From Desulfosporosinus acidiphilus SJ4 (GTDB lineage: Bacteria > Bacillota > Desulfitobacteriia > Desulfitobacteriales > Desulfitobacteriaceae), in contig NC_018068.1 in assembly GCF_000255115.2 (NCBI RefSeq), positions 1,893,977-1,957,976 on the forward strand: a DNA stretch of 64,000 nt. Direction: 5' to 3'. A program made the translations under genes and the position numbers. Of this stretch, positions 1 to 64,000 are shown one piece after another; position 1 is the stretch's first letter; every line of letters starts with the position of its first letter. The notes beneath the pieces were generated by a model. That model was not told where the DNA came from, did no database searches, and saw only the letters and a list, made by a program, of their open reading frames with translations.

Positions 1-2
1 AA

Positions 3-221
3 GGGGCGGCTCTGTTAAACGGTGTAAGAGGAAGGGGAGCAGTCGATAAGGAAGCTTTAACGGAAATACTGCTCGGTGTCAGCCAATTAGCCGTGGAAGC
101 GGAGGACACTCTTTTAAGCCTGGACATGAATCCGGTAACTGTATTACCTAAAGGGTTAGGTGCCAAAGTTTTAGATGGAGTGTTAATAAGTTCTGATTCT
201 TGCCAAACTTGTACAAACTAG
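3..221 (+). CDS. C-terminus of ATP-grasp acyl-CoA synthetase (ADP-forming), partial
   Basis: Only the last 72 codons are in the window; the gene runs in from the left and stops at TAG 219-221. The tail reads GAALLNGVRGRGAVDKEAL, then a helix with SQLAVEAEDTLLSLDMNPV. This G-x-R-G...D...ALxxxL...LdxNPv pattern is typical of the C-terminal ATP-grasp subdomain of ADP-forming acetate/acyl-CoA ligases, enzymes that make ATP from acyl-CoA. It is unlike the classical SucC tail. It could be a stand-alone beta subunit or the end of a fused alpha-beta enzyme. The family is fairly sure; the substrate is unknown. Confidence 0.7.
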   Translation, partial: GAALLNGVRGRGAVDKEALTEILLGVSQLAVEAEDTLLSLDMNPVTVLPKGLGAKVLDGVLISSDSCQTCTN

Positions 222-272
222 CTTATAATAATTCTGGGCATACTGAATGATTGCAGAGATAGGTGAGATTGG

Positions 273-719
273 GTGGTTGGTAAGTCTAACGATTTCTTAA
301 TAGTCAGTAAAGACATATTGCCGGAGGCTATTTTAAAGACCGCAAAAGCTAAGGAGCTCCTTGTTAAAGGAGAGGCCTATACGATCAATGATGCAGTTGA
401 ACGGGTAGGTTTAAGCCGCAGCGCCTACTATAAATATAAAGACGGCGTGTTCCCGTTTTATGAGGCCAGCCGCGAAAAGATCTTAACAATTTCTCTGATT
501 TTGGAAAATAAAGCTGGGATTCTTTCCCATGTCCTGAATTTTATTGCCTCAATAAAGGGCAATGTCTTAACGATTAACCAAGGGATACCTCTCCAAGGCA
601 TTGCCAATGTCTCAATTTCCTTAGAAACAGCCGGGATGGACGATACCCCCGAAAATCTTTTGAACGGACTGGGAAATATCAGCGGAGTCCGCAAAATTGA
701 GGTAATCGGCCAAACCTAA
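273..719 (+). CDS. ACT domain-containing protein (PheB/UPF0735 type)
   Basis: 148 residues, the usual family length. The N-terminal half has a helix-turn-helix-like segment (AYTINDAVERVGLSRSAYYKY, about residues 35-55). The C-terminal half is an ACT domain starting at ILTISLILENKAGILSHVLN, the amino-acid-binding fold that senses small ligands. Such proteins often accompany aromatic-amino-acid or homoserine genes, and the family is named PheB after one linkage. The GTG start at 273 is preceded by GGTGAG, 5 bases upstream. The gene stands alone between the acyl-CoA synthetase and tRNA-Pro. A regulatory role is inferred; the ligand is unknown. Confidence 0.8.
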   Translation: MVGKSNDFLIVSKDILPEAILKTAKAKELLVKGEAYTINDAVERVGLSRSAYYKYKDGVFPFYEASREKILTISLILENKAGILSHVLNFIASIKGNVLTINQGIPLQGIANVSISLETAGMDDTPENLLNGLGNISGVRKIEVIGQT

Positions 720-789
720 AAATTTGGGGTTGCATTTTTCTCGTTAATATGTTACTCTGTATAAGCCTTCGTTTGAAGGAATAAAGCAT

Positions 790-866
790 CGGGGCGTGGC
801 TCAGCTTGGTAGAGCGCTACCTTGGGGTGGTAGAGGTCGCACGTTCAAATCGTGTCGCTCCGACCA
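790..866 (+). tRNA. tRNA-Pro (anticodon GGG)
   Basis: A full cloverleaf can be drawn. The acceptor arm CGGGGCG pairs with CGCTCCG (one G-U) and is followed by encoded ACCA. The anticodon stem CTACC/GGTAG encloses the loop TTGGGGT with anticodon GGG, and the T-arm carries GTTCAAATC. It reads proline codons CCC/CCU. Its 3' end is followed by an integrase fragment pointing at it, the usual sign of a tRNA used as an integration site. Confidence 0.95.
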
Positions 867-936
867 GTATTATCAAGGCTTTCAGCCTTTTAAGGTAGGC
901 GGGTCGAACCCCAAATGTCGACCAAATGCCGACCAA

Positions 937-965
937 AAAATAGACCATAATAAATGGTCTATTTT
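937..965. terminator. bidirectional hairpin terminator after tRNA-Pro
   Basis: AAAATAGACCAT / ATGGTCTATTTT form 12 bp around a 5-base loop, with T-runs on both strands. It would end tRNA-Pro from the left and the integrase remnant from the right. Confidence 0.75.
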
Positions 966-983
966 CGTATCCTGCTCTTATTT

Positions 984-1302
984 CTATCTGCTTTCTTCTT
1001 GTTGGAGTTCGATTATTTTTCTATTGATCTCATCTTTCTTTTTAACTCCAAGATGCTGATAAATTCCCTTTAAAACTTTAATATCGTGTCCAAGGCGCTC
1101 GGCTGCTAAATGATCTAGCACATCATTTTCATACAGCCATGTCGCGTGATAATGCCGAAGAAAGTGCAAACGAGTCTTCGGTATTTTTTTGTCTCTCACG
1201 AGCTTCCCTAAATAACTAGTGTAGCTATCGGGTCGCATCGGGAACGGGAACATTAATTGGTCGTTCTTTATATTTTTATCATTTGAGTTAGTTTCATAAT
1301 TC
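984..1302 (-). pseudogene. tyrosine integrase, C-terminal fragment
   Basis: Reading toward the tRNA, this stretch encodes MRPDSYTSYLGKLV, then HFLRHYHATWLYENDVLDH, RLGHDIKVLKGIYQHLG and a charged tail. These are the catalytic HxxR, the GH and the tyrosine nucleophile of a phage/ICE tyrosine recombinase. The N-terminal arm-binding and core-binding domains and the first catalytic Arg are missing: coding similarity stops near 1300, where IS-derived sequence begins. Orientation and position (3' side of a tRNA, pointing at it) fit the integrase of an element at tRNA-Pro. It is a remnant and cannot be active alone. Confidence 0.8.
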
Positions 1303-1396
1303 ATACCCCTTGATATAAGCGGGCTTTTTACCTGTAAAAAAAGGAGTACCTCCCCAAAATCTCGAAAGTGTAAGTGACCAAACAAACACCGAGAGG

Positions 1397-2685
1397 TTGA
1401 AAGGAGAACTCCCAATGTTTAGTATTCGCCAAGAACGTCTATTTTCCTTGGAAGAAATCTTAGAAATGTCACCGAAAGAATCGTATCCGCTTCTATTGGA
1501 ACCGCTGAATATTACTCCTTTGTTGAGAGTGGTTTCAAAAAGGGCATTTTTGGGAGCTTCAACCACGCTTAACTATTCAGCCATGATCTATTCTTTATTC
1601 ATTCGAGTGATCGAACGAATTCCTACGATCAAAGATTTACGAAAACGATTAAAAAACAGCTTGGAATTCCGTTTCGACTGCGGCTTTACGATGGCTGATG
1701 CAGTTCCTAGCGAGTCCTCTTATACTCGAATGATTCAAAAAATCAAGGGTTCTTCTGCTTTGGAAAAAATTCAAAATGAACTAGTCTCTCAGGCGTTTCA
1801 AGAAGGCTTCATCGATGGGGATGTTATAGCCATCGATGCTACTCATATTGAAGCGAGAGACCGTAAACCTGAGAAAAAGAAAGACGAAGAGGTTCCGGTC
1901 AAGCAAACCTCCAAAAAACGCGGACGAAAACCCAAATCGGAACGGGAGAAATGGCTCAAAGAACAACAGAAACTGGAAGAGAATCGACCCCTCTTTGAGA
2001 AGAAAATTGAAGCTCAACTTCCTCTTGATTTCAAGACGATCGAACAGCAAATCCCGTAAGATCCTCACTGGGGAATTAAGAAAAACTCCGAGGGCAAAAA
2101 CGTCTTTTGGTTCGGGTTCAAAGGTCATCTTCTCGTGGACTGTAAAAGCCAATACATTTTAAAGTCCTTACTTTCCTCGGGAAATGTCAATGATGGCAAA
2201 ATGGCGATTCCTCTGCTCAAGGCTCTTCATGAACTTCACCCCCAGATGAAGCCTTCCTATTCGCTTTTGGATGCTGGTTATGATTACAGCCCAATTTACC
2301 AACAAGCAAAAGCCATGGGGTCAAGGGCCCTGATTGATTACAATCCACGCAATGAACAACTACCCGAAGACAAGGACAAATACTTTTGCCCTAAGTGTCA
2401 AGAAGGTCATTCCTACCGATATGATAGCTATGATTCCCGATACGACACGTTGAAATATACTCAACCCAAGGAGTGCAAAGAGTGTCCTCTGATAGAAAAC
2501 AACCAGTGTCAAAAGGTATTCAAGGTTAAGGTTTCCTCAGACCCCAGAAAATACACCGTTCCAGCCAGAGGAAGTGGGCGCTACTTGAACTCTATAAACA
2601 GAGAACAGCCGTAGAACGTGTTAATGCTTATCTCAAAGAGTACTTTCAGTTAAACAACATTCGACATCGAGGAAACGTAGCAAAG
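1397..2685 (+). pseudogene. IS1182-like DDE transposase, stop codon and frameshift
   Basis: The first part (ATG at 1433 or an earlier start) has the N-terminal DUF772-like region (RVIERIPTIKDLRKRLKNS) and DVIAIDATHIEARD with the first catalytic Asp. A TAA at 2057-2059 breaks the frame just before DPHWGIKKNSEGKNVFW, which continues in the same frame, so this is a nonsense mutation. Near 2570 the frame shifts, and the tail (LYKQRTAVERVNAYLKEYF) carries the end of the catalytic domain. The C-terminus is cut at 2685 by the IS66 end. Three lesions make it non-functional. Confidence 0.8.
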
Positions 2686-2706
2686 TAAGCGTCAAACCCA
2701 CCGTAT

Positions 2707-3975
2707 CTAGTAGTAAACTAGTATTCTTGAGATACTAGTTTGATGTGCTAAAAGACAAAACACAAAAGAGCCTCCATTGGGTGTATTGCAGAACTCCCAA
2801 TTTTTGCGGCCCGTGGCAAAAATGCGTATGGATCTTTCCGCTGCGGAATTATCGATAGAAATACTGCCATCCACAAGATAACGTTCGAGATAGTCTTGTT
2901 GGTTCAAGGAATAGTTAATAGCCTTACCGATCAGTGAGCCGGAGTCTATCGTTTCAACCATGGATTTTAACCAATCGAAATAAGCATCAAGAATCGGCTT
3001 GCTTTGTTTCAAGGGTTTTTCATACCGTTTTTCAGGCGATTTGTCCTTCAATATAGCTTCAATCTTATAGAGTAATGCAATGCGCTTAAGAGCTTCATCC
3101 GCCGTCGTCCCTTTTCGCTGCTCTTGTGGGATACTCTTCAAGCATTCGTCATATTTACGTCTGGCATGAGCCATGCACCCAGAAATCACGATGTCCTCAG
3201 GAAGACCGCGATAGGCCTGATAACCATCGGTCGTCAGATTTCCGCATACCCTGAGAGAAATTCCTTGGGATGATAGCCACCCCGTGTTGTTTCATACTTG
3301 AATAAGATGACCGGAGGTCCATCGCACAGCTCTCCAGAACGGTAGATCCACATCCAACTCTCAGAAGTTGCCTTGCGGTTCTCTTCATGTAAAACTTGAA
3401 CTCGGGTTTCGTCCGCATGAAGGGTACAGTAGGAAAGTAGATGATGTTTCATCTCATCGTATAACAAGGATAGGTATTCCTCGCTGCAACGGATCATCCA
3501 GTTGGCCATCGTCTGCCTAGACAGATTGACGCCATAACGTTGAAACTCACTTTCGTGATGAGCCAAGGGGACCGAGTTAACATACTTTCCATTCATAATA
3601 GCCGCCACGATGGAGGGAGTAGCTATGCTACCACGGAGCAAGGAAGGATCTTTTTTAGCACGAAGGATATTCCCACAGCTGCTGTCTTCACACCCATAAA
3701 CGGAAACCACATGTTCTTCTCGTTCAAAGTGAGCCGGCACAAAACGCAGATAACTTGTTTTTTCTTCGGTGATCACTTTCAAGGCCTTTCCACAGTGACA
3801 AACACATTCTTCGGCAGAAAGTTTATGTTCTACGCGTACCACAGGAAAATCAGCCAAATCTGCTTCCCGTTTGCCTTTTTTCTTCTTACGCTTATAAGGT
3901 TTTGGAACGACCTCCTCATATTGAGGTTCGGTCGCAGAACTATCCGCAATAGCCTCAGCTTCATTAAAACACAGG
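2707..3975 (-). pseudogene. IS66 family transposase TnpC, truncated and frameshifted
   Basis: Read from 3975 down: an acidic segment, a KRKKKKGKR basic run, a zinc-binding CHCGKAL...C-E-D-SSC region, then TLHADETRVQVL, the DDE segment, and after a frameshift near 3240 DGYQAYRGLPEDIVISGCMAHARRKYDE and SIDNSAAERSIRIFATGRKNW. These are landmark IS66 TnpC segments. The N-terminus (before NEAEAIADSS) and the last part of the C-terminus (after NTPNGG) are missing. No TnpA or TnpB accompanies it. It is a dead remnant. Confidence 0.85.
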
Positions 3976-4009
3976 TGGCGTGTATATCATTTTCATGATA
4001 CTAGTGAAT

Positions 4010-4604
4010 CATCTAGGATTAAAGGGAATTGTGAAATCAATGATAATCGGGTTCTTCGACCTGACGGGTCTAATTTAGCTGCTTTTCTCTACCTACTAAA
4101 AAAAATCATTTTGAACATTATTCCTATATTCTAAAGACTGTACAATTGATAGCCCCATTTATTGAAGACTTTATTTTAGAACCTGTAAAATTGAATCCAG
4201 ACAAGATTCGACTTGAATGGAAACATAAAGAATCTGATAATTATTTTGATATTAGTCAGCTCTCTGATGGCACAATTAGAACTATTTGTATTGCCACATT
4301 GTTATTACAGCCAGATCTTCCTACTTGTATTCTAATTGATGAACCCGAACTAGGTTTGCACCCTTATGCAATTAATATTTTAGGTTCACTTTTTAAAAGT
4401 GTGTCTAAAAATACTCAAATAATTGCTTCAACTCAATCCCTTTTATTAGTTGATCAATTAGAGCCAGAGGATTTAATCGTGGTAGATTACAAGAATGATC
4501 AGTCCATTTTTAAAAGGTCTACTTCTCTAGAGTTAAATGATTGGCTAGAAGTATACTCCTTGGGAGAACTCTGGGAAAAGAATGTCCTTGGAGGTAGACC
4601 ATAG
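4010..4604 (+). pseudogene. OLD/RecF-like AAA ATPase, C-terminal fragment
   Basis: The intact part has the ABC-like signature region (DISQLSDGTIRTICIATLLLQ), the Walker B CILIDEPELGLHP and the D-loop/switch QIIASTQS, as in AAA_21/OLD-type ATPases. In another frame, from about 4010, it begins with NDNRVLRPDGSNLAAFLYLL, a conserved lead-in of the same family. The two parts are joined through an A-run at 4088-4095 that holds eight A where nine would keep the frame. The Walker A half was lost where the IS66 remnant ends. Such ATPases commonly pair with a DUF4276/TOPRIM partner, and the next entry is its remnant. Confidence 0.75.
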
Positions 4605-4657
4605 TGATAAAGAGAGTAACCGTTTTAGTTGAGGGGCATACTATTTCCATCATATAG
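4604..4657 (+). pseudogene. remnant start of a DUF4276 (TOPRIM-like) gene
   Basis: The GTG overlaps the stop of the ATPase fragment and opens IKRVTVLVEGHTISII, then stops after 17 codons. Lysine/valine-rich strands followed by VEGxT are the typical opening of DUF4276 proteins, where E and the following residues belong to a TOPRIM-like fold. The overlap with the ATPase gene and this opening match the common ATPase-DUF4276 pair. Only the start survives, so the call rests on a short match and its position. Confidence 0.45.
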
Positions 4658-4686
4658 CCTTACATAACATTGAAAAGTCATGAAAG

Positions 4687-4709
4687 AGCCCTGATTACCA
4701 GGGCTTTGT
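4687..4709 (+). terminator. hairpin terminator
   Basis: AGCCCTG / CAGGGCT with loop ATTAC, then a short T-rich run. It separates the dead ATPase pair from the TOTE gene. Confidence 0.6.
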
Positions 4710-4828
4710 TGCATTCTATCAGAGAATACAAACCTCAAATATGGTATATTATAGGAAAGAATTTAAAAAGAATAGCTCCTGAACTGTACTGGTTAACTGG
4801 TAGGTTAAAGAAATAATAGGATGACATT

Positions 4829-7792
4829 ATGACTTTTGAAGAACTGCTTAAAAAATATCAAGCTTTGTTACTCGAAAACAACAGCCTAAAAGAAGAAATA
4901 AGCTATTTAAATTCTAAGCTCGGTGTTTCAGAACATCGGGCTATTACTGATGGAACCTCTGAAGCTTTTTATGAGGATAGCTTATTTCCGAGTCCTGATG
5001 CTGTTATAGAAGTTTCTAACCAATTATCTGAAAACGGAACTTTGCAATTCAACCTCAATAATATGTCAGAACCAAAGGATAAAATTGAGCTATTTATGTC
5101 CCTATTCAAAGGCCGGGATGATGTTTATGCTAAACGGTGGGAAAACAATAAGAAGGGTACAAATGGATATTCACCGTACTGCTTAAATGAATGGAAGCCT
5201 GGGCTTTGCAAAAAGCCAAAGGAAAAATGCTCCGCCTGCTCCCATAAGGATTATGCCCCTTTGGATGAAAAGGCAATTGACGATCATTTGCGAGGTCGTA
5301 ACAATTTAGTTGTGGGAATATATCCTCTGTGCCTGGCTGAAACATGCTATTTTTTAGTCATTGACTTTGATGAGGGAGAGTGGCAGAAGGATATTTCACA
5401 GCTCAGAGAAGTAGGTTTGGAATTTGACATTCCTATAGCGGTTGAACGCTCACGGTCAGGTAAAGGTGCTCATGCCTGGATTTTCTTTGATAGCCCTTTA
5501 GCTGCTTCGTTGGCAAGAAAGCTGGGAAGCGCGCTGCTTACCTACGCTATGAGTAAACGCCATGAGATTAATTTTAAATCCTATGACAGGTTTTTTCCTA
5601 ATCAGGATACTATGCCAAAGGGCGGTTTAGGAAATTTAATAGCCTTGCCCTTGCAAAAAACGGCAAGGAATAATCATAACAGTGTTTTTATCGATTCCGG
5701 CTTTGAGCCTTTCAAGGACCAGTGGGAATTTTTATCTGCTATAAGAAAGCTCTCTGAACAGGACGTTGAAACGCTCATTTCAAGACTTTGCCCTGGAAAC
5801 GAACTCGGAATTTTGAAAAGCGATGATCAAGAAGAGCCTACAAAGCCTTGGGAAACTAAGAATGTTAAATTATCAGCGCATGATTTTCCTCAGTCTATAG
5901 AAATTGTCAAAGCCAATATGTTATATATCCCGAAATCGGGCGTTTCCCAAAGAGCCTTGAATCAACTAAAACGGTTGGCGGCTTTCCACAATCCGGAGTT
6001 TTACAAAGCTCAAGCCATGCGACTATCTGTTAGAAAAATACCCCGCGTAATCTCATGCTCTGACGAAATAGAAGAATATCTCTGCCTGCCAAGAGGATGT
6101 GAAACCAACTTAAAGACTTTATTTACAGAACTAAAGATTAAACCTGAATTTAGCGATAAAACAAATCACGGCAGAAGTATTGATGTAGAATTTAACGGCT
6201 GCTTGAGGGATGAACAACCACTGGCTCTTCAAAAATTGCTTGAGCATGATATAGGTGTACTATCCGGAACAACCGCTTTTGGCAAAACAGTGGTTGCAAT
6301 AAATCTGATTGCTGAAAGAAAAGTTAATACGCTGATTATTGTTGATAAAGTGAATTTAGTAACCCAATGGAAAAGAAGATTAACAGAATTTCTGACTATA
6401 AATGAAGACCATCCTGATTTGGACGAAGTTAACAAGAGAGGAAGGAAAAAGACAAACAGTAATATTGGACAATTGGGAGCAGGAAAGAATAACTTAAGTG
6501 GGATTATAGATATAGCCGTCATGCAGTCCTTATACAAAATGGATGAAGTTAAGGATTGCGTGAAAAATTACGGCATGATAATTGTGGATGAGTGTCACCA
6601 TATAGCCGCTGTTAGCTTTGAGAGGGTTCTCAAAAGTTCAAATAGCAAATACGTCTATGGATTAACGGCAACGCCTCAACGAAAAGATGGTCATCATCCG
6701 ATCATATTTATGCAATGTGGTTCCATTTGCTACAAAGATGATGCTAAAAAACAGGCCGCTAAAAGACCCTTCGAGCATTATGTTATACCCAGGTTTACAT
6801 CCCTCAGAGTTCCTTTAGATAAGAATGAAAAGAATGTATCCATCCAAGAATTGTATTCCGAAATTGTTGTTAACGAATTTAGGAATCAACAGATTATAGA
6901 TGATGTGGTTAAAAGCTACGAACAGGGCAGAAATTGTCTCGTTTTAACCGAGCGTACAGCGCACGTCGAATTTCTTGCCCAAAAACTAAAAGAGAAAATT
7001 CCCGAAGTGATCTCCTTAACGGGTGGAATGGGGATAAAAGAGACTAGGGAGATAATGCAAAGGATAGCAGAAACACCCGCTGACAAGCAGATAACCTTAA
7101 TTGCCACAGGTAAATATATTGGGGAGGGCTTTGATGAACCACGCCTAGATACCTTGTTTTTAGTGATGCCAATATCCTGGAAAGGTACTTTGCAGCAATA
7201 TGCCGGAAGGCTGCACAGACACTTTGCCAACAAAAATGAAGTACAAATTTATGATTACGTGGATACCCATGTACGGATGCTTGAGCGGATGTATCATAAA
7301 CGGCTTAACGGGTATGCTGCCATTGGTTATAGAGCTAAAGGCGGCGAAAGCACACCAGAGTCAATTGATGTTATCTTTGATAAGAGCAATTTTCTACCGG
7401 TATACACAAACGATATTCTCAATGCTAAAAGAGAAATTCTCATAGTTAGCCCATTTGTTACCAAGAGACGGACATTGCAGATGATGCAGCACCTGAGGAT
7501 TGCCTTAGAAAATAAAGTGAGAGTAATCGTGATAACCCGGACGATTGGAGATTTCAACGACAAGAACGCGAGTGCATTGCAGGATGCCCTGGATCTATTG
7601 AAGGATGCTGGGGTAAGTCTTATTTTTAAATCAAATATTCATCAGAAATATGCAGTGATTGACCAAAGGATCGTGTGGTATGGAAGTATCAACCTTTTGA
7701 GTTTTGGTAGTGCCGAAGAAAGTATCATGCGACTGTATAGTCCTAACATTGCTAATGAATTAATAAGGAGTCTGGAGAAATTACAGTCCTGA
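4829..7792 (+). CDS. TOTE-type conflict protein: primase (AEP) - SF2 helicase - PLD nuclease
   Basis: 987 residues, intact. Order of domains: a short coiled coil (residues 1-35); an archaeo-eukaryotic primase-like domain (about 85-300) with a Cys cluster (C118, C127, C134, C137), the metal pair in VIDFD (D179, D181) and SGKGAHAW (H215); an SF2 helicase with Walker A GTTAFGKT (about 480), DECH box (about 587), GLTATP (about 610) and motif VI QYAGRLHR (about 789); and a C-terminal phospholipase-D-like domain with HQKYAVID (about 937) and YGSINLL. This order is that of the TOTE conflict-system proteins described by comparative genomics and linked to mobile-element conflict. All key residues are present. 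Nucleic-acid attack on invaders is inferred, not shown. Confidence 0.85.
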   Translation: MTFEELLKKYQALLLENNSLKEEISYLNSKLGVSEHRAITDGTSEAFYEDSLFPSPDAVIEVSNQLSENGTLQFNLNNMSEPKDKIELFMSLFKGRDDVYAKRWENNKKGTNGYSPYCLNEWKPGLCKKPKEKCSACSHKDYAPLDEKAIDDHLRGRNNLVVGIYPLCLAETCYFLVIDFDEGEWQKDISQLREVGLEFDIPIAVERSRSGKGAHAWIFFDSPLAASLARKLGSALLTYAMSKRHEINFKSYDRFFPNQDTMPKGGLGNLIALPLQKTARNNHNSVFIDSGFEPFKDQWEFLSAIRKLSEQDVETLISRLCPGNELGILKSDDQEEPTKPWETKNVKLSAHDFPQSIEIVKANMLYIPKSGVSQRALNQLKRLAAFHNPEFYKAQAMRLSVRKIPRVISCSDEIEEYLCLPRGCETNLKTLFTELKIKPEFSDKTNHGRSIDVEFNGCLRDEQPLALQKLLEHDIGVLSGTTAFGKTVVAINLIAERKVNTLIIVDKVNLVTQWKRRLTEFLTINEDHPDLDEVNKRGRKKTNSNIGQLGAGKNNLSGIIDIAVMQSLYKMDEVKDCVKNYGMIIVDECHHIAAVSFERVLKSSNSKYVYGLTATPQRKDGHHPIIFMQCGSICYKDDAKKQAAKRPFEHYVIPRFTSLRVPLDKNEKNVSIQELYSEIVVNEFRNQQIIDDVVKSYEQGRNCLVLTERTAHVEFLAQKLKEKIPEVISLTGGMGIKETREIMQRIAETPADKQITLIATGKYIGEGFDEPRLDTLFLVMPISWKGTLQQYAGRLHRHFANKNEVQIYDYVDTHVRMLERMYHKRLNGYAAIGYRAKGGESTPESIDVIFDKSNFLPVYTNDILNAKREILIVSPFVTKRRTLQMMQHLRIALENKVRVIVITRTIGDFNDKNASALQDALDLLKDAGVSLIFKSNIHQKYAVIDQRIVWYGSINLLSFGSAEESIMRLYSPNIANELIRSLEKLQS

Positions 7793-7869
7793 ATGTTATG
7801 CAGAATCATATAATATATGTACATAATTATGCTATAATAATGTCAACACTCATGACGAGGTGAGAGGAT

Positions 7870-8142
7870 ATGCCACATATTAGACCAATAACAGATTTGC
7901 GAAATACAAACGAAATCTCTGAATTATGCCACAAGCAGAACGAGCCGATTTTTATCACGAAAAACGGATATGGGGATTTAGTCATTATGAGTATGGAAAC
8001 TTATGAACGTAAACTTGCGCTGGTTGAAGTTTATAGGAAGCTTGCTGAGGCTGAGAACCAACTTGCCCAAGGTGTTCCACTGTTAGATGGGGAAGAAGTC
8101 TTTGCAAAATTGAAAGAAAGATATGTCTACAAAGAGTTATAG
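7870..8142 (+). CDS. type II antitoxin, Phd/YefM family
   Basis: 90 residues. The N-terminal Phd-fold segment (MPHIRPITDLRNTNEISELCHKQ, then EPIFITKNGYGDLVIMSMETYE) is diagnostic of the family that binds DNA and neutralises RelE/ParE-type toxins with a C-terminal helix. The RBS is GAGGTGAGAGG just before the ATG. It overlaps the next gene by 20 bases, which suggests translational coupling. A palindromic operator is expected upstream, but I could not define one confidently in the AT-rich leader. Confidence 0.85.
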   Translation: MPHIRPITDLRNTNEISELCHKQNEPIFITKNGYGDLVIMSMETYERKLALVEVYRKLAEAENQLAQGVPLLDGEEVFAKLKERYVYKEL

Positions 8143-8443
8143 TTTAAAGTTCACGCCTAAAGCAAGCGAAGATCTTGAACAAATATATAGCTATATTTCC
8201 GAGAATCTATTTGCTGATGCTGCTGCACACAATCTACTTGAAAAAATAGAACGAAATATAATGAAACTAAGATATTTTCCGTATTCCGGAAGTTTTGTAT
8301 TGGATGAACCGCTAAGAAATAAAGGATATCGAAAGTTAGTGGTTGATAATTATATTGTTTTTTACCTTGTAAATGAGCTTGAAAGACAAGTTGTTATAAT
8401 GCGTATACTCTACGGTGCTGTGAATTACCAAAATATGCTGTAA
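8123..8443 (+). CDS. type II toxin, RelE/ParE superfamily
   Basis: 106 residues. YSLKFTPKASEDLEQIYSYISENL, then LRYFPYSGSF, YRKLVVDNYIVFYLVN and VVIMRILYGAVNY follow the RelE/ParE fold strand by strand: the N-terminal helix pair, the basic strand, and the final IxRIxxG..Y. It starts inside the antitoxin gene. RelE relatives cut mRNA on the ribosome and ParE relatives poison gyrase; the sequence alone does not decide which. Its place inside the island fits a maintenance or defence-linked module. Confidence 0.85.
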   Translation: MSTKSYSLKFTPKASEDLEQIYSYISENLFADAAAHNLLEKIERNIMKLRYFPYSGSFVLDEPLRNKGYRKLVVDNYIVFYLVNELERQVVIMRILYGAVNYQNML

Positions 8444-8574
8444 TTGTGCTACTGCTCCCGTCGGCGTGGGATACGCCTTTGAACCTAAGGGGTCTGAGGA
8501 GAGATTATTGGATTTGCTTTGCTTCGCTTCGCTCCAAAGCCTTAATAAGGTAGAAAATACTGCGAGAATTTATG

Positions 8575-8597
8575 GAGAGATGCGTTCTCTCTTTTTT
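8575..8597 (+). terminator. rho-independent terminator after the toxin gene
   Basis: GAGAGA / TCTCTC around TGCGT, followed by six T. Likely end of the toxin-antitoxin transcript. Confidence 0.65.
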
Positions 8598-8758
8598 GTT
8601 ACAATAAAGATGAAGATGTCACGGATTTTATGGAAGGCTAGCACGTGCTACAAATGAAAGAAGGTGCTTTTATAATAATCCGTCAGGGCAAGGAAATATC
8701 CTGAAATAATGGAATGATTAAATTTGGTTGTTAGAAACTAGAAATATTGGAGAGAAAA

Positions 8759-9115
8759 ATGTCAAAGAAAAAACGCAAAAGCGGCCATTACTGCAAGATT
8801 TGTTCAGAATATAAATCGAATGAGAGCTTTTCGGGTAAGGGACATGCAAAACACATATGTAAAAGATGCAGTAAAAAGTCTCCAACTGAGCAAGCTGCAG
8901 ATATGACCATGAATAGACTTTTTAACATGCCCTTCGGAAAGCTTAGCCCGGCAAAAAAAAGCTGGCTTGAAAACAGACTTCATGATCAGTGTGAAGAGAA
9001 GGTAGAAGAGCTTTATTGGGGCTTTCAGGAAATTTTTGCTCCGGCTTATTCTGAAGAGGAAGAATGCAAAAAAGACATGGAGCTACAGACAGGTATTGAT
9101 GACTTACCATTTTGA
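8759..9115 (+). CDS. small CxxC zinc-ribbon protein
   Basis: 118 residues from the ATG at 8759; GGAGAG 4 bases upstream supports this start over the TTG at 8747. Residues 1-38 hold HYCKICSEYKSNESF and HICKRCSKKSP, two CxxC knuckles 17-18 residues apart, forming a zinc ribbon with a basic N-terminus. The rest is helical and acidic at the end. I do not recognise a named family. It heads a three-gene row (CxxC, RQC-like, SWIM) of zinc or nucleic-acid-binding proteins behind the TOTE gene and may act in the same system. Confidence 0.65.
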   Translation: MSKKKRKSGHYCKICSEYKSNESFSGKGHAKHICKRCSKKSPTEQAADMTMNRLFNMPFGKLSPAKKSWLENRLHDQCEEKVEELYWGFQEIFAPAYSEEEECKKDMELQTGIDDLPF

Positions 9116-9169
9116 CTATCTTAAAATCGATGAACATAAAAAGTATGGAATAGTGGAGCAGGTTTAACA

Positions 9170-9757
9170 ATGAGCAGAAAAAAACAAAGGGTAAGATATG
9201 AGCTGGATAGCGGGGATATAAAAAGCTTAACAATTGAAGAGATAAAGGCGATACTTCGTGCGGCCGATGAACTTATTGCAACTGGGGGAAGGAGTATGCT
9301 AGCCAAGATTCTGAAGGGTTCCAAAGACAAAAAAGTGCTGGAGCATAGACTGGATCAATGTCCGGTGTATGGATACCATCGGGAACTGACCTTACAGGAA
9401 ATAACGCATCGGATTGATTGGATTATAAAGAAAGGCTACCTTGAAATTGAATACACGGACAGGCTGCCAATGCTTGTTTTCTCAAAAATAGGCTGGGAAA
9501 TTGAGAGGGAAACCTATGCGGGGGAGTTATTACAAAAGTTTGAACGACTTCTGGAAGGAAAAGACTACAGCTTTGTTCAGGAGTTGAAGGATAGGAACAG
9601 AGGAATGATTATACTGTTTCTTGATAAAATCAAACAGACCGGCAATGCCAGGTATATACCAATTCTGAAAGTCTGGAAGGAAATTGAATACAAAAAGGTG
9701 CAGGCTGAGATTCAGAAGGTCATTGATTATCTGCTGAAAGAGGGAACTATTTTTTAA
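9170..9757 (+). CDS. RQC-like winged-helix DNA-binding protein
   Basis: 195 residues, with a 54-base gap from the CxxC gene. The central part (GGRSMLAKILKGSKDKKVLEHRLDQCPVYGY, then LTLQEITHRIDWIIKKGYLEIEY and PMLVFSKIGWE) resembles the RQC winged helix of RecQ helicases: a helix with GRS..A.IL.G...., a turn, then a recognition helix and wing. No helicase domain is attached. This fits the stand-alone RQC-minor family of DNA-binding proteins. The C-terminal 60 residues are helical. It lies between zinc-finger genes in the island, so a shared DNA-targeting role with the TOTE protein is inferred. Confidence 0.6.
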   Translation: MSRKKQRVRYELDSGDIKSLTIEEIKAILRAADELIATGGRSMLAKILKGSKDKKVLEHRLDQCPVYGYHRELTLQEITHRIDWIIKKGYLEIEYTDRLPMLVFSKIGWEIERETYAGELLQKFERLLEGKDYSFVQELKDRNRGMIILFLDKIKQTGNARYIPILKVWKEIEYKKVQAEIQKVIDYLLKEGTIF

Positions 9758-9864
9758 TGAAGGGTTTGGGCAATAGCGGCAGCACAAATTCTGTGATTTC
9801 ACGACCGAATCCTACTTGAAAAGACAAAATTCAGACCTGTGAAGAGAGTACGAGGGTGGTAACA

Positions 9865-11589
9865 TTGAATCTTAACAACTTTGAAAACTACATCGAGAAA
9901 AAGATACTGGCAAGGGGCTATGACTACTACGAGAATAACTATGTAACGTCAGTTGAAGAAACTGAGGAGAATGTCTTTGAGGCAGAGGTTGAAGGCACTG
10001 AGCTCTACACGGTGGGGGTCGAACTTGATGATCAGGCAAACATAATCAATACCGGGTGCGATTGTCCCTATGATATGGGCGATTATTGCAAGCATCAGGT
10101 AGCAGCATTCCTTGCTGTACGGGATATTAAAAACAATCTATCCAAAGGAACTAACCAGATATCCCAAAATAGTATGGCCTCAGAATCTGTACTTAAATCC
10201 CCGGTTCCGAAGAAGCGAAAAGCGCCTAATATCGAAAAAATATTATCTGATAGAACCAAAGATGAACTGATTGAATTTTTGCTGGATATCGCCGCTGAAT
10301 ATGAAGAAATAAAGCGGCGAATTGAACTTAATTTTGATGATGGAGATGATGAGGCTGAACTTTCCAAGGCTATGGCTCTGATTCGTACCTATATCAATAA
10401 CAATTCAGATAGACATGGATTTGTAGCGTACGGAGACACCGGTGAAGCTGTCAGGGGTGCGGATCTGGTGCTGGAAAAGGCCCATTTTGCTTTAGAGCAG
10501 AATAAACCTGTGCATGCTTTACAACTTAGTCTTTGCGTCATCCAGGAAATGATGGATTTGCTTCAAGACGCAGATGACTCTGACGGTGTAATCGGTGAAG
10601 TGATTGAGGAAAGCTTAGCTATTATTAATGAAATGAGTGGGGATAAAGAACTAAAACTAATTCACAAAGAAAATATGTTTAATAAGCTGATCGAAGAAGC
10701 ATTACATCAACGATACATTGGCTGGACGGATTGGAGAATAGACCTTATAGAATGCTGTTCAGAGCTTGCCGACACTTCGGATTTACGAGGCAAATTGGAA
10801 AATTATTTAAGCATAATGCTGGAAAATGCAAAGGGAGATTCATGGGGTGTCAATTATTTAGCCGAGCGGGTTAATCTCATCCGCTATCATCAGGTTGAGA
10901 AACATGATGGGCAGAAAAAAGCACAGGAATTTATTGAAAATAACCTGCAATACTCCGACTTCAGGGAAATGGCAATTAAAAGCGCTATGAACAAAAAGGA
11001 TTATGACTATGTCATAAAGCTTACCCTTGATGGGGAGGACAAGGATAAAAGCCTGCATGGATTGGTAAACCAGTGGAAGAAATACAGGTACGAAGCCTTT
11101 AAACTTTCCAGGAAGATTAATGAACAGCGTGGTATGGCAACTGATTTTATTCTGGATGGAAGCTTTGATTATTACGAGGAATTGAAAAACACGTATACCA
11201 CAAATGAGTGGCCCTCTGTTTACCCCAAGATCATTTTTTTATTGGAAAACCAGAAGAAGACTTATCTGGATGTCTACCCCCGTATTCTAATAGAAGAAGG
11301 GGAAAAACAAAAATTACTTGAGTTCGTTCAAGGAAGTCCCTTATCGGTCGAGATTTATTACAGGCATCTTGTTCCTGAATTCAAGGAAGAGGTTTACCTG
11401 CTTTTTCTGCAAAATATTGAGCAGAGCGCTGCAAGAGCAGGTAATAGGAAAGATTATCAGAGGGTATGTGCTATTATTCGTAATCTTAAAAAAGCTGGTG
11501 GGAAAGAACGGGCAGCGGAAATCATTCAGAAACTTTATAACAAATATGCAAATAGACCGGCATTTAGGGATGAGTTATCTAGAATATAA
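9865..11589 (+). CDS. SWIM zinc-finger protein
   Basis: 574 residues from TTG 9865; GAGGGTG at 9852-9858 fits this start, while GTG 9856 overlaps that RBS. The N-terminal region has FENYIEKKILARGYDYYENNYV and then the SWIM motif CDCPYDMGDYCKH (CxC...CxH, near residues 65-80 in this numbering), a zinc finger that binds DNA or protein. A charged linker and about 400 residues of helical repeats follow. In other bacteria such SWIM proteins sit next to SNF2 or other helicases. Here the island helicase is the TOTE protein. Intact frame. Confidence 0.75.
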   Translation: MNLNNFENYIEKKILARGYDYYENNYVTSVEETEENVFEAEVEGTELYTVGVELDDQANIINTGCDCPYDMGDYCKHQVAAFLAVRDIKNNLSKGTNQISQNSMASESVLKSPVPKKRKAPNIEKILSDRTKDELIEFLLDIAAEYEEIKRRIELNFDDGDDEAELSKAMALIRTYINNNSDRHGFVAYGDTGEAVRGADLVLEKAHFALEQNKPVHALQLSLCVIQEMMDLLQDADDSDGVIGEVIEESLAIINEMSGDKELKLIHKENMFNKLIEEALHQRYIGWTDWRIDLIECCSELADTSDLRGKLENYLSIMLENAKGDSWGVNYLAERVNLIRYHQVEKHDGQKKAQEFIENNLQYSDFREMAIKSAMNKKDYDYVIKLTLDGEDKDKSLHGLVNQWKKYRYEAFKLSRKINEQRGMATDFILDGSFDYYEELKNTYTTNEWPSVYPKIIFLLENQKKTYLDVYPRILIEEGEKQKLLEFVQGSPLSVEIYYRHLVPEFKEEVYLLFLQNIEQSAARAGNRKDYQRVCAIIRNLKKAGGKERAAEIIQKLYNKYANRPAFRDELSRI

Positions 11590-12169
11590 ATGGGTATACA
11601 GAGGCAATGAGCTGAGCTGATACGGCTCGCTCGTTTCCTGATGTAAGTGGAGAACCGTAATATCAAATTATATGGAGTGAAAGTAAAGTGGATTTAGAAG
11701 AAAAATATCGAAACTATAGAAAAAGGCAAGTTGGACTACACATGGCAATTTTGAAGGGGTTTGTAAGCGCAAAATGGTTTACGGATGAGTTCTCCGGTGG
11801 GTGCTAACATAGCAACAATAGAGAACTCGGAGGAAACATCGATACCAACTACGAAATCGTTAAGAAACTGAGACAAACTAACACAACCCTTCAAACAGAT
11901 GGATCAGAGCATCCACTAGAAAGAATGTCAAACAATCTTGCAGTTGAAACAGGTAATACTAAAGTAGTGACCCAACCAGCTAAACATCGAATCATTCTTG
12001 TGGAGTGACACGCTATATCACGGATAAGACCTCAAAAGAGGGATCCAAAGTGGGACGCACATCTATCTCTCTGACAAAAGTGATTATAGCACGATATTTA
12101 GTGATAGATATCATAGAGTGTCAACTAATTCATCTGAACAATGAGGAATAGGTTGTCAAAGAACGTTCG
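11590..12169 (+). other. gene-free stretch with decayed coding fragments
   Basis: No intact gene. A 39-codon frame from GTG 11688 (VDLEEKYRNYRKRQVG..., stop at 11805-11807) and two further in-frame pieces (about 11820-12006 and 12012-12148) look like fragments of one or more genes broken by stops and a shift; I could not name the family. The stretch ends where the integrase fragment begins. Confidence 0.4.
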
Positions 12170-12715
12170 GGTAGGTTTTGAAGACCTGAACCCTATATTT
12201 ATCTTACAAGAAGTGGTGAAAACCAGTCCTTGATCCTGATAATCTACTCCTGGGACTGATTTTTATCTTTGCTGCAAGATTCTCCATAAACGTAAGGCAA
12301 TAGCAACTTCCTGGGTATTGGTAAAATACGCTTGGATTTTTTTGTCTTTGAGGATTTAAAAATTAATCCTTCCGCATTTGTTCTCGAAACAGCCTCTTTT
12401 ATCGAGATGGTGTAGTTCTTTAAATTAACATTTTCCCATAGTCCGTCCCGTACCGATAGCTAATAAAAAAGCAGCTCTCCATTTGGGGCCAATTTTTGGA
12501 GAGCCTAAGATGTCTATGAATTTGTTCATTTCATTAACAGTTAATGCCTTTGCTTCTTTATCATCAAGTTTCGGTAACGTAACACCTTCGCAAGGATTCC
12601 AACTCAGGAGATGAGTGCTTTTCGCCTTTTTCAGGCATGAACGAACAATTTGATGATTCCTCCGAACGGGGGCCGGGGCCTTCTTGTCATTAACACAAGC
12701 CGTTTAGATTTCGAC
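12170..12715 (-). pseudogene. tyrosine integrase, N-terminal/middle fragment
   Basis: On the minus strand the frame reads KKAPAPVRRNHQIVRSCLKK, NPCEGVTLPKLDDKEAKALT, EMNKFIDILGSPKIGPKWRA and FLLAIGTG, typical of the core-binding domain and the start of the catalytic domain of ICE/phage tyrosine integrases. The GLRLGE box that holds the first catalytic Arg is damaged, and after it come shifted pieces (NLKNYTISIKEAVSR, EVAIALRLWRILQQR, DYQDQGLVFTT). The C-terminal half is absent. It has the same orientation as the C-terminal integrase fragment at 984-1302, which supplies the complementary half. Confidence 0.65.
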
Positions 12716-12897
12716 ATAATTAAGGATGACTCCGTTTTGTTTCCTAGCATAACATGGAACAAAACAGATAGGGATTGCCTTCTAAACTTGTAAGGTCCCT
12801 GTGATAATTACTAGGTTTTATTACAAAATACCATAATTAGGTTGGTAATTTTAAAAAGACCTCCCATTAATCGAAGGCCTTTAATCTATTCCTGATT

Positions 12898-13464
12898 TTA
12901 TTGTAAATAAGTAGGGCAGGAACTTTCTGCACTGCTATCATTATAAGGCATAACTGTCAACGACTCTGCTTTTGCGTTATTTGCAATGACTCTTCTTTCG
13001 TTGAATAGTGATTTATCCCCAAATATCACTATAGCCCAAGAAGCAATAAATCCCGTAACCGCATTTGTTAAAGAATAGGATAAGGTGCTATTACTGTCTT
13101 TGGGCGAAACTTTATTTTTTGCAAAGCCACTTAAGAGCGCATTAGTGATACTGCCTGCAATCGAACCTAAAACAATACCCTTTAAGGGCCATTTATTTAA
13201 ACCAGCCTTTGTAAAGCTCCATACCATAAATATACCATTCACCGCATTTAAACCAAAAGTCATCCAAGCTCCTAACATTTGACCACTCCATTGTTTAGCC
13301 TGCCTTCGACTACTCACCCAAACGCCTGCAGCAGTTGTCCAATAAGGACGTTTAGAAATATTCAGTTTATAAGATGTGTAATCAAAGATTGATTGAACGA
13401 TAAAAGCTAACCCTCCCGCAAGGATGCCTAACAACATTCGATCTTTAGTTTTTGGAATGTTCAT
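12898..13464 (-). CDS. predicted membrane protein
   Basis: 188 residues with AAAGGAGG well placed before the ATG. Four hydrophobic segments are visible: near residues 10-30 (LLGILAGGLAFIVQSIFDY), 65-85 (MLGAWMTFGLNAVNGIFMVW), 90-115 and 130-150 (ITNALLSG..., TNAVTGFIASWAIVIFG). A basic cytoplasmic loop (SSRRQAKQW) lies between the first two. The last 35 residues are polar. I do not recognise a family. It is convergent with the integrase side and has its own promoter region at 13465-13640. Confidence 0.6.
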   Translation of the reverse strand: MNIPKTKDRMLLGILAGGLAFIVQSIFDYTSYKLNISKRPYWTTAAGVWVSSRRQAKQWSGQMLGAWMTFGLNAVNGIFMVWSFTKAGLNKWPLKGIVLGSIAGSITNALLSGFAKNKVSPKDSNSTLSYSLTNAVTGFIASWAIVIFGDKSLFNERRVIANNAKAESLTVMPYNDSSAESSCPTYLQ

Positions 13465-13643
13465 AAGAAAAACCTCCTTTTTAAACTTATTACAATTCGA
13501 TTTTTAGCACAAATTAATTTAAATTAGTGTTCTCAAAAATATTTTATTTCTTCATGTAACATTTTCCATGCGGTCAAAAACAAAATGCCATATATCCCCT
13601 CAGAATGGAAGTCCTAGCCCAGCGGCATAGTAGTTAAGCTTTG

Positions 13644-13672
13644 TTGACAAATTAATATGTCTAACATATAAT
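13644..13672 (+). promoter_or_regulatory. consensus sigma-A promoter
   Basis: TTGACA (13644-13649), 17-base spacer, TATAAT (13667-13672): a perfect vegetative promoter, rare in this window. It drives the structured leader that follows, with a start expected near 13679. Confidence 0.8.
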
Positions 13673-13679
13673 GTAAAAA

Positions 13680-13833
13680 AATTGGATCAATATAAAGATT
13701 TATAGCTTTACTAATAGAGCAGGCGATACACTTCGATAAAGTGTGTGGGGCTGGGCCGGCGGAAGAACTGGCAGCAGGATAAAATACCTGTGGGACTATA
13801 ATTCTAATATAATTAGAATCCCACAGGTATTTT
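13680..13833 (+). ncRNA. candidate structured leader RNA or small RNA
   Basis: From the expected start near 13679 to the hairpin end is about 155 nt without a gene. Helices seen: ACACTT/AAGTGT near 13730-13745, GCTG...CAGC around 13750-13775, and CAGG/CCTG (13775-13790). The last uses the same CCTG as the left arm of the large hairpin at 13781-13833, so the two are mutually exclusive, as in an antiterminator/terminator switch. I do not match it to a known riboswitch class. It could regulate the membrane-protein ORF downstream or be a free small RNA. Confidence 0.45.
13781..13833 (+). terminator. long hairpin at the leader end
   Basis: AAAATACCTGTGGGA (13781-13795) pairs with TCCCACAGGTATTTT (13819-13833), and the interior adds ATTCTAAT/ATTAGAAT, so nearly the whole 53 bases fold back. 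The T-run is short, so it may act as an attenuator as well as a terminator. Confidence 0.6.
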
Positions 13834-13854
13834 CGTTAAATGGGGGTAGCATCT

Positions 13855-14217
13855 GTGAATATGCTGTGTTTTAGCATTATACATAAAAATAAATTTTTTT
13901 GTTTAATATTTCTCTTACTATTTTCGTTGATGTCTGTGTATATGCCTCATAGCTTAGTTGAGAACTCAGAGCAACATATTTATGAAACAACGTTTAATTT
14001 TATTATAAATAATAACAAACCAATTATAAATTTGAGAAATTTACATGAGAAATTAAAGTCATTTATTAGCAAGCTATTTAGAATGACACTAATACTATTG
14101 AATAGGGGCGTTTTAGCAGCTATTCTCATAAATATGTTCATTATGCGACTAGGACGCTTTTCTAAAGAGTCTATTCATCATGCATTCCTTTTCCTCTGTT
14201 TCAAGATCAAAAAATAG
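13855..14217 (+). CDS. hypothetical small membrane protein
   Basis: About 120 residues from GTG 13855, with GGGGGT 7 bases upstream; an ATG lies at 13861. There is one strong hydrophobic segment (FFCLIFLLLFSLMSVYM, about residues 14-30) and another near 80-100 (MTLILLNRGVLAAILINMFIM). No family recognised. It follows the structured leader directly and overlaps the next small ORF by 38 bases in another frame. The protein is AT-rich and low in conserved-looking motifs, so it may not be real. Confidence 0.35.
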   Translation: MNMLCFSIIHKNKFFCLIFLLLFSLMSVYMPHSLVENSEQHIYETTFNFIINNNKPIINLRNLHEKLKSFISKLFRMTLILLNRGVLAAILINMFIMRLGRFSKESIHHAFLFLCFKIKK

Positions 14218-14398
14218 AGGACATTACCCGGATCCGAATCATGGAGGCGGGCATTATAAAAGGCCGCATGGCTCGGGAGGAATACTAGGTAAAATATTTG
14301 AGGCCTTGACAGGTTCGAGAAGGCATTCACTGTCTGGTTCAAATCGCTACGACAGGTATTCTTCGAGTCATCATCATCGTAAGAGTTCATGGTCTTAA
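14180..14398 (+). CDS. small His/Ser/Gly/Arg-rich protein before the kinase
   Basis: 72 residues, strongly basic, with GHYPDPNHGGGHYKRPHGSGG and ending YSSSHHHRKSSWS. It is serine-rich, so it could be a kinase substrate or adaptor. Its last codons overlap the kinase start (ATGGTCTTAA), an arrangement typical of translational coupling, which argues that it is translated. No signal peptide or membrane segment is seen, and the RBS is poor. Function unknown; the link to the kinase is inferred from overlap and composition. Confidence 0.5.
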   Translation: MHSFSSVSRSKNRGHYPDPNHGGGHYKRPHGSGGILGKIFEALTGSRRHSLSGSNRYDRYSSSHHHRKSSWS

Positions 14399-15120
14399 AC
14401 CTATTTAGACGGGACAAATTATTTAATCCGTATGAGCAAATAGCTGATTATACCATCGAGAAAACGATAGGAGAGGGCCGGTTTGGTATCTGCTATCAGG
14501 TTTCTCAGGATCAGAAATCGTATATTCTCAAGCAACTAAAAAGGGGAATGCTCAAGAAAGCCGGAGTAAAGGCTCGGTTTGAGGAGGAAATTCTTAGGAG
14601 CTTACATCATGAGAGCGTTCCTCGGTTTATTAAAAAGATTGAATGTAAGGACTTCTATGGCTACGTACTTGAATTTAAGGCAGGTAAAACGTTCGAAGAT
14701 ATAATTTATCTTGACAAACACGTGTTTGAAAGAGCGGAGATCTATAAAGTAGGACGCCAACTTGTCGAAATTTTAAAGTACTTGCATTCAAAGAGTATAG
14801 TCCATAGAGACATAAGGGTGCCAAATACATTGTATGATGGTCAAAAGGTTAACCTTGTTGATTTTGGGCTTGCTCGTTGGATTAATAACGAGAAATACAG
14901 GGCAGATATGGATTTCGCATTTTTGGGAGACTTTCTTCTGCACCTGTATTACTCTTCTTTTGAACTCAAAGGCTTCAAGAAGCGCCCTTGGTATAACGAA
15001 TTGCTGTTGCAGCCAAAGGAACTGTTACTTTTAAAAAGGCTAATGGGTGTTGATCAACGGTATACAAGTATCTTTGACGTTGAACAAGATTTTCACGAGA
15101 CGTTTGAAGCTAATAAATAA
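14389..15120 (+). CDS. eukaryotic-like protein kinase, compact
   Basis: 243 residues, little more than a kinase core. Seen in order: glycine loop TIGEGRFGICY (about 26-36), an invariant-type Lys in YILKQL (about 48), a Glu in the following helix, VHRDIRVPN (HRD loop, about 138-146) and VDFGLAR (DFG, about 156-162). The catalytic-loop Lys of HRDLKxxN is Arg here, and no clear APE motif follows DFG. There is no transmembrane or PASTA region. It is likely a cytoplasmic Ser/Thr-type kinase of the small bacterial kind; the substrate is unknown. The preceding small serine-rich ORF is a candidate partner. Confidence 0.8.
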   Translation: MVLNLFRRDKLFNPYEQIADYTIEKTIGEGRFGICYQVSQDQKSYILKQLKRGMLKKAGVKARFEEEILRSLHHESVPRFIKKIECKDFYGYVLEFKAGKTFEDIIYLDKHVFERAEIYKVGRQLVEILKYLHSKSIVHRDIRVPNTLYDGQKVNLVDFGLARWINNEKYRADMDFAFLGDFLLHLYYSSFELKGFKKRPWYNELLLQPKELLLLKRLMGVDQRYTSIFDVEQDFHETFEANK

Positions 15121-15762
15121 AGAGGTGTAGTGCAACGGTGGATTAAGAAGAGAGAGTGGGCTTGGGAAAAATCTGATCGTTGCAGCACTTGGCGGAAACA
15201 ACCTAAACTAATCCTTCGTGATTTCTTGGGTCCAAGATTTCAATATCTCCATTTAAATCTCATGAAAGTTTTGAAGTTAAATATATTGACTTAGCATACT
15301 TACACGTTTGGAGATTATATTCAGGAAATTGTGATAAGAACTTAAAAAAGAAATCGTTCATAAGGAAAACTTAAGAAATTAATAAGAAATTATTTAAAAA
15401 AGGCCTATCCCTCTTCGGTAGAATGAAGTTACCGAACGGATGGGCTTATTTTGATTTTTCTCATCGCTTAGTTGAGCCGGACACATCGGGGTATGCGAGA
15501 ATTTTTGCCTTTTTGTATGAAACCAGTCGAAGCTTCTAAATGAAAAATACAGACTTTAGGAGTCTAAACATCATAATTGTGGTAAAATAGTTAATACGGT
15601 TATTTTAGCCCTTTTTTATAGCCGAATTTATAACTAAAAAAATATAAAGCCTTTTTACGACGGGTAAATTGCATAATACTTTATTTTAGCCTTTTGATAC
15701 AGTCATAGATAAAGATGTATAACCCTTGGCTTTGTGTTTTTATAATGGAGTGTAATTTTTTG
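15121..15762. other. non-coding stretch with one terminator
   Basis: About 640 bases without a credible gene. A hairpin near 15131-15190 (GTGCAACG...CGTTGCAGCAC) and the terminator at 15401-15447 are the only clear structures. The rest is AT-rich and holds the promoter region of the FemX-like gene. Confidence 0.5.
15401..15447 (+). terminator. hairpin terminator after the kinase region
   Basis: Outer arms AGGCCTATCC and GGATGGGCTT (with mismatches) and inner arms TCGGTA/TACCGA, then T-rich sequence. Confidence 0.55.
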
Positions 15763-16890
15763 ATGTTGAAAGTTGACAAAATAAGTGTAGAAACCTATTA
15801 TTCGTTTATTTCTCAAGCCGATTTAGGCAATTTTATGCAGTATCCTTCTTGGGCTAAGGTCAAAACCGAGTGGACCAGCGATTTATTGGGGTGGTTCACC
15901 TCGGACAACAAATTGGCAGGATGTGGTTTGGTTTTATACCGGAAAATGCCATACCTTAACCGGTACCTGGCTTATTGTCCCCGCGGCCCGATTATTGATT
16001 GGCAGAGCCCTAACCTCAAGGAATGGTTTGAACCTTTTTTTGCCTATTTGAAAAGCAAGCATGTTTTCAGTGTTAAAATCGACCCTCCTGTGGTACAGGC
16101 AAAATGGTATACTCCCACAATTAAAAAATTTTTAGAGCAAGCTCGCGAACAGGGCAGCTCTGGTAAAATTTTGCGTGATTTGCCACCTGACGAGGACCAC
16201 CCAACTGCCAAACAGGTCCAACAACAATTACGGCAACTCGGTTGGCAGAAGCAGAGAGGGGATACGGGTTTCGCCGCGTCTCAACCCGAATATGTTTACC
16301 GCCTGCCCTTAAAGGGACGCAGCTTGGATGAGGTCTTCGCCTGTTTTCATACCAACTGGAGGCGCAACGTTAAAAAGGCTGATCGTTTAGGTGTCAAGGT
16401 CCGAATCGGGACAGAACAGGATTTGCCGGCTTTTTATGAGTTGCTGAAGGTAACATCAGAACGGGATCAATTCAGGGTGCGCAGTTTCTCCTACTTTTCT
16501 AATATGTACCAGTCATTAAAGGCCGAAGCAGCAGATCGGATTACTCTTTATCTGGCGGAAGACGAAGAGGAATTATTGGCTGCTACCTTAGCCGTGCATT
16601 CCAACTTTCACTCATGGTATCTTTACGGGGCAAGCAGCAATGTAAAACGGGAAAAGGCCCCTAATCATGCAATCCAGTGGCGTATGATTCAAAATGCCTA
16701 TCAGCTTAATTCCCACACCTATGATTTTAGAGGCATCAGCCCCACCCTGGATGAATCTGACCACCTTTTTGGGTTGTTGCGATTTAAATTGGGCTTTGGA
16801 GGCGAGGCCTGTGAAATGATTGGTGCTTGGGACTATCCTCTGCAGCCTTTATTACACCGGGCTTTTCAGCTATATTTAAAGCGGCGATAG
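15763..16890 (+). CDS. FemX/FemAB-family peptidoglycan aminoacyltransferase
   Basis: 375 residues from ATG 15763; TGGAGTG lies 10 bases upstream and is itself part of the alternative ATG 15745. Family landmarks: SQADLGNFMQYPSWAKVK at the N-terminus, RGPIIDW, the first GNAT-like domain to about residue 180, then CFHTNWRRNVKKADRLGVKV and YDFRGISPTLDESDHLFGLLRFKLGFGG near the C-terminus. Fem proteins move an amino acid from aminoacyl-tRNA to the lipid II stem peptide to build the cross-bridge. There is no long coiled-coil insert, so it resembles the short FemX/FmhB-type form. Monocistronic. Confidence 0.85.
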   Translation: MLKVDKISVETYYSFISQADLGNFMQYPSWAKVKTEWTSDLLGWFTSDNKLAGCGLVLYRKMPYLNRYLAYCPRGPIIDWQSPNLKEWFEPFFAYLKSKHVFSVKIDPPVVQAKWYTPTIKKFLEQAREQGSSGKILRDLPPDEDHPTAKQVQQQLRQLGWQKQRGDTGFAASQPEYVYRLPLKGRSLDEVFACFHTNWRRNVKKADRLGVKVRIGTEQDLPAFYELLKVTSERDQFRVRSFSYFSNMYQSLKAEAADRITLYLAEDEEELLAATLAVHSNFHSWYLYGASSNVKREKAPNHAIQWRMIQNAYQLNSHTYDFRGISPTLDESDHLFGLLRFKLGFGGEACEMIGAWDYPLQPLLHRAFQLYLKRR

Positions 16891-17325
16891 GGTAGTGTAC
16901 TAAATTGGGTTTGAACGAAAAATTGGACAAGTTTATTAGTTTCGTTGGTACACTTTTGCTTATATTCTTGCTCTATTACCGTATCCGTTATTTGCATTTC
17001 AGAAATATGTAGTTACCTATAGTTAACTATGCTTGTATTTATCTATGCTTGGTTTATTTATTTCAATAGACGTTATTCAATTTGGACGAAGGTTATATGA
17101 TAAATTCAGCGAAAAACAGGCTCAGCGGTAACTTCGTTGGGTCTATTTCTTTGTCTGTGCGATATTAACCCGCAATAGGCTCGTCTATGCGGGTTGTTTT
17201 CCAGCTCTGTACGCGGAATATGCTAAGGGAACTATCAGCGCAAAATTAATATTATTATTTTTACACTTAATTCAAATAATATAGAGGAAATTTAGATAAA
17301 TAGTATGAATAAGGAGTTGAGTACT
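16891..17325 (+). other. intergenic stretch with terminator
   Basis: No gene seen. The hairpin AACCCGCA/TGCGGGTT at 17167-17195 followed by GTTTT is a likely terminator. The rest is AT-rich, with the promoter region of the next gene near its end. Confidence 0.5.
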
Positions 17326-18240
17326 TTGGTTTATGACTTAATTATTATCGGTGCAGGTCCTGCAGGCATAAGCGCCTCGATTTATGCTGTTAGTAGAGGA
17401 GTAAAAACATTAATCTTGGAAAAAAGGCAAGTAGGTGGAGTTATCCGACAAGTCTCAAACGTTACTCATTATTCTGGGATTATAGAAAATGAAACGGGTA
17501 AGACTTTTGCGACTAAAATATATAACCAAGCTTTAGACGCGGGAGTAGTTATTAAATTTGAGGAAGTAACTGCCGTAAATCTAGAAGCAGAGATCAAGGA
17601 GGTAGAAACTAAAAAGAGTACATACCAAACTAAAACAGTAATCATTGCCAACGGTACTACGCCAAGACATCTTGGAATACCGGGTGAACAAGAACTCATT
17701 GGAAAGGGGGTAGATTATTATTTGTCAGATGATTTAAGTAAATATAAGGGAAAGGAAATATTTGTAGTGGGCGGCTCCGATGGTGCTTTAAAAGAAGCAT
17801 TATTTTTGTCAAAGTTGGCCAAACAGGTTACTGTCATCCATTTTGAGGAAAAGTTAGGAGCTGTAGTGGAGTTCACATCAAAAGCGGAAAAAACTTCGAA
17901 CCTAAAGATTCGTCTTCATACCAGACTCACCAATATAAAAGGGAGTACAGGAATTGAAACATTGGAAATTACAGATGTAAATACTAATGAGACTGAAGTC
18001 ATGGAAGCTCCGAATAGTTTTGTATTTATCTATGCTGGGTCAACCCCTAATTCCGCAATGTATTCCTCGCTCGAAAATGAGAATGGATATATTATTGCAA
18101 ATGAGAAAATGCAAACTAAAATTCCTGGTGTCTATGCTGTGGGTGATATATGCAAAAAGGAGGTGAGACAAATTGCTACAGCCGTTTCCGATGGAGCAAT
18201 TGCGGGGATTCAGGCGGCAGCTTATCTGAGAGGAAGATAG
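17326..18240 (+). CDS. TrxB-like FAD/NAD(P) oxidoreductase lacking the CxxC
   Basis: 304 residues from TTG 17326 (AAGGAG 9 bases before); an ATG at 17305 would add 7 residues. It has IIIGAGPAGISASIYA (FAD site), IFVVGGSDGALKEALFL (NAD(P) site) and the closing VYAVGDI...AVSDGAIAGIQAAAYL of low-molecular-weight thioredoxin reductases. Where TrxB carries the redox CATC, this protein reads GVDYYLSDDL and has no cysteine pair. It therefore cannot reduce thioredoxin in the usual way. It may be a ferredoxin/flavodoxin reductase-like or other TrxB-fold enzyme. Single gene; no thioredoxin nearby. Confidence 0.8.
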   Translation: MVYDLIIIGAGPAGISASIYAVSRGVKTLILEKRQVGGVIRQVSNVTHYSGIIENETGKTFATKIYNQALDAGVVIKFEEVTAVNLEAEIKEVETKKSTYQTKTVIIANGTTPRHLGIPGEQELIGKGVDYYLSDDLSKYKGKEIFVVGGSDGALKEALFLSKLAKQVTVIHFEEKLGAVVEFTSKAEKTSNLKIRLHTRLTNIKGSTGIETLEITDVNTNETEVMEAPNSFVFIYAGSTPNSAMYSSLENENGYIIANEKMQTKIPGVYAVGDICKKEVRQIATAVSDGAIAGIQAAAYLRGR

Positions 18241-18329
18241 ATATTAAAGAATGCCCTCATTATTAGATGGCTACTATCTAGCCTCCGAACAAGATTTGAT
18301 AAAAGTGCATTACAAGGTGAATAAGAGAG

Positions 18330-18360
18330 AGCCCTCCAGATTTTGCTGAAGGGCTTTCAG
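18330..18360. terminator. terminator between convergent genes
   Basis: AGCCCT..CAG / CTG.AGGGCT around ATTTTG. It serves the TrxB-like gene and perhaps the gene opposite. Confidence 0.7.
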
Positions 18361-18381
18361 GAAATAGTCAAGGTTTATGCG

Positions 18382-19188
18382 TTAATCTAAGGAATTTTGG
18401 ATAGCATTTTCTTGAACTTGTGAAATTGCACCAGCGGATACGAGATTGTCAAGTATGGTTTTCAAATCTGATCCTGACTGCATACCAGTTGAAATGGCAT
18501 TCAGAATATCATCTTCTTGGGTTTGAGTAAGAGAACCTTCAGATACTAAGCTATTAAGGACGATTGAGAACCCATCTTGGTTGCCTTGATCAGGGGTTCC
18601 GTTTGGAGCAGCATCTTTGAGAGCTGTTTCAATAGAGGTTTCTTGGTCTTGAGTGATGGTACCGTCTGAGACTAAGCTATCCAAAGCCGTCGAGAAGCTG
18701 TTGTTGACGTTATGAGTACCCGAGGGTTTAAGAGAATTTAAAACAGAGGTTTCTTGGTCTTGGGTAATGGTGCCAGCTGAGACTAGATTGTCGAGAACAG
18801 ATTGAAATCCGTCATGGTGGTCACCTTGAGCCGGAGCAGCATCTTTGAGAGCTGTTTCAATAGAGGTTTCTTGGTCTTGAGTGATGGTACCACCTGAGAC
18901 TAAGCTATCCAAAGCCGTCGAGAAACCGTTGTCGCCGTTAGGAGCACCTGAGGGTTTAAGAGAATTTAAAACAGAGGTTTCTTGGTCTTGGGTAATGGTG
19001 CCAGCGGAAACTAAAGTATCGAGAACTGTTTTAGGGCCATTATGGTTATCTCTTTTGAAGTTATGCTGAACTTGAGTGGGTGTTGTTGAACTATTGAGGT
19101 TCGTTGTCGTTGCAAATGCTGTTGATGCACTTAGAAGTGTGATAAGAGAAATTGCACCTAAGGCTATCAAAGGTGTGACTTTTTTCAT
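18382..19188 (-). CDS. secreted protein with repeated LVSxGTITQDQE units
   Basis: 268 residues, AAGGGG before the ATG. A signal peptide (MKKVTPLIALGAISLITLLSASTAFA) precedes five or six units of the form TxLDxLVSxGTITQDQETSxxxxLK, separated by short polar linkers rich in N, G, P and D. Alternate units are near copies at DNA level, showing recent duplication. There is no anchor motif, so release or loose wall association is likely. No enzyme motif is seen. The role is unknown; repeat number probably varies between strains. Confidence 0.75.
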   Translation of the reverse strand: MKKVTPLIALGAISLITLLSASTAFATTTNLNSSTTPTQVQHNFKRDNHNGPKTVLDTLVSAGTITQDQETSVLNSLKPSGAPNGDNGFSTALDSLVSGGTITQDQETSIETALKDAAPAQGDHHDGFQSVLDNLVSAGTITQDQETSVLNSLKPSGTHNVNNSFSTALDSLVSDGTITQDQETSIETALKDAAPNGTPDQGNQDGFSIVLNSLVSEGSLTQTQEDDILNAISTGMQSGSDLKTILDNLVSAGAISQVQENAIQNSLD

Positions 19189-19926
19189 ATTAGATTGCCC
19201 CTTTCAATTTTTCATTCTGAGTAAGATAAGTGAATTAATGTCTTGTTCATGTACTTTTGAGTCGGTGAATTAAGTAGGAACCAATTATATTGATGTTATT
19301 GAATGATGATCTTCCCATCAACATCTCCTTTCGAATAAGATACTTGATTTTAACCACGATGTAATTCTACGAATGCTAGCTGAATTTAAACTGAGCTCAA
19401 ACTTAAAACTTTCTGAATCATAGCTGAGAGTTTTTCAGATTAATTTCTAACATTCCGGCATGACGGCAATGTAGAGAGTATTGGAACTAAGCATTTGATC
19501 GACGATGGAGGAACTTATAAAGATTAGTCCTCTTCGTCAAGAAAGAACTGCAGAATCCGGCTAAGGTTACGCTTTTGTAATCTTAGCCGGATTTTTTGGT
19601 ATCAACAATTCCAACGTCCAAAAACGTGAACCGTAAACAAGAGTTGCAAAGCGAACTTGAGTAATTCGCAGAGCAATGCCCCCTTTCTGCAAATAGGTTA
19701 TGTAAATTTCAAACCTTAAATTGTTTTGCTGACTAATTTTAAGACAATATCTTTCTATGCAGCCACTAGTAATCGCGCCTTTCTAAGCTCCAGGTGCGAT
19801 TGCATTCATAAGAAATTCATAACTAATTCACAGCAAAATCGAATTAATTCGCTATACTTTGTGCATAGAAGGCCAGAGTATTTAAGTTAAAAATTTTTTT
19901 AGCAAAAAGTTTGAGGAGGAATAAAG
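19189..19926. other. 738-base intergenic stretch with an orphan terminator
   Basis: No protein gene is credible. It holds the divergent promoters of the two secreted-protein genes, a strong terminator at 19554-19597 that follows no gene, the hairpin AATCGC/GCGATT near 19770-19800, and the 12-base palindrome CGAATTAATTCG near 19840. A small RNA ending at 19597 is possible. Confidence 0.5.
19554..19597 (+). terminator. strong orphan rho-independent terminator
   Basis: AATCCGGCTAAGGTTAC pairs with GTAATCTTAGCCGGATT (one G-U) around CTTTT, then TTTTT. A 17-bp stem and T-run with no reading frame upstream on the plus strand. Confidence 0.8.
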
Positions 19927-20922
19927 ATGAAAAGATCAAGGTGGATTATTGGACTATCAATTGCGGGTGTGATGGCACTTTCCGGTACGGCGTTCGCTCT
20001 TAACTCCGGGTCAGTTGTTACACAATCAGCTGCACAAAAACTTACTGCCCGTAATATATCAACTCAATCTCAAGGAACTGTTGCAAATAACGGTATAAAC
20101 ACGGTAAATAATAGTTCTCCTTCGACGAATCAATCAACACAGCCTTTACTAATAGATACTACGAATAGTGGAATAACTCCAGGTTCCAATGCACCCTTTG
20201 GGGGTTATGGCATGATGGGAGGTTACGGAGGTAATGGAACCGGCGGGGGTTATGGCATGATGGGAGGTTACGGAGGTAATGGAATCGGCGGGGGCTATGG
20301 TATGATGGGAGGTTACGGAGGTAATGGAGCCGGTAGGGGCTATGGTATGATGGGAGGCTACGGAGCTAACGGAACCGGTGGAGGTTATGGCATGATGGGT
20401 GGGGGATATAATGCTCAAAGCTTAGGCATTAACCTTACTAACGGTGAAGTCAGCACCTCAGATCAAGCCGTAGCAATTGCTAAAGCGTACACCCAAAAAG
20501 TTGACCAGAATGTTGTCGCTGACGAACTCCATGAATTCTCCAATGGGTACGAAGCGGAGTTTAAGGATGCTAAAACTGGGGCTAAAGCTTATGAGATCAT
20601 GATTTATAAAAATGGCGGACAAATTATAGCTGAAATGGGTCCCAATATTATGTGGAATAGTAAATATGGACCTATGAATTGGGGTAACGCTGGGTCCATG
20701 ACGGTGAGTGAAGAACAGGCTGTAAAAAATGCTCAAGATTTTGTAAGCCGAATGGGTCAAGAATATTCGATCGAAAAACCTGAAACAGCTCCTGGTTATT
20801 ACGAATTCATGGTTCAAAAAGATGGTAAGGATTATGCAGAGCTCGACGTTAATGGATATAGCGGCCAGGTTTGGTATGAAAACTGGCACGGCCCCATCTT
20901 GAATACTATTGAAGTGAAGTAG
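19927..20922 (+). CDS. secreted GYGMMGG-repeat protein with PepSY-like tail
   Basis: 331 residues; GAGGAGG before ATG. Signal peptide MKRSRWIIGLSIAGVMALSGTAFA, then an Asn/Ser/Thr-rich linker, then four full and one partial copies of a 15-residue unit GGYGMMGGYGGNGTG (residues about 92-160). After that two PepSY-like modules: SDQAVAIAKAYTQKV...YEAEFKDAKTGAKAYEIMIYKNGGQI and EEQAVKNAQDFVSRMG...YYEFMVQKDGKDYAELDVNGYSGQVWYE. PepSY modules often modulate proteases or bind membrane partners. Methionine-rich glycine repeats suggest metal (copper-like) binding, which is speculation. Exported, no anchor. Confidence 0.75.
   Translation: MKRSRWIIGLSIAGVMALSGTAFALNSGSVVTQSAAQKLTARNISTQSQGTVANNGINTVNNSSPSTNQSTQPLLIDTTNSGITPGSNAPFGGYGMMGGYGGNGTGGGYGMMGGYGGNGIGGGYGMMGGYGGNGAGRGYGMMGGYGANGTGGGYGMMGGGYNAQSLGINLTNGEVSTSDQAVAIAKAYTQKVDQNVVADELHEFSNGYEAEFKDAKTGAKAYEIMIYKNGGQIIAEMGPNIMWNSKYGPMNWGNAGSMTVSEEQAVKNAQDFVSRMGQEYSIEKPETAPGYYEFMVQKDGKDYAELDVNGYSGQVWYENWHGPILNTIEVK
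20200..20403 (+). repeat. 45-base tandem repeat in coding DNA
   Basis: Four full 45-base units start at 20200, 20245, 20290 and 20335, with a partial fifth to about 20403. They encode GGYGMMGGYGGNGxG with few changes. In-frame slippage would alter protein length. Confidence 0.9.
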
Positions 20923-21290
20923 TATTGAGAGAAGTTAATAAAAGATTAGTTCAAAGAAACAAGCAGTATAGTTTCAGGTAAGCGGGGCTGTTTAAAAACT
21001 TAACTTGAAAAACATAAAGTGGGTTTAGATAGCCATAGGCGTTGTCATTTCACTACTATAGTGGAGTGATAACGCCTTTCTTTAATGGTTAGGGAAGAAA
21101 AGTGACCTAGAAACTAAGACGAATAGGACAACTGATTGAGGGTAAACTCTATAAGTAATCTTTCTTTCAGTAACTAAATGAATTTCCTTCGCTAAAACTA
21201 TATGATTATTTCTTATATTTAATAGAAAAAGGTAAGGAAGCCCCTAATTTTGGGCTGATTCAATTGTCAAAGAAATGAGGCGTTTATAAA
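20923..21290 (+). other. intergenic stretch with a strong terminator
   Basis: No gene seen. The terminator at 21037-21083 (AGGCGTT...AACGCCT, about 19-bp arms with a few mismatches, then T-rich) ends the secreted-protein transcript. The remaining 200 bases carry the promoter of the next gene. Confidence 0.6.
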
Positions 21291-22064
21291 ATGAAATTGT
21301 TGTCTTCATTATTGATTGTTTTGGTTTTGGCGTTTATTGCATGGTTTGGGGTTGGAGTTCTTAAGCTTTATGCTTTATTTGGAATTGGTATACCCTACTT
21401 AGCTTTAATCATATTCTCAATTGGTTATATAAATCGTCTGTTAAAATTAGAACAAAATAATTCGGAAAATTCGCTGGGGACTAAAAATAAGACCAATCCA
21501 AAAATTTTAGATATACTATTCTTTCGCTCATTCTTCGGAAACATAAAAATGGCAACGCAGGAATTAAAAGAAGAATCGGGGGTTTCTAAATGGTTCTGGG
21601 CAGGTGTCTATATCTTTTTTGGGGCTCTTCTAATTATTCTAATACGGCATTTGCGGTTGTTTTTAAATCCGGTACCCTCGCTTGTTCAAGGCTTGGAAAA
21701 TGCAGATAGTTTTCTTTCCATCGGTTTTCCCCACAATGCGATTTATATTACGGACATCGTGTTTATGGTGGCTTTATTGGTTATCATAGTACGCAGTATT
21801 TATACTTCCTTTACGAAGAATAGCTCCGTCTCTTTCAGCTATGTCCCTTTATTTTTACTCCTCGGAAGTGTTTTGTCGGGAATCATGATGGTCTATTATT
21901 GGCGAGTAGACATAGTGAGTGTGAAAGAATTGGGCATGGGTCTAGTTACTTTCAGACCCTTTATCCCAATGAACGTCGGCAGTATTTTATTCATTCATAT
22001 ATTCCTTGTCAGCAGCCTCTTGGTTTATCTCGCAATGTCGTCGAGAAAACCAAGGTATCAATAG
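21291..22064 (+). CDS. DsrM/NarI-like membrane cytochrome subunit, orphan
   Basis: 257 residues. It opens with a hydrophobic segment and FGIGIPYLALIIFSIGYINRLLK, which resembles the N-terminus of DsrM, then has four more membrane segments of the NarI (nitrate reductase gamma) type. Histidines that could hold heme b stand at IRHLRLF, FPHNAI and FIHIFLV. DsrM and NarI pass electrons from menaquinol to a partner on the other side. No partner (DsrK, NarG/H, hdrD-like) lies near, and the protein is shorter than DsrM, so its electron acceptor is unknown. Confidence 0.7.
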   Translation: MKLLSSLLIVLVLAFIAWFGVGVLKLYALFGIGIPYLALIIFSIGYINRLLKLEQNNSENSLGTKNKTNPKILDILFFRSFFGNIKMATQELKEESGVSKWFWAGVYIFFGALLIILIRHLRLFLNPVPSLVQGLENADSFLSIGFPHNAIYITDIVFMVALLVIIVRSIYTSFTKNSSVSFSYVPLFLLLGSVLSGIMMVYYWRVDIVSVKELGMGLVTFRPFIPMNVGSILFIHIFLVSSLLVYLAMSSRKPRYQ

Positions 22065-22237
22065 TAACTATAAGATGAAACGAATATTGGTTGAGAAATT
22101 CCTTGAAAGATAGAGTGCAATGTAAAAAACATCGTCAGGGCGCACCGAATGTTCGAGTTTTTCGATATGAGGGAGAGGAGATAGTTTTATTTTTATCGGT
22201 TTGTGAAAAGGAGAACGCTTATCACAACGGCTGAAAG

Positions 22238-22365
22238 TCAGTTCTGAAATATGTCAATTGGCCAACTGTATGTTTCTCTTTAAATAATAGTTGAGAAGGA
22301 CTATACTGAATATATTGAATTATTAATAAATTAACAATGTATCATGATATTTCAGACAGAACTGA
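22238..22365. repeat. MITE-like element with TCAGTTCT terminal inverted repeats
   Basis: TCAGTTCTGAAATAT begins at 22238 and its near complement (ATATTTCAGACAGAACTGA) ends at 22365; the arms match over about 14 bases with a 4-base insertion on the right. The 128-base interval is AT-rich and codes nothing. It sits exactly where the N-terminal two-thirds of the downstream activator gene is missing. Confidence 0.45.
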
Positions 22366-22374
22366 TATCTTTTC

Positions 22375-22695
22375 ATGACCTATACCTGGCCCGGTAACGT
22401 GCGGGAAATGCAAAATGCCCTTGAGCGCGCAATTAATGTGGCTGAAGGCGATAAGATTATGTTCGATGATTTGCCCCTCTATTTACGGGAATCCTCTATG
22501 AAACCTAAAATAAAGGAGTTAAATTCTTTAGCAAAAGAACTTGCCGCTACTGAAAAAGAGGTGATTATCAGAACTCTTAAAGCAACACAGGGAAATAAAG
22601 TTAGGTCCTCAGAAATTTTGGGGATACATCGGACTAATTTATATCGCAAGATGGATAAATATGGATTGACCAATCTCTTGTTCACGGAAGAATAG
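22375..22695 (+). pseudogene. sigma-54-dependent activator, C-terminal remnant
   Basis: Starts at TYTWPGNVREMQNALERAINVAEGDKI, the last conserved box of the AAA+ domain, and ends with a Fis-type helix-turn-helix (KATQGNKVRSSEILGIHRTNLYRKMDKYG). The sensor domain, Walker A, GAFTGA loop and Walker B are gone, so it cannot activate sigma-54. Its position before a sigma-54 promoter and ketone-body genes marks it as the former local activator. It may still bind its upstream sites through the retained helix-turn-helix, which would make it a blocker rather than an activator (inference). Confidence 0.8.
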
Positions 22696-22703
22696 TAGAG
22701 ATT

Positions 22704-22719
22704 TTGCAACATGTAGCAA
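22704..22719. promoter_or_regulatory. upstream activator site 1 (TTGCAACA/TGTAGCAA)
   Basis: A 16-base near-palindrome just after the activator remnant, about 270 bases before the -24/-12 promoter. It shares GCAACA with sites before the sucC promoter at the window end. Confidence 0.5.
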
Positions 22720-22835
22720 TGCCACTCAGAGCGGATTTTTCTGATTAAATGTCGTGTTACCTAAAATATTTCTCAAAGAGTGTAGCGAAATTGCTGCATT
22801 CATAATTCCATACCAAGTATAACTTTTTCTAAAAC

Positions 22836-22854
22836 CAACACAGTTATAGTGTTG
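22836..22854. promoter_or_regulatory. upstream activator site 2 (CAACAC-N7-GTGTTG)
   Basis: Perfect 6-base arms around AGTTATA, about 140 bases before the -24/-12 promoter, a normal distance for an enhancer-type site. Confidence 0.5.
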
Positions 22855-22991
22855 CTTTTTTATTACCTATCAGGCAGAAAGTATAACTTTCGATTGTATA
22901 CCGCAAGAAGGGCAAATATGTATGAAGATAGTGTCTTCAAGCTTCACAAGATTTTCTACATAGCTTTTAAAGAATTTTATAGGAAATATAT

Positions 22992-23007
22992 TGGCATGCT
23001 TTTTGCT
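22992..23007 (+). promoter_or_regulatory. sigma-54 promoter before the 3-hydroxybutyrate locus
   Basis: TGGCAT-GCTTT-TTGCT, with GG and GC at correct spacing. The start would be near 23019, about 100 bases before the dehydrogenase ATG. Confidence 0.8.
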
Positions 23008-23120
23008 ATTTTGAATAGCAATATATCTTGAAAAGCAGCCAAAGAGGGGGCGAAATATTCAGTATATTCTAAAGCATTGGAATATAACTATAATTAGACA
23101 CTCGAAGGGAGTTGAAACTC

Positions 23121-23881
23121 ATGAATTTTTCCGTTGATTTGCAAGGTAAGACAGCTTTAGTTACAGGTGCAAAATCAGGTATTGGGTTCGGTATTGCCCA
23201 GGGTTTAAGTGAAGCCGGTGCAAAAGTAATCGTGAACGATCTTACTGAGGACGGTCTGATAGAAGTTGCCCAAAGTCTTAATGGCGATCTTCTTCCCGGA
23301 GATATCACCCATCCTGATTTCGTTCGAAAAGTAAAGTCAAAACACATCGACATTCTAGTTAATAATGCGGGTTTTCAGCATGTATCACCGTTAGAAGATT
23401 TTGATGAAAAGATTTTCCGCCGTCTGTTGGAGGTTATGTTAGTAGGCCCGTTTTTGCTGGCGCAGGCGGTGGGGTTCCAAGTATGAAATCCAGAGGATTC
23501 GGTCGGATTGTAAATATAGCCTCTGTACACGCAAAAATAGCTTCGGTCTACAAAGCCGGATATGTCTCTGCTAAACATGGCTTATTAGGGCTTACAAGAG
23601 TTCTCGCCTTGGAAACGGCTGGGTTTGGCATTACAGCAAATGCAATTTGCCCAGGTTATGTGGATACTCCTCTAGTACGAAAGCAGCTTCATAATTTGGC
23701 GGAAAACCATCATATGTCAGAAGAGCAAGTGCTCCAAGAAGTAATTCTCCGTCCCGTACCCCAGAAAAGATTATTAACTCCTCAAGAAATTGGCTATTTA
23801 GCCTTGTATCTATGCTCTGACGCTGCTGCTTCTATTACTGCCCAAGGATATACCATCGATGGGGGATGGAGCCAGGTCTAA
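23121..23881 (+). pseudogene. 3-hydroxybutyrate dehydrogenase (SDR), frameshifted
   Basis: AAGGGAG 9 bases before ATG 23121. The first frame has VTGAKSGIGFGIAQGL (NAD site) and ILVNNAGFQHVSPLEDF; the second has INIAS-type IVNIASVHAKIAS, the catalytic YxxxK in GYVSAKHG, and PQKRLLTPQEIGYLALYLCSDAAASITAQGYTIDGGW, a hallmark of this dehydrogenase. The frames meet at a GGGG run near 23470, where one extra G would explain the shift (AQAV-LPSMK in relatives). Everything else is intact, so this is a recent mutation or a sequencing error. It would interconvert 3-hydroxybutyrate and acetoacetate. Confidence 0.8.
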
Positions 23882-23900
23882 TGATAATGAGGTGAAAATA

Positions 23901-25853
23901 TTGAGTTTAAAGTTATGGGAGCCATCTCCAGAAAGCAAACAAGCAAAGAATATGACACGTTTCATTGAGACGATAAATAGTAAGTACCTTGTGCAGATCA
24001 CGTCGTATGAGGAACTGTACACTTGGTCCCTTGAAAACACTTCGTCCCTTTGGGCAGAACTATGGAAATTTGCCGAAATCAAAGCTTCCCAAAACTATGA
24101 TCATGTCGTTGAAAACTACGAACAGATGATGTCTGCTCGATGGTTTACTGGGGCGAAATTGAATTTTGCTGAAAATTTATTGCGTTTTCGTGATAACAAA
24201 ACAGCCTTAATTTTTAAGGGAGAAGGCCAAGAATCGGTTAGGATGACCTATGCCATGCTTTATGATCAAGTGGCCCGTCTGGCTAAATCGTTACGCTCTT
24301 TAGGTGTTACTCAAGGAGATCGGGTTGCGGGTTTTATGCCCAACATGCCCGAAACCGTGATAGCAATGCTCGCTACCACCAGTATTGGAGCTGTTTGGTC
24401 TTCCTGTTCACCTGATTTCGGAATTAAAGGTGTCGTGGATCGTTTTGGGCAAATCAAGCCGAAAGTCCTCTTTTCAGCCGATGGTTACTTTTACAATGGC
24501 AAAGCTTTTGACTCCTTGGAACGAATTCTTCAAATCTCCAGTGATCTATGTGACCTTGTAAAAGTAGTGATCGTTCCCAATATCGAAAAAGAACCTGATT
24601 TCCGTAAAATACCTAATGCAATATTGTATAATCATTTTCTTGCTGCGGATGAGAACTTGGAAATTGAATTTACTCAAGTTCCTTTTAACCACCCAACCTA
24701 TATCATGTATTCTTCCGGAACTACGGGTGTACCTAAATGCATTGTTCATGGGGCCGGCGGAACCCTGATTCAGCATTTAAAGGAGCTCATGCTGCACACG
24801 GATTTAAAACGGGAAGACACTATTTTGTACTTTACCACGTGTGGTTGGATGATGTGGAATTGGATGATTAGCTCCTTAGCAATTGGCGCCACTGTCGTAC
24901 TCTATGATGGTTCACCTTTCTATCCTGAGGCCGGAGCTCTTTGGCAGCTGATTCAAGATGAGAAAATAACAGTCTTTGGTACGAGCGCCAAATATTTATC
25001 TTCCGTTGAACAATGCGGCTTACACCCCGGAGAATCATACAATCTGATGTCTCTAAAAACCATTCTCTCAACCGGTTCCCCACTCTCCGAAAAAAGTTTT
25101 CAATTTGTTTATCAGCACATAAAGCAAGATATTTGTCTGTCGTCTATTTCCGGAGGAACCGACATTATTTCATGCTTTGCCCTCGGAAATCCCATCGGAG
25201 CCGTGTATGCCGGCGAAATCCAGTGCCGGGGTTTAGGTATGAAGGTGGAAAGTTATAACAGTCAAGGCCAATCGCTCTTAAAGGAAAAAGGTGAACTTGT
25301 TTGTACGGCGCCATTTCCATCGATGCCCATTTGTTTTTGGAATGATGCAGATCAAGCAAAGTATTACAAGGCATATTTTAATGTTTATCCAAATGTATGG
25401 CGCCACGGAGACTTTATAGAGATCACGGAGACCGGGGGGGTAATAATTTACGGTCGTTCGGATGCAACCTTAAATCCCGGCGGAGTGCGTATTGGAACTG
25501 CGGAAATTTATCGCCAAATAGAATCACTGCCTGAAGTGGCAGACTGCGTTGTGGTTGGTCAACATTGGAATAATGATATTAGGGTCATTTTATTTATTAA
25601 GCTATCCGAAGGCATTGAAGTGAATAATGAACTCGAAAACAAAATAAAAGCAACGATCAAACTGAACAGCACCCCACGACATGTGCCTTCGAAGATCATC
25701 GCTGTAAAAGATATTCCTTATACTCTCAATGGAAAGAAAGTAGAAATAGCTGTAGCCAACATCATTCACAATGAACCGGTACTGAATCTTGATGCCCTGG
25801 CTAACCCACAATCCTTAGAACTTTTTAAGGATTTGCCGGAACTTAAAGTATAA
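23901..25853 (+). CDS. aacS: acetoacetyl-CoA synthetase
   Basis: 650 residues from TTG 23901 with TGAGGTG 6 bases upstream; an upstream ATG at 23859 lies inside the dehydrogenase gene and is unlikely. It starts LWEPSPESKQAKNMTRFIETIN as in AacS, and has the AMP-binding YSSGTTGVPKCIVHGAGG, then GWMMWNWMISSL, SGGTDIISCF and the C-terminal GRSDATLNPGGVRIGTAEIY. It activates acetoacetate to acetoacetyl-CoA with ATP giving AMP and pyrophosphate. It lies in one transcript behind the sigma-54 promoter. Acetoacetate is also a product of the Kce lysine route encoded 4 kb away, so it may recover that product. Confidence 0.92.
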   Translation: MSLKLWEPSPESKQAKNMTRFIETINSKYLVQITSYEELYTWSLENTSSLWAELWKFAEIKASQNYDHVVENYEQMMSARWFTGAKLNFAENLLRFRDNKTALIFKGEGQESVRMTYAMLYDQVARLAKSLRSLGVTQGDRVAGFMPNMPETVIAMLATTSIGAVWSSCSPDFGIKGVVDRFGQIKPKVLFSADGYFYNGKAFDSLERILQISSDLCDLVKVVIVPNIEKEPDFRKIPNAILYNHFLAADENLEIEFTQVPFNHPTYIMYSSGTTGVPKCIVHGAGGTLIQHLKELMLHTDLKREDTILYFTTCGWMMWNWMISSLAIGATVVLYDGSPFYPEAGALWQLIQDEKITVFGTSAKYLSSVEQCGLHPGESYNLMSLKTILSTGSPLSEKSFQFVYQHIKQDICLSSISGGTDIISCFALGNPIGAVYAGEIQCRGLGMKVESYNSQGQSLLKEKGELVCTAPFPSMPICFWNDADQAKYYKAYFNVYPNVWRHGDFIEITETGGVIIYGRSDATLNPGGVRIGTAEIYRQIESLPEVADCVVVGQHWNNDIRVILFIKLSEGIEVNNELENKIKATIKLNSTPRHVPSKIIAVKDIPYTLNGKKVEIAVANIIHNEPVLNLDALANPQSLELFKDLPELKV

Positions 25854-25915
25854 ACTTAAAATTCAAACTCTAAAATGAAGCTTAAAATTACCTAAAAGTT
25901 ATAAACGACGTTAGA

Positions 25916-26131
25916 ATGAATAACTGGGCTCTAATTATTGCTCTGCTTGTGGGAATAGCATTAGCGATCGTAATTAATCCTCTTAGAATCAAAGGAAATA
26001 TTGCCAAGGCCATTAACGCTGGAGCGATTGGTCACAAACAGTCCTATAGAGATATTTTTGTTATTACCCTTTTGAAGGCAGGAACAGTTTTCCTCCTCAT
26101 TGGGTTACAAAGCATTCTCCACTTTGTCTAA
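25916..26131 (+). CDS. small two-segment membrane protein
   Basis: 71 residues with two hydrophobic stretches: WALIIALLVGIALAIVINPLRI (4-25) and FVITLLKAGTVFLLIGLQSIL (47-68), with a polar turn between. No clear RBS precedes the ATG. Sixty bases behind aacS, it may be the last gene of that transcript. Not recognised. Confidence 0.4.
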   Translation: MNNWALIIALLVGIALAIVINPLRIKGNIAKAINAGAIGHKQSYRDIFVITLLKAGTVFLLIGLQSILHFV

Positions 26132-26160
26132 TAATGCATACGGCACTACGGTAAAACAGG

Positions 26161-26188
26161 CCAGGATTTAGTCTAGACTAAATCCTGG
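26161..26188. terminator. perfect palindrome between convergent genes
   Basis: CCAGGATTTAGTCTAGACTAAATCCTGG, a 14-bp perfect hairpin between the aacS operon and the convergent flavoprotein genes; likely works in both directions. Confidence 0.7.
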
Positions 26189-26218
26189 TCTTAAGTTGCT
26201 ATGATCGCAGCAATAGCT

Positions 26219-26905
26219 CTATTCGTTTAACTGGTACGGTTTCTTATAAAGATCTTTTTTATGCAGCTTATTTTTGTGAGCCATTGTAATCCAGCCCTTG
26301 TTACCCATGAAAAAGTAAAGGTGCCTTGAAAATGGGAAATTGACGCCAATATAAATAGAATCCGTCGTTGTTGAATTCTTATGTTGAATATCTGCTGCCA
26401 TAGAGGAAAAAGCGGACTTAAGTTTTTGTACGGCTTTTTTCATAAAAGGCGCATCTTTGGCGGCAAACATCATGGCGCCCCCACCGATGAGAACGCCGAA
26501 ACGGAACTCTGCGTCCAGATGTTGGCTGAAACTCTTGATAATTCTGACAGCCTCTAGATTTATTTCCGGTTCGGGAAACCCACAATTAACAATAGTATAT
26601 ATTTTTACATTTTTTTTGGCGATCCCGCTGGAAGTGTAATAATTATGGTAATCAACTAAAAATCGAGTTAACATGCCTGGCATGCAAAAATAGTAAAGAG
26701 GAAATGAAATAATGATGATATCAGCTCTGGCAAGCGTTTCAAAATCTTCCGTAAGGTTATGGGTTAAGAAGCTTTTTCTGACGTCTATAAATGTTTTACT
26801 AAACAGATCAGAATTAATTTCGCTTCCCGCCATTTCCAGGAATTTTCTGGAGACTGATTGTTCGTTGATTTTAGGGCTGGCGCTGACTAAAACGACATTC
26901 TTCAC
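26219..26905 (-). CDS. flavodoxin-fold NAD(P)H oxidoreductase
   Basis: 228 residues. VVLVSASPKINEQSVSRKFLE is the FMN-phosphate loop of the flavodoxin-like fold; then DIIIISFPLYYFCMPGMLTRFL and YTIVNCGFPEPE with GVLIGGGAMMF give the other FMN contacts. It is the second gene of a two-gene unit, its start overlapping the end of the gene before by 4 bases. The pair is divergent from a TetR regulator and probably under its control. The electron acceptor is unknown; such reductases act on quinones, nitro or azo compounds. Confidence 0.8.
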   Translation of the reverse strand: MKNVVLVSASPKINEQSVSRKFLEMAGSEINSDLFSKTFIDVRKSFLTHNLTEDFETLARADIIIISFPLYYFCMPGMLTRFLVDYHNYYTSSGIAKKNVKIYTIVNCGFPEPEINLEAVRIIKSFSQHLDAEFRFGVLIGGGAMMFAAKDAPFMKKAVQKLKSAFSSMAADIQHKNSTTTDSIYIGVNFPFSRHLYFFMGNKGWITMAHKNKLHKKDLYKKPYQLNE

Positions 26906-27462
26906 AGCAGTCCACCTAACCTTCCAAGTTCCATTTTATTTAAGGCCATGATTGTGTTTTCAGTTGGTTCTTGATAGATCAGGACTTCAATACTTCTGCG
27001 GTGTTTTTTTGTTACATCGATGAAAAGTTGTTTATCCTCTTCGGAAGTCTCCTCTCCGTAACCGATGATAATCTGACCGGGGTAGGTATCATATCGAGGT
27101 GGATGCATCGTAGAACCATCAGGTCTTGTTTCGAAAAATGGCAACATATTTGGTAAACCTCTATCAATAACATTTTTGAAAGTTGGGCTGAACTGCCCAA
27201 AGATGATTGGGCTGAGATAAATAACTACGTCGCTGTTCATTATACTTCGGTTGATTTGGGTCATCCGGTCGTTGATAACACATTCCCCAGGTTTTTTGAT
27301 CCAGCAACCAAAGCAACCCTTACAAAAGGTCAGGTTTTCCGCACTCAGTTCCATCAACTCTAACTCAAACCCTTTTTGTTTCAAGAACTTACCCGTTAAA
27401 TCATTTAGACCTTGATAGGTTCTGGTCATATATTCCTGATCCGAAATCAATAAGGCTTTCAT
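26902..27462 (-). CDS. flavodoxin-fold oxidoreductase with Cys motif
   Basis: 186 residues from the ATG at 27462 (GGGAG 8 bases before). MKALLISDQEYMTRTYQGLNDLT is the FMN loop; FCKGCFGCWIKKPGECVINDRM has the CxxCxxCWxxxPGxC pattern of the NADPH-dependent FMN reductase/iron-sulfur flavoprotein group; VVIYLSPIIFGQFSPTFKNVIDR completes the fold. The cysteines may hold a cluster or simply be redox-active. First gene of the unit, with a good promoter overlapped by TetR operators. Confidence 0.8.
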   Translation of the reverse strand: MKALLISDQEYMTRTYQGLNDLTGKFLKQKGFELELMELSAENLTFCKGCFGCWIKKPGECVINDRMTQINRSIMNSDVVIYLSPIIFGQFSPTFKNVIDRGLPNMLPFFETRPDGSTMHPPRYDTYPGQIIIGYGEETSEEDKQLFIDVTKKHRRSIEVLIYQEPTENTIMALNKMELGRLGGLL

Positions 27463-27482
27463 TAAATTCACTCCCTATCGAA

Positions 27483-27537
27483 TTATGTTTACAGTGTCAA
27501 CATAATAATAGCACGCAATGTTTACAATGTAAACATT
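27483..27537. promoter_or_regulatory. two TetR operators and minus-strand promoter
   Basis: Two copies of one palindrome: 27517-27537 (AATGTTTACA-A-TGTAAACATT, perfect) and 27483-27505 (TTATGTTTACA-G-TGTCAACATAA, one mismatch pair). On the minus strand TTTACA (27533-27528), 17 bases and TATTAT (27510-27505) form a promoter whose -35 lies inside the first operator. The TetR -10 (TATAAT, 27552-27557) is just outside. Repression of the flavoprotein pair by the adjacent TetR protein is inferred. Confidence 0.8.
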
Positions 27538-27589
27538 ATATTATCTTGTGGTATAATAGAGTTATGTTTGTTGAGAGGAAGTATAGTGA

Positions 27590-28198
27590 GTGTCAAACGA
27601 AAATTATCATCATGAAAATTTGAAGGCGGAATTGATCAAAAAAGGTTTAAAGCTTTTGGATGGAGAAGGGTATGAAAACTTTTCGTTGCGCAAGGTGGCG
27701 AAAGCCTGCGGTGTAAGCCACACCGCACCGTACAGGCATTTTGATAGTAAGGACGATCTAATCATGGCAATTGCTGTCGAAGCTCAGCATAAATTTAACC
27801 AATGCCTTGTGGAAGCTGTTAATAAATATCCGAACGATAATAAAAGCCAGCTTAAAGAAATGGGTTACTCTTATGTGAGGTTCTTTGTTGAAAATCCGGA
27901 ATATTTACGACTTTTTTTCCTAAGTGATTTCGCAAATAATATTAAAAAGATTAATCACGTAACATGTATAAAAGATGATCAACCTTTCAATACGTTTTAT
28001 GAGGCGATCGAACGCTGCCAAGCGGAGATTCAAAACAGAGAGGCTGACAGCGTTGACCTAAATGCATTGGCATTGTCCTGCTGGGGTTTGGTGCACGGTA
28101 TGGCCATCTTAATTGCCAAAAAGGATTTTCCTTATGATGGTGATTATCTGGAACTTGTCAGAAAGATACTTTGGGGCGGAACGTTCCTGAACTTATAG
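27590..28198 (+). CDS. TetR/AcrR-family transcriptional regulator
   Basis: 202 residues. The N-terminal DNA-binding domain is clear: KAELIKKGLKLLDGEGYENFSLRKVAKACGVSHTAPYRHFDSKDDLIMAIA. The C-terminal ligand domain (TetR_C33-like, ending ALALSCWGLVHGMAILIAKK) is typical of the subgroup that faces flavin reductases. It is divergent from the two flavoprotein genes and shares the 120-base region with two matching operators, so it probably represses them and itself. The inducer is unknown. Confidence 0.9.
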   Translation: MSNENYHHENLKAELIKKGLKLLDGEGYENFSLRKVAKACGVSHTAPYRHFDSKDDLIMAIAVEAQHKFNQCLVEAVNKYPNDNKSQLKEMGYSYVRFFVENPEYLRLFFLSDFANNIKKINHVTCIKDDQPFNTFYEAIERCQAEIQNREADSVDLNALALSCWGLVHGMAILIAKKDFPYDGDYLELVRKILWGGTFLNL

Positions 28199-28596
28199 AA
28201 GGTTAGCCGGTCAGGAACGTATTATTAAAGATATTGATTATTCTAACCCGGGTGCAGTGAGAGGAGAAATTTACGGAGCGTTTATGGACGCTCTTTTTTG
28301 CGTTCTTATTGCAGGAAAAATAGGATAATTGTGGAATTAGTACGACATGATGAAATGCCAAATGAAGCACTCTGGGAGCTGAAGTCAGATATTTCTGACG
28401 ACTATTATGAGATGTTCTGTTTTCAAGGACTTACTAAGGTTTGAGTGAATTGAGTTAAAGAAAGAAGAGAGGTGAGTGATGTGGTAACACGTTAAGAAAC
28501 TCGTCCGCATATTCTGATAGGGAGGAGTAGACAGGTATGAGACCCCGGGGAGTCAGGGGATATACTCCTAATTATATTTAGGAAGAAGGGTGAAAA
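28199..28596 (+). other. intergenic stretch with terminator and folded leader
   Basis: It holds a terminator (28276-28299: GAGCGT/ACGCTC then six T), a 37-codon frame near 28331 (VELVRHDEMPNEALWELK...) that looks like a gene scrap, and a leader before the next gene with GGAGTA (28524-28529) and TACTCC (28563-28568) closing a stem around GACCCCGGGGAGTC. The leader might be a cis-regulatory RNA; I do not match it to a class. Confidence 0.45.
28276..28299 (+). terminator. rho-independent terminator after tetR
   Basis: GAGCGT / ACGCTC around TTATGG, then six T. Confidence 0.7.
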
Positions 28597-29742
28597 ATGA
28601 AATTTGGCAGGAAACCGTTTATCCCCAATGAAAAAGATCTACTCTACCGCAATTATCGAAGAACAGCACTACCACCTATCCCACCTTCTTTCGGACACCA
28701 AAACTTAATAAGTGACTGGGGGCTGCTTGGTAACGATACTGTTGGAGATTGCGTTATTGCAGGAGCTGACCACGAAACAATGCTTTGGACAGCGGAAGGA
28801 AGTGTAGAGGCATCCTTTACCGCAGCAAATGCCATGAGCGATTATAGTGCGATAACTGGATATAACCCTAATGATCCCAATACCGACCAGGGAACAGAGG
28901 TTAGGACTGCTTTGCAATATCGCCAAAAGACTGGAATGATTGATGCAGGTGGTAATAGGCACAAGATTGCAGTTTATTTGTTATTAGACCACTCGAATCT
29001 GTTGAATGAATTGCTTGAAGCCGTATATCTTTTTAGTGCTGTCGGTATTGGTATTAATTTTCCTGACAGTGCTATGGAGCAGTTTAACAATGGTCAACCA
29101 TGGAGCGTGGTACAGGGTTCTCAAATTGAAGGGGGTCACTATGTTCCTGTGGTTGGATATGATGGCTCATATATTTATTGTGTAACTTGGGGACGAGTAC
29201 AGAAAATGACGGTTGATTTTTTAAAAACTTACTGTGAGGAAGCCTGGGCTATACTTAGTCAGGAGTTTCTCAATGGTAAGGGAGTATCACCAGAAGGGTT
29301 TGATTTTGCACAGCTACAGGCGGATTTAGCAGCCATCACCGGTACGCCAATACCGGCACCTGTCTCTTTGAGTTCAATTTCCCTTTTGCCAACAACCTTA
29401 AACCTTATGGCTGAACAATCCGGAACAATTTCCGTTGCGGCACATTATTCAGATGGCAGCTCAAAAGACGTTTCGCAGTTAGTAACCTATAGTACCGCTG
29501 CCACTGACGCCTTATCTTTCCAGGGAAACACAATCACCTCATTGCAGAATGTTTCTGATCAATATAATGTCACTGTAAGCTATCAAGGTATTGATACTGC
29601 GCTCGTCGTTAAAGTTAGTACGAATCCGAATCCAAAGCAAACGTACGATTTGAAAGTATGTAATTTGGAGAGGGCAAAGGCTGATGCCCTGATGACTTTT
29701 TTAAGAATTATTGGATTTACGGTGGTCGAAGAACTACAGTAA
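28597..29742 (+). CDS. papain-like protein with Ig-like C-terminal domain
   Basis: 381 residues, no signal peptide. LLGNDTVGDCVIAGADHETMLW (residues about 45-67) with Cys in GDC and, later, GGHYVPVVGYDGSYIYCVTWG (His) resemble the Cys-His pair of papain/C39-like folds. The middle (residues about 255-350) is a bacterial Ig-like (Big2-type) domain: LLPTTLNLMAEQSGTISVAAHYSDGSSKDVS. The last 35 residues form a short alpha-beta tail. Such proteins occur in phage and exported gene sets. A peptidase or binding role is inferred. Confidence 0.65.
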   Translation: MKFGRKPFIPNEKDLLYRNYRRTALPPIPPSFGHQNLISDWGLLGNDTVGDCVIAGADHETMLWTAEGSVEASFTAANAMSDYSAITGYNPNDPNTDQGTEVRTALQYRQKTGMIDAGGNRHKIAVYLLLDHSNLLNELLEAVYLFSAVGIGINFPDSAMEQFNNGQPWSVVQGSQIEGGHYVPVVGYDGSYIYCVTWGRVQKMTVDFLKTYCEEAWAILSQEFLNGKGVSPEGFDFAQLQADLAAITGTPIPAPVSLSSISLLPTTLNLMAEQSGTISVAAHYSDGSSKDVSQLVTYSTAATDALSFQGNTITSLQNVSDQYNVTVSYQGIDTALVVKVSTNPNPKQTYDLKVCNLERAKADALMTFLRIIGFTVVEELQ

Positions 29743-29773
29743 TCGGAGAACTTCAGATTTAAGAAGCTATGAA

Positions 29774-29805
29774 AAGGCCCTAAATTCAAGGGCCTTAACT
29801 TTTTG
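29774..29805 (+). terminator. rho-independent terminator
   Basis: AAGGCCCT / AGGGCCTT around AAATTCA, then AACTTTTTG. Confidence 0.75.
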
Positions 29806-29986
29806 TTAAAGGTTCAGCTTTTGGGGAAATGAAAACTCAGCGCATTGGCAATCCTTCGGCAATCTTTCGGAGCGGGAATGAGTGGCGGTTGACTGTGGTA
29901 GACCCGAAATCAGTAACTGGCAAGAGATAGAGACCTAGAGACTGTGAGAGTAGGTTTAAGGTATGAGAGTAGTTGGAGGCAGTAGT

Positions 29987-30796
29987 TTAGAGTCCTAGTA
30001 GTATTCGGGCTTCTGAGGGACTAGCTACTGGGCGCTCTAAGCTTTGGGCAAGGGAAACTAAACGCTCTACGAGAGGTGTATTTCCCTCTGCGAGAACTCC
30101 TTTGCGATAATAAATGTTGTCCTCAAATCCGGTGCGAACATGTCCGCCAAGAATAATGCCGAGAGTGTTCATGGGTAGTTGATGTTTGCCGATACCGGAA
30201 ATGGTCCAAGTTGAAGCAGGAGGGATTAGATCAAGAAGAAAGAGAAGATTTTTCGCGGTTGCGGGCATTCCTCCGGGAACTCCTAAGACAAAATTGAAGT
30301 GAATAGGTTCATGAAGCAGGCCTAACTCTCTGAGATTTAAGGCGTTTTGGATCATTCCCGCTTCAAAGACTTCAATTTCCGGTTTTACGTGATAGTTTTG
30401 GCAAGCGAGGGCAAATTCGCGCACCATCGGTAAAGGATTACTGAAAACATCCTCTCCGAAGTTTACACTTCCTGTACTTAAAGAAGCCATTTCCGGCGCC
30501 AAGGTGACAGGTTGAATTCGTTCCTCAGCAGTCATCCCAGCCGCTCCTCCGGTGGATACCTGAATGATGAGATCTGTTTCGGCTTGAATATAGTCAACTG
30601 CCTCTGCGAAAAGTTCTTTATTTTGAGTTGGATTGCCGATGGAGTCACGCATGTGCAGATGGACGATGGAAGCGCCCGCAGCCCATGCTTTTTTTGCTTC
30701 GTCAGCAATTTCGCGCGGCGAAAGGGGAAGGAAGGGTGTTTGTTTACGTGTTACTTCAGCGCCGACGAGAGCGGCGGTAATAATGAGCTTTTCCAT
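29987..30796 (-). CDS. kce: 3-keto-5-aminohexanoate cleavage enzyme
   Basis: 269 residues, the family length. LIITAALVGAEVTRKQTPFLPLSP, SIVHLHMRD (metal HxH), QVSTGG, EIEVFEAGMI and GGHVRTGFEDN are the landmarks of Kce in the BKACE family, a zinc enzyme. It joins 3-keto-5-aminohexanoate with acetyl-CoA to give 3-aminobutyryl-CoA and acetoacetate, the fifth step of lysine fermentation. It is the last gene of the minus-strand lysine operon, 122 bases after kal. Confidence 0.93.
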   Translation of the reverse strand: MEKLIITAALVGAEVTRKQTPFLPLSPREIADEAKKAWAAGASIVHLHMRDSIGNPTQNKELFAEAVDYIQAETDLIIQVSTGGAAGMTAEERIQPVTLAPEMASLSTGSVNFGEDVFSNPLPMVREFALACQNYHVKPEIEVFEAGMIQNALNLRELGLLHEPIHFNFVLGVPGGMPATAKNLLFLLDLIPPASTWTISGIGKHQLPMNTLGIILGGHVRTGFEDNIYYRKGVLAEGNTPLVERLVSLAQSLERPVASPSEARILLGL

Positions 30797-30918
30797 AGTT
30801 ATCTCATTACCTCCTCAAAATTGCAGTGAACATAGCGATGACTGAGGCATCATCCGTTGGTTGGCGCATGACTGCCTCAGCCTGACAGCGGTCTTCATGT
30901 GTCATAGCCTCTTCAGGG

Positions 30919-31317
30919 TTAGGAACGCTGAGGTGGGGAAAAACGCTGTTTATCTTTAGGAACCATGCAGGTGCCTGTGGCTCGGCAGACGAGAACGGGT
31001 TCGCTAAGAATTTCGGCAGCGGAGTCACTTCCGGGGAGGGGAGAGATCACCTTTTTCGCTTCAAAGCGCATCTTGCGCGATGTGTTTCCGTAGTCGGTAA
31101 TGACCCCTGTCGCTTCGATATAATCTCCGGCGAAGACGGGGGCCAGAAACTCGATATTGTCGTAGGCTACAAAGAGACCTTCATCTCCATCTGTATAAAT
31201 GAGTAATTCGGTAGCCACATCTCCAAAAAGGGCGAGCATATGCGCCCCGTCCACTAAACCACCGCCATAGTGGGCATCCGCGGAACTAATGCGCAAACGA
31301 AGTTTGCTTTCGTACAT
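30919..31317 (-). CDS. kal: 3-aminobutyryl-CoA ammonia lyase
   Basis: 132 residues from ATG 31317 (AGGAG 8 bases before); longer starts run into the kamE gap and have no RBS. It begins [38 protein letters not shown] and has [23 protein letters not shown], a small hotdog fold as in Kal. It removes ammonia from 3-aminobutyryl-CoA to give crotonyl-CoA, which enters butyrate formation or beta-oxidation enzymes elsewhere. Between kamE and kce. Confidence 0.9.
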
Positions 31318-31405
31318 AGTTATCACTCCTCGTATCATTAATTTACTTCCTGCCCCACGAGTCCAAAAAACTAACGGAACGTGGGGTATATTGAAAAACC
31401 TCAGG

Positions 31406-32149
31406 TTAACTGCGAGCCAGTACTCTATCCAGAATAAAGCTTGCAACATCCTCGGCATAGGTACCTGTTCCGAATCCGGCATCATAGCCTAGTTCTTTAG
31501 CGAGTTCATAGTTGATCCTTGGTCCTCCGGCAATCAGAAGGTAGCGTGTGCGCAGTCCTTCAAGTTCAAGAAGTTCAACCATGCGGGTTAGATTGCGGAG
31601 ATGGATGTCTTTCTGGGTAACCACTTGAGAGATTAGGATGGCATCCGCGGAGACTTCGTGAGCTTTCATAAGTAATTCTTCACAAGAGACCTGTGCCCCA
31701 AGATTGAAAGCGTTTATTTCGTGGTAACTTTCCAGCCCTTTATGCCCGTTATAGCCTTTCATATTCATAATCGCATCGATTCCGACTGTATGGGCGTCAC
31801 TTTCGATGCAGGCCCCTACTACGACGAGTTTGCGGCCCAGCTGAGTGCGGATACGCTTTTCTATTTCTGGCTTTTCGAGATGCTCATGTGAAAGCTTGGG
31901 GACTTCAATTTCACTGAAATCGACACTGACAGGAGAACGTGCATAAAGTACAAAGAAGCTAAAGCCTTCTCCCAGATCAACAGTGTGCACGATTTTCGGG
32001 TCTTGAAAACCACTTTTCAGCGCCCATCGCCGAACAGCTTCTTGTGCTTCTTCACCAAAAGGGACGGGTAAGGTTAAGGACAGTTGGACGATGCCATCGT
32101 CAAGGGTATCTCCATAGGGACGAACTTGAGATAGATCAAGTTTTGACAT
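31406..32149 (-). CDS. kamE: lysine 5,6-aminomutase beta subunit
   Basis: 247 residues from ATG 32149 (AGGTG 7 bases upstream). [10 protein letters not shown] at 116-125 supplies the cobalamin-ligand His (DxHxxG), and [16 protein letters not shown] holds the lysines near the pyridoxal-phosphate site. [33 protein letters not shown] closes the B12 domain. With KamD it moves the terminal amino group of beta-lysine (or D-lysine) from C6 to C5 by radical chemistry. It starts 14 bases inside kamD, so the subunits are coupled. Confidence 0.95.
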
Positions 32150-33845
32150 CAAGATCACCTTCTTTGAGGGGGGTTACTGCAAACTTATTAGAACCCATGA
32201 AATCGTTGGAATAATCAGGACTACAGCTGTCTTGGGAATCATGAGCGTTCCGGGGATCGTGAAGGTTTTGAAAGCCCGTGAGGTTGGAGTTGAGAAGAGT
32301 ATTAAAGGGATTTAAGTACTGAGGATGTTTACGGAAAACACCGTCGAGTCCCCGACCTCCTGTTGGTTTTCTGGAGATATCGGCAAACATCCCTTCTTCA
32401 AGGGCAGCGAAAAGACCTTTCTTTTGAATTTCTTCCAGCATGTCAACGGCCTTTTGCAGGGTGGATTGTGCCCGTTGGTGTACTAAGCCATCGGGCGTAA
32501 AGGTTATTTCTTCATGGAAGTGCCCCATGGCTTTGAAAACAAGTTTAGCAGATTCCAGACTGAGAAAACGGTCCTGCATGAGGGGAGTGTGGATAGCTTC
32601 CGTGAGCATCCCTATGAGATGAATGCTTTGCCCGGTTAAGACAGAGGCTGCATTGAAAAGTGTATCTTGAACATGTCCGCGAAAGATATTTCCAGTCATA
32701 TACTTCGTGGGTGGCATGTATTTGATGGGTGAACGGGGAAATATTTCACGAATCAGTTGAGCTTGGGCGATTTCATAAAGAAAGGAATCTGGAATATCCG
32801 GGTCGATTTCCATAGCATGGCCTAAACCTTGCTGTTCTTCAGGAAGACCCGAAAGAAAGGCGAATTGTTCATTGATAAAATTTGAGGCCAAGACAGTGTG
32901 TGCGGCTTCGATGGCTTCAGCGGTGGTCAGATAGTTGTCTTCTCCGGTGTTGATAATGATCCCGGCGAACCCATTAATCAAGCGGGAAAAATACTGATCG
33001 ATGAAGGTGCGCTGCATATTGATGTCCCGAAAGATGATGCCATACATAGAGTCGTTGAGCATGACATCGAGACGTTCTATGGCCCCCATGGCTGCAATTT
33101 CCGGCATGCAGAGTCCGGAACAGTAGTTTGTGAGGCGAATGTAGCGGCCGAGTTCCTGCCCAACTTGGTCTAAGGCTTCACGCATAATGCGGAAGTTTTC
33201 CTGGGTGGCAAATGTGCCGCCAAATCCCTCTGTCGTTGATCCGTAGGGTACATAATCGAGAAGGCTTTGCCCGGTTGAGCGAATGACAGCAATGATATCA
33301 GCTCCTTGACGTGCTGCTGCCCTGGCTTGCAGAACATCTTCATAAATATTGCCTGTCGCTACGATGACGTAGAGATAAGGTTCGGGACCTTCACCTAATG
33401 TGGAAATGAGGTGTTCCCGTGTTTGGCGTTGCTGGAGAATTTGGTTTACTGCGTCTTGAGCGAGGGCAAAGGCTTTTTGGTCGATTTCTTCCTGCGGGAA
33501 AAAGGGAAGATCCGCCAACGATAGCTCATTGCGGCCCAATTGTTCTGCCAGGATCTGAGGCTCTGTCTTATAGTGCAGGCAGGCGTTGGCAATGGCTCGA
33601 GCGGCTCCTTTTTCAAGGAGGTGATGTTCTTTAAGATGATCTATCACGACATTGGGCAAAGGGATACCTTCTGGGTCAACCCCATTAATCCCCAGTAAGC
33701 GGAGAACTGTGCGTTCTACGCTCACCGTGCTATGAGAGAGGATAAGTGGTGTGATTTGCCGAACGATGTTTTTGGCGAGAGTTCTTGCTTTATTGATAAG
33801 CTTAGGATCGAGATGAAGTTTGTTTTTTAGGTAGGGACGAGTCAA
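32136..33845 (-). CDS. kamD: lysine 5,6-aminomutase alpha subunit
   Basis: 569 residues from TTG 33845, because the GGAGGTG RBS overlaps the upstream ATG at 33860. The TIM-barrel subunit shows KLHLDPKLINKARTLAKNI, SVERTVLRLLG, IRSTGQSLLDYVPYGSTTEGFGGTFAT, NSMYGIIFRDINMQRTFIDQYFSR and KYMPPTKYMTGNIFRGH. Known KamD proteins end soon after the GRGLDGV...YLNPF box; here about 50 extra residues follow (rich in N, S and D). It binds substrate with KamE, B12 and PLP. Confidence 0.95.
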   Translation of the reverse strand: MTRPYLKNKLHLDPKLINKARTLAKNIVRQITPLILSHSTVSVERTVLRLLGINGVDPEGIPLPNVVIDHLKEHHLLEKGAARAIANACLHYKTEPQILAEQLGRNELSLADLPFFPQEEIDQKAFALAQDAVNQILQQRQTREHLISTLGEGPEPYLYVIVATGNIYEDVLQARAAARQGADIIAVIRSTGQSLLDYVPYGSTTEGFGGTFATQENFRIMREALDQVGQELGRYIRLTNYCSGLCMPEIAAMGAIERLDVMLNDSMYGIIFRDINMQRTFIDQYFSRLINGFAGIIINTGEDNYLTTAEAIEAAHTVLASNFINEQFAFLSGLPEEQQGLGHAMEIDPDIPDSFLYEIAQAQLIREIFPRSPIKYMPPTKYMTGNIFRGHVQDTLFNAASVLTGQSIHLIGMLTEAIHTPLMQDRFLSLESAKLVFKAMGHFHEEITFTPDGLVHQRAQSTLQKAVDMLEEIQKKGLFAALEEGMFADISRKPTGGRGLDGVFRKHPQYLNPFNTLLNSNLTGFQNLHDPRNAHDSQDSCSPDYSNDFMGSNKFAVTPLKEGDLDVKT

Positions 33846-33870
33846 TAGGACCACCTCCATTCGGTAATAA

Positions 33871-34950
33871 TTAGGGAAGCCACAGATGTTGCTTTTGGAT
33901 GTCTATGAGGGGGACTTTAACCATAGGAAGCAAAGCTTCCGCGAGGAGTTCGGTCGGGATGGGGGTTAAAGGGTGCCAGGGACTTAAGGTGAGCAGGAGT
34001 AGATTCGGGCGCTGCAGAACTTTGACCCTGATCCCTCTGGATTTCAAACCGCTCCATACTTTAGGTGAGAGTAAAATATGGGCAGGGGTTCGAGTTATTA
34101 ATTCTTGGGGCAGACGTCCGGCAGCGCGCAGAGCGAAGTAAATAGAATCTGTGAGAGCTCCTTTTAGATAAAGAATTTCGACTTGGGAGGGAAGTAGGGT
34201 CTTAAGGTCTTGGTTCCAGAGAAATGACGGGAGAGGAAACCAGATCCCTTGGTAGAAGAAGGAGTTATTGTTTACGGGAACATCAAGTTGTGGAGGGTTA
34301 GAAGGGGAACCAACGGAGACTGAATAAGCGGGAAGTTCGAATAATTCAAGGCTATATTGGGTGCGCTCTGCAACCTCTTTTAACGTGTTTCCTAAAGCGG
34401 CACCGGTGCTGAGGATAATCCCGGAACTCAGAATTTCAAGATTGTTAGTGGTTTCAAGTTGAAGGGTACTGTTTAAGGAAATATGAGAAAGGCGATTCAG
34501 TGCTCCATCCACATGTATCTGAGCAGCCCCAAAGTGCCTTAGGCGGGAGATACCTTCAAGGAGTTCGGAGAGGGATGAGGGGCCGGCCATCCGGATATCA
34601 CCCGGGGATGTAATTCTTAAAATAAGCCAGGATCCAAACTGGGGATGGTGGCCCCAACTGTCAAGAATTTCATAATTCTTCGACGTTTCGGAGAGGAAAC
34701 GCTCTGCAGTAAGAACCAGCTGCCCAGGTCGAACTGAGATGGAGGGTTTAGGGTGGTGATAAATAGCATCTTTCGCCTCACCGTCATACCCGATTGAGGT
34801 CAGCCCGAGGGTTCTATCCTCAAACAAGTCATTGACGGCGTTTAACGCTGTGGTTTTTCCCGCATTCTTAACGAGCCCGGCAAAAATTAAGTTGGAAAAC
34901 ATGGAGAGTCGGGAGCGGAGCTCAGTTTTCCAGGCCTTGGACTTAGGCAT
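33871..34950 (-). CDS. kamB: P-loop protein, likely aminomutase reactivase KamB
   Basis: About 359 residues if it starts at ATG 34950, whose ATGCCTAA overlaps the kdd stop; ATGs at 34971 and 34962 are alternatives. Walker A is LIFAGLVKNAGKTTALNAV near the start; the rest is a long alpha-beta region with no metabolic motif. KamB of known lysine clusters is a P-loop protein of about this size that, together with KamC (MutS-like), restores inactivated 5,6-aminomutase. Position between kdd and kamD supports KamB. No KamC gene is present here. Confidence 0.65.
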   Translation of the reverse strand: MPKSKAWKTELRSRLSMFSNLIFAGLVKNAGKTTALNAVNDLFEDRTLGLTSIGYDGEAKDAIYHHPKPSISVRPGQLVLTAERFLSETSKNYEILDSWGHHPQFGSWLILRITSPGDIRMAGPSSLSELLEGISRLRHFGAAQIHVDGALNRLSHISLNSTLQLETTNNLEILSSGIILSTGAALGNTLKEVAERTQYSLELFELPAYSVSVGSPSNPPQLDVPVNNNSFFYQGIWFPLPSFLWNQDLKTLLPSQVEILYLKGALTDSIYFALRAAGRLPQELITRTPAHILLSPKVWSGLKSRGIRVKVLQRPNLLLLTLSPWHPLTPIPTELLAEALLPMVKVPLIDIQKQHLWLP

Positions 34951-35980
34951 AGGTGCTTTCATAAATCTCACGGAGGCGGGGATTTTCGCGCATGATTGCT
35001 AAGGCTATTTCCGAGTGTCCTTCGGTATACCCGTTTCCCACCAACATGGTGACATCTTTGCCAATGCCTTCCGCCCCTAAGGCTGCGGCGGTGAACGATG
35101 TCGCCATACTAAAGAAATACACGGTCCCTTTGTTTTTCGTGGCTAGGATACTGCCGAGTTCAGTATGAGGGATATTGACCATATTTAAGGTAAGGTCGGC
35201 CAGCTTGCCTTCGGTTAGGCGTTCAATTTCCTTTAAGACCCAGAGAGCATCGCGAGCATCTCCCTGGAGCGGAATGACCGGTAATCCGGAATCCCTCATA
35301 CGCTGTACACCAGCTTTGGAGTGACTAATTCCAATCACTTTGCCGGTGACGCCCGCCCGTTTACACGCTTCATGGAGGCAGAGAAGACCTGATTTTCCGC
35401 CACCTCCGATCACGACGACGGTATCTCCCGGTTTGACGATTTTAGCCGTTTGGGCGGGAGCCCCAGCCACGTCAAGTACAGCTAGGGCCAATTTCTGAGG
35501 CATGTCAGCGGGAAGTTTGGCGTAGATTCCACTTTCAAACAAGATCGCTTCCCCTTGCACCTCTACTTGATCAATGTCTTTGTGGACGGCGAGTATTTTG
35601 TCGATACGCAGAGGAGTCAAAGATAAGGAAACGAGGGTGGCGATTCGATCTCCGACCTTTAGATCTCGGTTATGCAGAGCAGAGCCAATCGCTTTTACCT
35701 TTCCAATGAGCATTCCTCCGGAGCCGGTGACAGGATTGTGTTGTTTGCCTCGTTGAGTAATGGTTTCTAAGATGATTTGGCCAATTTTCTCTGAATCTCC
35801 CTCGGCCTGAGTTTTAATCTGGGTAAAGGAGGCGGAATCAATATTTAAGACTTCAACATCGATAAGAATTTCGTTGTCATAAAGAGTTGAAAAATCATTA
35901 TCTATGGATTGAGCGGGTTGGGGAAAGACTCCTTTCGGGTTGATGACGCGATGGGTTCCATAAGGGCAGCCTAAGTTCAT
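34943..35980 (-). CDS. kdd: 3,5-diaminohexanoate dehydrogenase
   Basis: 345 residues from ATG 35980 (GGAG 9 bases before); the start used here gives MNLGCPYGTHRVI. It has the medium-chain dehydrogenase NAD site VVVIGGGGKSGLLCLHEACKRAG and GSGGMLIGKVKAIG typical of Kdd. It oxidises L-erythro-3,5-diaminohexanoate with NAD to 3-keto-5-aminohexanoate and ammonia. Directly behind kamA (29 bases), its end overlaps the probable kamB start by 8 bases. Confidence 0.93.
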   Translation of the reverse strand: MNLGCPYGTHRVINPKGVFPQPAQSIDNDFSTLYDNEILIDVEVLNIDSASFTQIKTQAEGDSEKIGQIILETITQRGKQHNPVTGSGGMLIGKVKAIGSALHNRDLKVGDRIATLVSLSLTPLRIDKILAVHKDIDQVEVQGEAILFESGIYAKLPADMPQKLALAVLDVAGAPAQTAKIVKPGDTVVVIGGGGKSGLLCLHEACKRAGVTGKVIGISHSKAGVQRMRDSGLPVIPLQGDARDALWVLKEIERLTEGKLADLTLNMVNIPHTELGSILATKNKGTVYFFSMATSFTAAALGAEGIGKDVTMLVGNGYTEGHSEIALAIMRENPRLREIYESTYA

Positions 35981-36009
35981 CGTTATAACTCCTTTCAGAT
36001 GTCGCATTT

Positions 36010-37254
36010 TTAATTGGCGTGGCGTTGGCGGCGATCGAGATTTTCGGGTTCAAGGGAAATTTTTTGATGGTTTAAGAGCTTCATCAAGCCGACTGAGGGG
36101 TCCTGCTCCTGACAGTATTGACACTGACATTGGTCCTGGAGAATATTCGGTTCGTCATAGACGCAAATGACTCCCTCATAGTTGCGGAGAATGACTTTAT
36201 TGGCCCCCATGGAGATAAGGTATTGAGGACTCACCGGAATCTTGCCGCCGCCTCCTGGGGCATCGATGACATAGGTTGGTACGGCATAGCCGCTGGTATG
36301 CCCTCGTAAGTTTTCGATAATTTCAATGCCTTTCGCCACTGAGGTGCGGAAATGTTCGATCCCTTTGGAAAGATCACATTGATAAATATAGTAGGGGCGA
36401 ACTCGGTTCATGACGAGTTCGTGGACGAGTTTTTTCATGATATTGGGGCAATCATTGATTCCGCGGAGAAGAACGGATTGATTGCCGAGGGGAATTCCTC
36501 CATCAGCCAGGCGAGCCAGTGCGGCCTTGGCCGACGGGGTGATTTCTTGGGGATGATTGAAGTGAGTGTTAATCCAGATGGGCTGGTATTTTCGCAACAT
36601 TTGGACAAGGTTATCTGTGATGCGCATGGGAAGAACCACTGGAATTCTGGTGCCGATACGGATAATTTCCACGTGAGGAATAGCGCGCAAATTGGAAAGA
36701 ATGTGTTCTAATCGATCATCGGAGAGGGTGAAGGGGTCGCCGCCGGATATTAAGACGTCTCGGATTTGGGGTGTAGCCCGAATATAGGCGAGTGCCTTTT
36801 TAAAGTCTTCCAAGGGAAGGGGCTGATCCGTCTGACCGGCGATTCGGCGGCGCGTACAATGCCGGCAATACATGGAACATTGATCGGTTACGAGGAGCAA
36901 GACGCGGTCCGGGTAGCGGTGGGTCAATCCTTTGACTGGAGAATCTGTGTCTTCATGTAAGGGATCAGAAAGATCGTGTTCTCCTACGTGAAGCTCTAAG
37001 GAAGTGGGAACAGCTTGTTTACGCACTGGGCAATGAGGATTTGCAGGATCAATTAATGAAGCGTAGTAAGGCGTAATGGACATACGGAGGGTACCAAGAC
37101 AATGTTCTATGCCGGATTCTTCCTCGGCAGTCAGAGGAATCACCTCCTTAAGTTCCTCGACCGTCGTGATGCGGTGGGAAACCTGCCAATGCCAATCATT
37201 CCATTGATCATCGGGGACAGAGCTCCATTTGGAAATGTCGTGACGTGAGCACAT
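36010..37254 (-). CDS. kamA: lysine 2,3-aminomutase
   Basis: 414 residues. Radical-SAM CxxxCxxC is CSMYCRHC (C126, C130, C133), followed by LISGGDPF and RIGTRIPVVLP; the PLP lysine lies in VIDAPGGGGKIPV. Three Cys near the C-terminus (CQCQYC) match the zinc site of this family. It converts L-lysine to L-beta-lysine, the first step of lysine fermentation. First gene of the minus-strand operon, about 85 bases after the sigma-54 promoter start. Confidence 0.95.
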   Translation of the reverse strand: MCSRHDISKWSSVPDDQWNDWHWQVSHRITTVEELKEVIPLTAEEESGIEHCLGTLRMSITPYYASLIDPANPHCPVRKQAVPTSLELHVGEHDLSDPLHEDTDSPVKGLTHRYPDRVLLLVTDQCSMYCRHCTRRRIAGQTDQPLPLEDFKKALAYIRATPQIRDVLISGGDPFTLSDDRLEHILSNLRAIPHVEIIRIGTRIPVVLPMRITDNLVQMLRKYQPIWINTHFNHPQEITPSAKAALARLADGGIPLGNQSVLLRGINDCPNIMKKLVHELVMNRVRPYYIYQCDLSKGIEHFRTSVAKGIEIIENLRGHTSGYAVPTYVIDAPGGGGKIPVSPQYLISMGANKVILRNYEGVICVYDEPNILQDQCQCQYCQEQDPSVGLMKLLNHQKISLEPENLDRRQRHAN

Positions 37255-37304
37255 ATTGGGACCTCCTTATTTGAAACATTGAGAGGCGTATTGGGAATTA
37301 TTTT

Positions 37305-37330
37305 GAAGTTACTTCGTTTGAAGTAACTTC
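37305..37330 (-). promoter_or_regulatory. leader hairpin upstream of kamA
   Basis: GAAGTTACTTC / GAAGTAACTTC around GTTT, perfect 11-bp arms, lying at the start of the kam transcript just behind the sigma-54 start. It may stabilise the mRNA or be a binding site. Confidence 0.5.
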
Positions 37331-37337
37331 GTATGTT

Positions 37338-37353
37338 TGCAAGATAAATGCCA
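37338..37353 (-). promoter_or_regulatory. sigma-54 promoter of the kam operon
   Basis: On the minus strand TGGCAT-TTATC-TTGCA, full -24/-12 match. Transcription would start near 37328, about 75 bases before kamA. Confidence 0.85.
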
Positions 37354-37413
37354 ATATAACTACTGCGCCGCAAGTTTTTGGGAGGCGGCAAAACGCCTGC
37401 AATTAGCGGAGAA

Positions 37414-37456
37414 AAACAGCCTTTAATACGTTTAACATACGTATTAAAGGCTGTTT
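37414..37456. promoter_or_regulatory. 18-bp perfect inverted repeat, probable activator site
   Basis: AAACAGCCTTTAATACGT-TTAACAT-ACGTATTAAAGGCTGTTT (43 bases in all; arms written apart). It is 60 bases upstream of the kam -24 box. It could be an enhancer site for the adjacent activator, or the terminator of the activator gene transcribed from the right, since T follows the arm in that direction. Confidence 0.55.
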
Positions 37457-37544
37457 AGAAAGAGAAAACTGCTGGTTTTCCGGCATTATGCCGAATTTTT
37501 GGAGTTTTAAAGCAGTAGGCAGAAGTTAAGAGGTTTGAACTAAA

Positions 37545-37592
37545 AGTTAAGAAGTTAAGAAGTTAAGAAGTTAAGAAGTTAAGAAGTTAAGA
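37545..37592. repeat. 8-base tandem repeat (AGTTAAGA x6)
   Basis: Six perfect units followed by a degenerate seventh (AGTTGAAG), just 40 bases after the stop of the activator gene. Slippage should make its length variable. No protein is coded. Confidence 0.9.
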
Positions 37593-37632
37593 AGTTGAAG
37601 GGTAGAGAGAGTTTGGAAGTCAGAAGTTGGGG

Positions 37633-39054
37633 TTATAGTTTAATGCCTAGGGCCTGAATCTTATATTGCAGGGTTTGGCGGGGGAGGCCTAAGATTTTTG
37701 CGGCCTGAGAAACATTACCTTTGGATTTTTCCAGAGCGGAGGAGATAAGTGTTTTTTCAACTTTGCCTAAAGCTTCCGGCAGAGGGAGATTTTCTACGTC
37801 AGACAGGTTCATTGGCTGATCCGGCAGCGCTTTTTGTAATAGATGAGGGGGGAGATGGGTTATTTCAAGGGAATCAGTTTCAGCGAGGTTCATTGCCCCT
37901 TCAAGGGTGCAACGTAATTCGCGAATGTTGCCAGGCCAGGGATAGCTGCTAAACAGGTCTTGAACGGGGGGTGAAATGCTGGAAATTTGGCAGTGAAGGT
38001 TTTGGTTAAGCTCTGTGATAAAGCGCTGGGTAAGGATAGGAATATCAGTTGAACGTTCACGCAAGGGGGGAAGCTTTAAGCTAACGACATTGAGTCGATA
38101 GTAGAGGTCCGGGCGTAAAAGATTTTTTTTGACGGCAACCGCCGGATCCATATTTGTGGAAGTGATAATACGCACATTCATAGGCCTTAACTGGGAGTCA
38201 CCAATGCGGCGGATATTTTTTTCCTGGATAAAGCGCAGGAGCTTAGCTTGTAGTTCAAAATCCAGACAGGTTAGTTCATCTAGGAACAAGGTTCCTCCAT
38301 CGGCAAGCTCAACGAGGCCGATTCGGTTTTCAGCACCGGTAAAACTTCCTTTGCTGGTGCCGAAGAGGATGCTTTCCATGAGTGTAGCGGGAAGGGCAGC
38401 GCAATTCTGACTGATGAATGGACCGTTGCGGCGTGGACTGTGGTTATGTATTGACTGAACTAATAATTCTTTTCCTGTACCAGTTTCGCCGTGCACGAGA
38501 ATAGGAGAATCTGTTCGGGCGGCTTTTTTAGCTCGCTCAATGACCTCGAGCAATGCGGGGTGCTGGCCAATAATGTCGTTGAAGGTATAATTGGCATGTT
38601 CGACGTTGGGGCGTTTAGGGCGAAGTTTGAGATCGGAGTGTAAGTCGACGATTTTTTCGGCGAGCAGTTTAACTTGGGTTAGATTTTGGGAAATATCAAT
38701 AGCCCCTACGATTCGTCCATTGGCACGAATAGGCAGGCTGGTTGTTAAGAGGTAAATGGGGATACCGTAAAGGTTTCGAATTTCCTGTTCCTTACGGATG
38801 ACGCTTTCACCAGTGCGCAGGACTTGAAGAATGGTACTGGTCTCTTCAGTTAAAGAGGGGAACATTTCCAGAACATGTTTTCCTAAAGCTTTTTGAGGAT
38901 TAATGCCGTCAATGTTAGCAGCAGATTGATTATACAACTGGGTGATTCCTTGTTGGTCTGTGATGTGGACTCCTTCGGGAATATTTTCCAGTAGAGTATA
39001 GAGGCTTTCACTTAAAAAATTGGGTTCCAATATAGCCTTTTCACTCCTCTCCAC
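37633..39054 (-). CDS. sigma-54-dependent activator of the lysine cluster
   Basis: 473 residues: PAS sensor (residues 15-130: ENIPEGVHITDQQGITQLYNQSA), AAA+ domain with GETGTGKE (Walker A), the sigma-54 contact loop GSFTGA, Walker B GGTLFLDE and [11 protein letters not shown], and a Fis-type C-terminal helix-turn-helix (ALEKSKGNVSQAAKILGLPRQTLQYKIQALG). All activator motifs are intact. It reads toward kamA and precedes the -24/-12 promoter, so it probably switches on the lysine genes. The signal sensed by PAS is unknown. RocR/PrdR-like in build. Confidence 0.88.
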   Translation of the reverse strand: MERSEKAILEPNFLSESLYTLLENIPEGVHITDQQGITQLYNQSAANIDGINPQKALGKHVLEMFPSLTEETSTILQVLRTGESVIRKEQEIRNLYGIPIYLLTTSLPIRANGRIVGAIDISQNLTQVKLLAEKIVDLHSDLKLRPKRPNVEHANYTFNDIIGQHPALLEVIERAKKAARTDSPILVHGETGTGKELLVQSIHNHSPRRNGPFISQNCAALPATLMESILFGTSKGSFTGAENRIGLVELADGGTLFLDELTCLDFELQAKLLRFIQEKNIRRIGDSQLRPMNVRIITSTNMDPAVAVKKNLLRPDLYYRLNVVSLKLPPLRERSTDIPILTQRFITELNQNLHCQISSISPPVQDLFSSYPWPGNIRELRCTLEGAMNLAETDSLEITHLPPHLLQKALPDQPMNLSDVENLPLPEALGKVEKTLISSALEKSKGNVSQAAKILGLPRQTLQYKIQALGIKL

Positions 39055-39293
39055 GTATTAGTGATTTAAGTTTACTACATTATTTGCGAGGTGTGTGAAA
39101 ATTTGAAATTTTGATCCAGGTTAGGAATAGTTTAAGAAGGAGTATCGAGGGTTATCACGAATCTTTGCTATACATTAAATTACGATTGCTTTTAGAACCA
39201 TACTATCGTATCTAGAATATTACATACAACGGCGGTTTGACTTTCTTCCAACAGAATTATGAGGGCAAAATTTTTTGCAGATGGAGTAATTAT

Positions 39294-40700
39294 ATGAATG
39301 AAGTCAGCTTAATGATGATTTTGGACCAACTAGATGAAGGGGTGCATGTCGTAGACCTTGAGGGAAACACAATCTACTATAATAGGGCGATGGGCCGTAT
39401 TGAAGGACTCGATCCGAAAGATGTACTTGGACAAAGTTTATTACGGAATTTTCCATCGTTATCTAAAGAGACGAGCACACTTTGGTACGTTTTACAAACT
39501 CGTAATCCTTTAGTTCAAGTCAGTCAGACGTATCTTAATCCTCGTGGCGAAAAGATTACGAGTGTTAATAATACTTATCCGCTCTATGTCCAGGGAGAGT
39601 TCGTGGGAGCGTTTGAAGTGACTAGGGATTTGAGTCGGGTGGCGCGATTGACTGAACAAGTAGTTCAACTTCAGAGTGAACTTCACCCGCCTTTACGCAA
39701 TCAGGCGAAAAAAAAATCTTCTTTTTATAGCTTCGATGATATTGTGACCCAGAGTGAAAGTATGCTTGTCTTATTGGCTAAAGCGAAACGGGCTGCGAAT
39801 ACCGGGATTAGTGTTTTAATTACGGGGGAGACCGGAACGGGTAAAGAGATGGTGGCACAGAGTATTCATACCTATAGCTCGCGAGCAGATGGACCGTTCA
39901 TCGCTCAGAATTGTGCCGCCTTACCAGAAAGTTTGTTGGAAGGTATCTTATTTGGAACAGTACGCGGCAGTTTTACGGGAGCGGTTGATCGTCCGGGATT
40001 GTTCGAACAAGCTCAAGGGGGGACCCTTTTATTAGATGAGATTGACTCTATGGGCCTTAACCTTCAGGCAAAATTATTACGCGTTTTGCAAGAAGGAAGA
40101 ATTCGCCGTTTGGGGGATCTAAGGGAAAAAGAGATCGATGTACGTATTCTGGCGACCACAAATAAACCTACTGAAGAGAGCATTCGTCAGGGACTAATTC
40201 GTACCGATCTTTATTACCGAATTAACGTTTTGGAAACTGCACTTCCTCCCTTGCGGGAACGAAAAGAAGACATAGAACTTTTAATTCAACATTTCTTGCG
40301 GCAAATGGCTGATAAACATCAGCGAAGTGTTCCAACTCTTAATTTCGACGTTTTGCTCACTCTGAAAAATCACGACTGGCCTGGCAATGTCAGAGAGCTG
40401 GCCCATGTGATCGAAGCGGGAGTGGTTATGGCGGAACAGGAGTTTGGGGTGAATGAGCTGCCAAATTACTTACAAGCCAAGGCCCCCACACTAAAGAGGC
40501 GAAAAGGCAAGGAGAAAAAATCGACATTAACACTTCAGGAGTGTCTTCGAGAATTAGAAGAACGTATGATTCGGGTAGCTTTGGAGAAGACTGAAGGAAA
40601 TTTAACCAAAGCTTCTGAACAATTGGGGATTTCACGTCAATTACTTCAGTATAAGCTGCGCAGTATAGATTATAAAAAAATTCAAGGCGGGATTAAGTGA
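39294..40700 (+). CDS. sigma-54-dependent activator of the ornithine cluster
   Basis: 468 residues from ATG 39294 (GGAG 7 bases upstream); an earlier frame start at 39237 has no RBS. Same build as its divergent neighbour: PAS (QLDEGVHVVDLEGNTIYYNRAM), AAA+ with GETGTGKE, GSFTGA, Walker B GGTLLLDE and DWPGNVRELAH, and Fis-type helix-turn-helix (ALEKTEGNLTKASEQLGISRQLLQYKLRS). The two are clear paralogues. It reads toward ord across a -24/-12 promoter. Its stop codon lies at the edge of a dispersed repeat. Confidence 0.88.
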   Translation: MNEVSLMMILDQLDEGVHVVDLEGNTIYYNRAMGRIEGLDPKDVLGQSLLRNFPSLSKETSTLWYVLQTRNPLVQVSQTYLNPRGEKITSVNNTYPLYVQGEFVGAFEVTRDLSRVARLTEQVVQLQSELHPPLRNQAKKKSSFYSFDDIVTQSESMLVLLAKAKRAANTGISVLITGETGTGKEMVAQSIHTYSSRADGPFIAQNCAALPESLLEGILFGTVRGSFTGAVDRPGLFEQAQGGTLLLDEIDSMGLNLQAKLLRVLQEGRIRRLGDLREKEIDVRILATTNKPTEESIRQGLIRTDLYYRINVLETALPPLRERKEDIELLIQHFLRQMADKHQRSVPTLNFDVLLTLKNHDWPGNVRELAHVIEAGVVMAEQEFGVNELPNYLQAKAPTLKRRKGKEKKSTLTLQECLRELEERMIRVALEKTEGNLTKASEQLGISRQLLQYKLRSIDYKKIQGGIK

Positions 40701-40797
40701 ACTCGTTCAGCTAAAGCCGAACATCGAGGCTTCAGATGGAGACGCTACCCCACTTGAAGTTTACGAAGGCCCCGCCCCATTGACAAGAAGTGTAAGG
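40697..40797 (-). repeat. dispersed IS200/605-like end repeat, copy A
   Basis: Read on the minus strand it ends with GATGTTCGGCTTTAGCTGAA-CGAG-TTCAC, preceded by GGGGTAGCGTC.... It is a homologue of copies B and C. The TGA of the activator gene upstream is inside it. Confidence 0.8.
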
Positions 40798-40840
40798 TTT
40801 AATAACGGGATAAAATAAAAAATGAGTGAGTGAAGTTTAA

Positions 40841-40882
40841 AAGCAAGATATTTTGCAGAAAGGCAAAATATCTTGCTTTTTA
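40841..40882 (+). terminator. terminator of the ornithine activator gene
   Basis: AAGCAAGATATTTTGC / GCAAAATATCTTGCTT around AGAAAG, then TTTT. 16-bp perfect stem. Confidence 0.85.
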
Positions 40883-41151
40883 AGTTATGACTCCGCTGCG
40901 TAAGACCCCAAAAAAAAATTTACGGTAGAGTGAGTACGTTAAGTGTATTTTGTCCAAGCGAATACGGATGATAGGCGTTAACCAGACCAACGCTTCACAG
41001 GCAGAATTACAAAAAGATTTTAGGCGATAGCCCCAGTGGAGACTAATCCACGAGCTAATCTTTCGGATTTAGCTTAAGGTTAAAGGATCGTATCTTTGAC
41101 GGCAGTGAATAGGAAATGCTGCGCGTGCGAACGGGCAATAGAGTAATTTAA
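40883..41151 (+). other. upstream regulatory stretch of the ord promoter
   Basis: No gene. Several inverted repeats are candidate activator sites: GCGTT...AACGC (about 40977-40996), GTGGA-GACTAA-TCCAC (about 41036-41051) and AGCTAA...TTTAGCT (about 41054-41075). All lie 70-180 bases before the -24 box, as enhancer sites usually do. Confidence 0.4.
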
Positions 41152-41167
41152 TGGCATAACTTTTGCA
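41152..41167 (+). promoter_or_regulatory. sigma-54 promoter of the ornithine operon
   Basis: TGGCAT-AACTT-TTGCA, full match to -24/-12. Expected start near 41179, 90 bases before ord. Confidence 0.88.
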
Positions 41168-41268
41168 ATATTAAAGAAACAAGAGAAAATTAGCACTTTG
41201 TTCTAATGAATGCTATTTGCAGTGAAAACAGGAGCTAAAAATAGATGCCGATGAGGAGGGTTAACGGT

Positions 41269-42321
41269 ATGAACGAAATACGTGTAATTCAATGGGGGCT
41301 GGGGGCCATGGGAAGTGGTATGGCCCGCTTAATTCAGTCAAAAACCGGGCTCAAGATTGTCTATGCTTATGACCAAGATCCCCAAAAAATTGGGCAGGAT
41401 TTAGGAGAGTTTTTGGGGGGAGTTAAGAGTGGGGTCAGAATTCAGCGACCGCCACAACCGGGAGAAATGAATCTGGAAAAAGCTGATCTTGTAATTTTAG
41501 CCACATCTTCTTTTACCAAGGAAGTGACTCCCCAAATTGAGATAGCTCTTAAACATTCCTTAAATGTTATAAGTATTGCGGAGGAAATGGCTTATCCATG
41601 GGCTCAGGAACCTGAGCTGGCGATGCATATTGACGGATTGGCTAGAGAGTATGGAGTGAGTGTTCTTGGGACGGGGATTAATCCGGGATTTGTTCTGGAT
41701 ACCTTAATTTTGGCGTTGACGGGTACTTGTCTGGCGGTCGATAAGATTAAAGCCGCTCGGATTAATGACCTGTCTCCCTTTGGCCCCACGGTCATGCAGA
41801 CACAGGGCGTGGGTGTGAGTGCAGAAGCCTTCGAGGCGGGGTTACAAAGCGGTAGGATTGTCGGGCATGTTGGGTTTAAAGAATCGCTTTATCTCTTAGC
41901 AAAAACGTTGGGGTGGAAGTTGGACAAAATTGAAGAAACCCGTTTTCCTATTATTTCGAAGGTTAAGAGAGAAACGGCCTATGTGAAAGTCGAGCCGGGT
42001 CAAGTGGCAGGCTGCCAGCATACAGCAATTGGGTATGTTGATGGGGTCCCTAAGATTGAATTGATTCATCCCCAGCAAGTTTTGCCCCATCTGGAAGGGA
42101 TTGAGACAGGAGATTATATCGACATCAGCGGACAACCGGATATTCATTTAGCAATTAAACCGGAAATTCCAGGCGGGCTTGGAACCATGGCCATGGCTGT
42201 GAACATGATTCCCCAGGTTTTAGCGGCTCGCCCAGGACTATTGAGCATGGCAGAATTACCGGTTCCAGCCGCTTTAATGGGAGATATACGGGAGCTATTG
42301 GCCTGGCGAAAGGGGGAGTAA
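41269..42321 (+). CDS. ord: 2,4-diaminopentanoate dehydrogenase
   Basis: 350 residues from ATG 41269 with GAGGAGGG upstream; earlier ATGs lack one. IRVIQWGLGAMGSGMARLIQ is the dihydrodipicolinate-reductase-like NAD(P) loop; SVLGTGINPGFVLDTLILAL and MGDIRELLAWRKGE are typical of Ord. It oxidises 2,4-diaminopentanoate to 2-amino-4-ketopentanoate with release of ammonia. First gene of the plus-strand ornithine operon; ortA follows in 4 bases. Confidence 0.93.
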   Translation: MNEIRVIQWGLGAMGSGMARLIQSKTGLKIVYAYDQDPQKIGQDLGEFLGGVKSGVRIQRPPQPGEMNLEKADLVILATSSFTKEVTPQIEIALKHSLNVISIAEEMAYPWAQEPELAMHIDGLAREYGVSVLGTGINPGFVLDTLILALTGTCLAVDKIKAARINDLSPFGPTVMQTQGVGVSAEAFEAGLQSGRIVGHVGFKESLYLLAKTLGWKLDKIEETRFPIISKVKRETAYVKVEPGQVAGCQHTAIGYVDGVPKIELIHPQQVLPHLEGIETGDYIDISGQPDIHLAIKPEIPGGLGTMAMAVNMIPQVLAARPGLLSMAELPVPAALMGDIRELLAWRKGE

Positions 42322-42325
42322 ACAA

Positions 42326-42670
42326 ATGAGTAAGGAGAAGGAAAGCATTATTGAAGAAAGTGCAGTAAGCGGAGACTGGGTAGAAATTTGGAAGGTAATT
42401 TTGGAACCTGGCGAACGGGCTTCCCAAGTTCCGGAGGATACCCAGAAGGTTCCCTTGGAGATGCGTATGCGGGGTTTTTTAGTCAATGAGCGAGCGAACT
42501 TGGGGGAGAGTGTCTCTATTCGCACCCGTATTGGGCGTTTGGTGGAAGGGAAATTGGTTTCGCTTCATCCTCGCTATAACCATACATTTGGAGAACCGCA
42601 AAAAGAGCTTTTGGCTATCGGGCAAGAATTAAGGACTTTGCTAAAGAAAGAGGGGGATGGCGATGAGTAA
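42326..42670 (+). CDS. ortA: 2-amino-4-ketopentanoate thiolase alpha subunit
   Basis: 114 residues. GDWVEIWKVILEPGERASQVPEDTQKVPLEMRMRGFL and GDSVSIRTRIGR-type GESVSIRTRIGRLVEGKLV are the OrtA hallmarks. The small subunit pairs with OrtB. Its stop overlaps the OrtB start (ATGAGTAA). Confidence 0.93.
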   Translation: MSKEKESIIEESAVSGDWVEIWKVILEPGERASQVPEDTQKVPLEMRMRGFLVNERANLGESVSIRTRIGRLVEGKLVSLHPRYNHTFGEPQKELLAIGQELRTLLKKEGDGDE

Positions 42671-44075
42671 ACCATTAGCCCAATCTTACGAGGCAGTCAT
42701 GGCCCGTAAGGGAGAAATCATGCGTAAAGCTATCGGGATTGATTACTCCTTATTTGAATTTGGCAAACTGGGATTTGATTATGAGGCAATGATGGGATCG
42801 GTGGCTTATTCTCTGGAGGAGACAGCTCGAATCCAACGAGCAGCAGGGGTAGGAAACACGCCTTTGTTAGAACTTCGGAATCTAACAGCTTTGGCTCGTG
42901 AAGTGGCTCCTCCGGGGAAAGGGGCACGAATTTTTATTAAAGACGAAGCAGCTAATCCCTCGGGCAGTTTTAAAGCGCGCCGCGCAGCCTTGTCGGTTTA
43001 TGAAGCGGAACGACGTGGGTATCCGGGTGTGATTGCCGCAACCTCCGGAAATTATGGGGCCGCTGTTGCTTCTCAGGCCGCTATGAGGGGTATTCCTTGT
43101 CTGATTGTTCAGGAAGTCTTTGATTCTCGCGGACAGGGACAACCGGAAATTATTGAGAAGAGTCGAGTGTGTGAGGCTTACGGAGCGGAAGTTCTTCAGT
43201 TATCCGTTGGGCCGGAACTCTTTTATGTTTTTTTGCAGCTCTTGGAAGAAACGGGGTTTTTTAATGCTTCACTCTATACACCCTTTGGAATTGCCGGAGT
43301 AGAAACCTTGGGATATGAACTCGTGGAACAAACATGCCGGTTAACCGGTCAAGTTCCCGATGCCGTAGTGGTTACTCATGCCGGCGGAGGGAATGTTACC
43401 GGGACGGCACGGGGACTGCGAAAAGCCGGTTGTTCGGCTCAGGTCATCGGAGCGAGTATTGACCTCAAAGGGTTGCATATGGCCAGTGACCGGGATTTTA
43501 ATCGTAAATCCTTTACCACCGGGCATACTGGTTTTGGCTTGCCTTTTGCAATTTGTCCCGATCGTTCGGATGTTCCTCGCAATGCTGCCCGCCCCCTCCG
43601 TTATCTGGATCGTTATGTCACGGTGACTCAGGGTGAAGCGTTCTATATCACGGAGGCCTTGGCCCAGTTAGAAGGGCTGGAACGAGGACCGGCCGGAAAC
43701 ACCTCCTTGGCAGCCGCTTTTGCTTTGGCTCAGGAACTGAGAAAAGATCAGGTCATTGTTGTTCAAGAAACCGAGTATACCGGAGCGGGTAAACATCCCC
43801 AAGCTCAGTTGACCTTTGCCAGGGAAAACGGTATCGAAGTGCGGCGTGGTGATCCGCATGACAGTGTTCCGGGAAAAAATATCATTATTCCAGTCCATCC
43901 GGCTCAGATTCAGGTAAAAGACTTGGAGTTGGATCATATTCGACAGAGCTATCTGAAAAATGTCGTGGGAGAAACCCCTTATGCCAGCCTAACAGAGCAG
44001 GACAAAGAATACTTGGCCTTGGAAACACGCTGGAATCAAGCCCGAATCGAAGAGGTACTCCATCATTTCGGATAA
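42663..44075 (+). CDS. ortB: 2-amino-4-ketopentanoate thiolase beta subunit
   Basis: 470 residues from ATG 42663 (AGAGGGGG 7 bases before). Fold-type II PLP enzyme: DEAANPSGSFKARRAALSVYEA carries the PLP lysine, then GVIAATSGNYGAAVASQAAMRG and VVTHAGGGNVTGTARGLRKAG. With OrtA it splits 2-amino-4-ketopentanoate with CoA to acetyl-CoA and D-alanine. Middle of the ornithine operon, translationally coupled to ortA. Confidence 0.95.
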   Translation: MSKPLAQSYEAVMARKGEIMRKAIGIDYSLFEFGKLGFDYEAMMGSVAYSLEETARIQRAAGVGNTPLLELRNLTALAREVAPPGKGARIFIKDEAANPSGSFKARRAALSVYEAERRGYPGVIAATSGNYGAAVASQAAMRGIPCLIVQEVFDSRGQGQPEIIEKSRVCEAYGAEVLQLSVGPELFYVFLQLLEETGFFNASLYTPFGIAGVETLGYELVEQTCRLTGQVPDAVVVTHAGGGNVTGTARGLRKAGCSAQVIGASIDLKGLHMASDRDFNRKSFTTGHTGFGLPFAICPDRSDVPRNAARPLRYLDRYVTVTQGEAFYITEALAQLEGLERGPAGNTSLAAAFALAQELRKDQVIVVQETEYTGAGKHPQAQLTFARENGIEVRRGDPHDSVPGKNIIIPVHPAQIQVKDLELDHIRQSYLKNVVGETPYASLTEQDKEYLALETRWNQARIEEVLHHFG

Positions 44076-44158
44076 TACTCGATGTCGAAGGTTTAGATAG
44101 TAAAAGTAATAGAGTTAGCGATGGTGATATTGATATTGATTTTGAAGGGGTGTTAGAT

Positions 44159-44530
44159 ATGCAGCGTAAGGACGATTACGAAGTGCGGCGGGCACATCTG
44201 GCGGAACTTAGTGAGAAAGAACTGGAAGAACGTTTTTGGCTATTAACTAATCAGATCGTAGACCCTCTGCTCGAATTAGCACGGACTCATACGTCACCCT
44301 CCATTGAGCGATCTGTGCTCTTACGGATGGGTTTGGATAGTCTTACAGCAAAAGGGGTCGTGGAAAAAGCGTTATTGAATGGAGTTCTGGAACACGGAGC
44401 CGGGCATTGTGTCTGGCGCTATGCGGAAAGAGAAGGTTTGGAACTTCTTCAAGCAGCGGAAAAGTTAGCACGGGGAGAGGGTTGGGAGACAATCAAAGAT
44501 TTCTTCGGAGAGGTGAAGCATAATGCCTGA
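44159..44530 (+). CDS. oraS: D-ornithine 4,5-aminomutase S subunit
   Basis: 123 residues from ATG 44159 (GAAGGGGTG before it). DDYEVRRAHLAELSEKELEERFWLLTNQIVDPLLELARTHTSPSIERSVLLRMG is the OraS signature, similar to the N-terminal part of KamD. It is the small partner of OraE. Overlaps the oraE start by 8 bases. Confidence 0.93.
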   Translation: MQRKDDYEVRRAHLAELSEKELEERFWLLTNQIVDPLLELARTHTSPSIERSVLLRMGLDSLTAKGVVEKALLNGVLEHGAGHCVWRYAEREGLELLQAAEKLARGEGWETIKDFFGEVKHNA

Positions 44531-46733
44531 TTGTTCACTGGATCAGCATAAGAAGCTTAATATTGAACAAATTCTGGGGAATCTGGAAAGTTATCGACCA
44601 AGACGAAAGGGGTGGATCTGGCGCAAGTCGGTTCCTCAGCAGAAGTTAGGACCGTTTACGTACTCTCAGACCTCTCAGGGGCTAAAAGCCAGTCAGCCTC
44701 TTCCTGCGGCGGGTTTCTTTGGCGGAATTGATCCTCAACCGGAATGTACCATTACGTCAGAGATTGCTTCCGGGCGTTTTGAGGACGACTTAAGGCGGAT
44801 GAGGATGGCTGCATATCATGGTGCAGATCACATTATGGTGATTCGAACCGCTGGACAAAGCCATTATGACGGTTTGCTTGAAGGGACACCGGAAGGAATT
44901 GGGGGAGTCCCGATTAGCCGCAAACAACTGCGGGCAACCCGCAAAGCATTAGATTTGATCGAAGATGAAGTGGGTCGGGAGATTAATTTGCATTCTTATG
45001 TAAGTGGTGTCGCAGGGCCGGAGGTTGCCGTTCTTTTAGCTGAGGAAGGGGTTAATGGTGCACACCAAGACCCTCAATATAATGTCCTCTATCGGAATAT
45101 TAATGCTGTTCGCTCGTTTGTTGATGCCGCCGAAGCTAAAAAGGTCATGAACTGGGCTGAAATTGCGCAAATCGACGGGGCACATAATGCAAACGCTACA
45201 GCCCGTGAAGCTTGGAAGGTGATGCCGGAACTACTGGTTCAGCACGCTATAAACTGTGCCTATTCTATCAAAGTGGGGATGCCTAAAGATCGTATTTGCC
45301 TTTCAACCGTTCCCCCAACAGCACCACCTGCACCGGCGCTGCGTTTGGATTTGCCCTACGCTGTGGCTTTACGGGAATTGTTTGCCGGCTTTCGGATGCG
45401 GGCGCAAATGAATACCAAATATATGGAATCTGATACACGGGAAGTGACTGTCACTCATACCCTGAATGTTCTGCTTTCCCGCCTCACTTCCGCGGATATT
45501 CAAAGTACCATCACTCCGGATGAAGGGCGTAATGTTCCCTGGCACTATAACACGGTGAATGGCCTAAACACGGCCAAGCAGGCATTGGTGGGGTTAGACG
45601 GCTTGCAGGAAATGGTCGGGATTAAACGGGAGGGGATCTTAGGAGACCGGGTGCGTGAACTGAAGGAACGAGCCGTTTTGTTTCTCGAAGAAATCCTGGA
45701 GACAGGCGGTTATTTCGAAGCGGTTCAACAAGGGTTCTTCGTGGATTCGGGGTTTTATCCGGAACGGAATGGTGACGGAATCGTCAGAGATATTAAAGGG
45801 GGAGTGGGAACAGAGGTTTTACCTCGAGCTCGTGATTATTTTGCTCCGGTTTGCGGACACTTTGGCGATAATCACAGACCGGAAGGGGTAGAGACTATAT
45901 GTGACAAGATCGGCGGCTGCACTCTTTGTGTGCCGGAAAAAATTCAATGGATTGATGAACTTGATGAAGAGGACAATGTCAATAAGCGTCTGGAGAAAAG
46001 CCGTCCTTACCGTCAGGAAACGTTAACCCCTGAAGTCCAATGGGCAGGGGATGGCGTTATCAGTATGACCTTGTTTTTGCCGACGGATATTCGGACAGCT
46101 CATTTTGCGGCCTTAGAGATCGCTAAACAAATGGGGTGGAAGGAAACTGAGGTTATTCATAAACAAGTCATGCACCCTGCGGAGGGAACGGTTTTAGAAG
46201 TCAAGGGTAAAATAGGAGTTACGATTAATCCCTTGACACTTAAAATACCGGAAGCAGAGGAGCGGCTCAGCGCAGAGCTTATTCGCCAGAAAGTTCAGGA
46301 GAGGCCAATGCTGGGGGTGGCCGCCACTGTCGGGGACGATGAACATTCGGTGGGGTTGAGGGAAATTCTGGATATCAAACACGGCGGATTAGAAGGGTTT
46401 GGAATGAAGTTTCATTACCTAGGAACCTCCGTTCCAATCGCCAAAGTAGTGGATGCTGCCCTAGAGACAGGCGCTAAAGTTATTTTGATTAGCACGATTA
46501 TTACTCATGGAGATATGCATCGTCTTAATATGCAAAAATTACATGATTTGTGTGTTGAACGTGGAGTTCGCGACCGCTTGATTCTTGTAGGAGGAGGGAC
46601 GCAAGTTACCAATGAATTAGCCAGGGAATGGGGAATGGATGCCGGGTTTGGAAGGGGAACCAAAGGGATTGATGTGGCCAGCTTTCTGGTTAAGTATCGG
46701 GAGGAGCATTTCCCGGTCAAAGTGAGGGATTAG
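44523..46733 (+). CDS. oraE: D-ornithine 4,5-aminomutase E subunit
   Basis: 736 residues, full length. The N-terminal TIM barrel has MVIRTAGQSHYDGLLEGTPEGIGGVPI, then GPEVAVLLAEEGVNGAHQDPQYNVLYRNIN; the C-terminal Rossmann domain has DDEHSVGLREIL (the B12-ligand His, near residue 607) and LVGGGTQVTNELAREWGMDAGFGRGTKG. Moves the amino group of D-ornithine from C5 to C4 with adenosylcobalamin and PLP. Confidence 0.96.
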   Translation: MPDCSLDQHKKLNIEQILGNLESYRPRRKGWIWRKSVPQQKLGPFTYSQTSQGLKASQPLPAAGFFGGIDPQPECTITSEIASGRFEDDLRRMRMAAYHGADHIMVIRTAGQSHYDGLLEGTPEGIGGVPISRKQLRATRKALDLIEDEVGREINLHSYVSGVAGPEVAVLLAEEGVNGAHQDPQYNVLYRNINAVRSFVDAAEAKKVMNWAEIAQIDGAHNANATAREAWKVMPELLVQHAINCAYSIKVGMPKDRICLSTVPPTAPPAPALRLDLPYAVALRELFAGFRMRAQMNTKYMESDTREVTVTHTLNVLLSRLTSADIQSTITPDEGRNVPWHYNTVNGLNTAKQALVGLDGLQEMVGIKREGILGDRVRELKERAVLFLEEILETGGYFEAVQQGFFVDSGFYPERNGDGIVRDIKGGVGTEVLPRARDYFAPVCGHFGDNHRPEGVETICDKIGGCTLCVPEKIQWIDELDEEDNVNKRLEKSRPYRQETLTPEVQWAGDGVISMTLFLPTDIRTAHFAALEIAKQMGWKETEVIHKQVMHPAEGTVLEVKGKIGVTINPLTLKIPEAEERLSAELIRQKVQERPMLGVAATVGDDEHSVGLREILDIKHGGLEGFGMKFHYLGTSVPIAKVVDAALETGAKVILISTIITHGDMHRLNMQKLHDLCVERGVRDRLILVGGGTQVTNELAREWGMDAGFGRGTKGIDVASFLVKYREEHFPVKVRD

Positions 46734-46735
46734 CC

Positions 46736-48097
46736 ATGAGAAAGGTACTGGTGGCTGAAATCGGCAGCACGACAACCGTGGTAAATGCCTTCGATGGTTT
46801 GGACACGACTAACCCGCGCTTGCTTGGGCAAGGTCTTTCCCCTACCACCGTGCTTGATGGAGATGTAGGGATTGGGTTGAGGCGGGCCGTTGCCGATCTT
46901 GAAAAAACGACCGGACCGGTGGGTTCGCTGAGGGACGTTCCTTTTTATGCAACGAGTTCGGCAGCCGGTGGACTGAAAATGACGGTTCATGGTCTTGTGC
47001 CCGATATGACGGCTCGTGCTGCACGGGAAGCTGCCTTGGGAGCAGGGGCGGTGGTCCGCTATCAAACTGCCGGAGAGCTGACAGAGGAAGATTGGGAAGA
47101 AATTCTCCAAATCCGCCCCAATATTATGCTCCTAGCCGGCGGGGTGGATCATGGCGATCGGCGAGTTGTTCTTGAAAATGCAAACAAACTAGCATCTTGG
47201 TTTAGTCAAACCACTTGGCGAATTCCCATAATTTATGCCGGAAATATTGCTGTCGCAGCGAGTGTGCAAAAAATTCTTGCTCAAGCAAATCTGGATGTTA
47301 GAGTTGTACCTAATGTTTACCCGAAGATTGACCAACTGAACATTGAACCGACAAGGCGCGCTATTCAGGAAGTCTTTGAACAACATATTACCGAGGCTCC
47401 GGGGATGCAAGGAATCAGGAAGATTGTCAATGGCAGGATCATGCCAACGCCCGGTGCCGTAATGCAAGCGGCTCAACTGTTTTACGGTGAAATGGGAGAC
47501 GTCTTAGTGTTTGATGTCGGAGGAGCAACGACGGATGTTCATTCGATTACTTTGGGGGCAGAGGAAAATCAAAAAATAGCCCTTGGGCCGGAACCTTTAG
47601 CAAAACGAACGGTGGAAGGGGATCTTGGAGTCTATGTCAATGCTCAAAGTATCGTCGAGCTTACAGGGAAGGAAAAAATATCGGAGCATCACGGTCGGGA
47701 TTGGGCTAACTATTTAAAACCAGTTCCGAGAACTCCGGAAGAGGTGGCTCTAAGCTCGGAATTGACCACTGAGGCGATAAGGATCGCTCTTTTGAGACAT
47801 AGTGGCAGGTATCGCCACTACTATGGAACAAATGGCAGAGTTACACGTGTTGATGGACGTGATCTAACGCGAATTCGTTGGATCGTAGGAACGGGTGGGG
47901 CACTTACACGTTTACCGAACGGGTTGGGAATGATAAGGCAAAGTTATCAACAGGCGGGGGACGCTTTGCTTCCAAGAGAAGAAGTGGCCCTGATGCTGGA
48001 TACAGATTATATTATGGCATCTTTGGGAGTGCTGACGACAACGTATCGCCAAGGATCCTGGCTGCTTTTGCGCAAATCACTTGAGATAGAAAATTAG
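46736..48097 (+). CDS. GlmL/MutL-like aminomutase reactivase (ASKHA fold)
   Basis: 453 residues, 2 bases after oraE. VLVAEIGSTTTVVNAFD is the phosphate-1 loop and DVLVFDVGGATTDVHSIT the phosphate-2 loop of the actin/Hsp70 ATPase fold, as in GlmL of glutamate mutase. IVGTGGALTRLPNGLGMI closes the site. Such proteins repair or reactivate B12-dependent mutases, and in ornithine clusters this gene follows oraE. Function by family and position; not shown for this protein. Confidence 0.85.
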   Translation: MRKVLVAEIGSTTTVVNAFDGLDTTNPRLLGQGLSPTTVLDGDVGIGLRRAVADLEKTTGPVGSLRDVPFYATSSAAGGLKMTVHGLVPDMTARAAREAALGAGAVVRYQTAGELTEEDWEEILQIRPNIMLLAGGVDHGDRRVVLENANKLASWFSQTTWRIPIIYAGNIAVAASVQKILAQANLDVRVVPNVYPKIDQLNIEPTRRAIQEVFEQHITEAPGMQGIRKIVNGRIMPTPGAVMQAAQLFYGEMGDVLVFDVGGATTDVHSITLGAEENQKIALGPEPLAKRTVEGDLGVYVNAQSIVELTGKEKISEHHGRDWANYLKPVPRTPEEVALSSELTTEAIRIALLRHSGRYRHYYGTNGRVTRVDGRDLTRIRWIVGTGGALTRLPNGLGMIRQSYQQAGDALLPREEVALMLDTDYIMASLGVLTTTYRQGSWLLLRKSLEIEN

Positions 48098-48112
48098 AGG
48101 GAGGAAAACGGC

Positions 48113-49180
48113 ATGAGCTTACCCGAAATAGTGATTAACCTTACTAAGATTACCAAGAATGTTGATGTATTAAAGCGGATTGCTGATCCTTATCAAGTTG
48201 AAGTGGTTGGCGTAACCAAAGTATTTTCAGGTGAATCCAAAATTGCTGCAGCAATGTTAGCGGGAGGAATAAGGATGTTGGCAGATTCTCGGTTAGAAAA
48301 TCTTGCGCATTTAAAAAAGGCCTTTCCGGACACTCCTTTGATGCTTTTACGTTTGCCGGGGCTTTCTCAGGTTGATGAGACCGTTATATTGGCTGAAGTA
48401 AGTTTAAATTCAAATTGGGAAGTCTTGCAGGCTCTTTCTCAAGCGGCTTTAAGATACCACAAAACACATCGGGTGATTCTCATGGTGGAGATGGGGGATT
48501 TGCGAGAGGGAATATGGCCCGAGGAATTATCTCAATTGGTTTCTCAAGTACTCCGCCTAAAGGGTTTAATATTGGAAGGATTGGGAGTTAATTTAGCTTG
48601 CTATGGCGGCGTGATTCCCACGCCCGAAAATTTAGGACAACTTGTTGAGCTGGCCGAAGGAGTAGAAAAAGAATTTGGAATTTCTCTACCGGTTATCTCC
48701 GGAGGGAATTCTGCGTCATTATCGCTTCTTCAGAGCGGCAAGGTCCCTGCTCGAATTAATCAACTGCGAATCGGTGAAGGAATTGTTCTAGGTTGCGAGA
48801 CCGTTAACCGACAACCTCTGCCCGGTGCCTTTTCTGATGCCTTTATTTTAAGGGCTGAGATTTTGGAAAGTTATGATAAACCAACCGTTCCGTTAGGTTC
48901 AATTGGTCAGGACGCTTTTGGAGAAATTCCCAAGTTCACTGATGAAGGATGGAGAAAACGAGGGATCATCGCTTTAGGACGACAGGATGTTCCGACTGAG
49001 GGCTTAATATTGCGGGATGAACGACTTAGGATTTTTGGGGCGAGTTCGGATCATCTGATCGTGGATGTCACAGGTGCCCCGGAATTATCGGTAGGCTCGG
49101 TGGTTGAATTTAATCTGAATTATAGGGGATTGCTGGGGGCCATGACTTCTCCGTTTGTCCATAAGCGTTATATTAATTAA
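48113..49180 (+). CDS. orr: ornithine racemase
   Basis: 355 residues. Alanine-racemase-like TIM barrel: NLTKITKNVDVLKRIADPYQVEVVGVTKVFSG holds the PLP lysine (VTK), RMLADSRLENLAHLKK, GGNSASLSLLQSG and RINQLRIGEGIVLGCET follow. It turns L-ornithine into D-ornithine, the substrate of OraSE. RBS GAGGGAGG before the ATG. Confidence 0.93.
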   Translation: MSLPEIVINLTKITKNVDVLKRIADPYQVEVVGVTKVFSGESKIAAAMLAGGIRMLADSRLENLAHLKKAFPDTPLMLLRLPGLSQVDETVILAEVSLNSNWEVLQALSQAALRYHKTHRVILMVEMGDLREGIWPEELSQLVSQVLRLKGLILEGLGVNLACYGGVIPTPENLGQLVELAEGVEKEFGISLPVISGGNSASLSLLQSGKVPARINQLRIGEGIVLGCETVNRQPLPGAFSDAFILRAEILESYDKPTVPLGSIGQDAFGEIPKFTDEGWRKRGIIALGRQDVPTEGLILRDERLRIFGASSDHLIVDVTGAPELSVGSVVEFNLNYRGLLGAMTSPFVHKRYIN

Positions 49181-49213
49181 TTTACCAAGAAGATTGAGCG
49201 AGGGGGAACCTAA

Positions 49214-50116
49214 GTGAACGGACGGGTCATTCGAATTATCGGGGTGCCCATTGATCTTGGAGCAGATCGGCGTGGAGTAGATATGGGGCCAAGTGCTATG
49301 CGCTATGCCGGGTTGAACGCAGAGTTGCTGCGGCTGGGATGGAAGGTCGAGGATCTTGGCAATTTGGAGGTTCCGATTCCTGAGACACGTGAAATTAATA
49401 ATAAACTGCTAAAGTATTTAGAGGAAATTGCCAAGGTTAACGAGCAGCTTCATCTCAAAGTTGCCGAGGTAATCAAAGAGGGGGGAGTTCCTTTGATCCT
49501 CGGCGGTGATCATAGTTTAGGGATCGGTTCTTTAGCAGGACTGGCCTTAAGTGGCCGGCGGTTTGGCTTGATTTGGTTTGATACTCACGGAGATTATAAC
49601 TCCTCTGTAACGACGAACAGCGGTAATATTCACGGAATGCCTCTGGCCGTAGCTAATGGCATCGGGGCGAAAGAGTTAACTTCGATTGGGGGGGAGCAGA
49701 AGAAAATACGAGAAGAAAATACAGTAATCATTGGCGCACGAGATATGGACCCTGAAGAGCGGGAAATGCTGCGTCGCTCTAAGATTACCGTCTTCACGAT
49801 GAACGATATAGACCAGCGAGGAATGAAAGAGGTTGTCCATGAAGCAATTCGCAGGGCGTCTCTGGAAACAGATGGAATCCATGTGAGTTTTGATTTGGAT
49901 GTTATTGACCCCTTAGAAGCACCAGGTGTAGGGACACCTGTTGCCGGAGGAATAACTTATCGTGAAGCACATTTAGCAATGGAATTGATTGCTGAAACCG
50001 GCCTGCTTATAAGCATGGATATGGTGGAAGTAAATCCTATTTTAGATTATAAGAACAAGACGGCAGAGTTAGCGGTTGGGTTAATTTGTTCTGCGTTTGG
50101 AAAACGTATTTATTAG
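49214..50116 (+). CDS. rocF: arginase
   Basis: 300 residues. All metal boxes of the ureohydrolase fold: LILGGDHSLGIGS, LIWFDTHGDYNSS, HVSFDLDVIDP and the closing SMDMVEVNPILD. Start VRIIGVPIDLGADRRGVDMGPSAMRYAGL is typical of Bacillus-type arginase RocF rather than agmatinase. It hydrolyses arginine to ornithine and urea, feeding the rest of the operon. Last gene before a strong terminator. Confidence 0.95.
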   Translation: MNGRVIRIIGVPIDLGADRRGVDMGPSAMRYAGLNAELLRLGWKVEDLGNLEVPIPETREINNKLLKYLEEIAKVNEQLHLKVAEVIKEGGVPLILGGDHSLGIGSLAGLALSGRRFGLIWFDTHGDYNSSVTTNSGNIHGMPLAVANGIGAKELTSIGGEQKKIREENTVIIGARDMDPEEREMLRRSKITVFTMNDIDQRGMKEVVHEAIRRASLETDGIHVSFDLDVIDPLEAPGVGTPVAGGITYREAHLAMELIAETGLLISMDMVEVNPILDYKNKTAELAVGLICSAFGKRIY

Positions 50117-50165
50117 AAAACAATTATTTGGTGCGAATTTTAGGCTGAACTAAAGTATAAATTAT

Positions 50166-50210
50166 AATGGGTCCCGCATCACTTCAGTCAGCGATGCGGG
50201 ACCCATTATT
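50166..50210 (+). terminator. terminator of the ornithine operon
   Basis: AATGGGTCCCGCATC / GATGCGGGACCCATT around ACTTCAGTCAGC, then ATT. 15-bp perfect stem. Confidence 0.85.
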
Positions 50211-50219
50211 GACTTATCC

Positions 50220-50312
50220 CATTTCTATAAGCGGGGGGTCTTTGTAAACTTATGGTGGGGTAGAGTCCCCATCTAAAGTCCCGATGTTCAGCTTTAGCTG
50301 AACGAGTTCACT
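50220..50312 (+). repeat. dispersed IS200/605-like end repeat, copy B
   Basis: GGTGGGGTAGAGTCCCC then GATGTTCAGCTTTAGCTGAA-CGAG-TTCAC. The hairpin TTCAGC-TTTA-GCTGAA followed by TTCAC resembles the right end of IS200/IS605 elements. Confidence 0.85.
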
Positions 50313-50324
50313 GCTATTGAAACT

Positions 50325-51899
50325 TTAATACTCTCCGTCAGCAATTTTTCGGCTGGTTTCAATAATTTCCTCCGTGCGATAACCTGAGCGTGTAGCCCAA
50401 AAAAAGGCAAGCAGACTAAAGACTGCAAAAAGGATGGTGTCGTATGGCGCGGGAATGAGATTCAGACCACCAAAGGATTTACTGCCAATATAGGAAAAGA
50501 CGATAATGAATATGAGGTAGACAGCAAACCATAGACCTGCCTGCAAATGTCTGGATCGAAAATTACCTTTAAGATAATAATAGAAGTAAATGACAAGACC
50601 AACGACGACTGCTCCTAAAGCATATCCGGTATTGGGCCAGCCGGTCCAATAGACGATTAGACCTGCTACTATAAAGGCGAGCGGAGAGAGAATGGTCAAA
50701 CCAGGGAGTTTCGTTGGTCGTTCGAGTTCTGGAGCAGTTCGACGTAATACACTGGCAGACACCGGTCCCAAAAGGTAACTGATAACTCCTGTAACAGAGA
50801 CAAAGGCAATAATCTTATTCCAAGAGGAAAATGGCAGGAGAGTCAAAATGCCAATAATTAGGTTGAAGATTAAGGCATGGGATGGAATTCTCCATTTGGG
50901 ATGAATGTGGAGAAAGGTTTTGGGGAGGTACCCGTTCTCCGCCATGGCTAGAATTCCACGGGCGGTTGATGCCGTATACACTAAGCCGGTGCCCCCTGGA
51001 GAAATCATGGCATCCGCTTGTAAAATGATAGCCAGCCAGCCCAAGTTAACGGCGGCAGCGAGTTGAGCAAATGGGGCGTCAAGACTTAAGGAAGACCAGC
51101 CTTTATTCAACATGGTGGGTGTTAGCCCTCCAATAAAGGCAATTTGCAGAAGAACATAAATACCGACACAGATAAGAACGGCTAAAACAACAGAAAGAGG
51201 CACATCCCGTTTAGGATTCCGCGCTTCACCGGCCAATTCAACACCTTGGCGAAAGCCCTGCAAGGAAAAGATGATACCTGAGCTGCCGACGGCCATTAAC
51301 GTTGCAGAAAATCCGTTCGGAAAAAATCCTCCATGAGAGACGAAGTTGCTGGGATGCATGCCGAAGGTCATAATTAAAATGGCAGTACCCACGGGTATCA
51401 CGAATTTGATCCAGGTAATGCTTGTGTTGATTTTAGCAAAGAGTTTAACACCAAAGTAGTTAATTACAAAAAATAAGGCGGTTAAAAGTATAGAAACCAC
51501 TAGTCCGCTCATCGTAAGCAGCCCAGTTTTGTCATTAAAAAAGATATGGAAATAATTGTTGGCATATTGAGTAATGGCTTCGGCTTCAGCAGGAGGAGTA
51601 GCTACCCAGCTAAGCCAGCCTCCCCAGCCAATGATAAAGCTGACTAAGCTTCCATGGGAATACTGGGGATAGCGAACGCTGCCTCCGGCCTCCGGCAACA
51701 TGCCGGCTAACTCGGCATAGACTAAGGCTACAAGGATGATGGCGATACCTCCTATAAGCCAGGAAAGAATGGCAGACGGACCAGCTACTGAAGAAGCAGC
51801 CTGAGAGGCTAAAAGCCAGCCGGAGCCAATGATGCCGCCAACCCCAATAAACGTTAAATCCAAGAGGGATAAATCTCGTTTAAGACCTAATTGCTTCAT
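50325..51899 (-). CDS. APC-family amino acid permease
   Basis: 524 residues from ATG 51899; earlier ATGs lie in the RBS GAGGAGG. About 12-14 hydrophobic segments; DLTFIGVGGIIGSGWLLASQAAS is the TM1 GxG helix break of APC transporters, and GFRQGVELAGEARNPKRDVP is the conserved loop after TM6. It ends with a cytoplasmic basic tail. Convergent to the ornithine operon and near a sigma-54-type promoter, so it probably brings in arginine, ornithine or lysine. Substrate inferred from context. Confidence 0.85.
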   Translation of the reverse strand: MKQLGLKRDLSLLDLTFIGVGGIIGSGWLLASQAASSVAGPSAILSWLIGGIAIILVALVYAELAGMLPEAGGSVRYPQYSHGSLVSFIIGWGGWLSWVATPPAEAEAITQYANNYFHIFFNDKTGLLTMSGLVVSILLTALFFVINYFGVKLFAKINTSITWIKFVIPVGTAILIMTFGMHPSNFVSHGGFFPNGFSATLMAVGSSGIIFSLQGFRQGVELAGEARNPKRDVPLSVVLAVLICVGIYVLLQIAFIGGLTPTMLNKGWSSLSLDAPFAQLAAAVNLGWLAIILQADAMISPGGTGLVYTASTARGILAMAENGYLPKTFLHIHPKWRIPSHALIFNLIIGILTLLPFSSWNKIIAFVSVTGVISYLLGPVSASVLRRTAPELERPTKLPGLTILSPLAFIVAGLIVYWTGWPNTGYALGAVVVGLVIYFYYYLKGNFRSRHLQAGLWFAVYLIFIIVFSYIGSKSFGGLNLIPAPYDTILFAVFSLLAFFWATRSGYRTEEIIETSRKIADGEY

Positions 51900-52519
51900 A
51901 TTTCTAAACATCCTCCTCAATCTTAAATTTGCAAGACCTCATCCGGAAAAAAGGGATTAGCGACCTATTGTGATATGTATAACATAGAGTCAAGGTCTAT
52001 TTAAAGACCGAACATATTGAGGAATTATCATCTCCTTTATACGCATAGTTGCAGCCATAGATTTTTGAAAATAATGAACAGTAATACGATAGGCCACACT
52101 ATTATAGCACCATGCAAGAAAAGTTCCAAATTTCTGAAAATTCCCCACATAACTTATATGCTTCATAATTAACGTATCGAGAGAATTTTGCGTTAGTGAT
52201 CCTTACAACGGCAGAGGCGTTTGAGGGGTTACTCTAATGGTTAAGTGCAAGCTAAGTTAGGTCTCACACAAAGGGCAGGATAAAAAAATACCCTATGGGC
52301 ACCTAAATGTAGTTTACCTTAAAGTGAAGGCAAAAAAATTTGCTGCCAATAAAGTATATTTAAGATAGTAATGCCTCTTAAAAAGCAAAAACCTTTGCAT
52401 CTCTCCATTGGGTTGAAAATATTTTTGCGGTCGAATGAAAGATCTCTGGCACTACCCTCATCCACAGTCAAAGCACTGAGTGTTCCTTGATCCTTGATGA
52501 GGAGAGGGTAGCAGGGCTC
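51900..52519 (-). other. 620-base intergenic stretch
   Basis: No gene seen. It holds the permease promoter region (sigma-54-type site at 52113-52128 minus), and a long stem at about 52454-52511 (CTACCCTC...GAGGGTAG) after nadA that may end the nad operon. AT-rich. Confidence 0.5.
52113..52128 (-). promoter_or_regulatory. probable sigma-54 promoter of the permease gene
   Basis: Minus strand TGGAAC-TTTTC-TTGCA: GG and GC at the right spacing, one weak base (A for C). Start near 52100, about 200 bases before the permease. Confidence 0.6.
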
Positions 52520-53605
52520 TTAAACAAGAGCTAGCATCCTGTTTAAGGCTAAAATTGCATCGGCCGTTATCTTAGGATCAACGCTAATTTGGTTAACAAC
52601 GTTGCCTTGATTAAGACTTTCCAATGCTGCTAGTAGATGAGGTTGACTAATTCGGCTCATTGAAATGCACAAGCAAGTATTTTCATTAAGACTGATAACC
52701 TTTTTGTCAGGATTTTCTAGAGCTAAGCGATGGACCAAATTAATTTCCGTTCCAACCGCCCAGATACTGCCTTTCTGAGCAGCCGTGATCTGCCGAATGA
52801 TAAAGTCTGTAGAACCACTGAGATCTGACTTCTCAACGACATCATGACTGCATTCCGGATGGACGACAACCGTAATTCCCGGATATTTTTTGCGAACTTC
52901 ATCCACATGGTGGGCCTTAAACTTCTGGTGTACACCACAGTACCCATCCCAAAGAATTAATTTCGGAGCTTGCTGGGGAAGTTCGACGTCTTCTGAATGG
53001 TCTCGGGACCAGAGTAAGATATCCTGATTTCGAAGTCCCAATGTAAGACCGGTATTTCGGCCAAGATGTTCATCAGGTAGAAACAGAATACTCTTTTTCT
53101 CATCAAGTAGCTTACTAAAGATTTTCGTAACATTAGAAGAAGTGCAGGTCATTCCGCCATTACAACCGCAAAACGCTTTAACTTCCGCACTGGAATTAAC
53201 GTACGTGACTGGAATAATTTCTTGGGAATACTTAGCTAAGAGGCGATTCCAACACTCTTCCACGTCATCAATATCTGCCATCTCCGCCATTGAGCAGCCG
53301 GCATTGAGATCCGGTAAAATAACCTTTTGATCCGGGGAGGTGAGCATATCTGCAGTTTCTGCCATAAAGTGAACACCACAGAAAACGATATACTCAGCCT
53401 CTTTTTCTTGGGCAGCTATTTGTGCCAGCTTTAAAGAATCCCCTCGATAATCGGTGAATCGGATAACCTCGTCACGTTGGTAGTGATGTCCCAGAATAAT
53501 CATCTTTGAGCCCAGATTGGCCTTGATGGCGCGGATACGTTCTTCTCGATCCCTTTCACTCATTAGAATATATTCATCAGGTATTGGTTGTTGATTTTTG
53601 TACAT
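52520..53605 (-). CDS. nadA: quinolinate synthase
   Basis: 361 residues. MIILGHHYQRDEVIRFTDYRGDSLKLAQIA, then CGVHFMAETADML, CNGGMTCTSSN and HPECSHDV supply the three cysteines for the [4Fe-4S] cluster. It condenses iminoaspartate with dihydroxyacetone phosphate to quinolinate. Third gene of the nadB-nadC-nadA operon. Confidence 0.95.
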   Translation of the reverse strand: MYKNQQPIPDEYILMSERDREERIRAIKANLGSKMIILGHHYQRDEVIRFTDYRGDSLKLAQIAAQEKEAEYIVFCGVHFMAETADMLTSPDQKVILPDLNAGCSMAEMADIDDVEECWNRLLAKYSQEIIPVTYVNSSAEVKAFCGCNGGMTCTSSNVTKIFSKLLDEKKSILFLPDEHLGRNTGLTLGLRNQDILLWSRDHSEDVELPQQAPKLILWDGYCGVHQKFKAHHVDEVRKKYPGITVVVHPECSHDVVEKSDLSGSTDFIIRQITAAQKGSIWAVGTEINLVHRLALENPDKKVISLNENTCLCISMSRISQPHLLAALESLNQGNVVNQISVDPKITADAILALNRMLALV

Positions 53606-53688
53606 TTTTTCTCCTCACTAACTTTTGATGAATGAGTTAAAACGTTTAGCATTTAATGCTGCGTTTGATACTTCGGTATTAATTCCGA

Positions 53689-54555
53689 TTAAATATTTAA
53701 CTTTAATTGATCAAGAATCGATGACTCGATAAGATTTAGACTCAGATCCAGAGCTCGTACAGAATGGGTTAACCAACCCAAAGAAACTAAATCTACCCCT
53801 GTCTCTGCTACCTGGACTACGTTTTCTAAGTTTATCCCACCTGACGCTTCAGCGAGGACTTTCTTATTAATGAGTCGTACAGCTTCTCTCATTTGATTCA
53901 AGGACATGTTATCTAACATGATAATATCGATCGGGACACTAAGCGCCTCCTCGACTTGTGCCAAAGTTTCAGTTTCAACTTCAACTTTAACCATGTGACC
54001 GATTTTTTCCCGTACTAAACTAACCGCCTCGGTGATCCCTCCGGCTGCTGCAATATGATTATCTTTAATGAGTATAGCGTCAAAAAGCCCGAAACGGTGA
54101 TTATACCCGCCTCCCATGCGTACAGCATACTTTTCCAGACCTCTTAAGCCAGGGGTCGTCTTTCGCGTATCAACGAGGCGACATGGAAAATCCTTGATAC
54201 TCTCTACGGCCTTTTTTGTCCCGGTCGCAATGCCAGAAAGGCGCTGCATGAAATTAAGTGCGACTCTTTCTCCCCCTAACAGAGTACGGGTTCTTCCCTC
54301 AATCACCGCCACCACTTGCCCTGAAGAGACCTTCTCGCCATCCACAATTTTTGCTTGGAAACTCACTGTATCATCAAGTAACTTGAACGCATAGTTTGCG
54401 ACATCCATGCCTGCGATAATTCCGGCTTCTTTAGCTGTAATCTCGGCCACCGAGCAATGATTTTCAGAAATAATTGCCTCTGTTGTCAGATCTTGAAACC
54501 CCAGATCCTCTTTGAGAGCCTCGTTAACGATATTATGAAAGTATAGAGGATTCAT
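53689..54555 (-). CDS. nadC: nicotinate-nucleotide diphosphorylase
   Basis: 288 residues from ATG 54555 (GGGAGGTG 6 bases before). ALKEDLGFQDLTTEAI, FMQRLSGIATGTKKAVE, LVDTRKTTPGLRGLEKYAVRMGGGYNHR and ASGGINLENV are the NadC landmarks. It turns quinolinate into nicotinate mononucleotide. Overlaps the end of nadB by 23 bases. Confidence 0.95.
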   Translation of the reverse strand: MNPLYFHNIVNEALKEDLGFQDLTTEAIISENHCSVAEITAKEAGIIAGMDVANYAFKLLDDTVSFQAKIVDGEKVSSGQVVAVIEGRTRTLLGGERVALNFMQRLSGIATGTKKAVESIKDFPCRLVDTRKTTPGLRGLEKYAVRMGGGYNHRFGLFDAILIKDNHIAAAGGITEAVSLVREKIGHMVKVEVETETLAQVEEALSVPIDIIMLDNMSLNQMREAVRLINKKVLAEASGGINLENVVQVAETGVDLVSLGWLTHSVRALDLSLNLIESSILDQLKLNI

Positions 54556-56101
54556 ACGGAACACCTCCCAAGCTCAAATGTTTTGCCTTCCAGGCCGCAT
54601 CAACCTCCGGATAATCCACTCGATAATGACTTCCTCTGCTCTCCAAACGTTTAAGAGCTGACGATGTAATAAATTTCGCAACGAGGATCATATTCCGAAG
54701 TTCATCTTCATTTGGGCTAACGTTTTCTTCCAGTTGACAGAGTGTTTGATAAGCTTTTGTCATCCCATGTTCGTTCCGGATAATCCCTACGGAAGACCAC
54801 ATCAGCTTTTGCAGCGTGTTAACTCGTGGATCATTTAAATCTAAAGGTTTCATCACTTGGGGAGCTGAAACCTCTTTTAATATGCCTTGATCCGTAATAT
54901 CTAAGGTGCTTGAGGTGGGTTCTTTGGGGGATGGGGATTCCGTAAGGGTTTGAGCCACTCGTTGGCCAAAAACCAATCCTTCTAAGAGAGAATTACTTGC
55001 TAACCGATTCGCACCGTGGACACCTGTGTTTGCGCACTCGCCACAAGCATATAAACCTATGATATTCGTCCGGCCATAACTGTCCGTCCTAATTCCCCCC
55101 ATTAAGAAATGAGCCGCCGGTGTTACGGGAATCAGATCCTTTCTCGGATCAAGACTCAGAGATTGAACTTTGGCATAGATATTCGGAAAACGTTGTTCAA
55201 AATGATCACCTAATGCCGAAGTATCCAGATATACCTGATGTCCCTTTTTCTGTTCCGAAACTATTGCGCGTGTTACAACATCCCGGGGAGCTAAATCAGA
55301 CTGCGGATGATAGTTTAGCATAAACCGCTCACCCTCTTCAGTGACCAGGACTGCGCCCTCGCCCCTAACCGCTTCGGAAATGAGAAACAGTGGTTTCTCC
55401 TCCGTATCTAAAGCTGTAGGATGAAATTGAACGAATTCGAGATCGCTTAGGACAGCCCCTGCCTTCCAGGCCAGAGCCAAGCCATCTCCTGTGCTAAGAG
55501 GGGAATTAGTCGTTCTCCCATAGATCTCACCGATTCCTCCCGTAGCAAGGACAACATTTCGCGCAAGAATCCGTTGAACACCTTTTGAGTTTCTCACAAG
55601 TGCTCCGTGACAGTGACCTTCCCCAACCAGAAGAACTTCAGCTCGGGTTTCTGCTAAAAAATGTACCTTTTGTTCTTGAGCCTTGCGAAATAGAGCTTCC
55701 CAGATTGCGGCCCCGGTATCATCCCCACGATGAATCACGCGAGCCAGTCTATGAGCACCTTCTCTTCCTAAAGCAAGTTCACCCGAATTTGTTCGATCAA
55801 AGCTTGTCCCAAGCTCAATTAAACGGTCAATAACCTTAGGAGCCTCTTCTGTCAAGATTTCAACAATCTTTTCCTCGCAAATGCCAACACCTGCTGTTAA
55901 GGTATCCTGTGTATGCGCTTCAGGAGAGTCATTTTTTCCTACTGCTGCGGCAATCCCCCCTTGAGCCAAGGTTGAATTACAAAGATCAGGCTGATCTTTC
56001 GAGATGACGATAACTTCTCCATAAGGCGATGCACCCACCGCTGTCGACAGACCTGCAATCCCGCTGCCTATAATTAATAAATCTGTCTTAATGGTTTTCA
56101 T
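54533..56101 (-). CDS. nadB: L-aspartate oxidase
   Basis: 522 residues. FAD loop LLIIGSGIAGLSTAVGASPYG, then NSTLAQGGIAAAVG, GREGAHRLARVIHRGDDTG, FVQFHPTALD and GLYACGECANTGVHGANRLASNSLLEGLVFG. It oxidises aspartate to iminoaspartate for NAD synthesis; in anaerobes fumarate is the usual electron acceptor. First gene of the nad operon. A NiaR-like site lies just upstream. Confidence 0.95.
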   Translation of the reverse strand: MKTIKTDLLIIGSGIAGLSTAVGASPYGEVIVISKDQPDLCNSTLAQGGIAAAVGKNDSPEAHTQDTLTAGVGICEEKIVEILTEEAPKVIDRLIELGTSFDRTNSGELALGREGAHRLARVIHRGDDTGAAIWEALFRKAQEQKVHFLAETRAEVLLVGEGHCHGALVRNSKGVQRILARNVVLATGGIGEIYGRTTNSPLSTGDGLALAWKAGAVLSDLEFVQFHPTALDTEEKPLFLISEAVRGEGAVLVTEEGERFMLNYHPQSDLAPRDVVTRAIVSEQKKGHQVYLDTSALGDHFEQRFPNIYAKVQSLSLDPRKDLIPVTPAAHFLMGGIRTDSYGRTNIIGLYACGECANTGVHGANRLASNSLLEGLVFGQRVAQTLTESPSPKEPTSSTLDITDQGILKEVSAPQVMKPLDLNDPRVNTLQKLMWSSVGIIRNEHGMTKAYQTLCQLEENVSPNEDELRNMILVAKFITSSALKRLESRGSHYRVDYPEVDAAWKAKHLSLGGVPYESSILS

Positions 56102-56145
56102 TTTTAACCCAGCTCTCTTTTAGAATATAACTTGTTTTACCATTA

Positions 56146-56179
56146 TGACAATACATTTGTCAAGACACCTGTATTGACA
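56146..56179 (-). promoter_or_regulatory. candidate niacin-repressor (NiaR) operator
   Basis: TGACAA...TTGTCA (56146-56162) and GACACCTGTATTGACA (56164-56179) in the nadB promoter. The combination of GACACCTGT and TTGACA resembles NiaR sites of Firmicutes as I recall them. An NAD-responsive repressor would fit. Confidence 0.4.
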
Positions 56180-56327
56180 AAAGCTTCCTTCCATAAAGAC
56201 AGGTACGTGTGCTGGGAAACTGTCATGCCGGTTCAACGTAACACCTTTCTTTGGAGATGAACTAAGCGGAATTTCAGGAACAAAAAAACGGCTTGATAAA
56301 TACTATCCAGCCGACATGTCTAGATTC

Positions 56328-57119
56328 TTATACACTAATATCTTCATTTAACTGATCTTCTTGATTAAAGAACGTTCGGTATCCCATTTGAAGAAATAGG
56401 ATAACAGTAAGTGCCACCGAACCAAGAATTCCCAACATTATGGCTATCTGATATGATATGGCAGTCGTCGGCGTAGTGCCGGAAAGGATTTGTCCGGTCA
56501 TCATCCCCGGCAAGAAAACTATTCCCATGCCTACCATCGATTGAATCGTAGGCATAATGGCGGAATCAAATGTACTGTTAATAATGGTTTTTGTAGCAAC
56601 TTGAGGTGTTGCTCCGAGTATTAAAGCTTCTTCCACCAGTGCTTTTTGTGTCGTCATTCCCTCAAGTAAGGATTTGACACCAAGAGATATTCCGGTCATT
56701 GAGTTACCAATGAACATTCCGGCTATTGGCACAAAGTATTGCGGATTATACCAAGGAGTAATCCGGATTACAATCAATAAAAAATATAAGAGGCAAGATA
56801 TAGTACCAATACTCATAGAAAATCCAATAACTTTCTTTAAAGGATTTGATAAGTTTCCTTTAAACTTTTTAAAAATCGTGTAAATCGAAAAAGCTTCCAT
56901 TATTAAAATGATCGCCCCGGTAAGGAGGGGATTGGGATAATGGAATACGTAAACAAGAATATAACCGGTCAAAATCAATTGTAACGTCATTCTAAGAGAA
57001 GAAATAATGATTTCCTTTTCTCTTGCGATTCCTCGGATTCTAACAATCGCAAGAACAATTAAAACAAAAAAATAGGAAAGCCCAACCTGCAAAAAAGTTA
57101 AATTAATGATCCCGTTCAT
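56328..57119 (-). CDS. fetB: FetB-type ABC transporter permease (UPF0014)
   Basis: 263 residues, about seven hydrophobic segments. GNSMTGISLGVKSLLEGMTTQKALVEEALILGATPQVATKTIINSTFDSAIMPTIQSMVGMGIVFLPGMMTGQIL is the conserved family core. FetB relatives in enterobacteria export iron; the substrate here is not known. Starts 4 bases inside the ATPase gene, so the pair is one transporter. Confidence 0.85.
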   Translation of the reverse strand: MNGIINLTFLQVGLSYFFVLIVLAIVRIRGIAREKEIIISSLRMTLQLILTGYILVYVFHYPNPLLTGAIILIMEAFSIYTIFKKFKGNLSNPLKKVIGFSMSIGTISCLLYFLLIVIRITPWYNPQYFVPIAGMFIGNSMTGISLGVKSLLEGMTTQKALVEEALILGATPQVATKTIINSTFDSAIMPTIQSMVGMGIVFLPGMMTGQILSGTTPTTAISYQIAIMLGILGSVALTVILFLQMGYRTFFNQEDQLNEDISV

Positions 57120-57757
57120 AATTGCACCTCCGACTTAAGCATCTTACCTTTAGATATCTCGATGATAATGTCGGAATATTTCTGGGCGATTGCTTTTGAA
57201 TGGGTTACCATTACAATTGTCTTCTTTTCTCTCTTTATATGATCTGTCAGCATTTGAATAATTATTTCTTCGGTTTCATCATCTAAAGCTGAAGAGGGCT
57301 CATCGAGAAGATACACTTCAGAATTAAGAAGAAGGAGACGGCCTAAAGCAAGCCTTTGTTTTTCCCCTCCAGATAGGGTATTGGCGGCACTTTCGAGTGA
57401 CTTGTTCAATTTTACTTGTTCTAAGATGTGGTTTAATACCCCGTCACTTGGTAACTCTCTTTCCTGAAATTTTAGTCCGGCATTTAAATTGTCACGAATA
57501 CTCCCTGCAAATATAGCAGGGTTTTGAGAAAGCATACTAACTTGTCTGCGGTGGGCGACAGAATTTATTTGTTGCAGATCGGTTTCCTTAAATATAATTT
57601 TGCCTTGTGTGGGAGAGATTAATTTATTTAACATTTTTAAAATAGTTGTTTTACCACTGCCGCTTGGACCTATAAAAGTGGTTATTTTCTCTTGTCCTAT
57701 GTTAAGTGTTGGTAAATCCAGTACATCCTTATATTTTACATTCAAAAATTCGAACAT
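57116..57757 (-). CDS. fetA: FetA-type ABC transporter ATP-binding protein
   Basis: 213 residues, a complete ABC ATPase: TTFIGPSGSGKTTILKMLN (Walker A), MLSQNPAIF (Q-loop), NTLSGGEKQRLALGRLLLL (signature), VYLLDEPSSALDD (Walker B) and VMVTHSKAIA (H-loop). It pairs with FetB. A metal export or stress role is inferred from the family. Confidence 0.85.
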   Translation of the reverse strand: MFEFLNVKYKDVLDLPTLNIGQEKITTFIGPSGSGKTTILKMLNKLISPTQGKIIFKETDLQQINSVAHRRQVSMLSQNPAIFAGSIRDNLNAGLKFQERELPSDGVLNHILEQVKLNKSLESAANTLSGGEKQRLALGRLLLLNSEVYLLDEPSSALDDETEEIIIQMLTDHIKREKKTIVMVTHSKAIAQKYSDIIIEISKGKMLKSEVQL

Positions 57758-57893
57758 TATTTTCCTCCCTAGTAGTACTTTTGGAACAACATTATATGGG
57801 CATATGTTACTTCATCAATTTATTATATTGTATAATAGGCTCTGATTCCAAGTTAGGTTAATTTAGGATAATCCTGCAAGGCCCCCGATTTAT

Positions 57894-59180
57894 TTATGAC
57901 AGCTGCTTTTTATAATATGAAAATCGGAATTCATAAATAAAGAGACTTATTAACGTTAACAGTCCGCTGACCGTGAGGCTCATAAGCATCGTGCTCGGGG
58001 GATGAATTCGGAGATAAATGGGGCTGAGGGTTAAGGCAATCAAGAGCAAAGAATCAAGAATACCTACCGTAAATTGAGTCTTTTTATGCCTGCTTTTCCC
58101 TATAAGATAACCGAGGACTGCATAAAATGACAGAGCCGCAATAAGAAACCCTTGGCTTGATGCCTGAATGGGAGTAAGGTTTTCCAAAAGTCGAATACTA
58201 TAGCCACTGAAAATGAGACGAAACAGCAAATCAATAACTGTTCCCCCCAACCAAGCCAAAGCTAAGGGAACCATATGACCCAACCTTTTTGTTGTAAACC
58301 AAAGTAATCCCCCCGCAGCAATAAAAACTATAAAGATTGATAGATGCGTTCCCAGTGCATTGACGGTTTGCATCAGCGGTACCAGATAATACGGGGCAGA
58401 ACCGGCTAACCAGTTTACAACGAGATCATCTGACGGACCTACTTCATAAGACACAAAATCTTGGATCAACCCCATAAAGAAAATAAATAAAACTAAAAAT
58501 AGCAGACCGCCAACTGTGACGATAAGACGTCGTTTACCGAGGGACATATAACGTTCAGGCAACCGTTGCCATTGATTATATAACCAATCGCCCAAGCGAT
58601 GATGGTACCTGTAGACAAGATAAAAGGTCAGGGCTAAGAAGGCTGCTATAACTCCCAAAATGAGTGCATAGCGATGGATAATGGGGAGAATTGTCTCCCA
58701 GCGACTTCCCAGCAGTCTTCCGATGATAACCCAGATTGACACCCAAAGAATTGCACCGAGATAAGCGAAGAAGGCAAAGCTTTTATAACTTAAACGGGTT
58801 AACCCGGCAATATAACCCGATAAATGGCGTACACCGGGGATAAAATAGCCAATGGTTAAGAGCTTGCCTCCGTGCCGCTGGTACCATTCAAATGCTTTTT
58901 CTAATCGTTCGCTCCCAGCATGTTTTTTAAGATGGTGCATGACGTTCTGTTGAAATAATCTTCCCAGAAAATAGGCCACTGTAATTCCGGTAATGCTTCC
59001 ACCCGCGGAAGATAATACGGCTAAAACGGGATTTAGTTTTCCTTCGTACGTCAAAAAACCAATGAAGACCATTAATGTTTCATCGGGAAGTGGTACTCCT
59101 AAAATTGAAATTCCCAAAATCACGTATAAACCCAAATACCCATAATGCGTTACATAAGATATAAGAAGTGTTGAACTCAT
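57894..59180 (-). CDS. DedA-PAP2 fusion with a degenerate phosphatase site
   Basis: 428 residues. Residues 1-200 are a DedA (VTT) domain: YGYLGLYVILGISILGVPLPDETLMVFIGFL, then FIPGVRHLSGYIAGLTRLSYKSF. From about 210 on it is PAP2-like with six membrane segments. The PAP2 motifs are altered: PSGH is replaced (SSQGF) and SRxxxGxHxxxD reads SPIYLRIHPPST (R to P, D to T), although a His is kept. So the phosphatase is probably dead. DedA domains flip lipids; the fused PAP2 part may only bind. Single gene. Confidence 0.8.
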   Translation of the reverse strand: MSSTLLISYVTHYGYLGLYVILGISILGVPLPDETLMVFIGFLTYEGKLNPVLAVLSSAGGSITGITVAYFLGRLFQQNVMHHLKKHAGSERLEKAFEWYQRHGGKLLTIGYFIPGVRHLSGYIAGLTRLSYKSFAFFAYLGAILWVSIWVIIGRLLGSRWETILPIIHRYALILGVIAAFLALTFYLVYRYHHRLGDWLYNQWQRLPERYMSLGKRRLIVTVGGLLFLVLFIFFMGLIQDFVSYEVGPSDDLVVNWLAGSAPYYLVPLMQTVNALGTHLSIFIVFIAAGGLLWFTTKRLGHMVPLALAWLGGTVIDLLFRLIFSGYSIRLLENLTPIQASSQGFLIAALSFYAVLGYLIGKSRHKKTQFTVGILDSLLLIALTLSPIYLRIHPPSTMLMSLTVSGLLTLISLFIYEFRFSYYKKQLS

Positions 59181-59264
59181 AATTCCTCCTTGCAGGATTT
59201 GAATTATTTAAGAGTTTTCCTTTTTGTTAAGCGTTTCAAAATAACCCTAAGTGAAAGAAGTTCA

Positions 59265-59378
59265 TCCAATCGTGAGACTCCCACTTCTTGTAAGTGAGAG
59301 TGGTCCCCGGTCTCTGCTTCGGTGGGGTAGAGTCCCCTGCCGAAGCCCCGATGTTCAGCTTTAGCTGAACGAGTTCAC
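59265..59378 (+). repeat. dispersed IS200/605-like end repeat, copy C
   Basis: The longest copy. TCCCACTTCTTGTAAGTG, GCTTCGG...CCGAAGC hairpin, then GATGTTCAGCTTTAGCTGAA-CGAG-TTCAC. Same right end as copies A and B. Confidence 0.88.
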
Positions 59379-59804
59379 TCCCAAGATAAAGTACAGATAG
59401 TATTCCCGATAAGGCAGTTCCTTTTGCAAGGATTATGAGTGAAAATAGCAAAGATTAATCTATCACTATCATTTCATAATCCTTTAAGATTATCAATCTT
59501 CCTATTTATTATTTAAAACGAAATCATTCAATCTGCCTGCGGGTTTGAGGAATTAGTGGAGTCAATTTTACCTTATTTACTGAATTAATTGTCAATATGG
59601 TATAATAACGCTATCCTTACATAGAAGCATATAAGACAAGACAAAACTGGCAGATCATTCAAATAATTTCTATCTATGAGGAGAAGTCGAACTTTAGTCT
59701 GTTTTAGAACTGCTCTTACATATACTGGAGTTATATTATTTACAGCTAACTTTAAATTAAGGTATACTAGAATCAAATTGAAATAGTTGGAGGAGGAGAT
59801 TAAA

Positions 59805-60269
59805 ATGACAACTAATAAAGATAGCTTTAAAGATGCCATAACTTACGCCATTAGTAATGAAGTAGACGCCTATGAATTTTATCGTAATGCGGCAAAGAAA
59901 ATAACTTCAGATAAAAACCTTGCAGATACGTTCGAGGAATTGGCTGCCGAGGAACAAAAGCATAGAGATTTCTTACAGGATTACTTAGTCGGAGATATCC
60001 CAGAATTTCAATTAGATGATTTTGACGATTATCATGTGTCAGAAAGTGTAGAAAGTCCTAAACTTTCAACAGAAATGAAATTCGTTGACGCGATTGCTTT
60101 AGCCATGAAAAAAGAGGAAGAAGCAATGAACATGTATAAAAAATTTGCCCTTGCTACTACTGACGACCGGCAAAAGAAACTATTTTCAGACCTTTCCAGA
60201 ATGGAAGAAATGCATAAAGTTAAATTGGAGAAGATTTATGTTAATTCTGCTTTTGGAGAAGTATGGTAA
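59805..60269 (+). CDS. rubrerythrin-like ferritin-fold protein
   Basis: 154 residues from ATG 59805 with GGAGGAGG before it. Two halves each with the di-iron helices: AITYAISNEVDAYEFYRNAAK, ELAAEEQKHRDFL, then AIALAMKKEEEAMNMYKKFA and LSRMEEMHKVKLEKI (ExxH ligands). There is no C-terminal rubredoxin cluster (no CxxC), so it is a ferritin-like/rubrerythrin-type protein for peroxide or iron handling in anaerobes. Monocistronic, followed by a clear terminator. Confidence 0.85.
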   Translation: MTTNKDSFKDAITYAISNEVDAYEFYRNAAKKITSDKNLADTFEELAAEEQKHRDFLQDYLVGDIPEFQLDDFDDYHVSESVESPKLSTEMKFVDAIALAMKKEEEAMNMYKKFALATTDDRQKKLFSDLSRMEEMHKVKLEKIYVNSAFGEVW

Positions 60270-60291
60270 TATAAGCTAAAAAGTATTTTGG

Positions 60292-60320
60292 CCGCTCCCT
60301 GAACCGGAGCGGTTTTTTTT
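60292..60320 (+). terminator. terminator after the rubrerythrin-like gene
   Basis: CCGCTCC / GGAGCGG around CTGAACC, then eight T. Confidence 0.85.
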
Positions 60321-60361
60321 ATTGTATTTAAGCTCTAGAAGAAATAACCGAACACTGAGAA

Positions 60362-60407
60362 CGAGGGACTAATCCCACTTACAAGAAGTGGGACTCTCAC
60401 GATTGGA
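60362..60407 (-). repeat. partial copy D of the dispersed repeat
   Basis: On the minus strand it matches the left part of copy C: ATCCAATCGTGAGA.TCCCACTTC... over about 33 bases. It lacks the TTCAC end. It and copy C are in opposite orientation on either side of the rubrerythrin-like gene. Confidence 0.7.
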
Positions 60408-60587
60408 TAAAAGATAGCAAATGCTTCAATAAGATAAATAGACAAAATATTCTATAGATTCAGTATTTAAGTGCTATAATATAAATATTATTACAACATA
60501 GTTTCCCTTTAAGAGTACCTTAAAAATGTTGGGTAAATTTCAAGAAAAAAACTCTTCCAGGGCCGATTGCGAAGGGAGTGCGTTGTT

Positions 60588-62471
60588 ATGCATAAAAAAA
60601 CTAGAAATGAACCGACTATTGCAGTCTTTAGTTATCATGCTTTAACATCGTTAATAAATAAACTCCAATATAAAGCACCTCATCCGGTTCGGATTATTGT
60701 GATTGATTGTATGTTGAATGATGTGCTCCAAAAGGCCGAAGCTATGGAAAAAAATAAGGAAGTTGATGTTTTTGTTTCCGCGGGAGGAACAGCCAAACTC
60801 CTCTCAGCGGAGCTGTCTATCCCTTTAGTTGAGATCAAAGTAACAGGTTTTGACTTGCTTGCTGCCTTTAGAGAAGCAAAACTTGTTTCCGATACGGTTG
60901 GACTTATTGCTTATGAAAGCAAGATTCCTAATTTAGAAAACTTCTCTGAATTGTTGAATATTACCATTCGCCAATTTACCTATCAAAAGTTTAGTGACAT
61001 TGAAGAGTGCTTAAACCTCCTGAAAAACGAAGGTATCAACGTTGTAATAGGGGGAAGCTTCCTTCAAGAAGCAATCAGCAAAAAGGAATTTGAGGGAATC
61101 AAGGGAATTTTTATTTATTCGTCGGACGGTGTTACTCGTGCCTTGGATACGGCAGTTCAAGTAGCTTTCTCCAAACAAGTCGAGGCCAGAAAAGCTGAAG
61201 AACTGCGGGCAATCTTGGCCTTTTCCTATGAAGGCATAATAGCTGTTGATCGGGATGGATTAATTACAGTCATTAATTCTAGTGCTGAAAAAATTATTGG
61301 CGCTGCTGAAAATAAAGTGATAGGCCAATCCGTTGCTAAAATATTTCCCAATGCCAAGCTTACCAAAGTTATTCAGACAAATAAACCAGAGTTAAACCAA
61401 ATTGAGACTGTCGGGAAGAACAAGATTGTCATTAATCGTATACCTATTTCGGTTAACTCGGAAGTTATGGGAGCAGTTGCAACATTCCAAAATATTGGGA
61501 TTATCCAAGAAGTTGAAGAAAAGATTCGCAAGAGTCTCTATGAAAAGGGTTTTGCCGCTAAAACATCGATTAAAGACATCATTGGGAACAGTGAGCCGAT
61601 TCAAAAAGCCAAAAGAGAGGCTTTTCTCTATGCTAAAAATGCTTCTTCGGTTCTAATCACTGGGGAGTCAGGCACAGGTAAGGAACTTTTTGCTCAAAGC
61701 ATACATAACGCCAGTCCTCGGTTTCGGCATCCGTTTGTTACCATAAACTGTGCCGCAATTCCAGATAATTTGCTGGAAAGCGAACTTTTTGGTTACGAAG
61801 AAGGAGCGTTTACAGGAGCTAAAAAAGGCGGAAAGCCAGGGTTGTTTGAACTAGCTCATGAGGGTACGGTTTTTCTGGATGAAATCGGTGAACTCTCCAT
61901 GTCTTTGCAATCCCGTTTGTTAAGAGTCCTGGAACAACGTGAAGTTTTGCGCATCGGAGGAGATCATATCCGCTCAGTTAATATTCAAGTGATATCAGCT
62001 ACCAATAAAGATTTATGGGAGATGACAGAAAAGGGTTATTTCCGCAAGGATCTATATTACAGACTTAATGTTTTAGAACTGCGTCTTCCTACTCTGCGAG
62101 CCCGTAAATCAGATATTCCTTTACTTGTAGAACGTTTTCTTACGGAACTTTGTCATGATCTCACTGCAAAGGAAATTGAGAAAATTTCCCGGAACGCTGT
62201 ATTTAGGAATTATGACTGGCCTGGAAATATTCGCGAACTGCGAAATATGATTGAAAGATTCGCAGCCCTCTATAAGGAAGAAGATCATGAGGCGCTGCTG
62301 TTATCATTATTTGAAAGGCTGATGTTGAAAGGTGTTGGTTCTAATGAACAAGCAGAAATTATCCGTGTTTTAAAGAGCGTTAAGGGCAATAAAACTGAAG
62401 CGGCGAAAAAACTTGGCATCAGCCGGACGACGATCTGGCGAAAACTAAGAGGATATAAAGAAACGATTTGA
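60588..62471 (+). CDS. PrpR-type sigma-54 activator
   Basis: 627 residues from ATG 60588 (AAGGGAGTG before it). N-terminal PrpR_N sensor ([16 protein letters not shown]...[35 protein letters not shown]; residues 1-200), a PAS domain ([21 protein letters not shown]), AAA+ with GESGTGKE, the GAFTGA loop, Walker B and [11 protein letters not shown], and a Fis-type helix-turn-helix ([28 protein letters not shown]). PrpR_N binds small acids such as 2-methylcitrate in relatives. It reads toward the sigma-54 promoter of sucCD and probably activates it. Confidence 0.9.
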
Positions 62472-62476
62472 AACAT

Positions 62477-62515
62477 TTGCAACACGATATTAATCATTAT
62501 GCAACATAGTGTTTC
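62477..62515. promoter_or_regulatory. GCAACA-type activator sites before sucC
   Basis: TTGCAACAC at 62478-62485 and GCAACATAGTGTTTC at 62501-62515, 80-110 bases before the -24 box. The core GCAACA/TGTTGC also occurs near the truncated activator at 22.7 kb. Confidence 0.5.
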
Positions 62516-62587
62516 AACAAAGAGGAATAAATTACCTTAAAAGGGGCGAATGGCTTGAATTTCGCCTCTTTTTCATGTGCAGAAAGA

Positions 62588-62603
62588 TGGCATAAATCTT
62601 GCT
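62588..62603 (+). promoter_or_regulatory. sigma-54 promoter of the sucCD-like operon
   Basis: TGGCAT-AAATC-TTGCT, a good -24/-12 match. Start near 62615, about 37 bases before sucC. Confidence 0.82.
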
Positions 62604-62651
62604 TATTAATAGCAGATAATTCAGAATATTAGGTGAAAGGAGTTCGTTTCG

Positions 62652-63788
62652 TTGAAACTTTACGAGTTTATGGCCAAAAAGATTCTTCAAAACAATGGGA
62701 TACCTGTGCCAAAGGGTGAAATTTTTACCGGAGTTGAAGGCGTGGCCGCCTTTGTTGAAAAAACGGGTCCTGTGGCTGTCAAATCTCAAGTTCTTTCCGG
62801 GGGACGAGGAAAGGCTGGCGGCATAAAGTTCGCCACAGCTCCTCAAGACGCCCTTTCCCTGGTACAGGATTTGTTGGCGGCGGAGATTAAGGGCAGCAAA
62901 GTGGAGAAGGTTCTCATTGAAAAAAAGGTGAGTATTGAACGCGAAATCTACCTTGCCCTTACAGTTGATGGCGCTAAAAAACAACCGGTTCTGTTAGCTT
63001 CTGCGGCCGGTGGGATGGAGGTTGAGCAAGTACCGGAAGAACTGATGATCAAGCGTCTTATTGACGTTACCATTGGCCTTCGGCCCTATGCCGCCCGGGA
63101 AATCGCTCGGCAAATGGGATTAAAGGGCAGGGAGGCTCAACAAGTTTCCGATCTTATGCTTAAGCTCTACCAGATTTTCCGCAAGTACGATGCCGAATTA
63201 GTGGAAATTAACCCGCTGGTTGTTACTCCAACGCAAGTTCTTGCCGCTGATGCCAAAATGACCTTGGATGATGATGCAGCCTTCCGTTTTCTTCCTGAGG
63301 TTCCCTGGGTTGAAGAAAGGACAGCCGTTGAAAAGAAAGCCGGAGATTTAGGAATCTCCTATGTTGAGCTGGACGGGGATATCGGAGTTATGGCTAACGG
63401 GGCAGGAATTACGATGGCTACTCTTGATCTGCTTAAACATTTTGGGGCCGGTGCCCGTAATTTTATGGATGCCGGAGGAGGATCAAGTTTAGAAGCGACG
63501 GCAGCAGCCTTGGAAATCTTGCTTTCTACAAACCCTAAAGCGCTCTTGATCAATATCTTCGGCGGGATAACTCGCTGTGATGAGGTAGCACAGGCCTTCG
63601 TACAAGTAAAGAATAGTCTTGGCCTGAAACTGCCTGTCGTTATTCGCCTCATAGGTACCAATGAAGATTTAGGAACTGCAATTTTACAAGAACAGGGCAT
63701 TGAATCATTTAAGAATATTGAAGACGCTGTAAGAAAAGTAATCGCTTTACTGAATGGGGGCGGAGACGATGTCCATTATTATCAATGA
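62652..63788 (+). CDS. sucC: succinyl-CoA synthetase-like beta subunit
   Basis: 378 residues from TTG 62652, AAAGGAG upstream. ATP-grasp half ([51 protein letters not shown]) and CoA-ligase half with [28 protein letters not shown] and [16 protein letters not shown]. It makes ATP or GTP from an acyl-CoA with its alpha partner, which overlaps it by 19 bases. Control by a PrpR-type sigma-54 activator suggests that the acyl group may not be succinyl. Confidence 0.9.
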
Positions 63789-64000
63789 AACCACGAGAAT
63801 CCTTGTGCAAGGAATTACCGGGAACCAAGGGCAATTTCATACCCGGCAGATGCTGGCCTGCGGAAGCAAAATAGTCGGAGGCGTATCACCCGGCAAAGGC
63901 GGACAGGAAGTTCAGGGAGTCCAGGTTTTCGAAACGGTTGAAGAAGCCATGGGAGAGCAGCAGGCAGATGCATCTGTCATTTTTGTACCGGCCAGGTTAG
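63770..64000 (+). CDS. sucD: succinyl-CoA synthetase-like alpha subunit, partial
   Basis: The first 77 codons, cut by the window end. [29 protein letters not shown] holds the Rossmann CoA-binding start of SucD, then [24 protein letters not shown]. It overlaps sucC by 19 bases. The catalytic His lies beyond the window. Confidence 0.9.

Follow-up and report, generated by a model that had tools for sequence, protein, structure and literature searches.

Riboswitches of the NiCo (czcD) class, RF02683, for which two later papers cite Furukawa et al. 2015 (PMC7266159, PMC7689651), operate by a ligand-ON antitermination mechanism that has been reviewed for the class (PMC7689651; PMC7266159), and the metal-ligand guanines of their junction are known from the 4RUM RNA (PMC7689651). 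The ligand is disputed: Ni/Co was assigned from aerobic probing, while later experiments under buffered anaerobic conditions saw the RNA respond to Fe(II) and Zn(II) as well and judged Fe(II) and Mn(II) to be the metals that can bind it in cells (PMC7689651). Control of a metal exporter is the usual association of these RNAs, and lies outside the definition of the RNA class. Here, we identify an additional NiCo/czcD riboswitch in a 64-kb stretch of DNA (the window); its class, its structure and the way in which it switches have been described before, and it shares with the class the full aptamer, the invariant junction guanines, and a P4/P1 3' strand that is also the 5' arm of the terminator. 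The metal-efflux operon of the class is also found in relatives of the present locus; in contrast, the operon in this genome lacks an exporter and consists of ORF A and the genes of a His-rich protein and a Hanks-type kinase (Table 1). What the locus adds is the retention of the riboswitch after loss of the usual exporter, the sole unusual part being that the kinase cassette has been kept.

Table 1. Features of the riboswitch locus, in window coordinates.
Feature	Position	Strand	Evidence or remark
Sigma-70-type promoter TTGACA-17-TATAAT	13644..13672	+	12/12 consensus match
NiCo (czcD) riboswitch aptamer, P1-P4 four-way junction	13705..13800	+	Rfam RF02683, 61.9 bits, E 8.2e-12
GGG in the P2-P3 junction strand, invariant; probable metal ligands	13753..13755	+	27/27 leaders, alignment positions 49-51
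Intrinsic terminator hairpin, 15 bp + inner 7 bp, ending UAUUUUCGUU	13781..13833	+	Incompatible with P4 and P1
GGG in the P4-P1 junction strand, invariant; probable metal ligands	13792..13794	+	27/27 leaders, alignment positions 88-90
Shine-Dalgarno GGGGGT for ORF A	13842..13847	+	7 nt before GTG 13855; GGAGGT in relatives
ORF A (GTG start), encoding a small membrane-like protein	13855..14217	+	Homologs in all CDF-bearing Desulfosporosinus operons
His/Ser/Arg-rich 72-aa protein	14180..14398	+	Overlaps kinase start; zinc-ribbon domain in remoter homologs
Deletion junction, microhomology TTTC (4 nt)	14199..14202	+	CDF gene and start of His-rich gene missing
Hanks-type Ser/Thr protein kinase, 243 aa	14389..15120	+	PF00069, 4e-26
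Probable DedA (VTT) gene relic	15174..15221	+	48 bp with 85% identity to L057:4670-4717, which is part of the DedA gene of L057

The leader lies behind a promoter that an earlier note on this DNA had read as full consensus, and this reading is borne out: all 12 positions match around a 17-nt spacer, the motif is the sole exact match found by scanning the window (at one mismatch or fewer there are 2 sites, against 0.47 expected in 64 kb), and other Desulfosporosinus NiCo leaders carry promoter-like sequence at the equivalent place. Transcription would start near 13680 and the leader is about 157 nt long; the stretch 13680-13845 has a folding energy of -52.8 kcal/mol (z = -5.2), a value equalled by 0 of 200 shuffles. 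The earlier note had left the leader unassigned to any known class, which was wrong, and the covariance-model search that it recommended finds RF02683 at 61.9 bits against a gathering cut-off of 37 bits. The match spans model positions 1-96 of 96 with two non-standard pairs flagged and no more, no Rfam family besides RF02683 was found in the leader, and this is the only NiCo element in the 4.99-Mb genome. The three helices and 15-bp hairpin that had been described in about 155 nt are all present, the helices being P2, P3 and P4, but the helix that closes their four-way junction, P1 (AUAG/CUAU), had been missed. The two GGG runs of the junction are probably the equivalents of G45-G47 (13753-13755) and G87-G88 (13792-13794) of the 4RUM RNA.

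The 15-bp hairpin has the arms AAAAUACCUGUGGGA and UCCCACAGGUAUUUU and encloses an additional inner stem of 7 bp. Its left arm contains the P4 3' strand (CCUGU), the junction GGG at 13792-13794, which thus does double duty, and, from the P1 3' strand (CUAU), the first base that is paired; most relatives have a terminator stem that takes in this P1 strand entirely. In stepwise folding, the GCAGG/CCUGU helix is in the minimum-free-energy structure of transcripts ending at 13800-13818 and is lost from 13830 on, where the terminator forms instead. The competition previously noticed between a CAGG/CCTG helix and the left arm of the hairpin is thus that of P4 with the terminator. The hairpin was not listed by a simple terminator scan, presumably because the loop and stem rules of that scan are unsuited to so long a stem. 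Two features of the present copy count against the best explanation given below: its U tract (UAUUUUCGUU) is weak, and the 3' arm differs from that of relatives mid-stem.

Both structures are conserved across the 27 leaders aligned, which come from 25 genomes in the genus and order; in every one of them, the P4/P1 3' strand doubles as the 5' arm of a hairpin. For the aptamer, 90.9% of cells in the alignment are paired and 9 pairs show two-sided changes (52 cells, against 13.7 in shuffled alignments, 0/500), with a covariation score of 0.315 against 0.152 for the shuffles, 0 of 500 of which reach it. For the terminator, taken as the 17-pair stem of the relatives, 93.9% of cells are paired and 7 pairs show two-sided changes; none of 500 shuffles attains any of these measures, and although kinship among the leaders inflates the shuffle control, the control with slid structures still gives low pairing, at 34-48% (29-53% for the aptamer). 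Compensatory changes of the kind that the earlier note had suggested looking for are present in both structures, and its proposal of a riboswitch or attenuator arrangement is supported by the NiCo match and by a terminator that is exclusive with P1 and P4, with covariation in each.

We are highly confident that this leader is a NiCo (czcD) metal riboswitch of the transcription-terminating, most likely ligand-ON type that controls ORF A, the His-rich protein and the kinase. RNA polymerase would start near 13680 and, without metal, the P4 3' strand together with neighboring junction and P1 bases (ACCUGUGGGA) would pair with UCCCACAGGU to form the terminator, releasing a transcript of about 157 nt as the OFF product. 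A divalent metal (Ni/Co, or Fe(II)) would instead bind the guanines of the four-way junction and hold P1 and P4 in place, blocking the terminator and allowing transcription of the three genes. The genes downstream of other NiCo loci, which encode CDF exporters and P-type ATPases, support the reading as a metal riboswitch. Because the CDF exporter has been deleted in the present lineage, the output of the switch would now be accessory genes only.

The loss of the exporter is documented by comparison with relatives. D. metallidurans, strain BG and L048 all have the gene order NiCo, ORF A, CDF exporter, His-rich protein, kinase, small TM protein and DedA. The deletion junction in the window is supported by an alignment with D. 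acididurans and by blastn against locus L057, in which window positions 13596-14202 correspond to 1488-2086 and 14199-15151 to 3213-4165; similarity to ORF A stops at the four bases TTTC at which similarity to the His-rich gene sets in, and about 1.1 kb of the sequence of genome G021 is missing in between. The G021 kinase is 97% identical to the window kinase, and the G021 CDF gene is split over three frames. CDF sequence is absent from the operon and from the rest of the window, so that the NiCo element here controls no metal exporter, whereas those of the relatives L046, L047, L048 and L062 do. Three apparently full-length and two partial CDF genes lie elsewhere in the genome; of the partial PF01545 matches (G000:C3:4818978-4819169 and 1599151-1599399), one has an in-frame stop and one lies in a 103-aa frame, and exporter genes may therefore be broken elsewhere in this genome too. 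In another genome (G027), the ORF A homolog at about 1650-2186 of L006 bears an HHHHHQH run behind its first hydrophobic segment, and pieces of ORF A and CDF are inverted nearby, so that this operon seems rearranged.

Of the remaining genes, ORF A had been called a weak open reading frame, and it is indeed short and matches nothing in Pfam or NCBIfam; its homologs, however, keep the start site, with GTG, TTG or ATG at the equivalent place. Its dN/dS is about 0.3-0.45, and its C-terminus is altered by the deletion at about 14199. The His-rich protein likewise has no Pfam or NCBIfam match, and the start of its gene probably now lies within ORF A DNA as a consequence of the deletion. The kinase matches PF00069 at 92.3 bits (cut-off 31.7) and, in the kinase alignment, its catalytic residues are intact and invariant (K48, E65, H139-R140-D141, N146 and D158-F159-G160, in the motifs HRDIRxPN and DFG). 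Its dN/dS of 0.12-0.19 (0.12 against G021) indicates purifying selection. The NCBIfam match to the MADS6 defence kinase was rejected, since its 58 bits, against a cut-off of 460, come from the kinase domain alone. A search for relatives on plasmids found none.

How much of this operon still matters is open to a competing view, in which the RNA is NiCo by sequence but has controlled nothing useful since the exporter was lost, and the operon is vanishing. Exporter loss, the altered and shortened end of ORF A and a His-rich gene without its native start could all reflect operon decay, as could the reduction of DedA, which follows the kinase in relatives, to a 48-bp relic; moreover, the CDF gene is broken or missing in several sister genomes. 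We nevertheless consider this view unlikely, since the kinase is intact with a dN/dS of about 0.12 against its nearest relative, the aptamer scores well over the cut-off, the promoter is perfect, and both D. acididurans and G013 have likewise retained NiCo and kinase without CDF.

Two further readings concern the RNA itself. The earlier note had allowed that the leader might be an independent small RNA, its terminated 157-nt transcript acting in trans; a strong promoter and a terminator would suit such a role, and the OFF state would yield abundant RNA. Yet relatives keep the order of aptamer, terminator and ORF A and also the ORF A start site, and the known mechanism of the class, with this conserved cis arrangement, accounts for every feature, leaving the idea unsupported and, in our estimate, very improbable. 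We give still less credence to an attenuator that senses another signal, such as a protein, a tRNA or translation of a leader peptide: taken by itself, the antiterminator/terminator layout would fit, but the full-length aptamer match, the invariant junction nucleotides, the lack of any other Rfam family in the leader and the metal exporters downstream in relatives all argue for a metal aptamer.

The kinase cassette retained under this metal riboswitch recurs in other genomes. A kinase-alignment search, run on the class and on a sample from the wider phylum, gave 18 close loci (E below 1e-90), 12 of which have a NiCo element upstream at no more than about 3.5 kb and on the same strand (G000, G001, G007 C19, G013, G015 C29, G016 C1 and C23, G021, G024, G032, G056 C455 and G165). 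These 12 have the pair of His-rich/zinc-ribbon protein and kinase behind the riboswitch and represent three bacterial families; most of the links are by descent, yet they span all three. The NiCo elements of G013 and G015 C29 score 34-35 bits, under the cut-off of 37, and no terminator was seen for that of G013. One further kinase locus (G014) is cut by a contig end, and in five (G007 C48, G035, G051, G056 C117 and G168) NiCo was not found in the stretch examined. In G165, which belongs to a different family of the phylum, positions 308-5251 of L090 (G165:C9:13500-19000) hold a NiCo element (74.2 bits), a P-type cation ATPase, a 98-aa protein, the zinc-ribbon/His-rich protein, the Hanks kinase and DedA; this is the one case among the NiCo-kinase loci in which a P-type ATPase replaces CDF. 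On G056 contig 117, one of the five loci where NiCo was not found, the gene in front of the small protein and kinase encodes a GDT1 cation antiporter.

Related arrangements share one half of this design or the other. Within the same order, the NiCo riboswitches that precede CDF exporters or P-type ATPases (G012, G020, G032, G035, G048 and others) have the aptamer and terminator design seen here, but the exporter is their first or second gene and the kinase cassette is absent or distal. Conversely, pairs of a small basic protein and a Hanks kinase in G051, G035, G168 and G340 form an adjacent or overlapping two-gene cassette, with the small-protein pattern and kinase as here, and unlike here NiCo was not found beside them. 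In remoter members the small protein carries double zinc ribbons; it may bind metal or be a substrate of the kinase.

The recurrent link of NiCo with a kinase and a small protein that looks metal-binding suggests that, in these anaerobes, an excess of metal may switch on phosphorylation signaling as well as export. We tentatively propose, at somewhat less than even confidence, that NiCo riboswitches control a metal-stress signaling cassette, composed of the Hanks kinase and its His-rich/zinc-ribbon partner (a possible metal buffer or substrate), which moves with CDF, P-type ATPase and GDT1 genes and has been the main output of the present switch since the exporter was lost. If so, this would be a riboswitch-induced protein kinase answering heavy metal. 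Such a cassette under NiCo control appears to be undescribed: a literature search of titles and abstracts returned no account of a link between NiCo riboswitches and kinases, though the primary NiCo papers were outside its reach and this absence is not proof.

Three observations were made in passing. In G032, the NiCo-CDF-ribbon-kinase operon has a ZMP/ZTP riboswitch (58.6 bits; L062, 2675-2757, minus strand) behind it, both being on one strand. In the window itself, a secreted-looking, DUF2680-like protein of 268 aa (18382-19188, minus strand) is built of 'LDSLVSxGTITQDQETS' repeats. In G340, positions 3595-4577 of L093 hold a remote pair of an Arg/Ser/Lys-rich small protein and a kinase, and the gene after it encodes a product that we take to resemble Spo0M.
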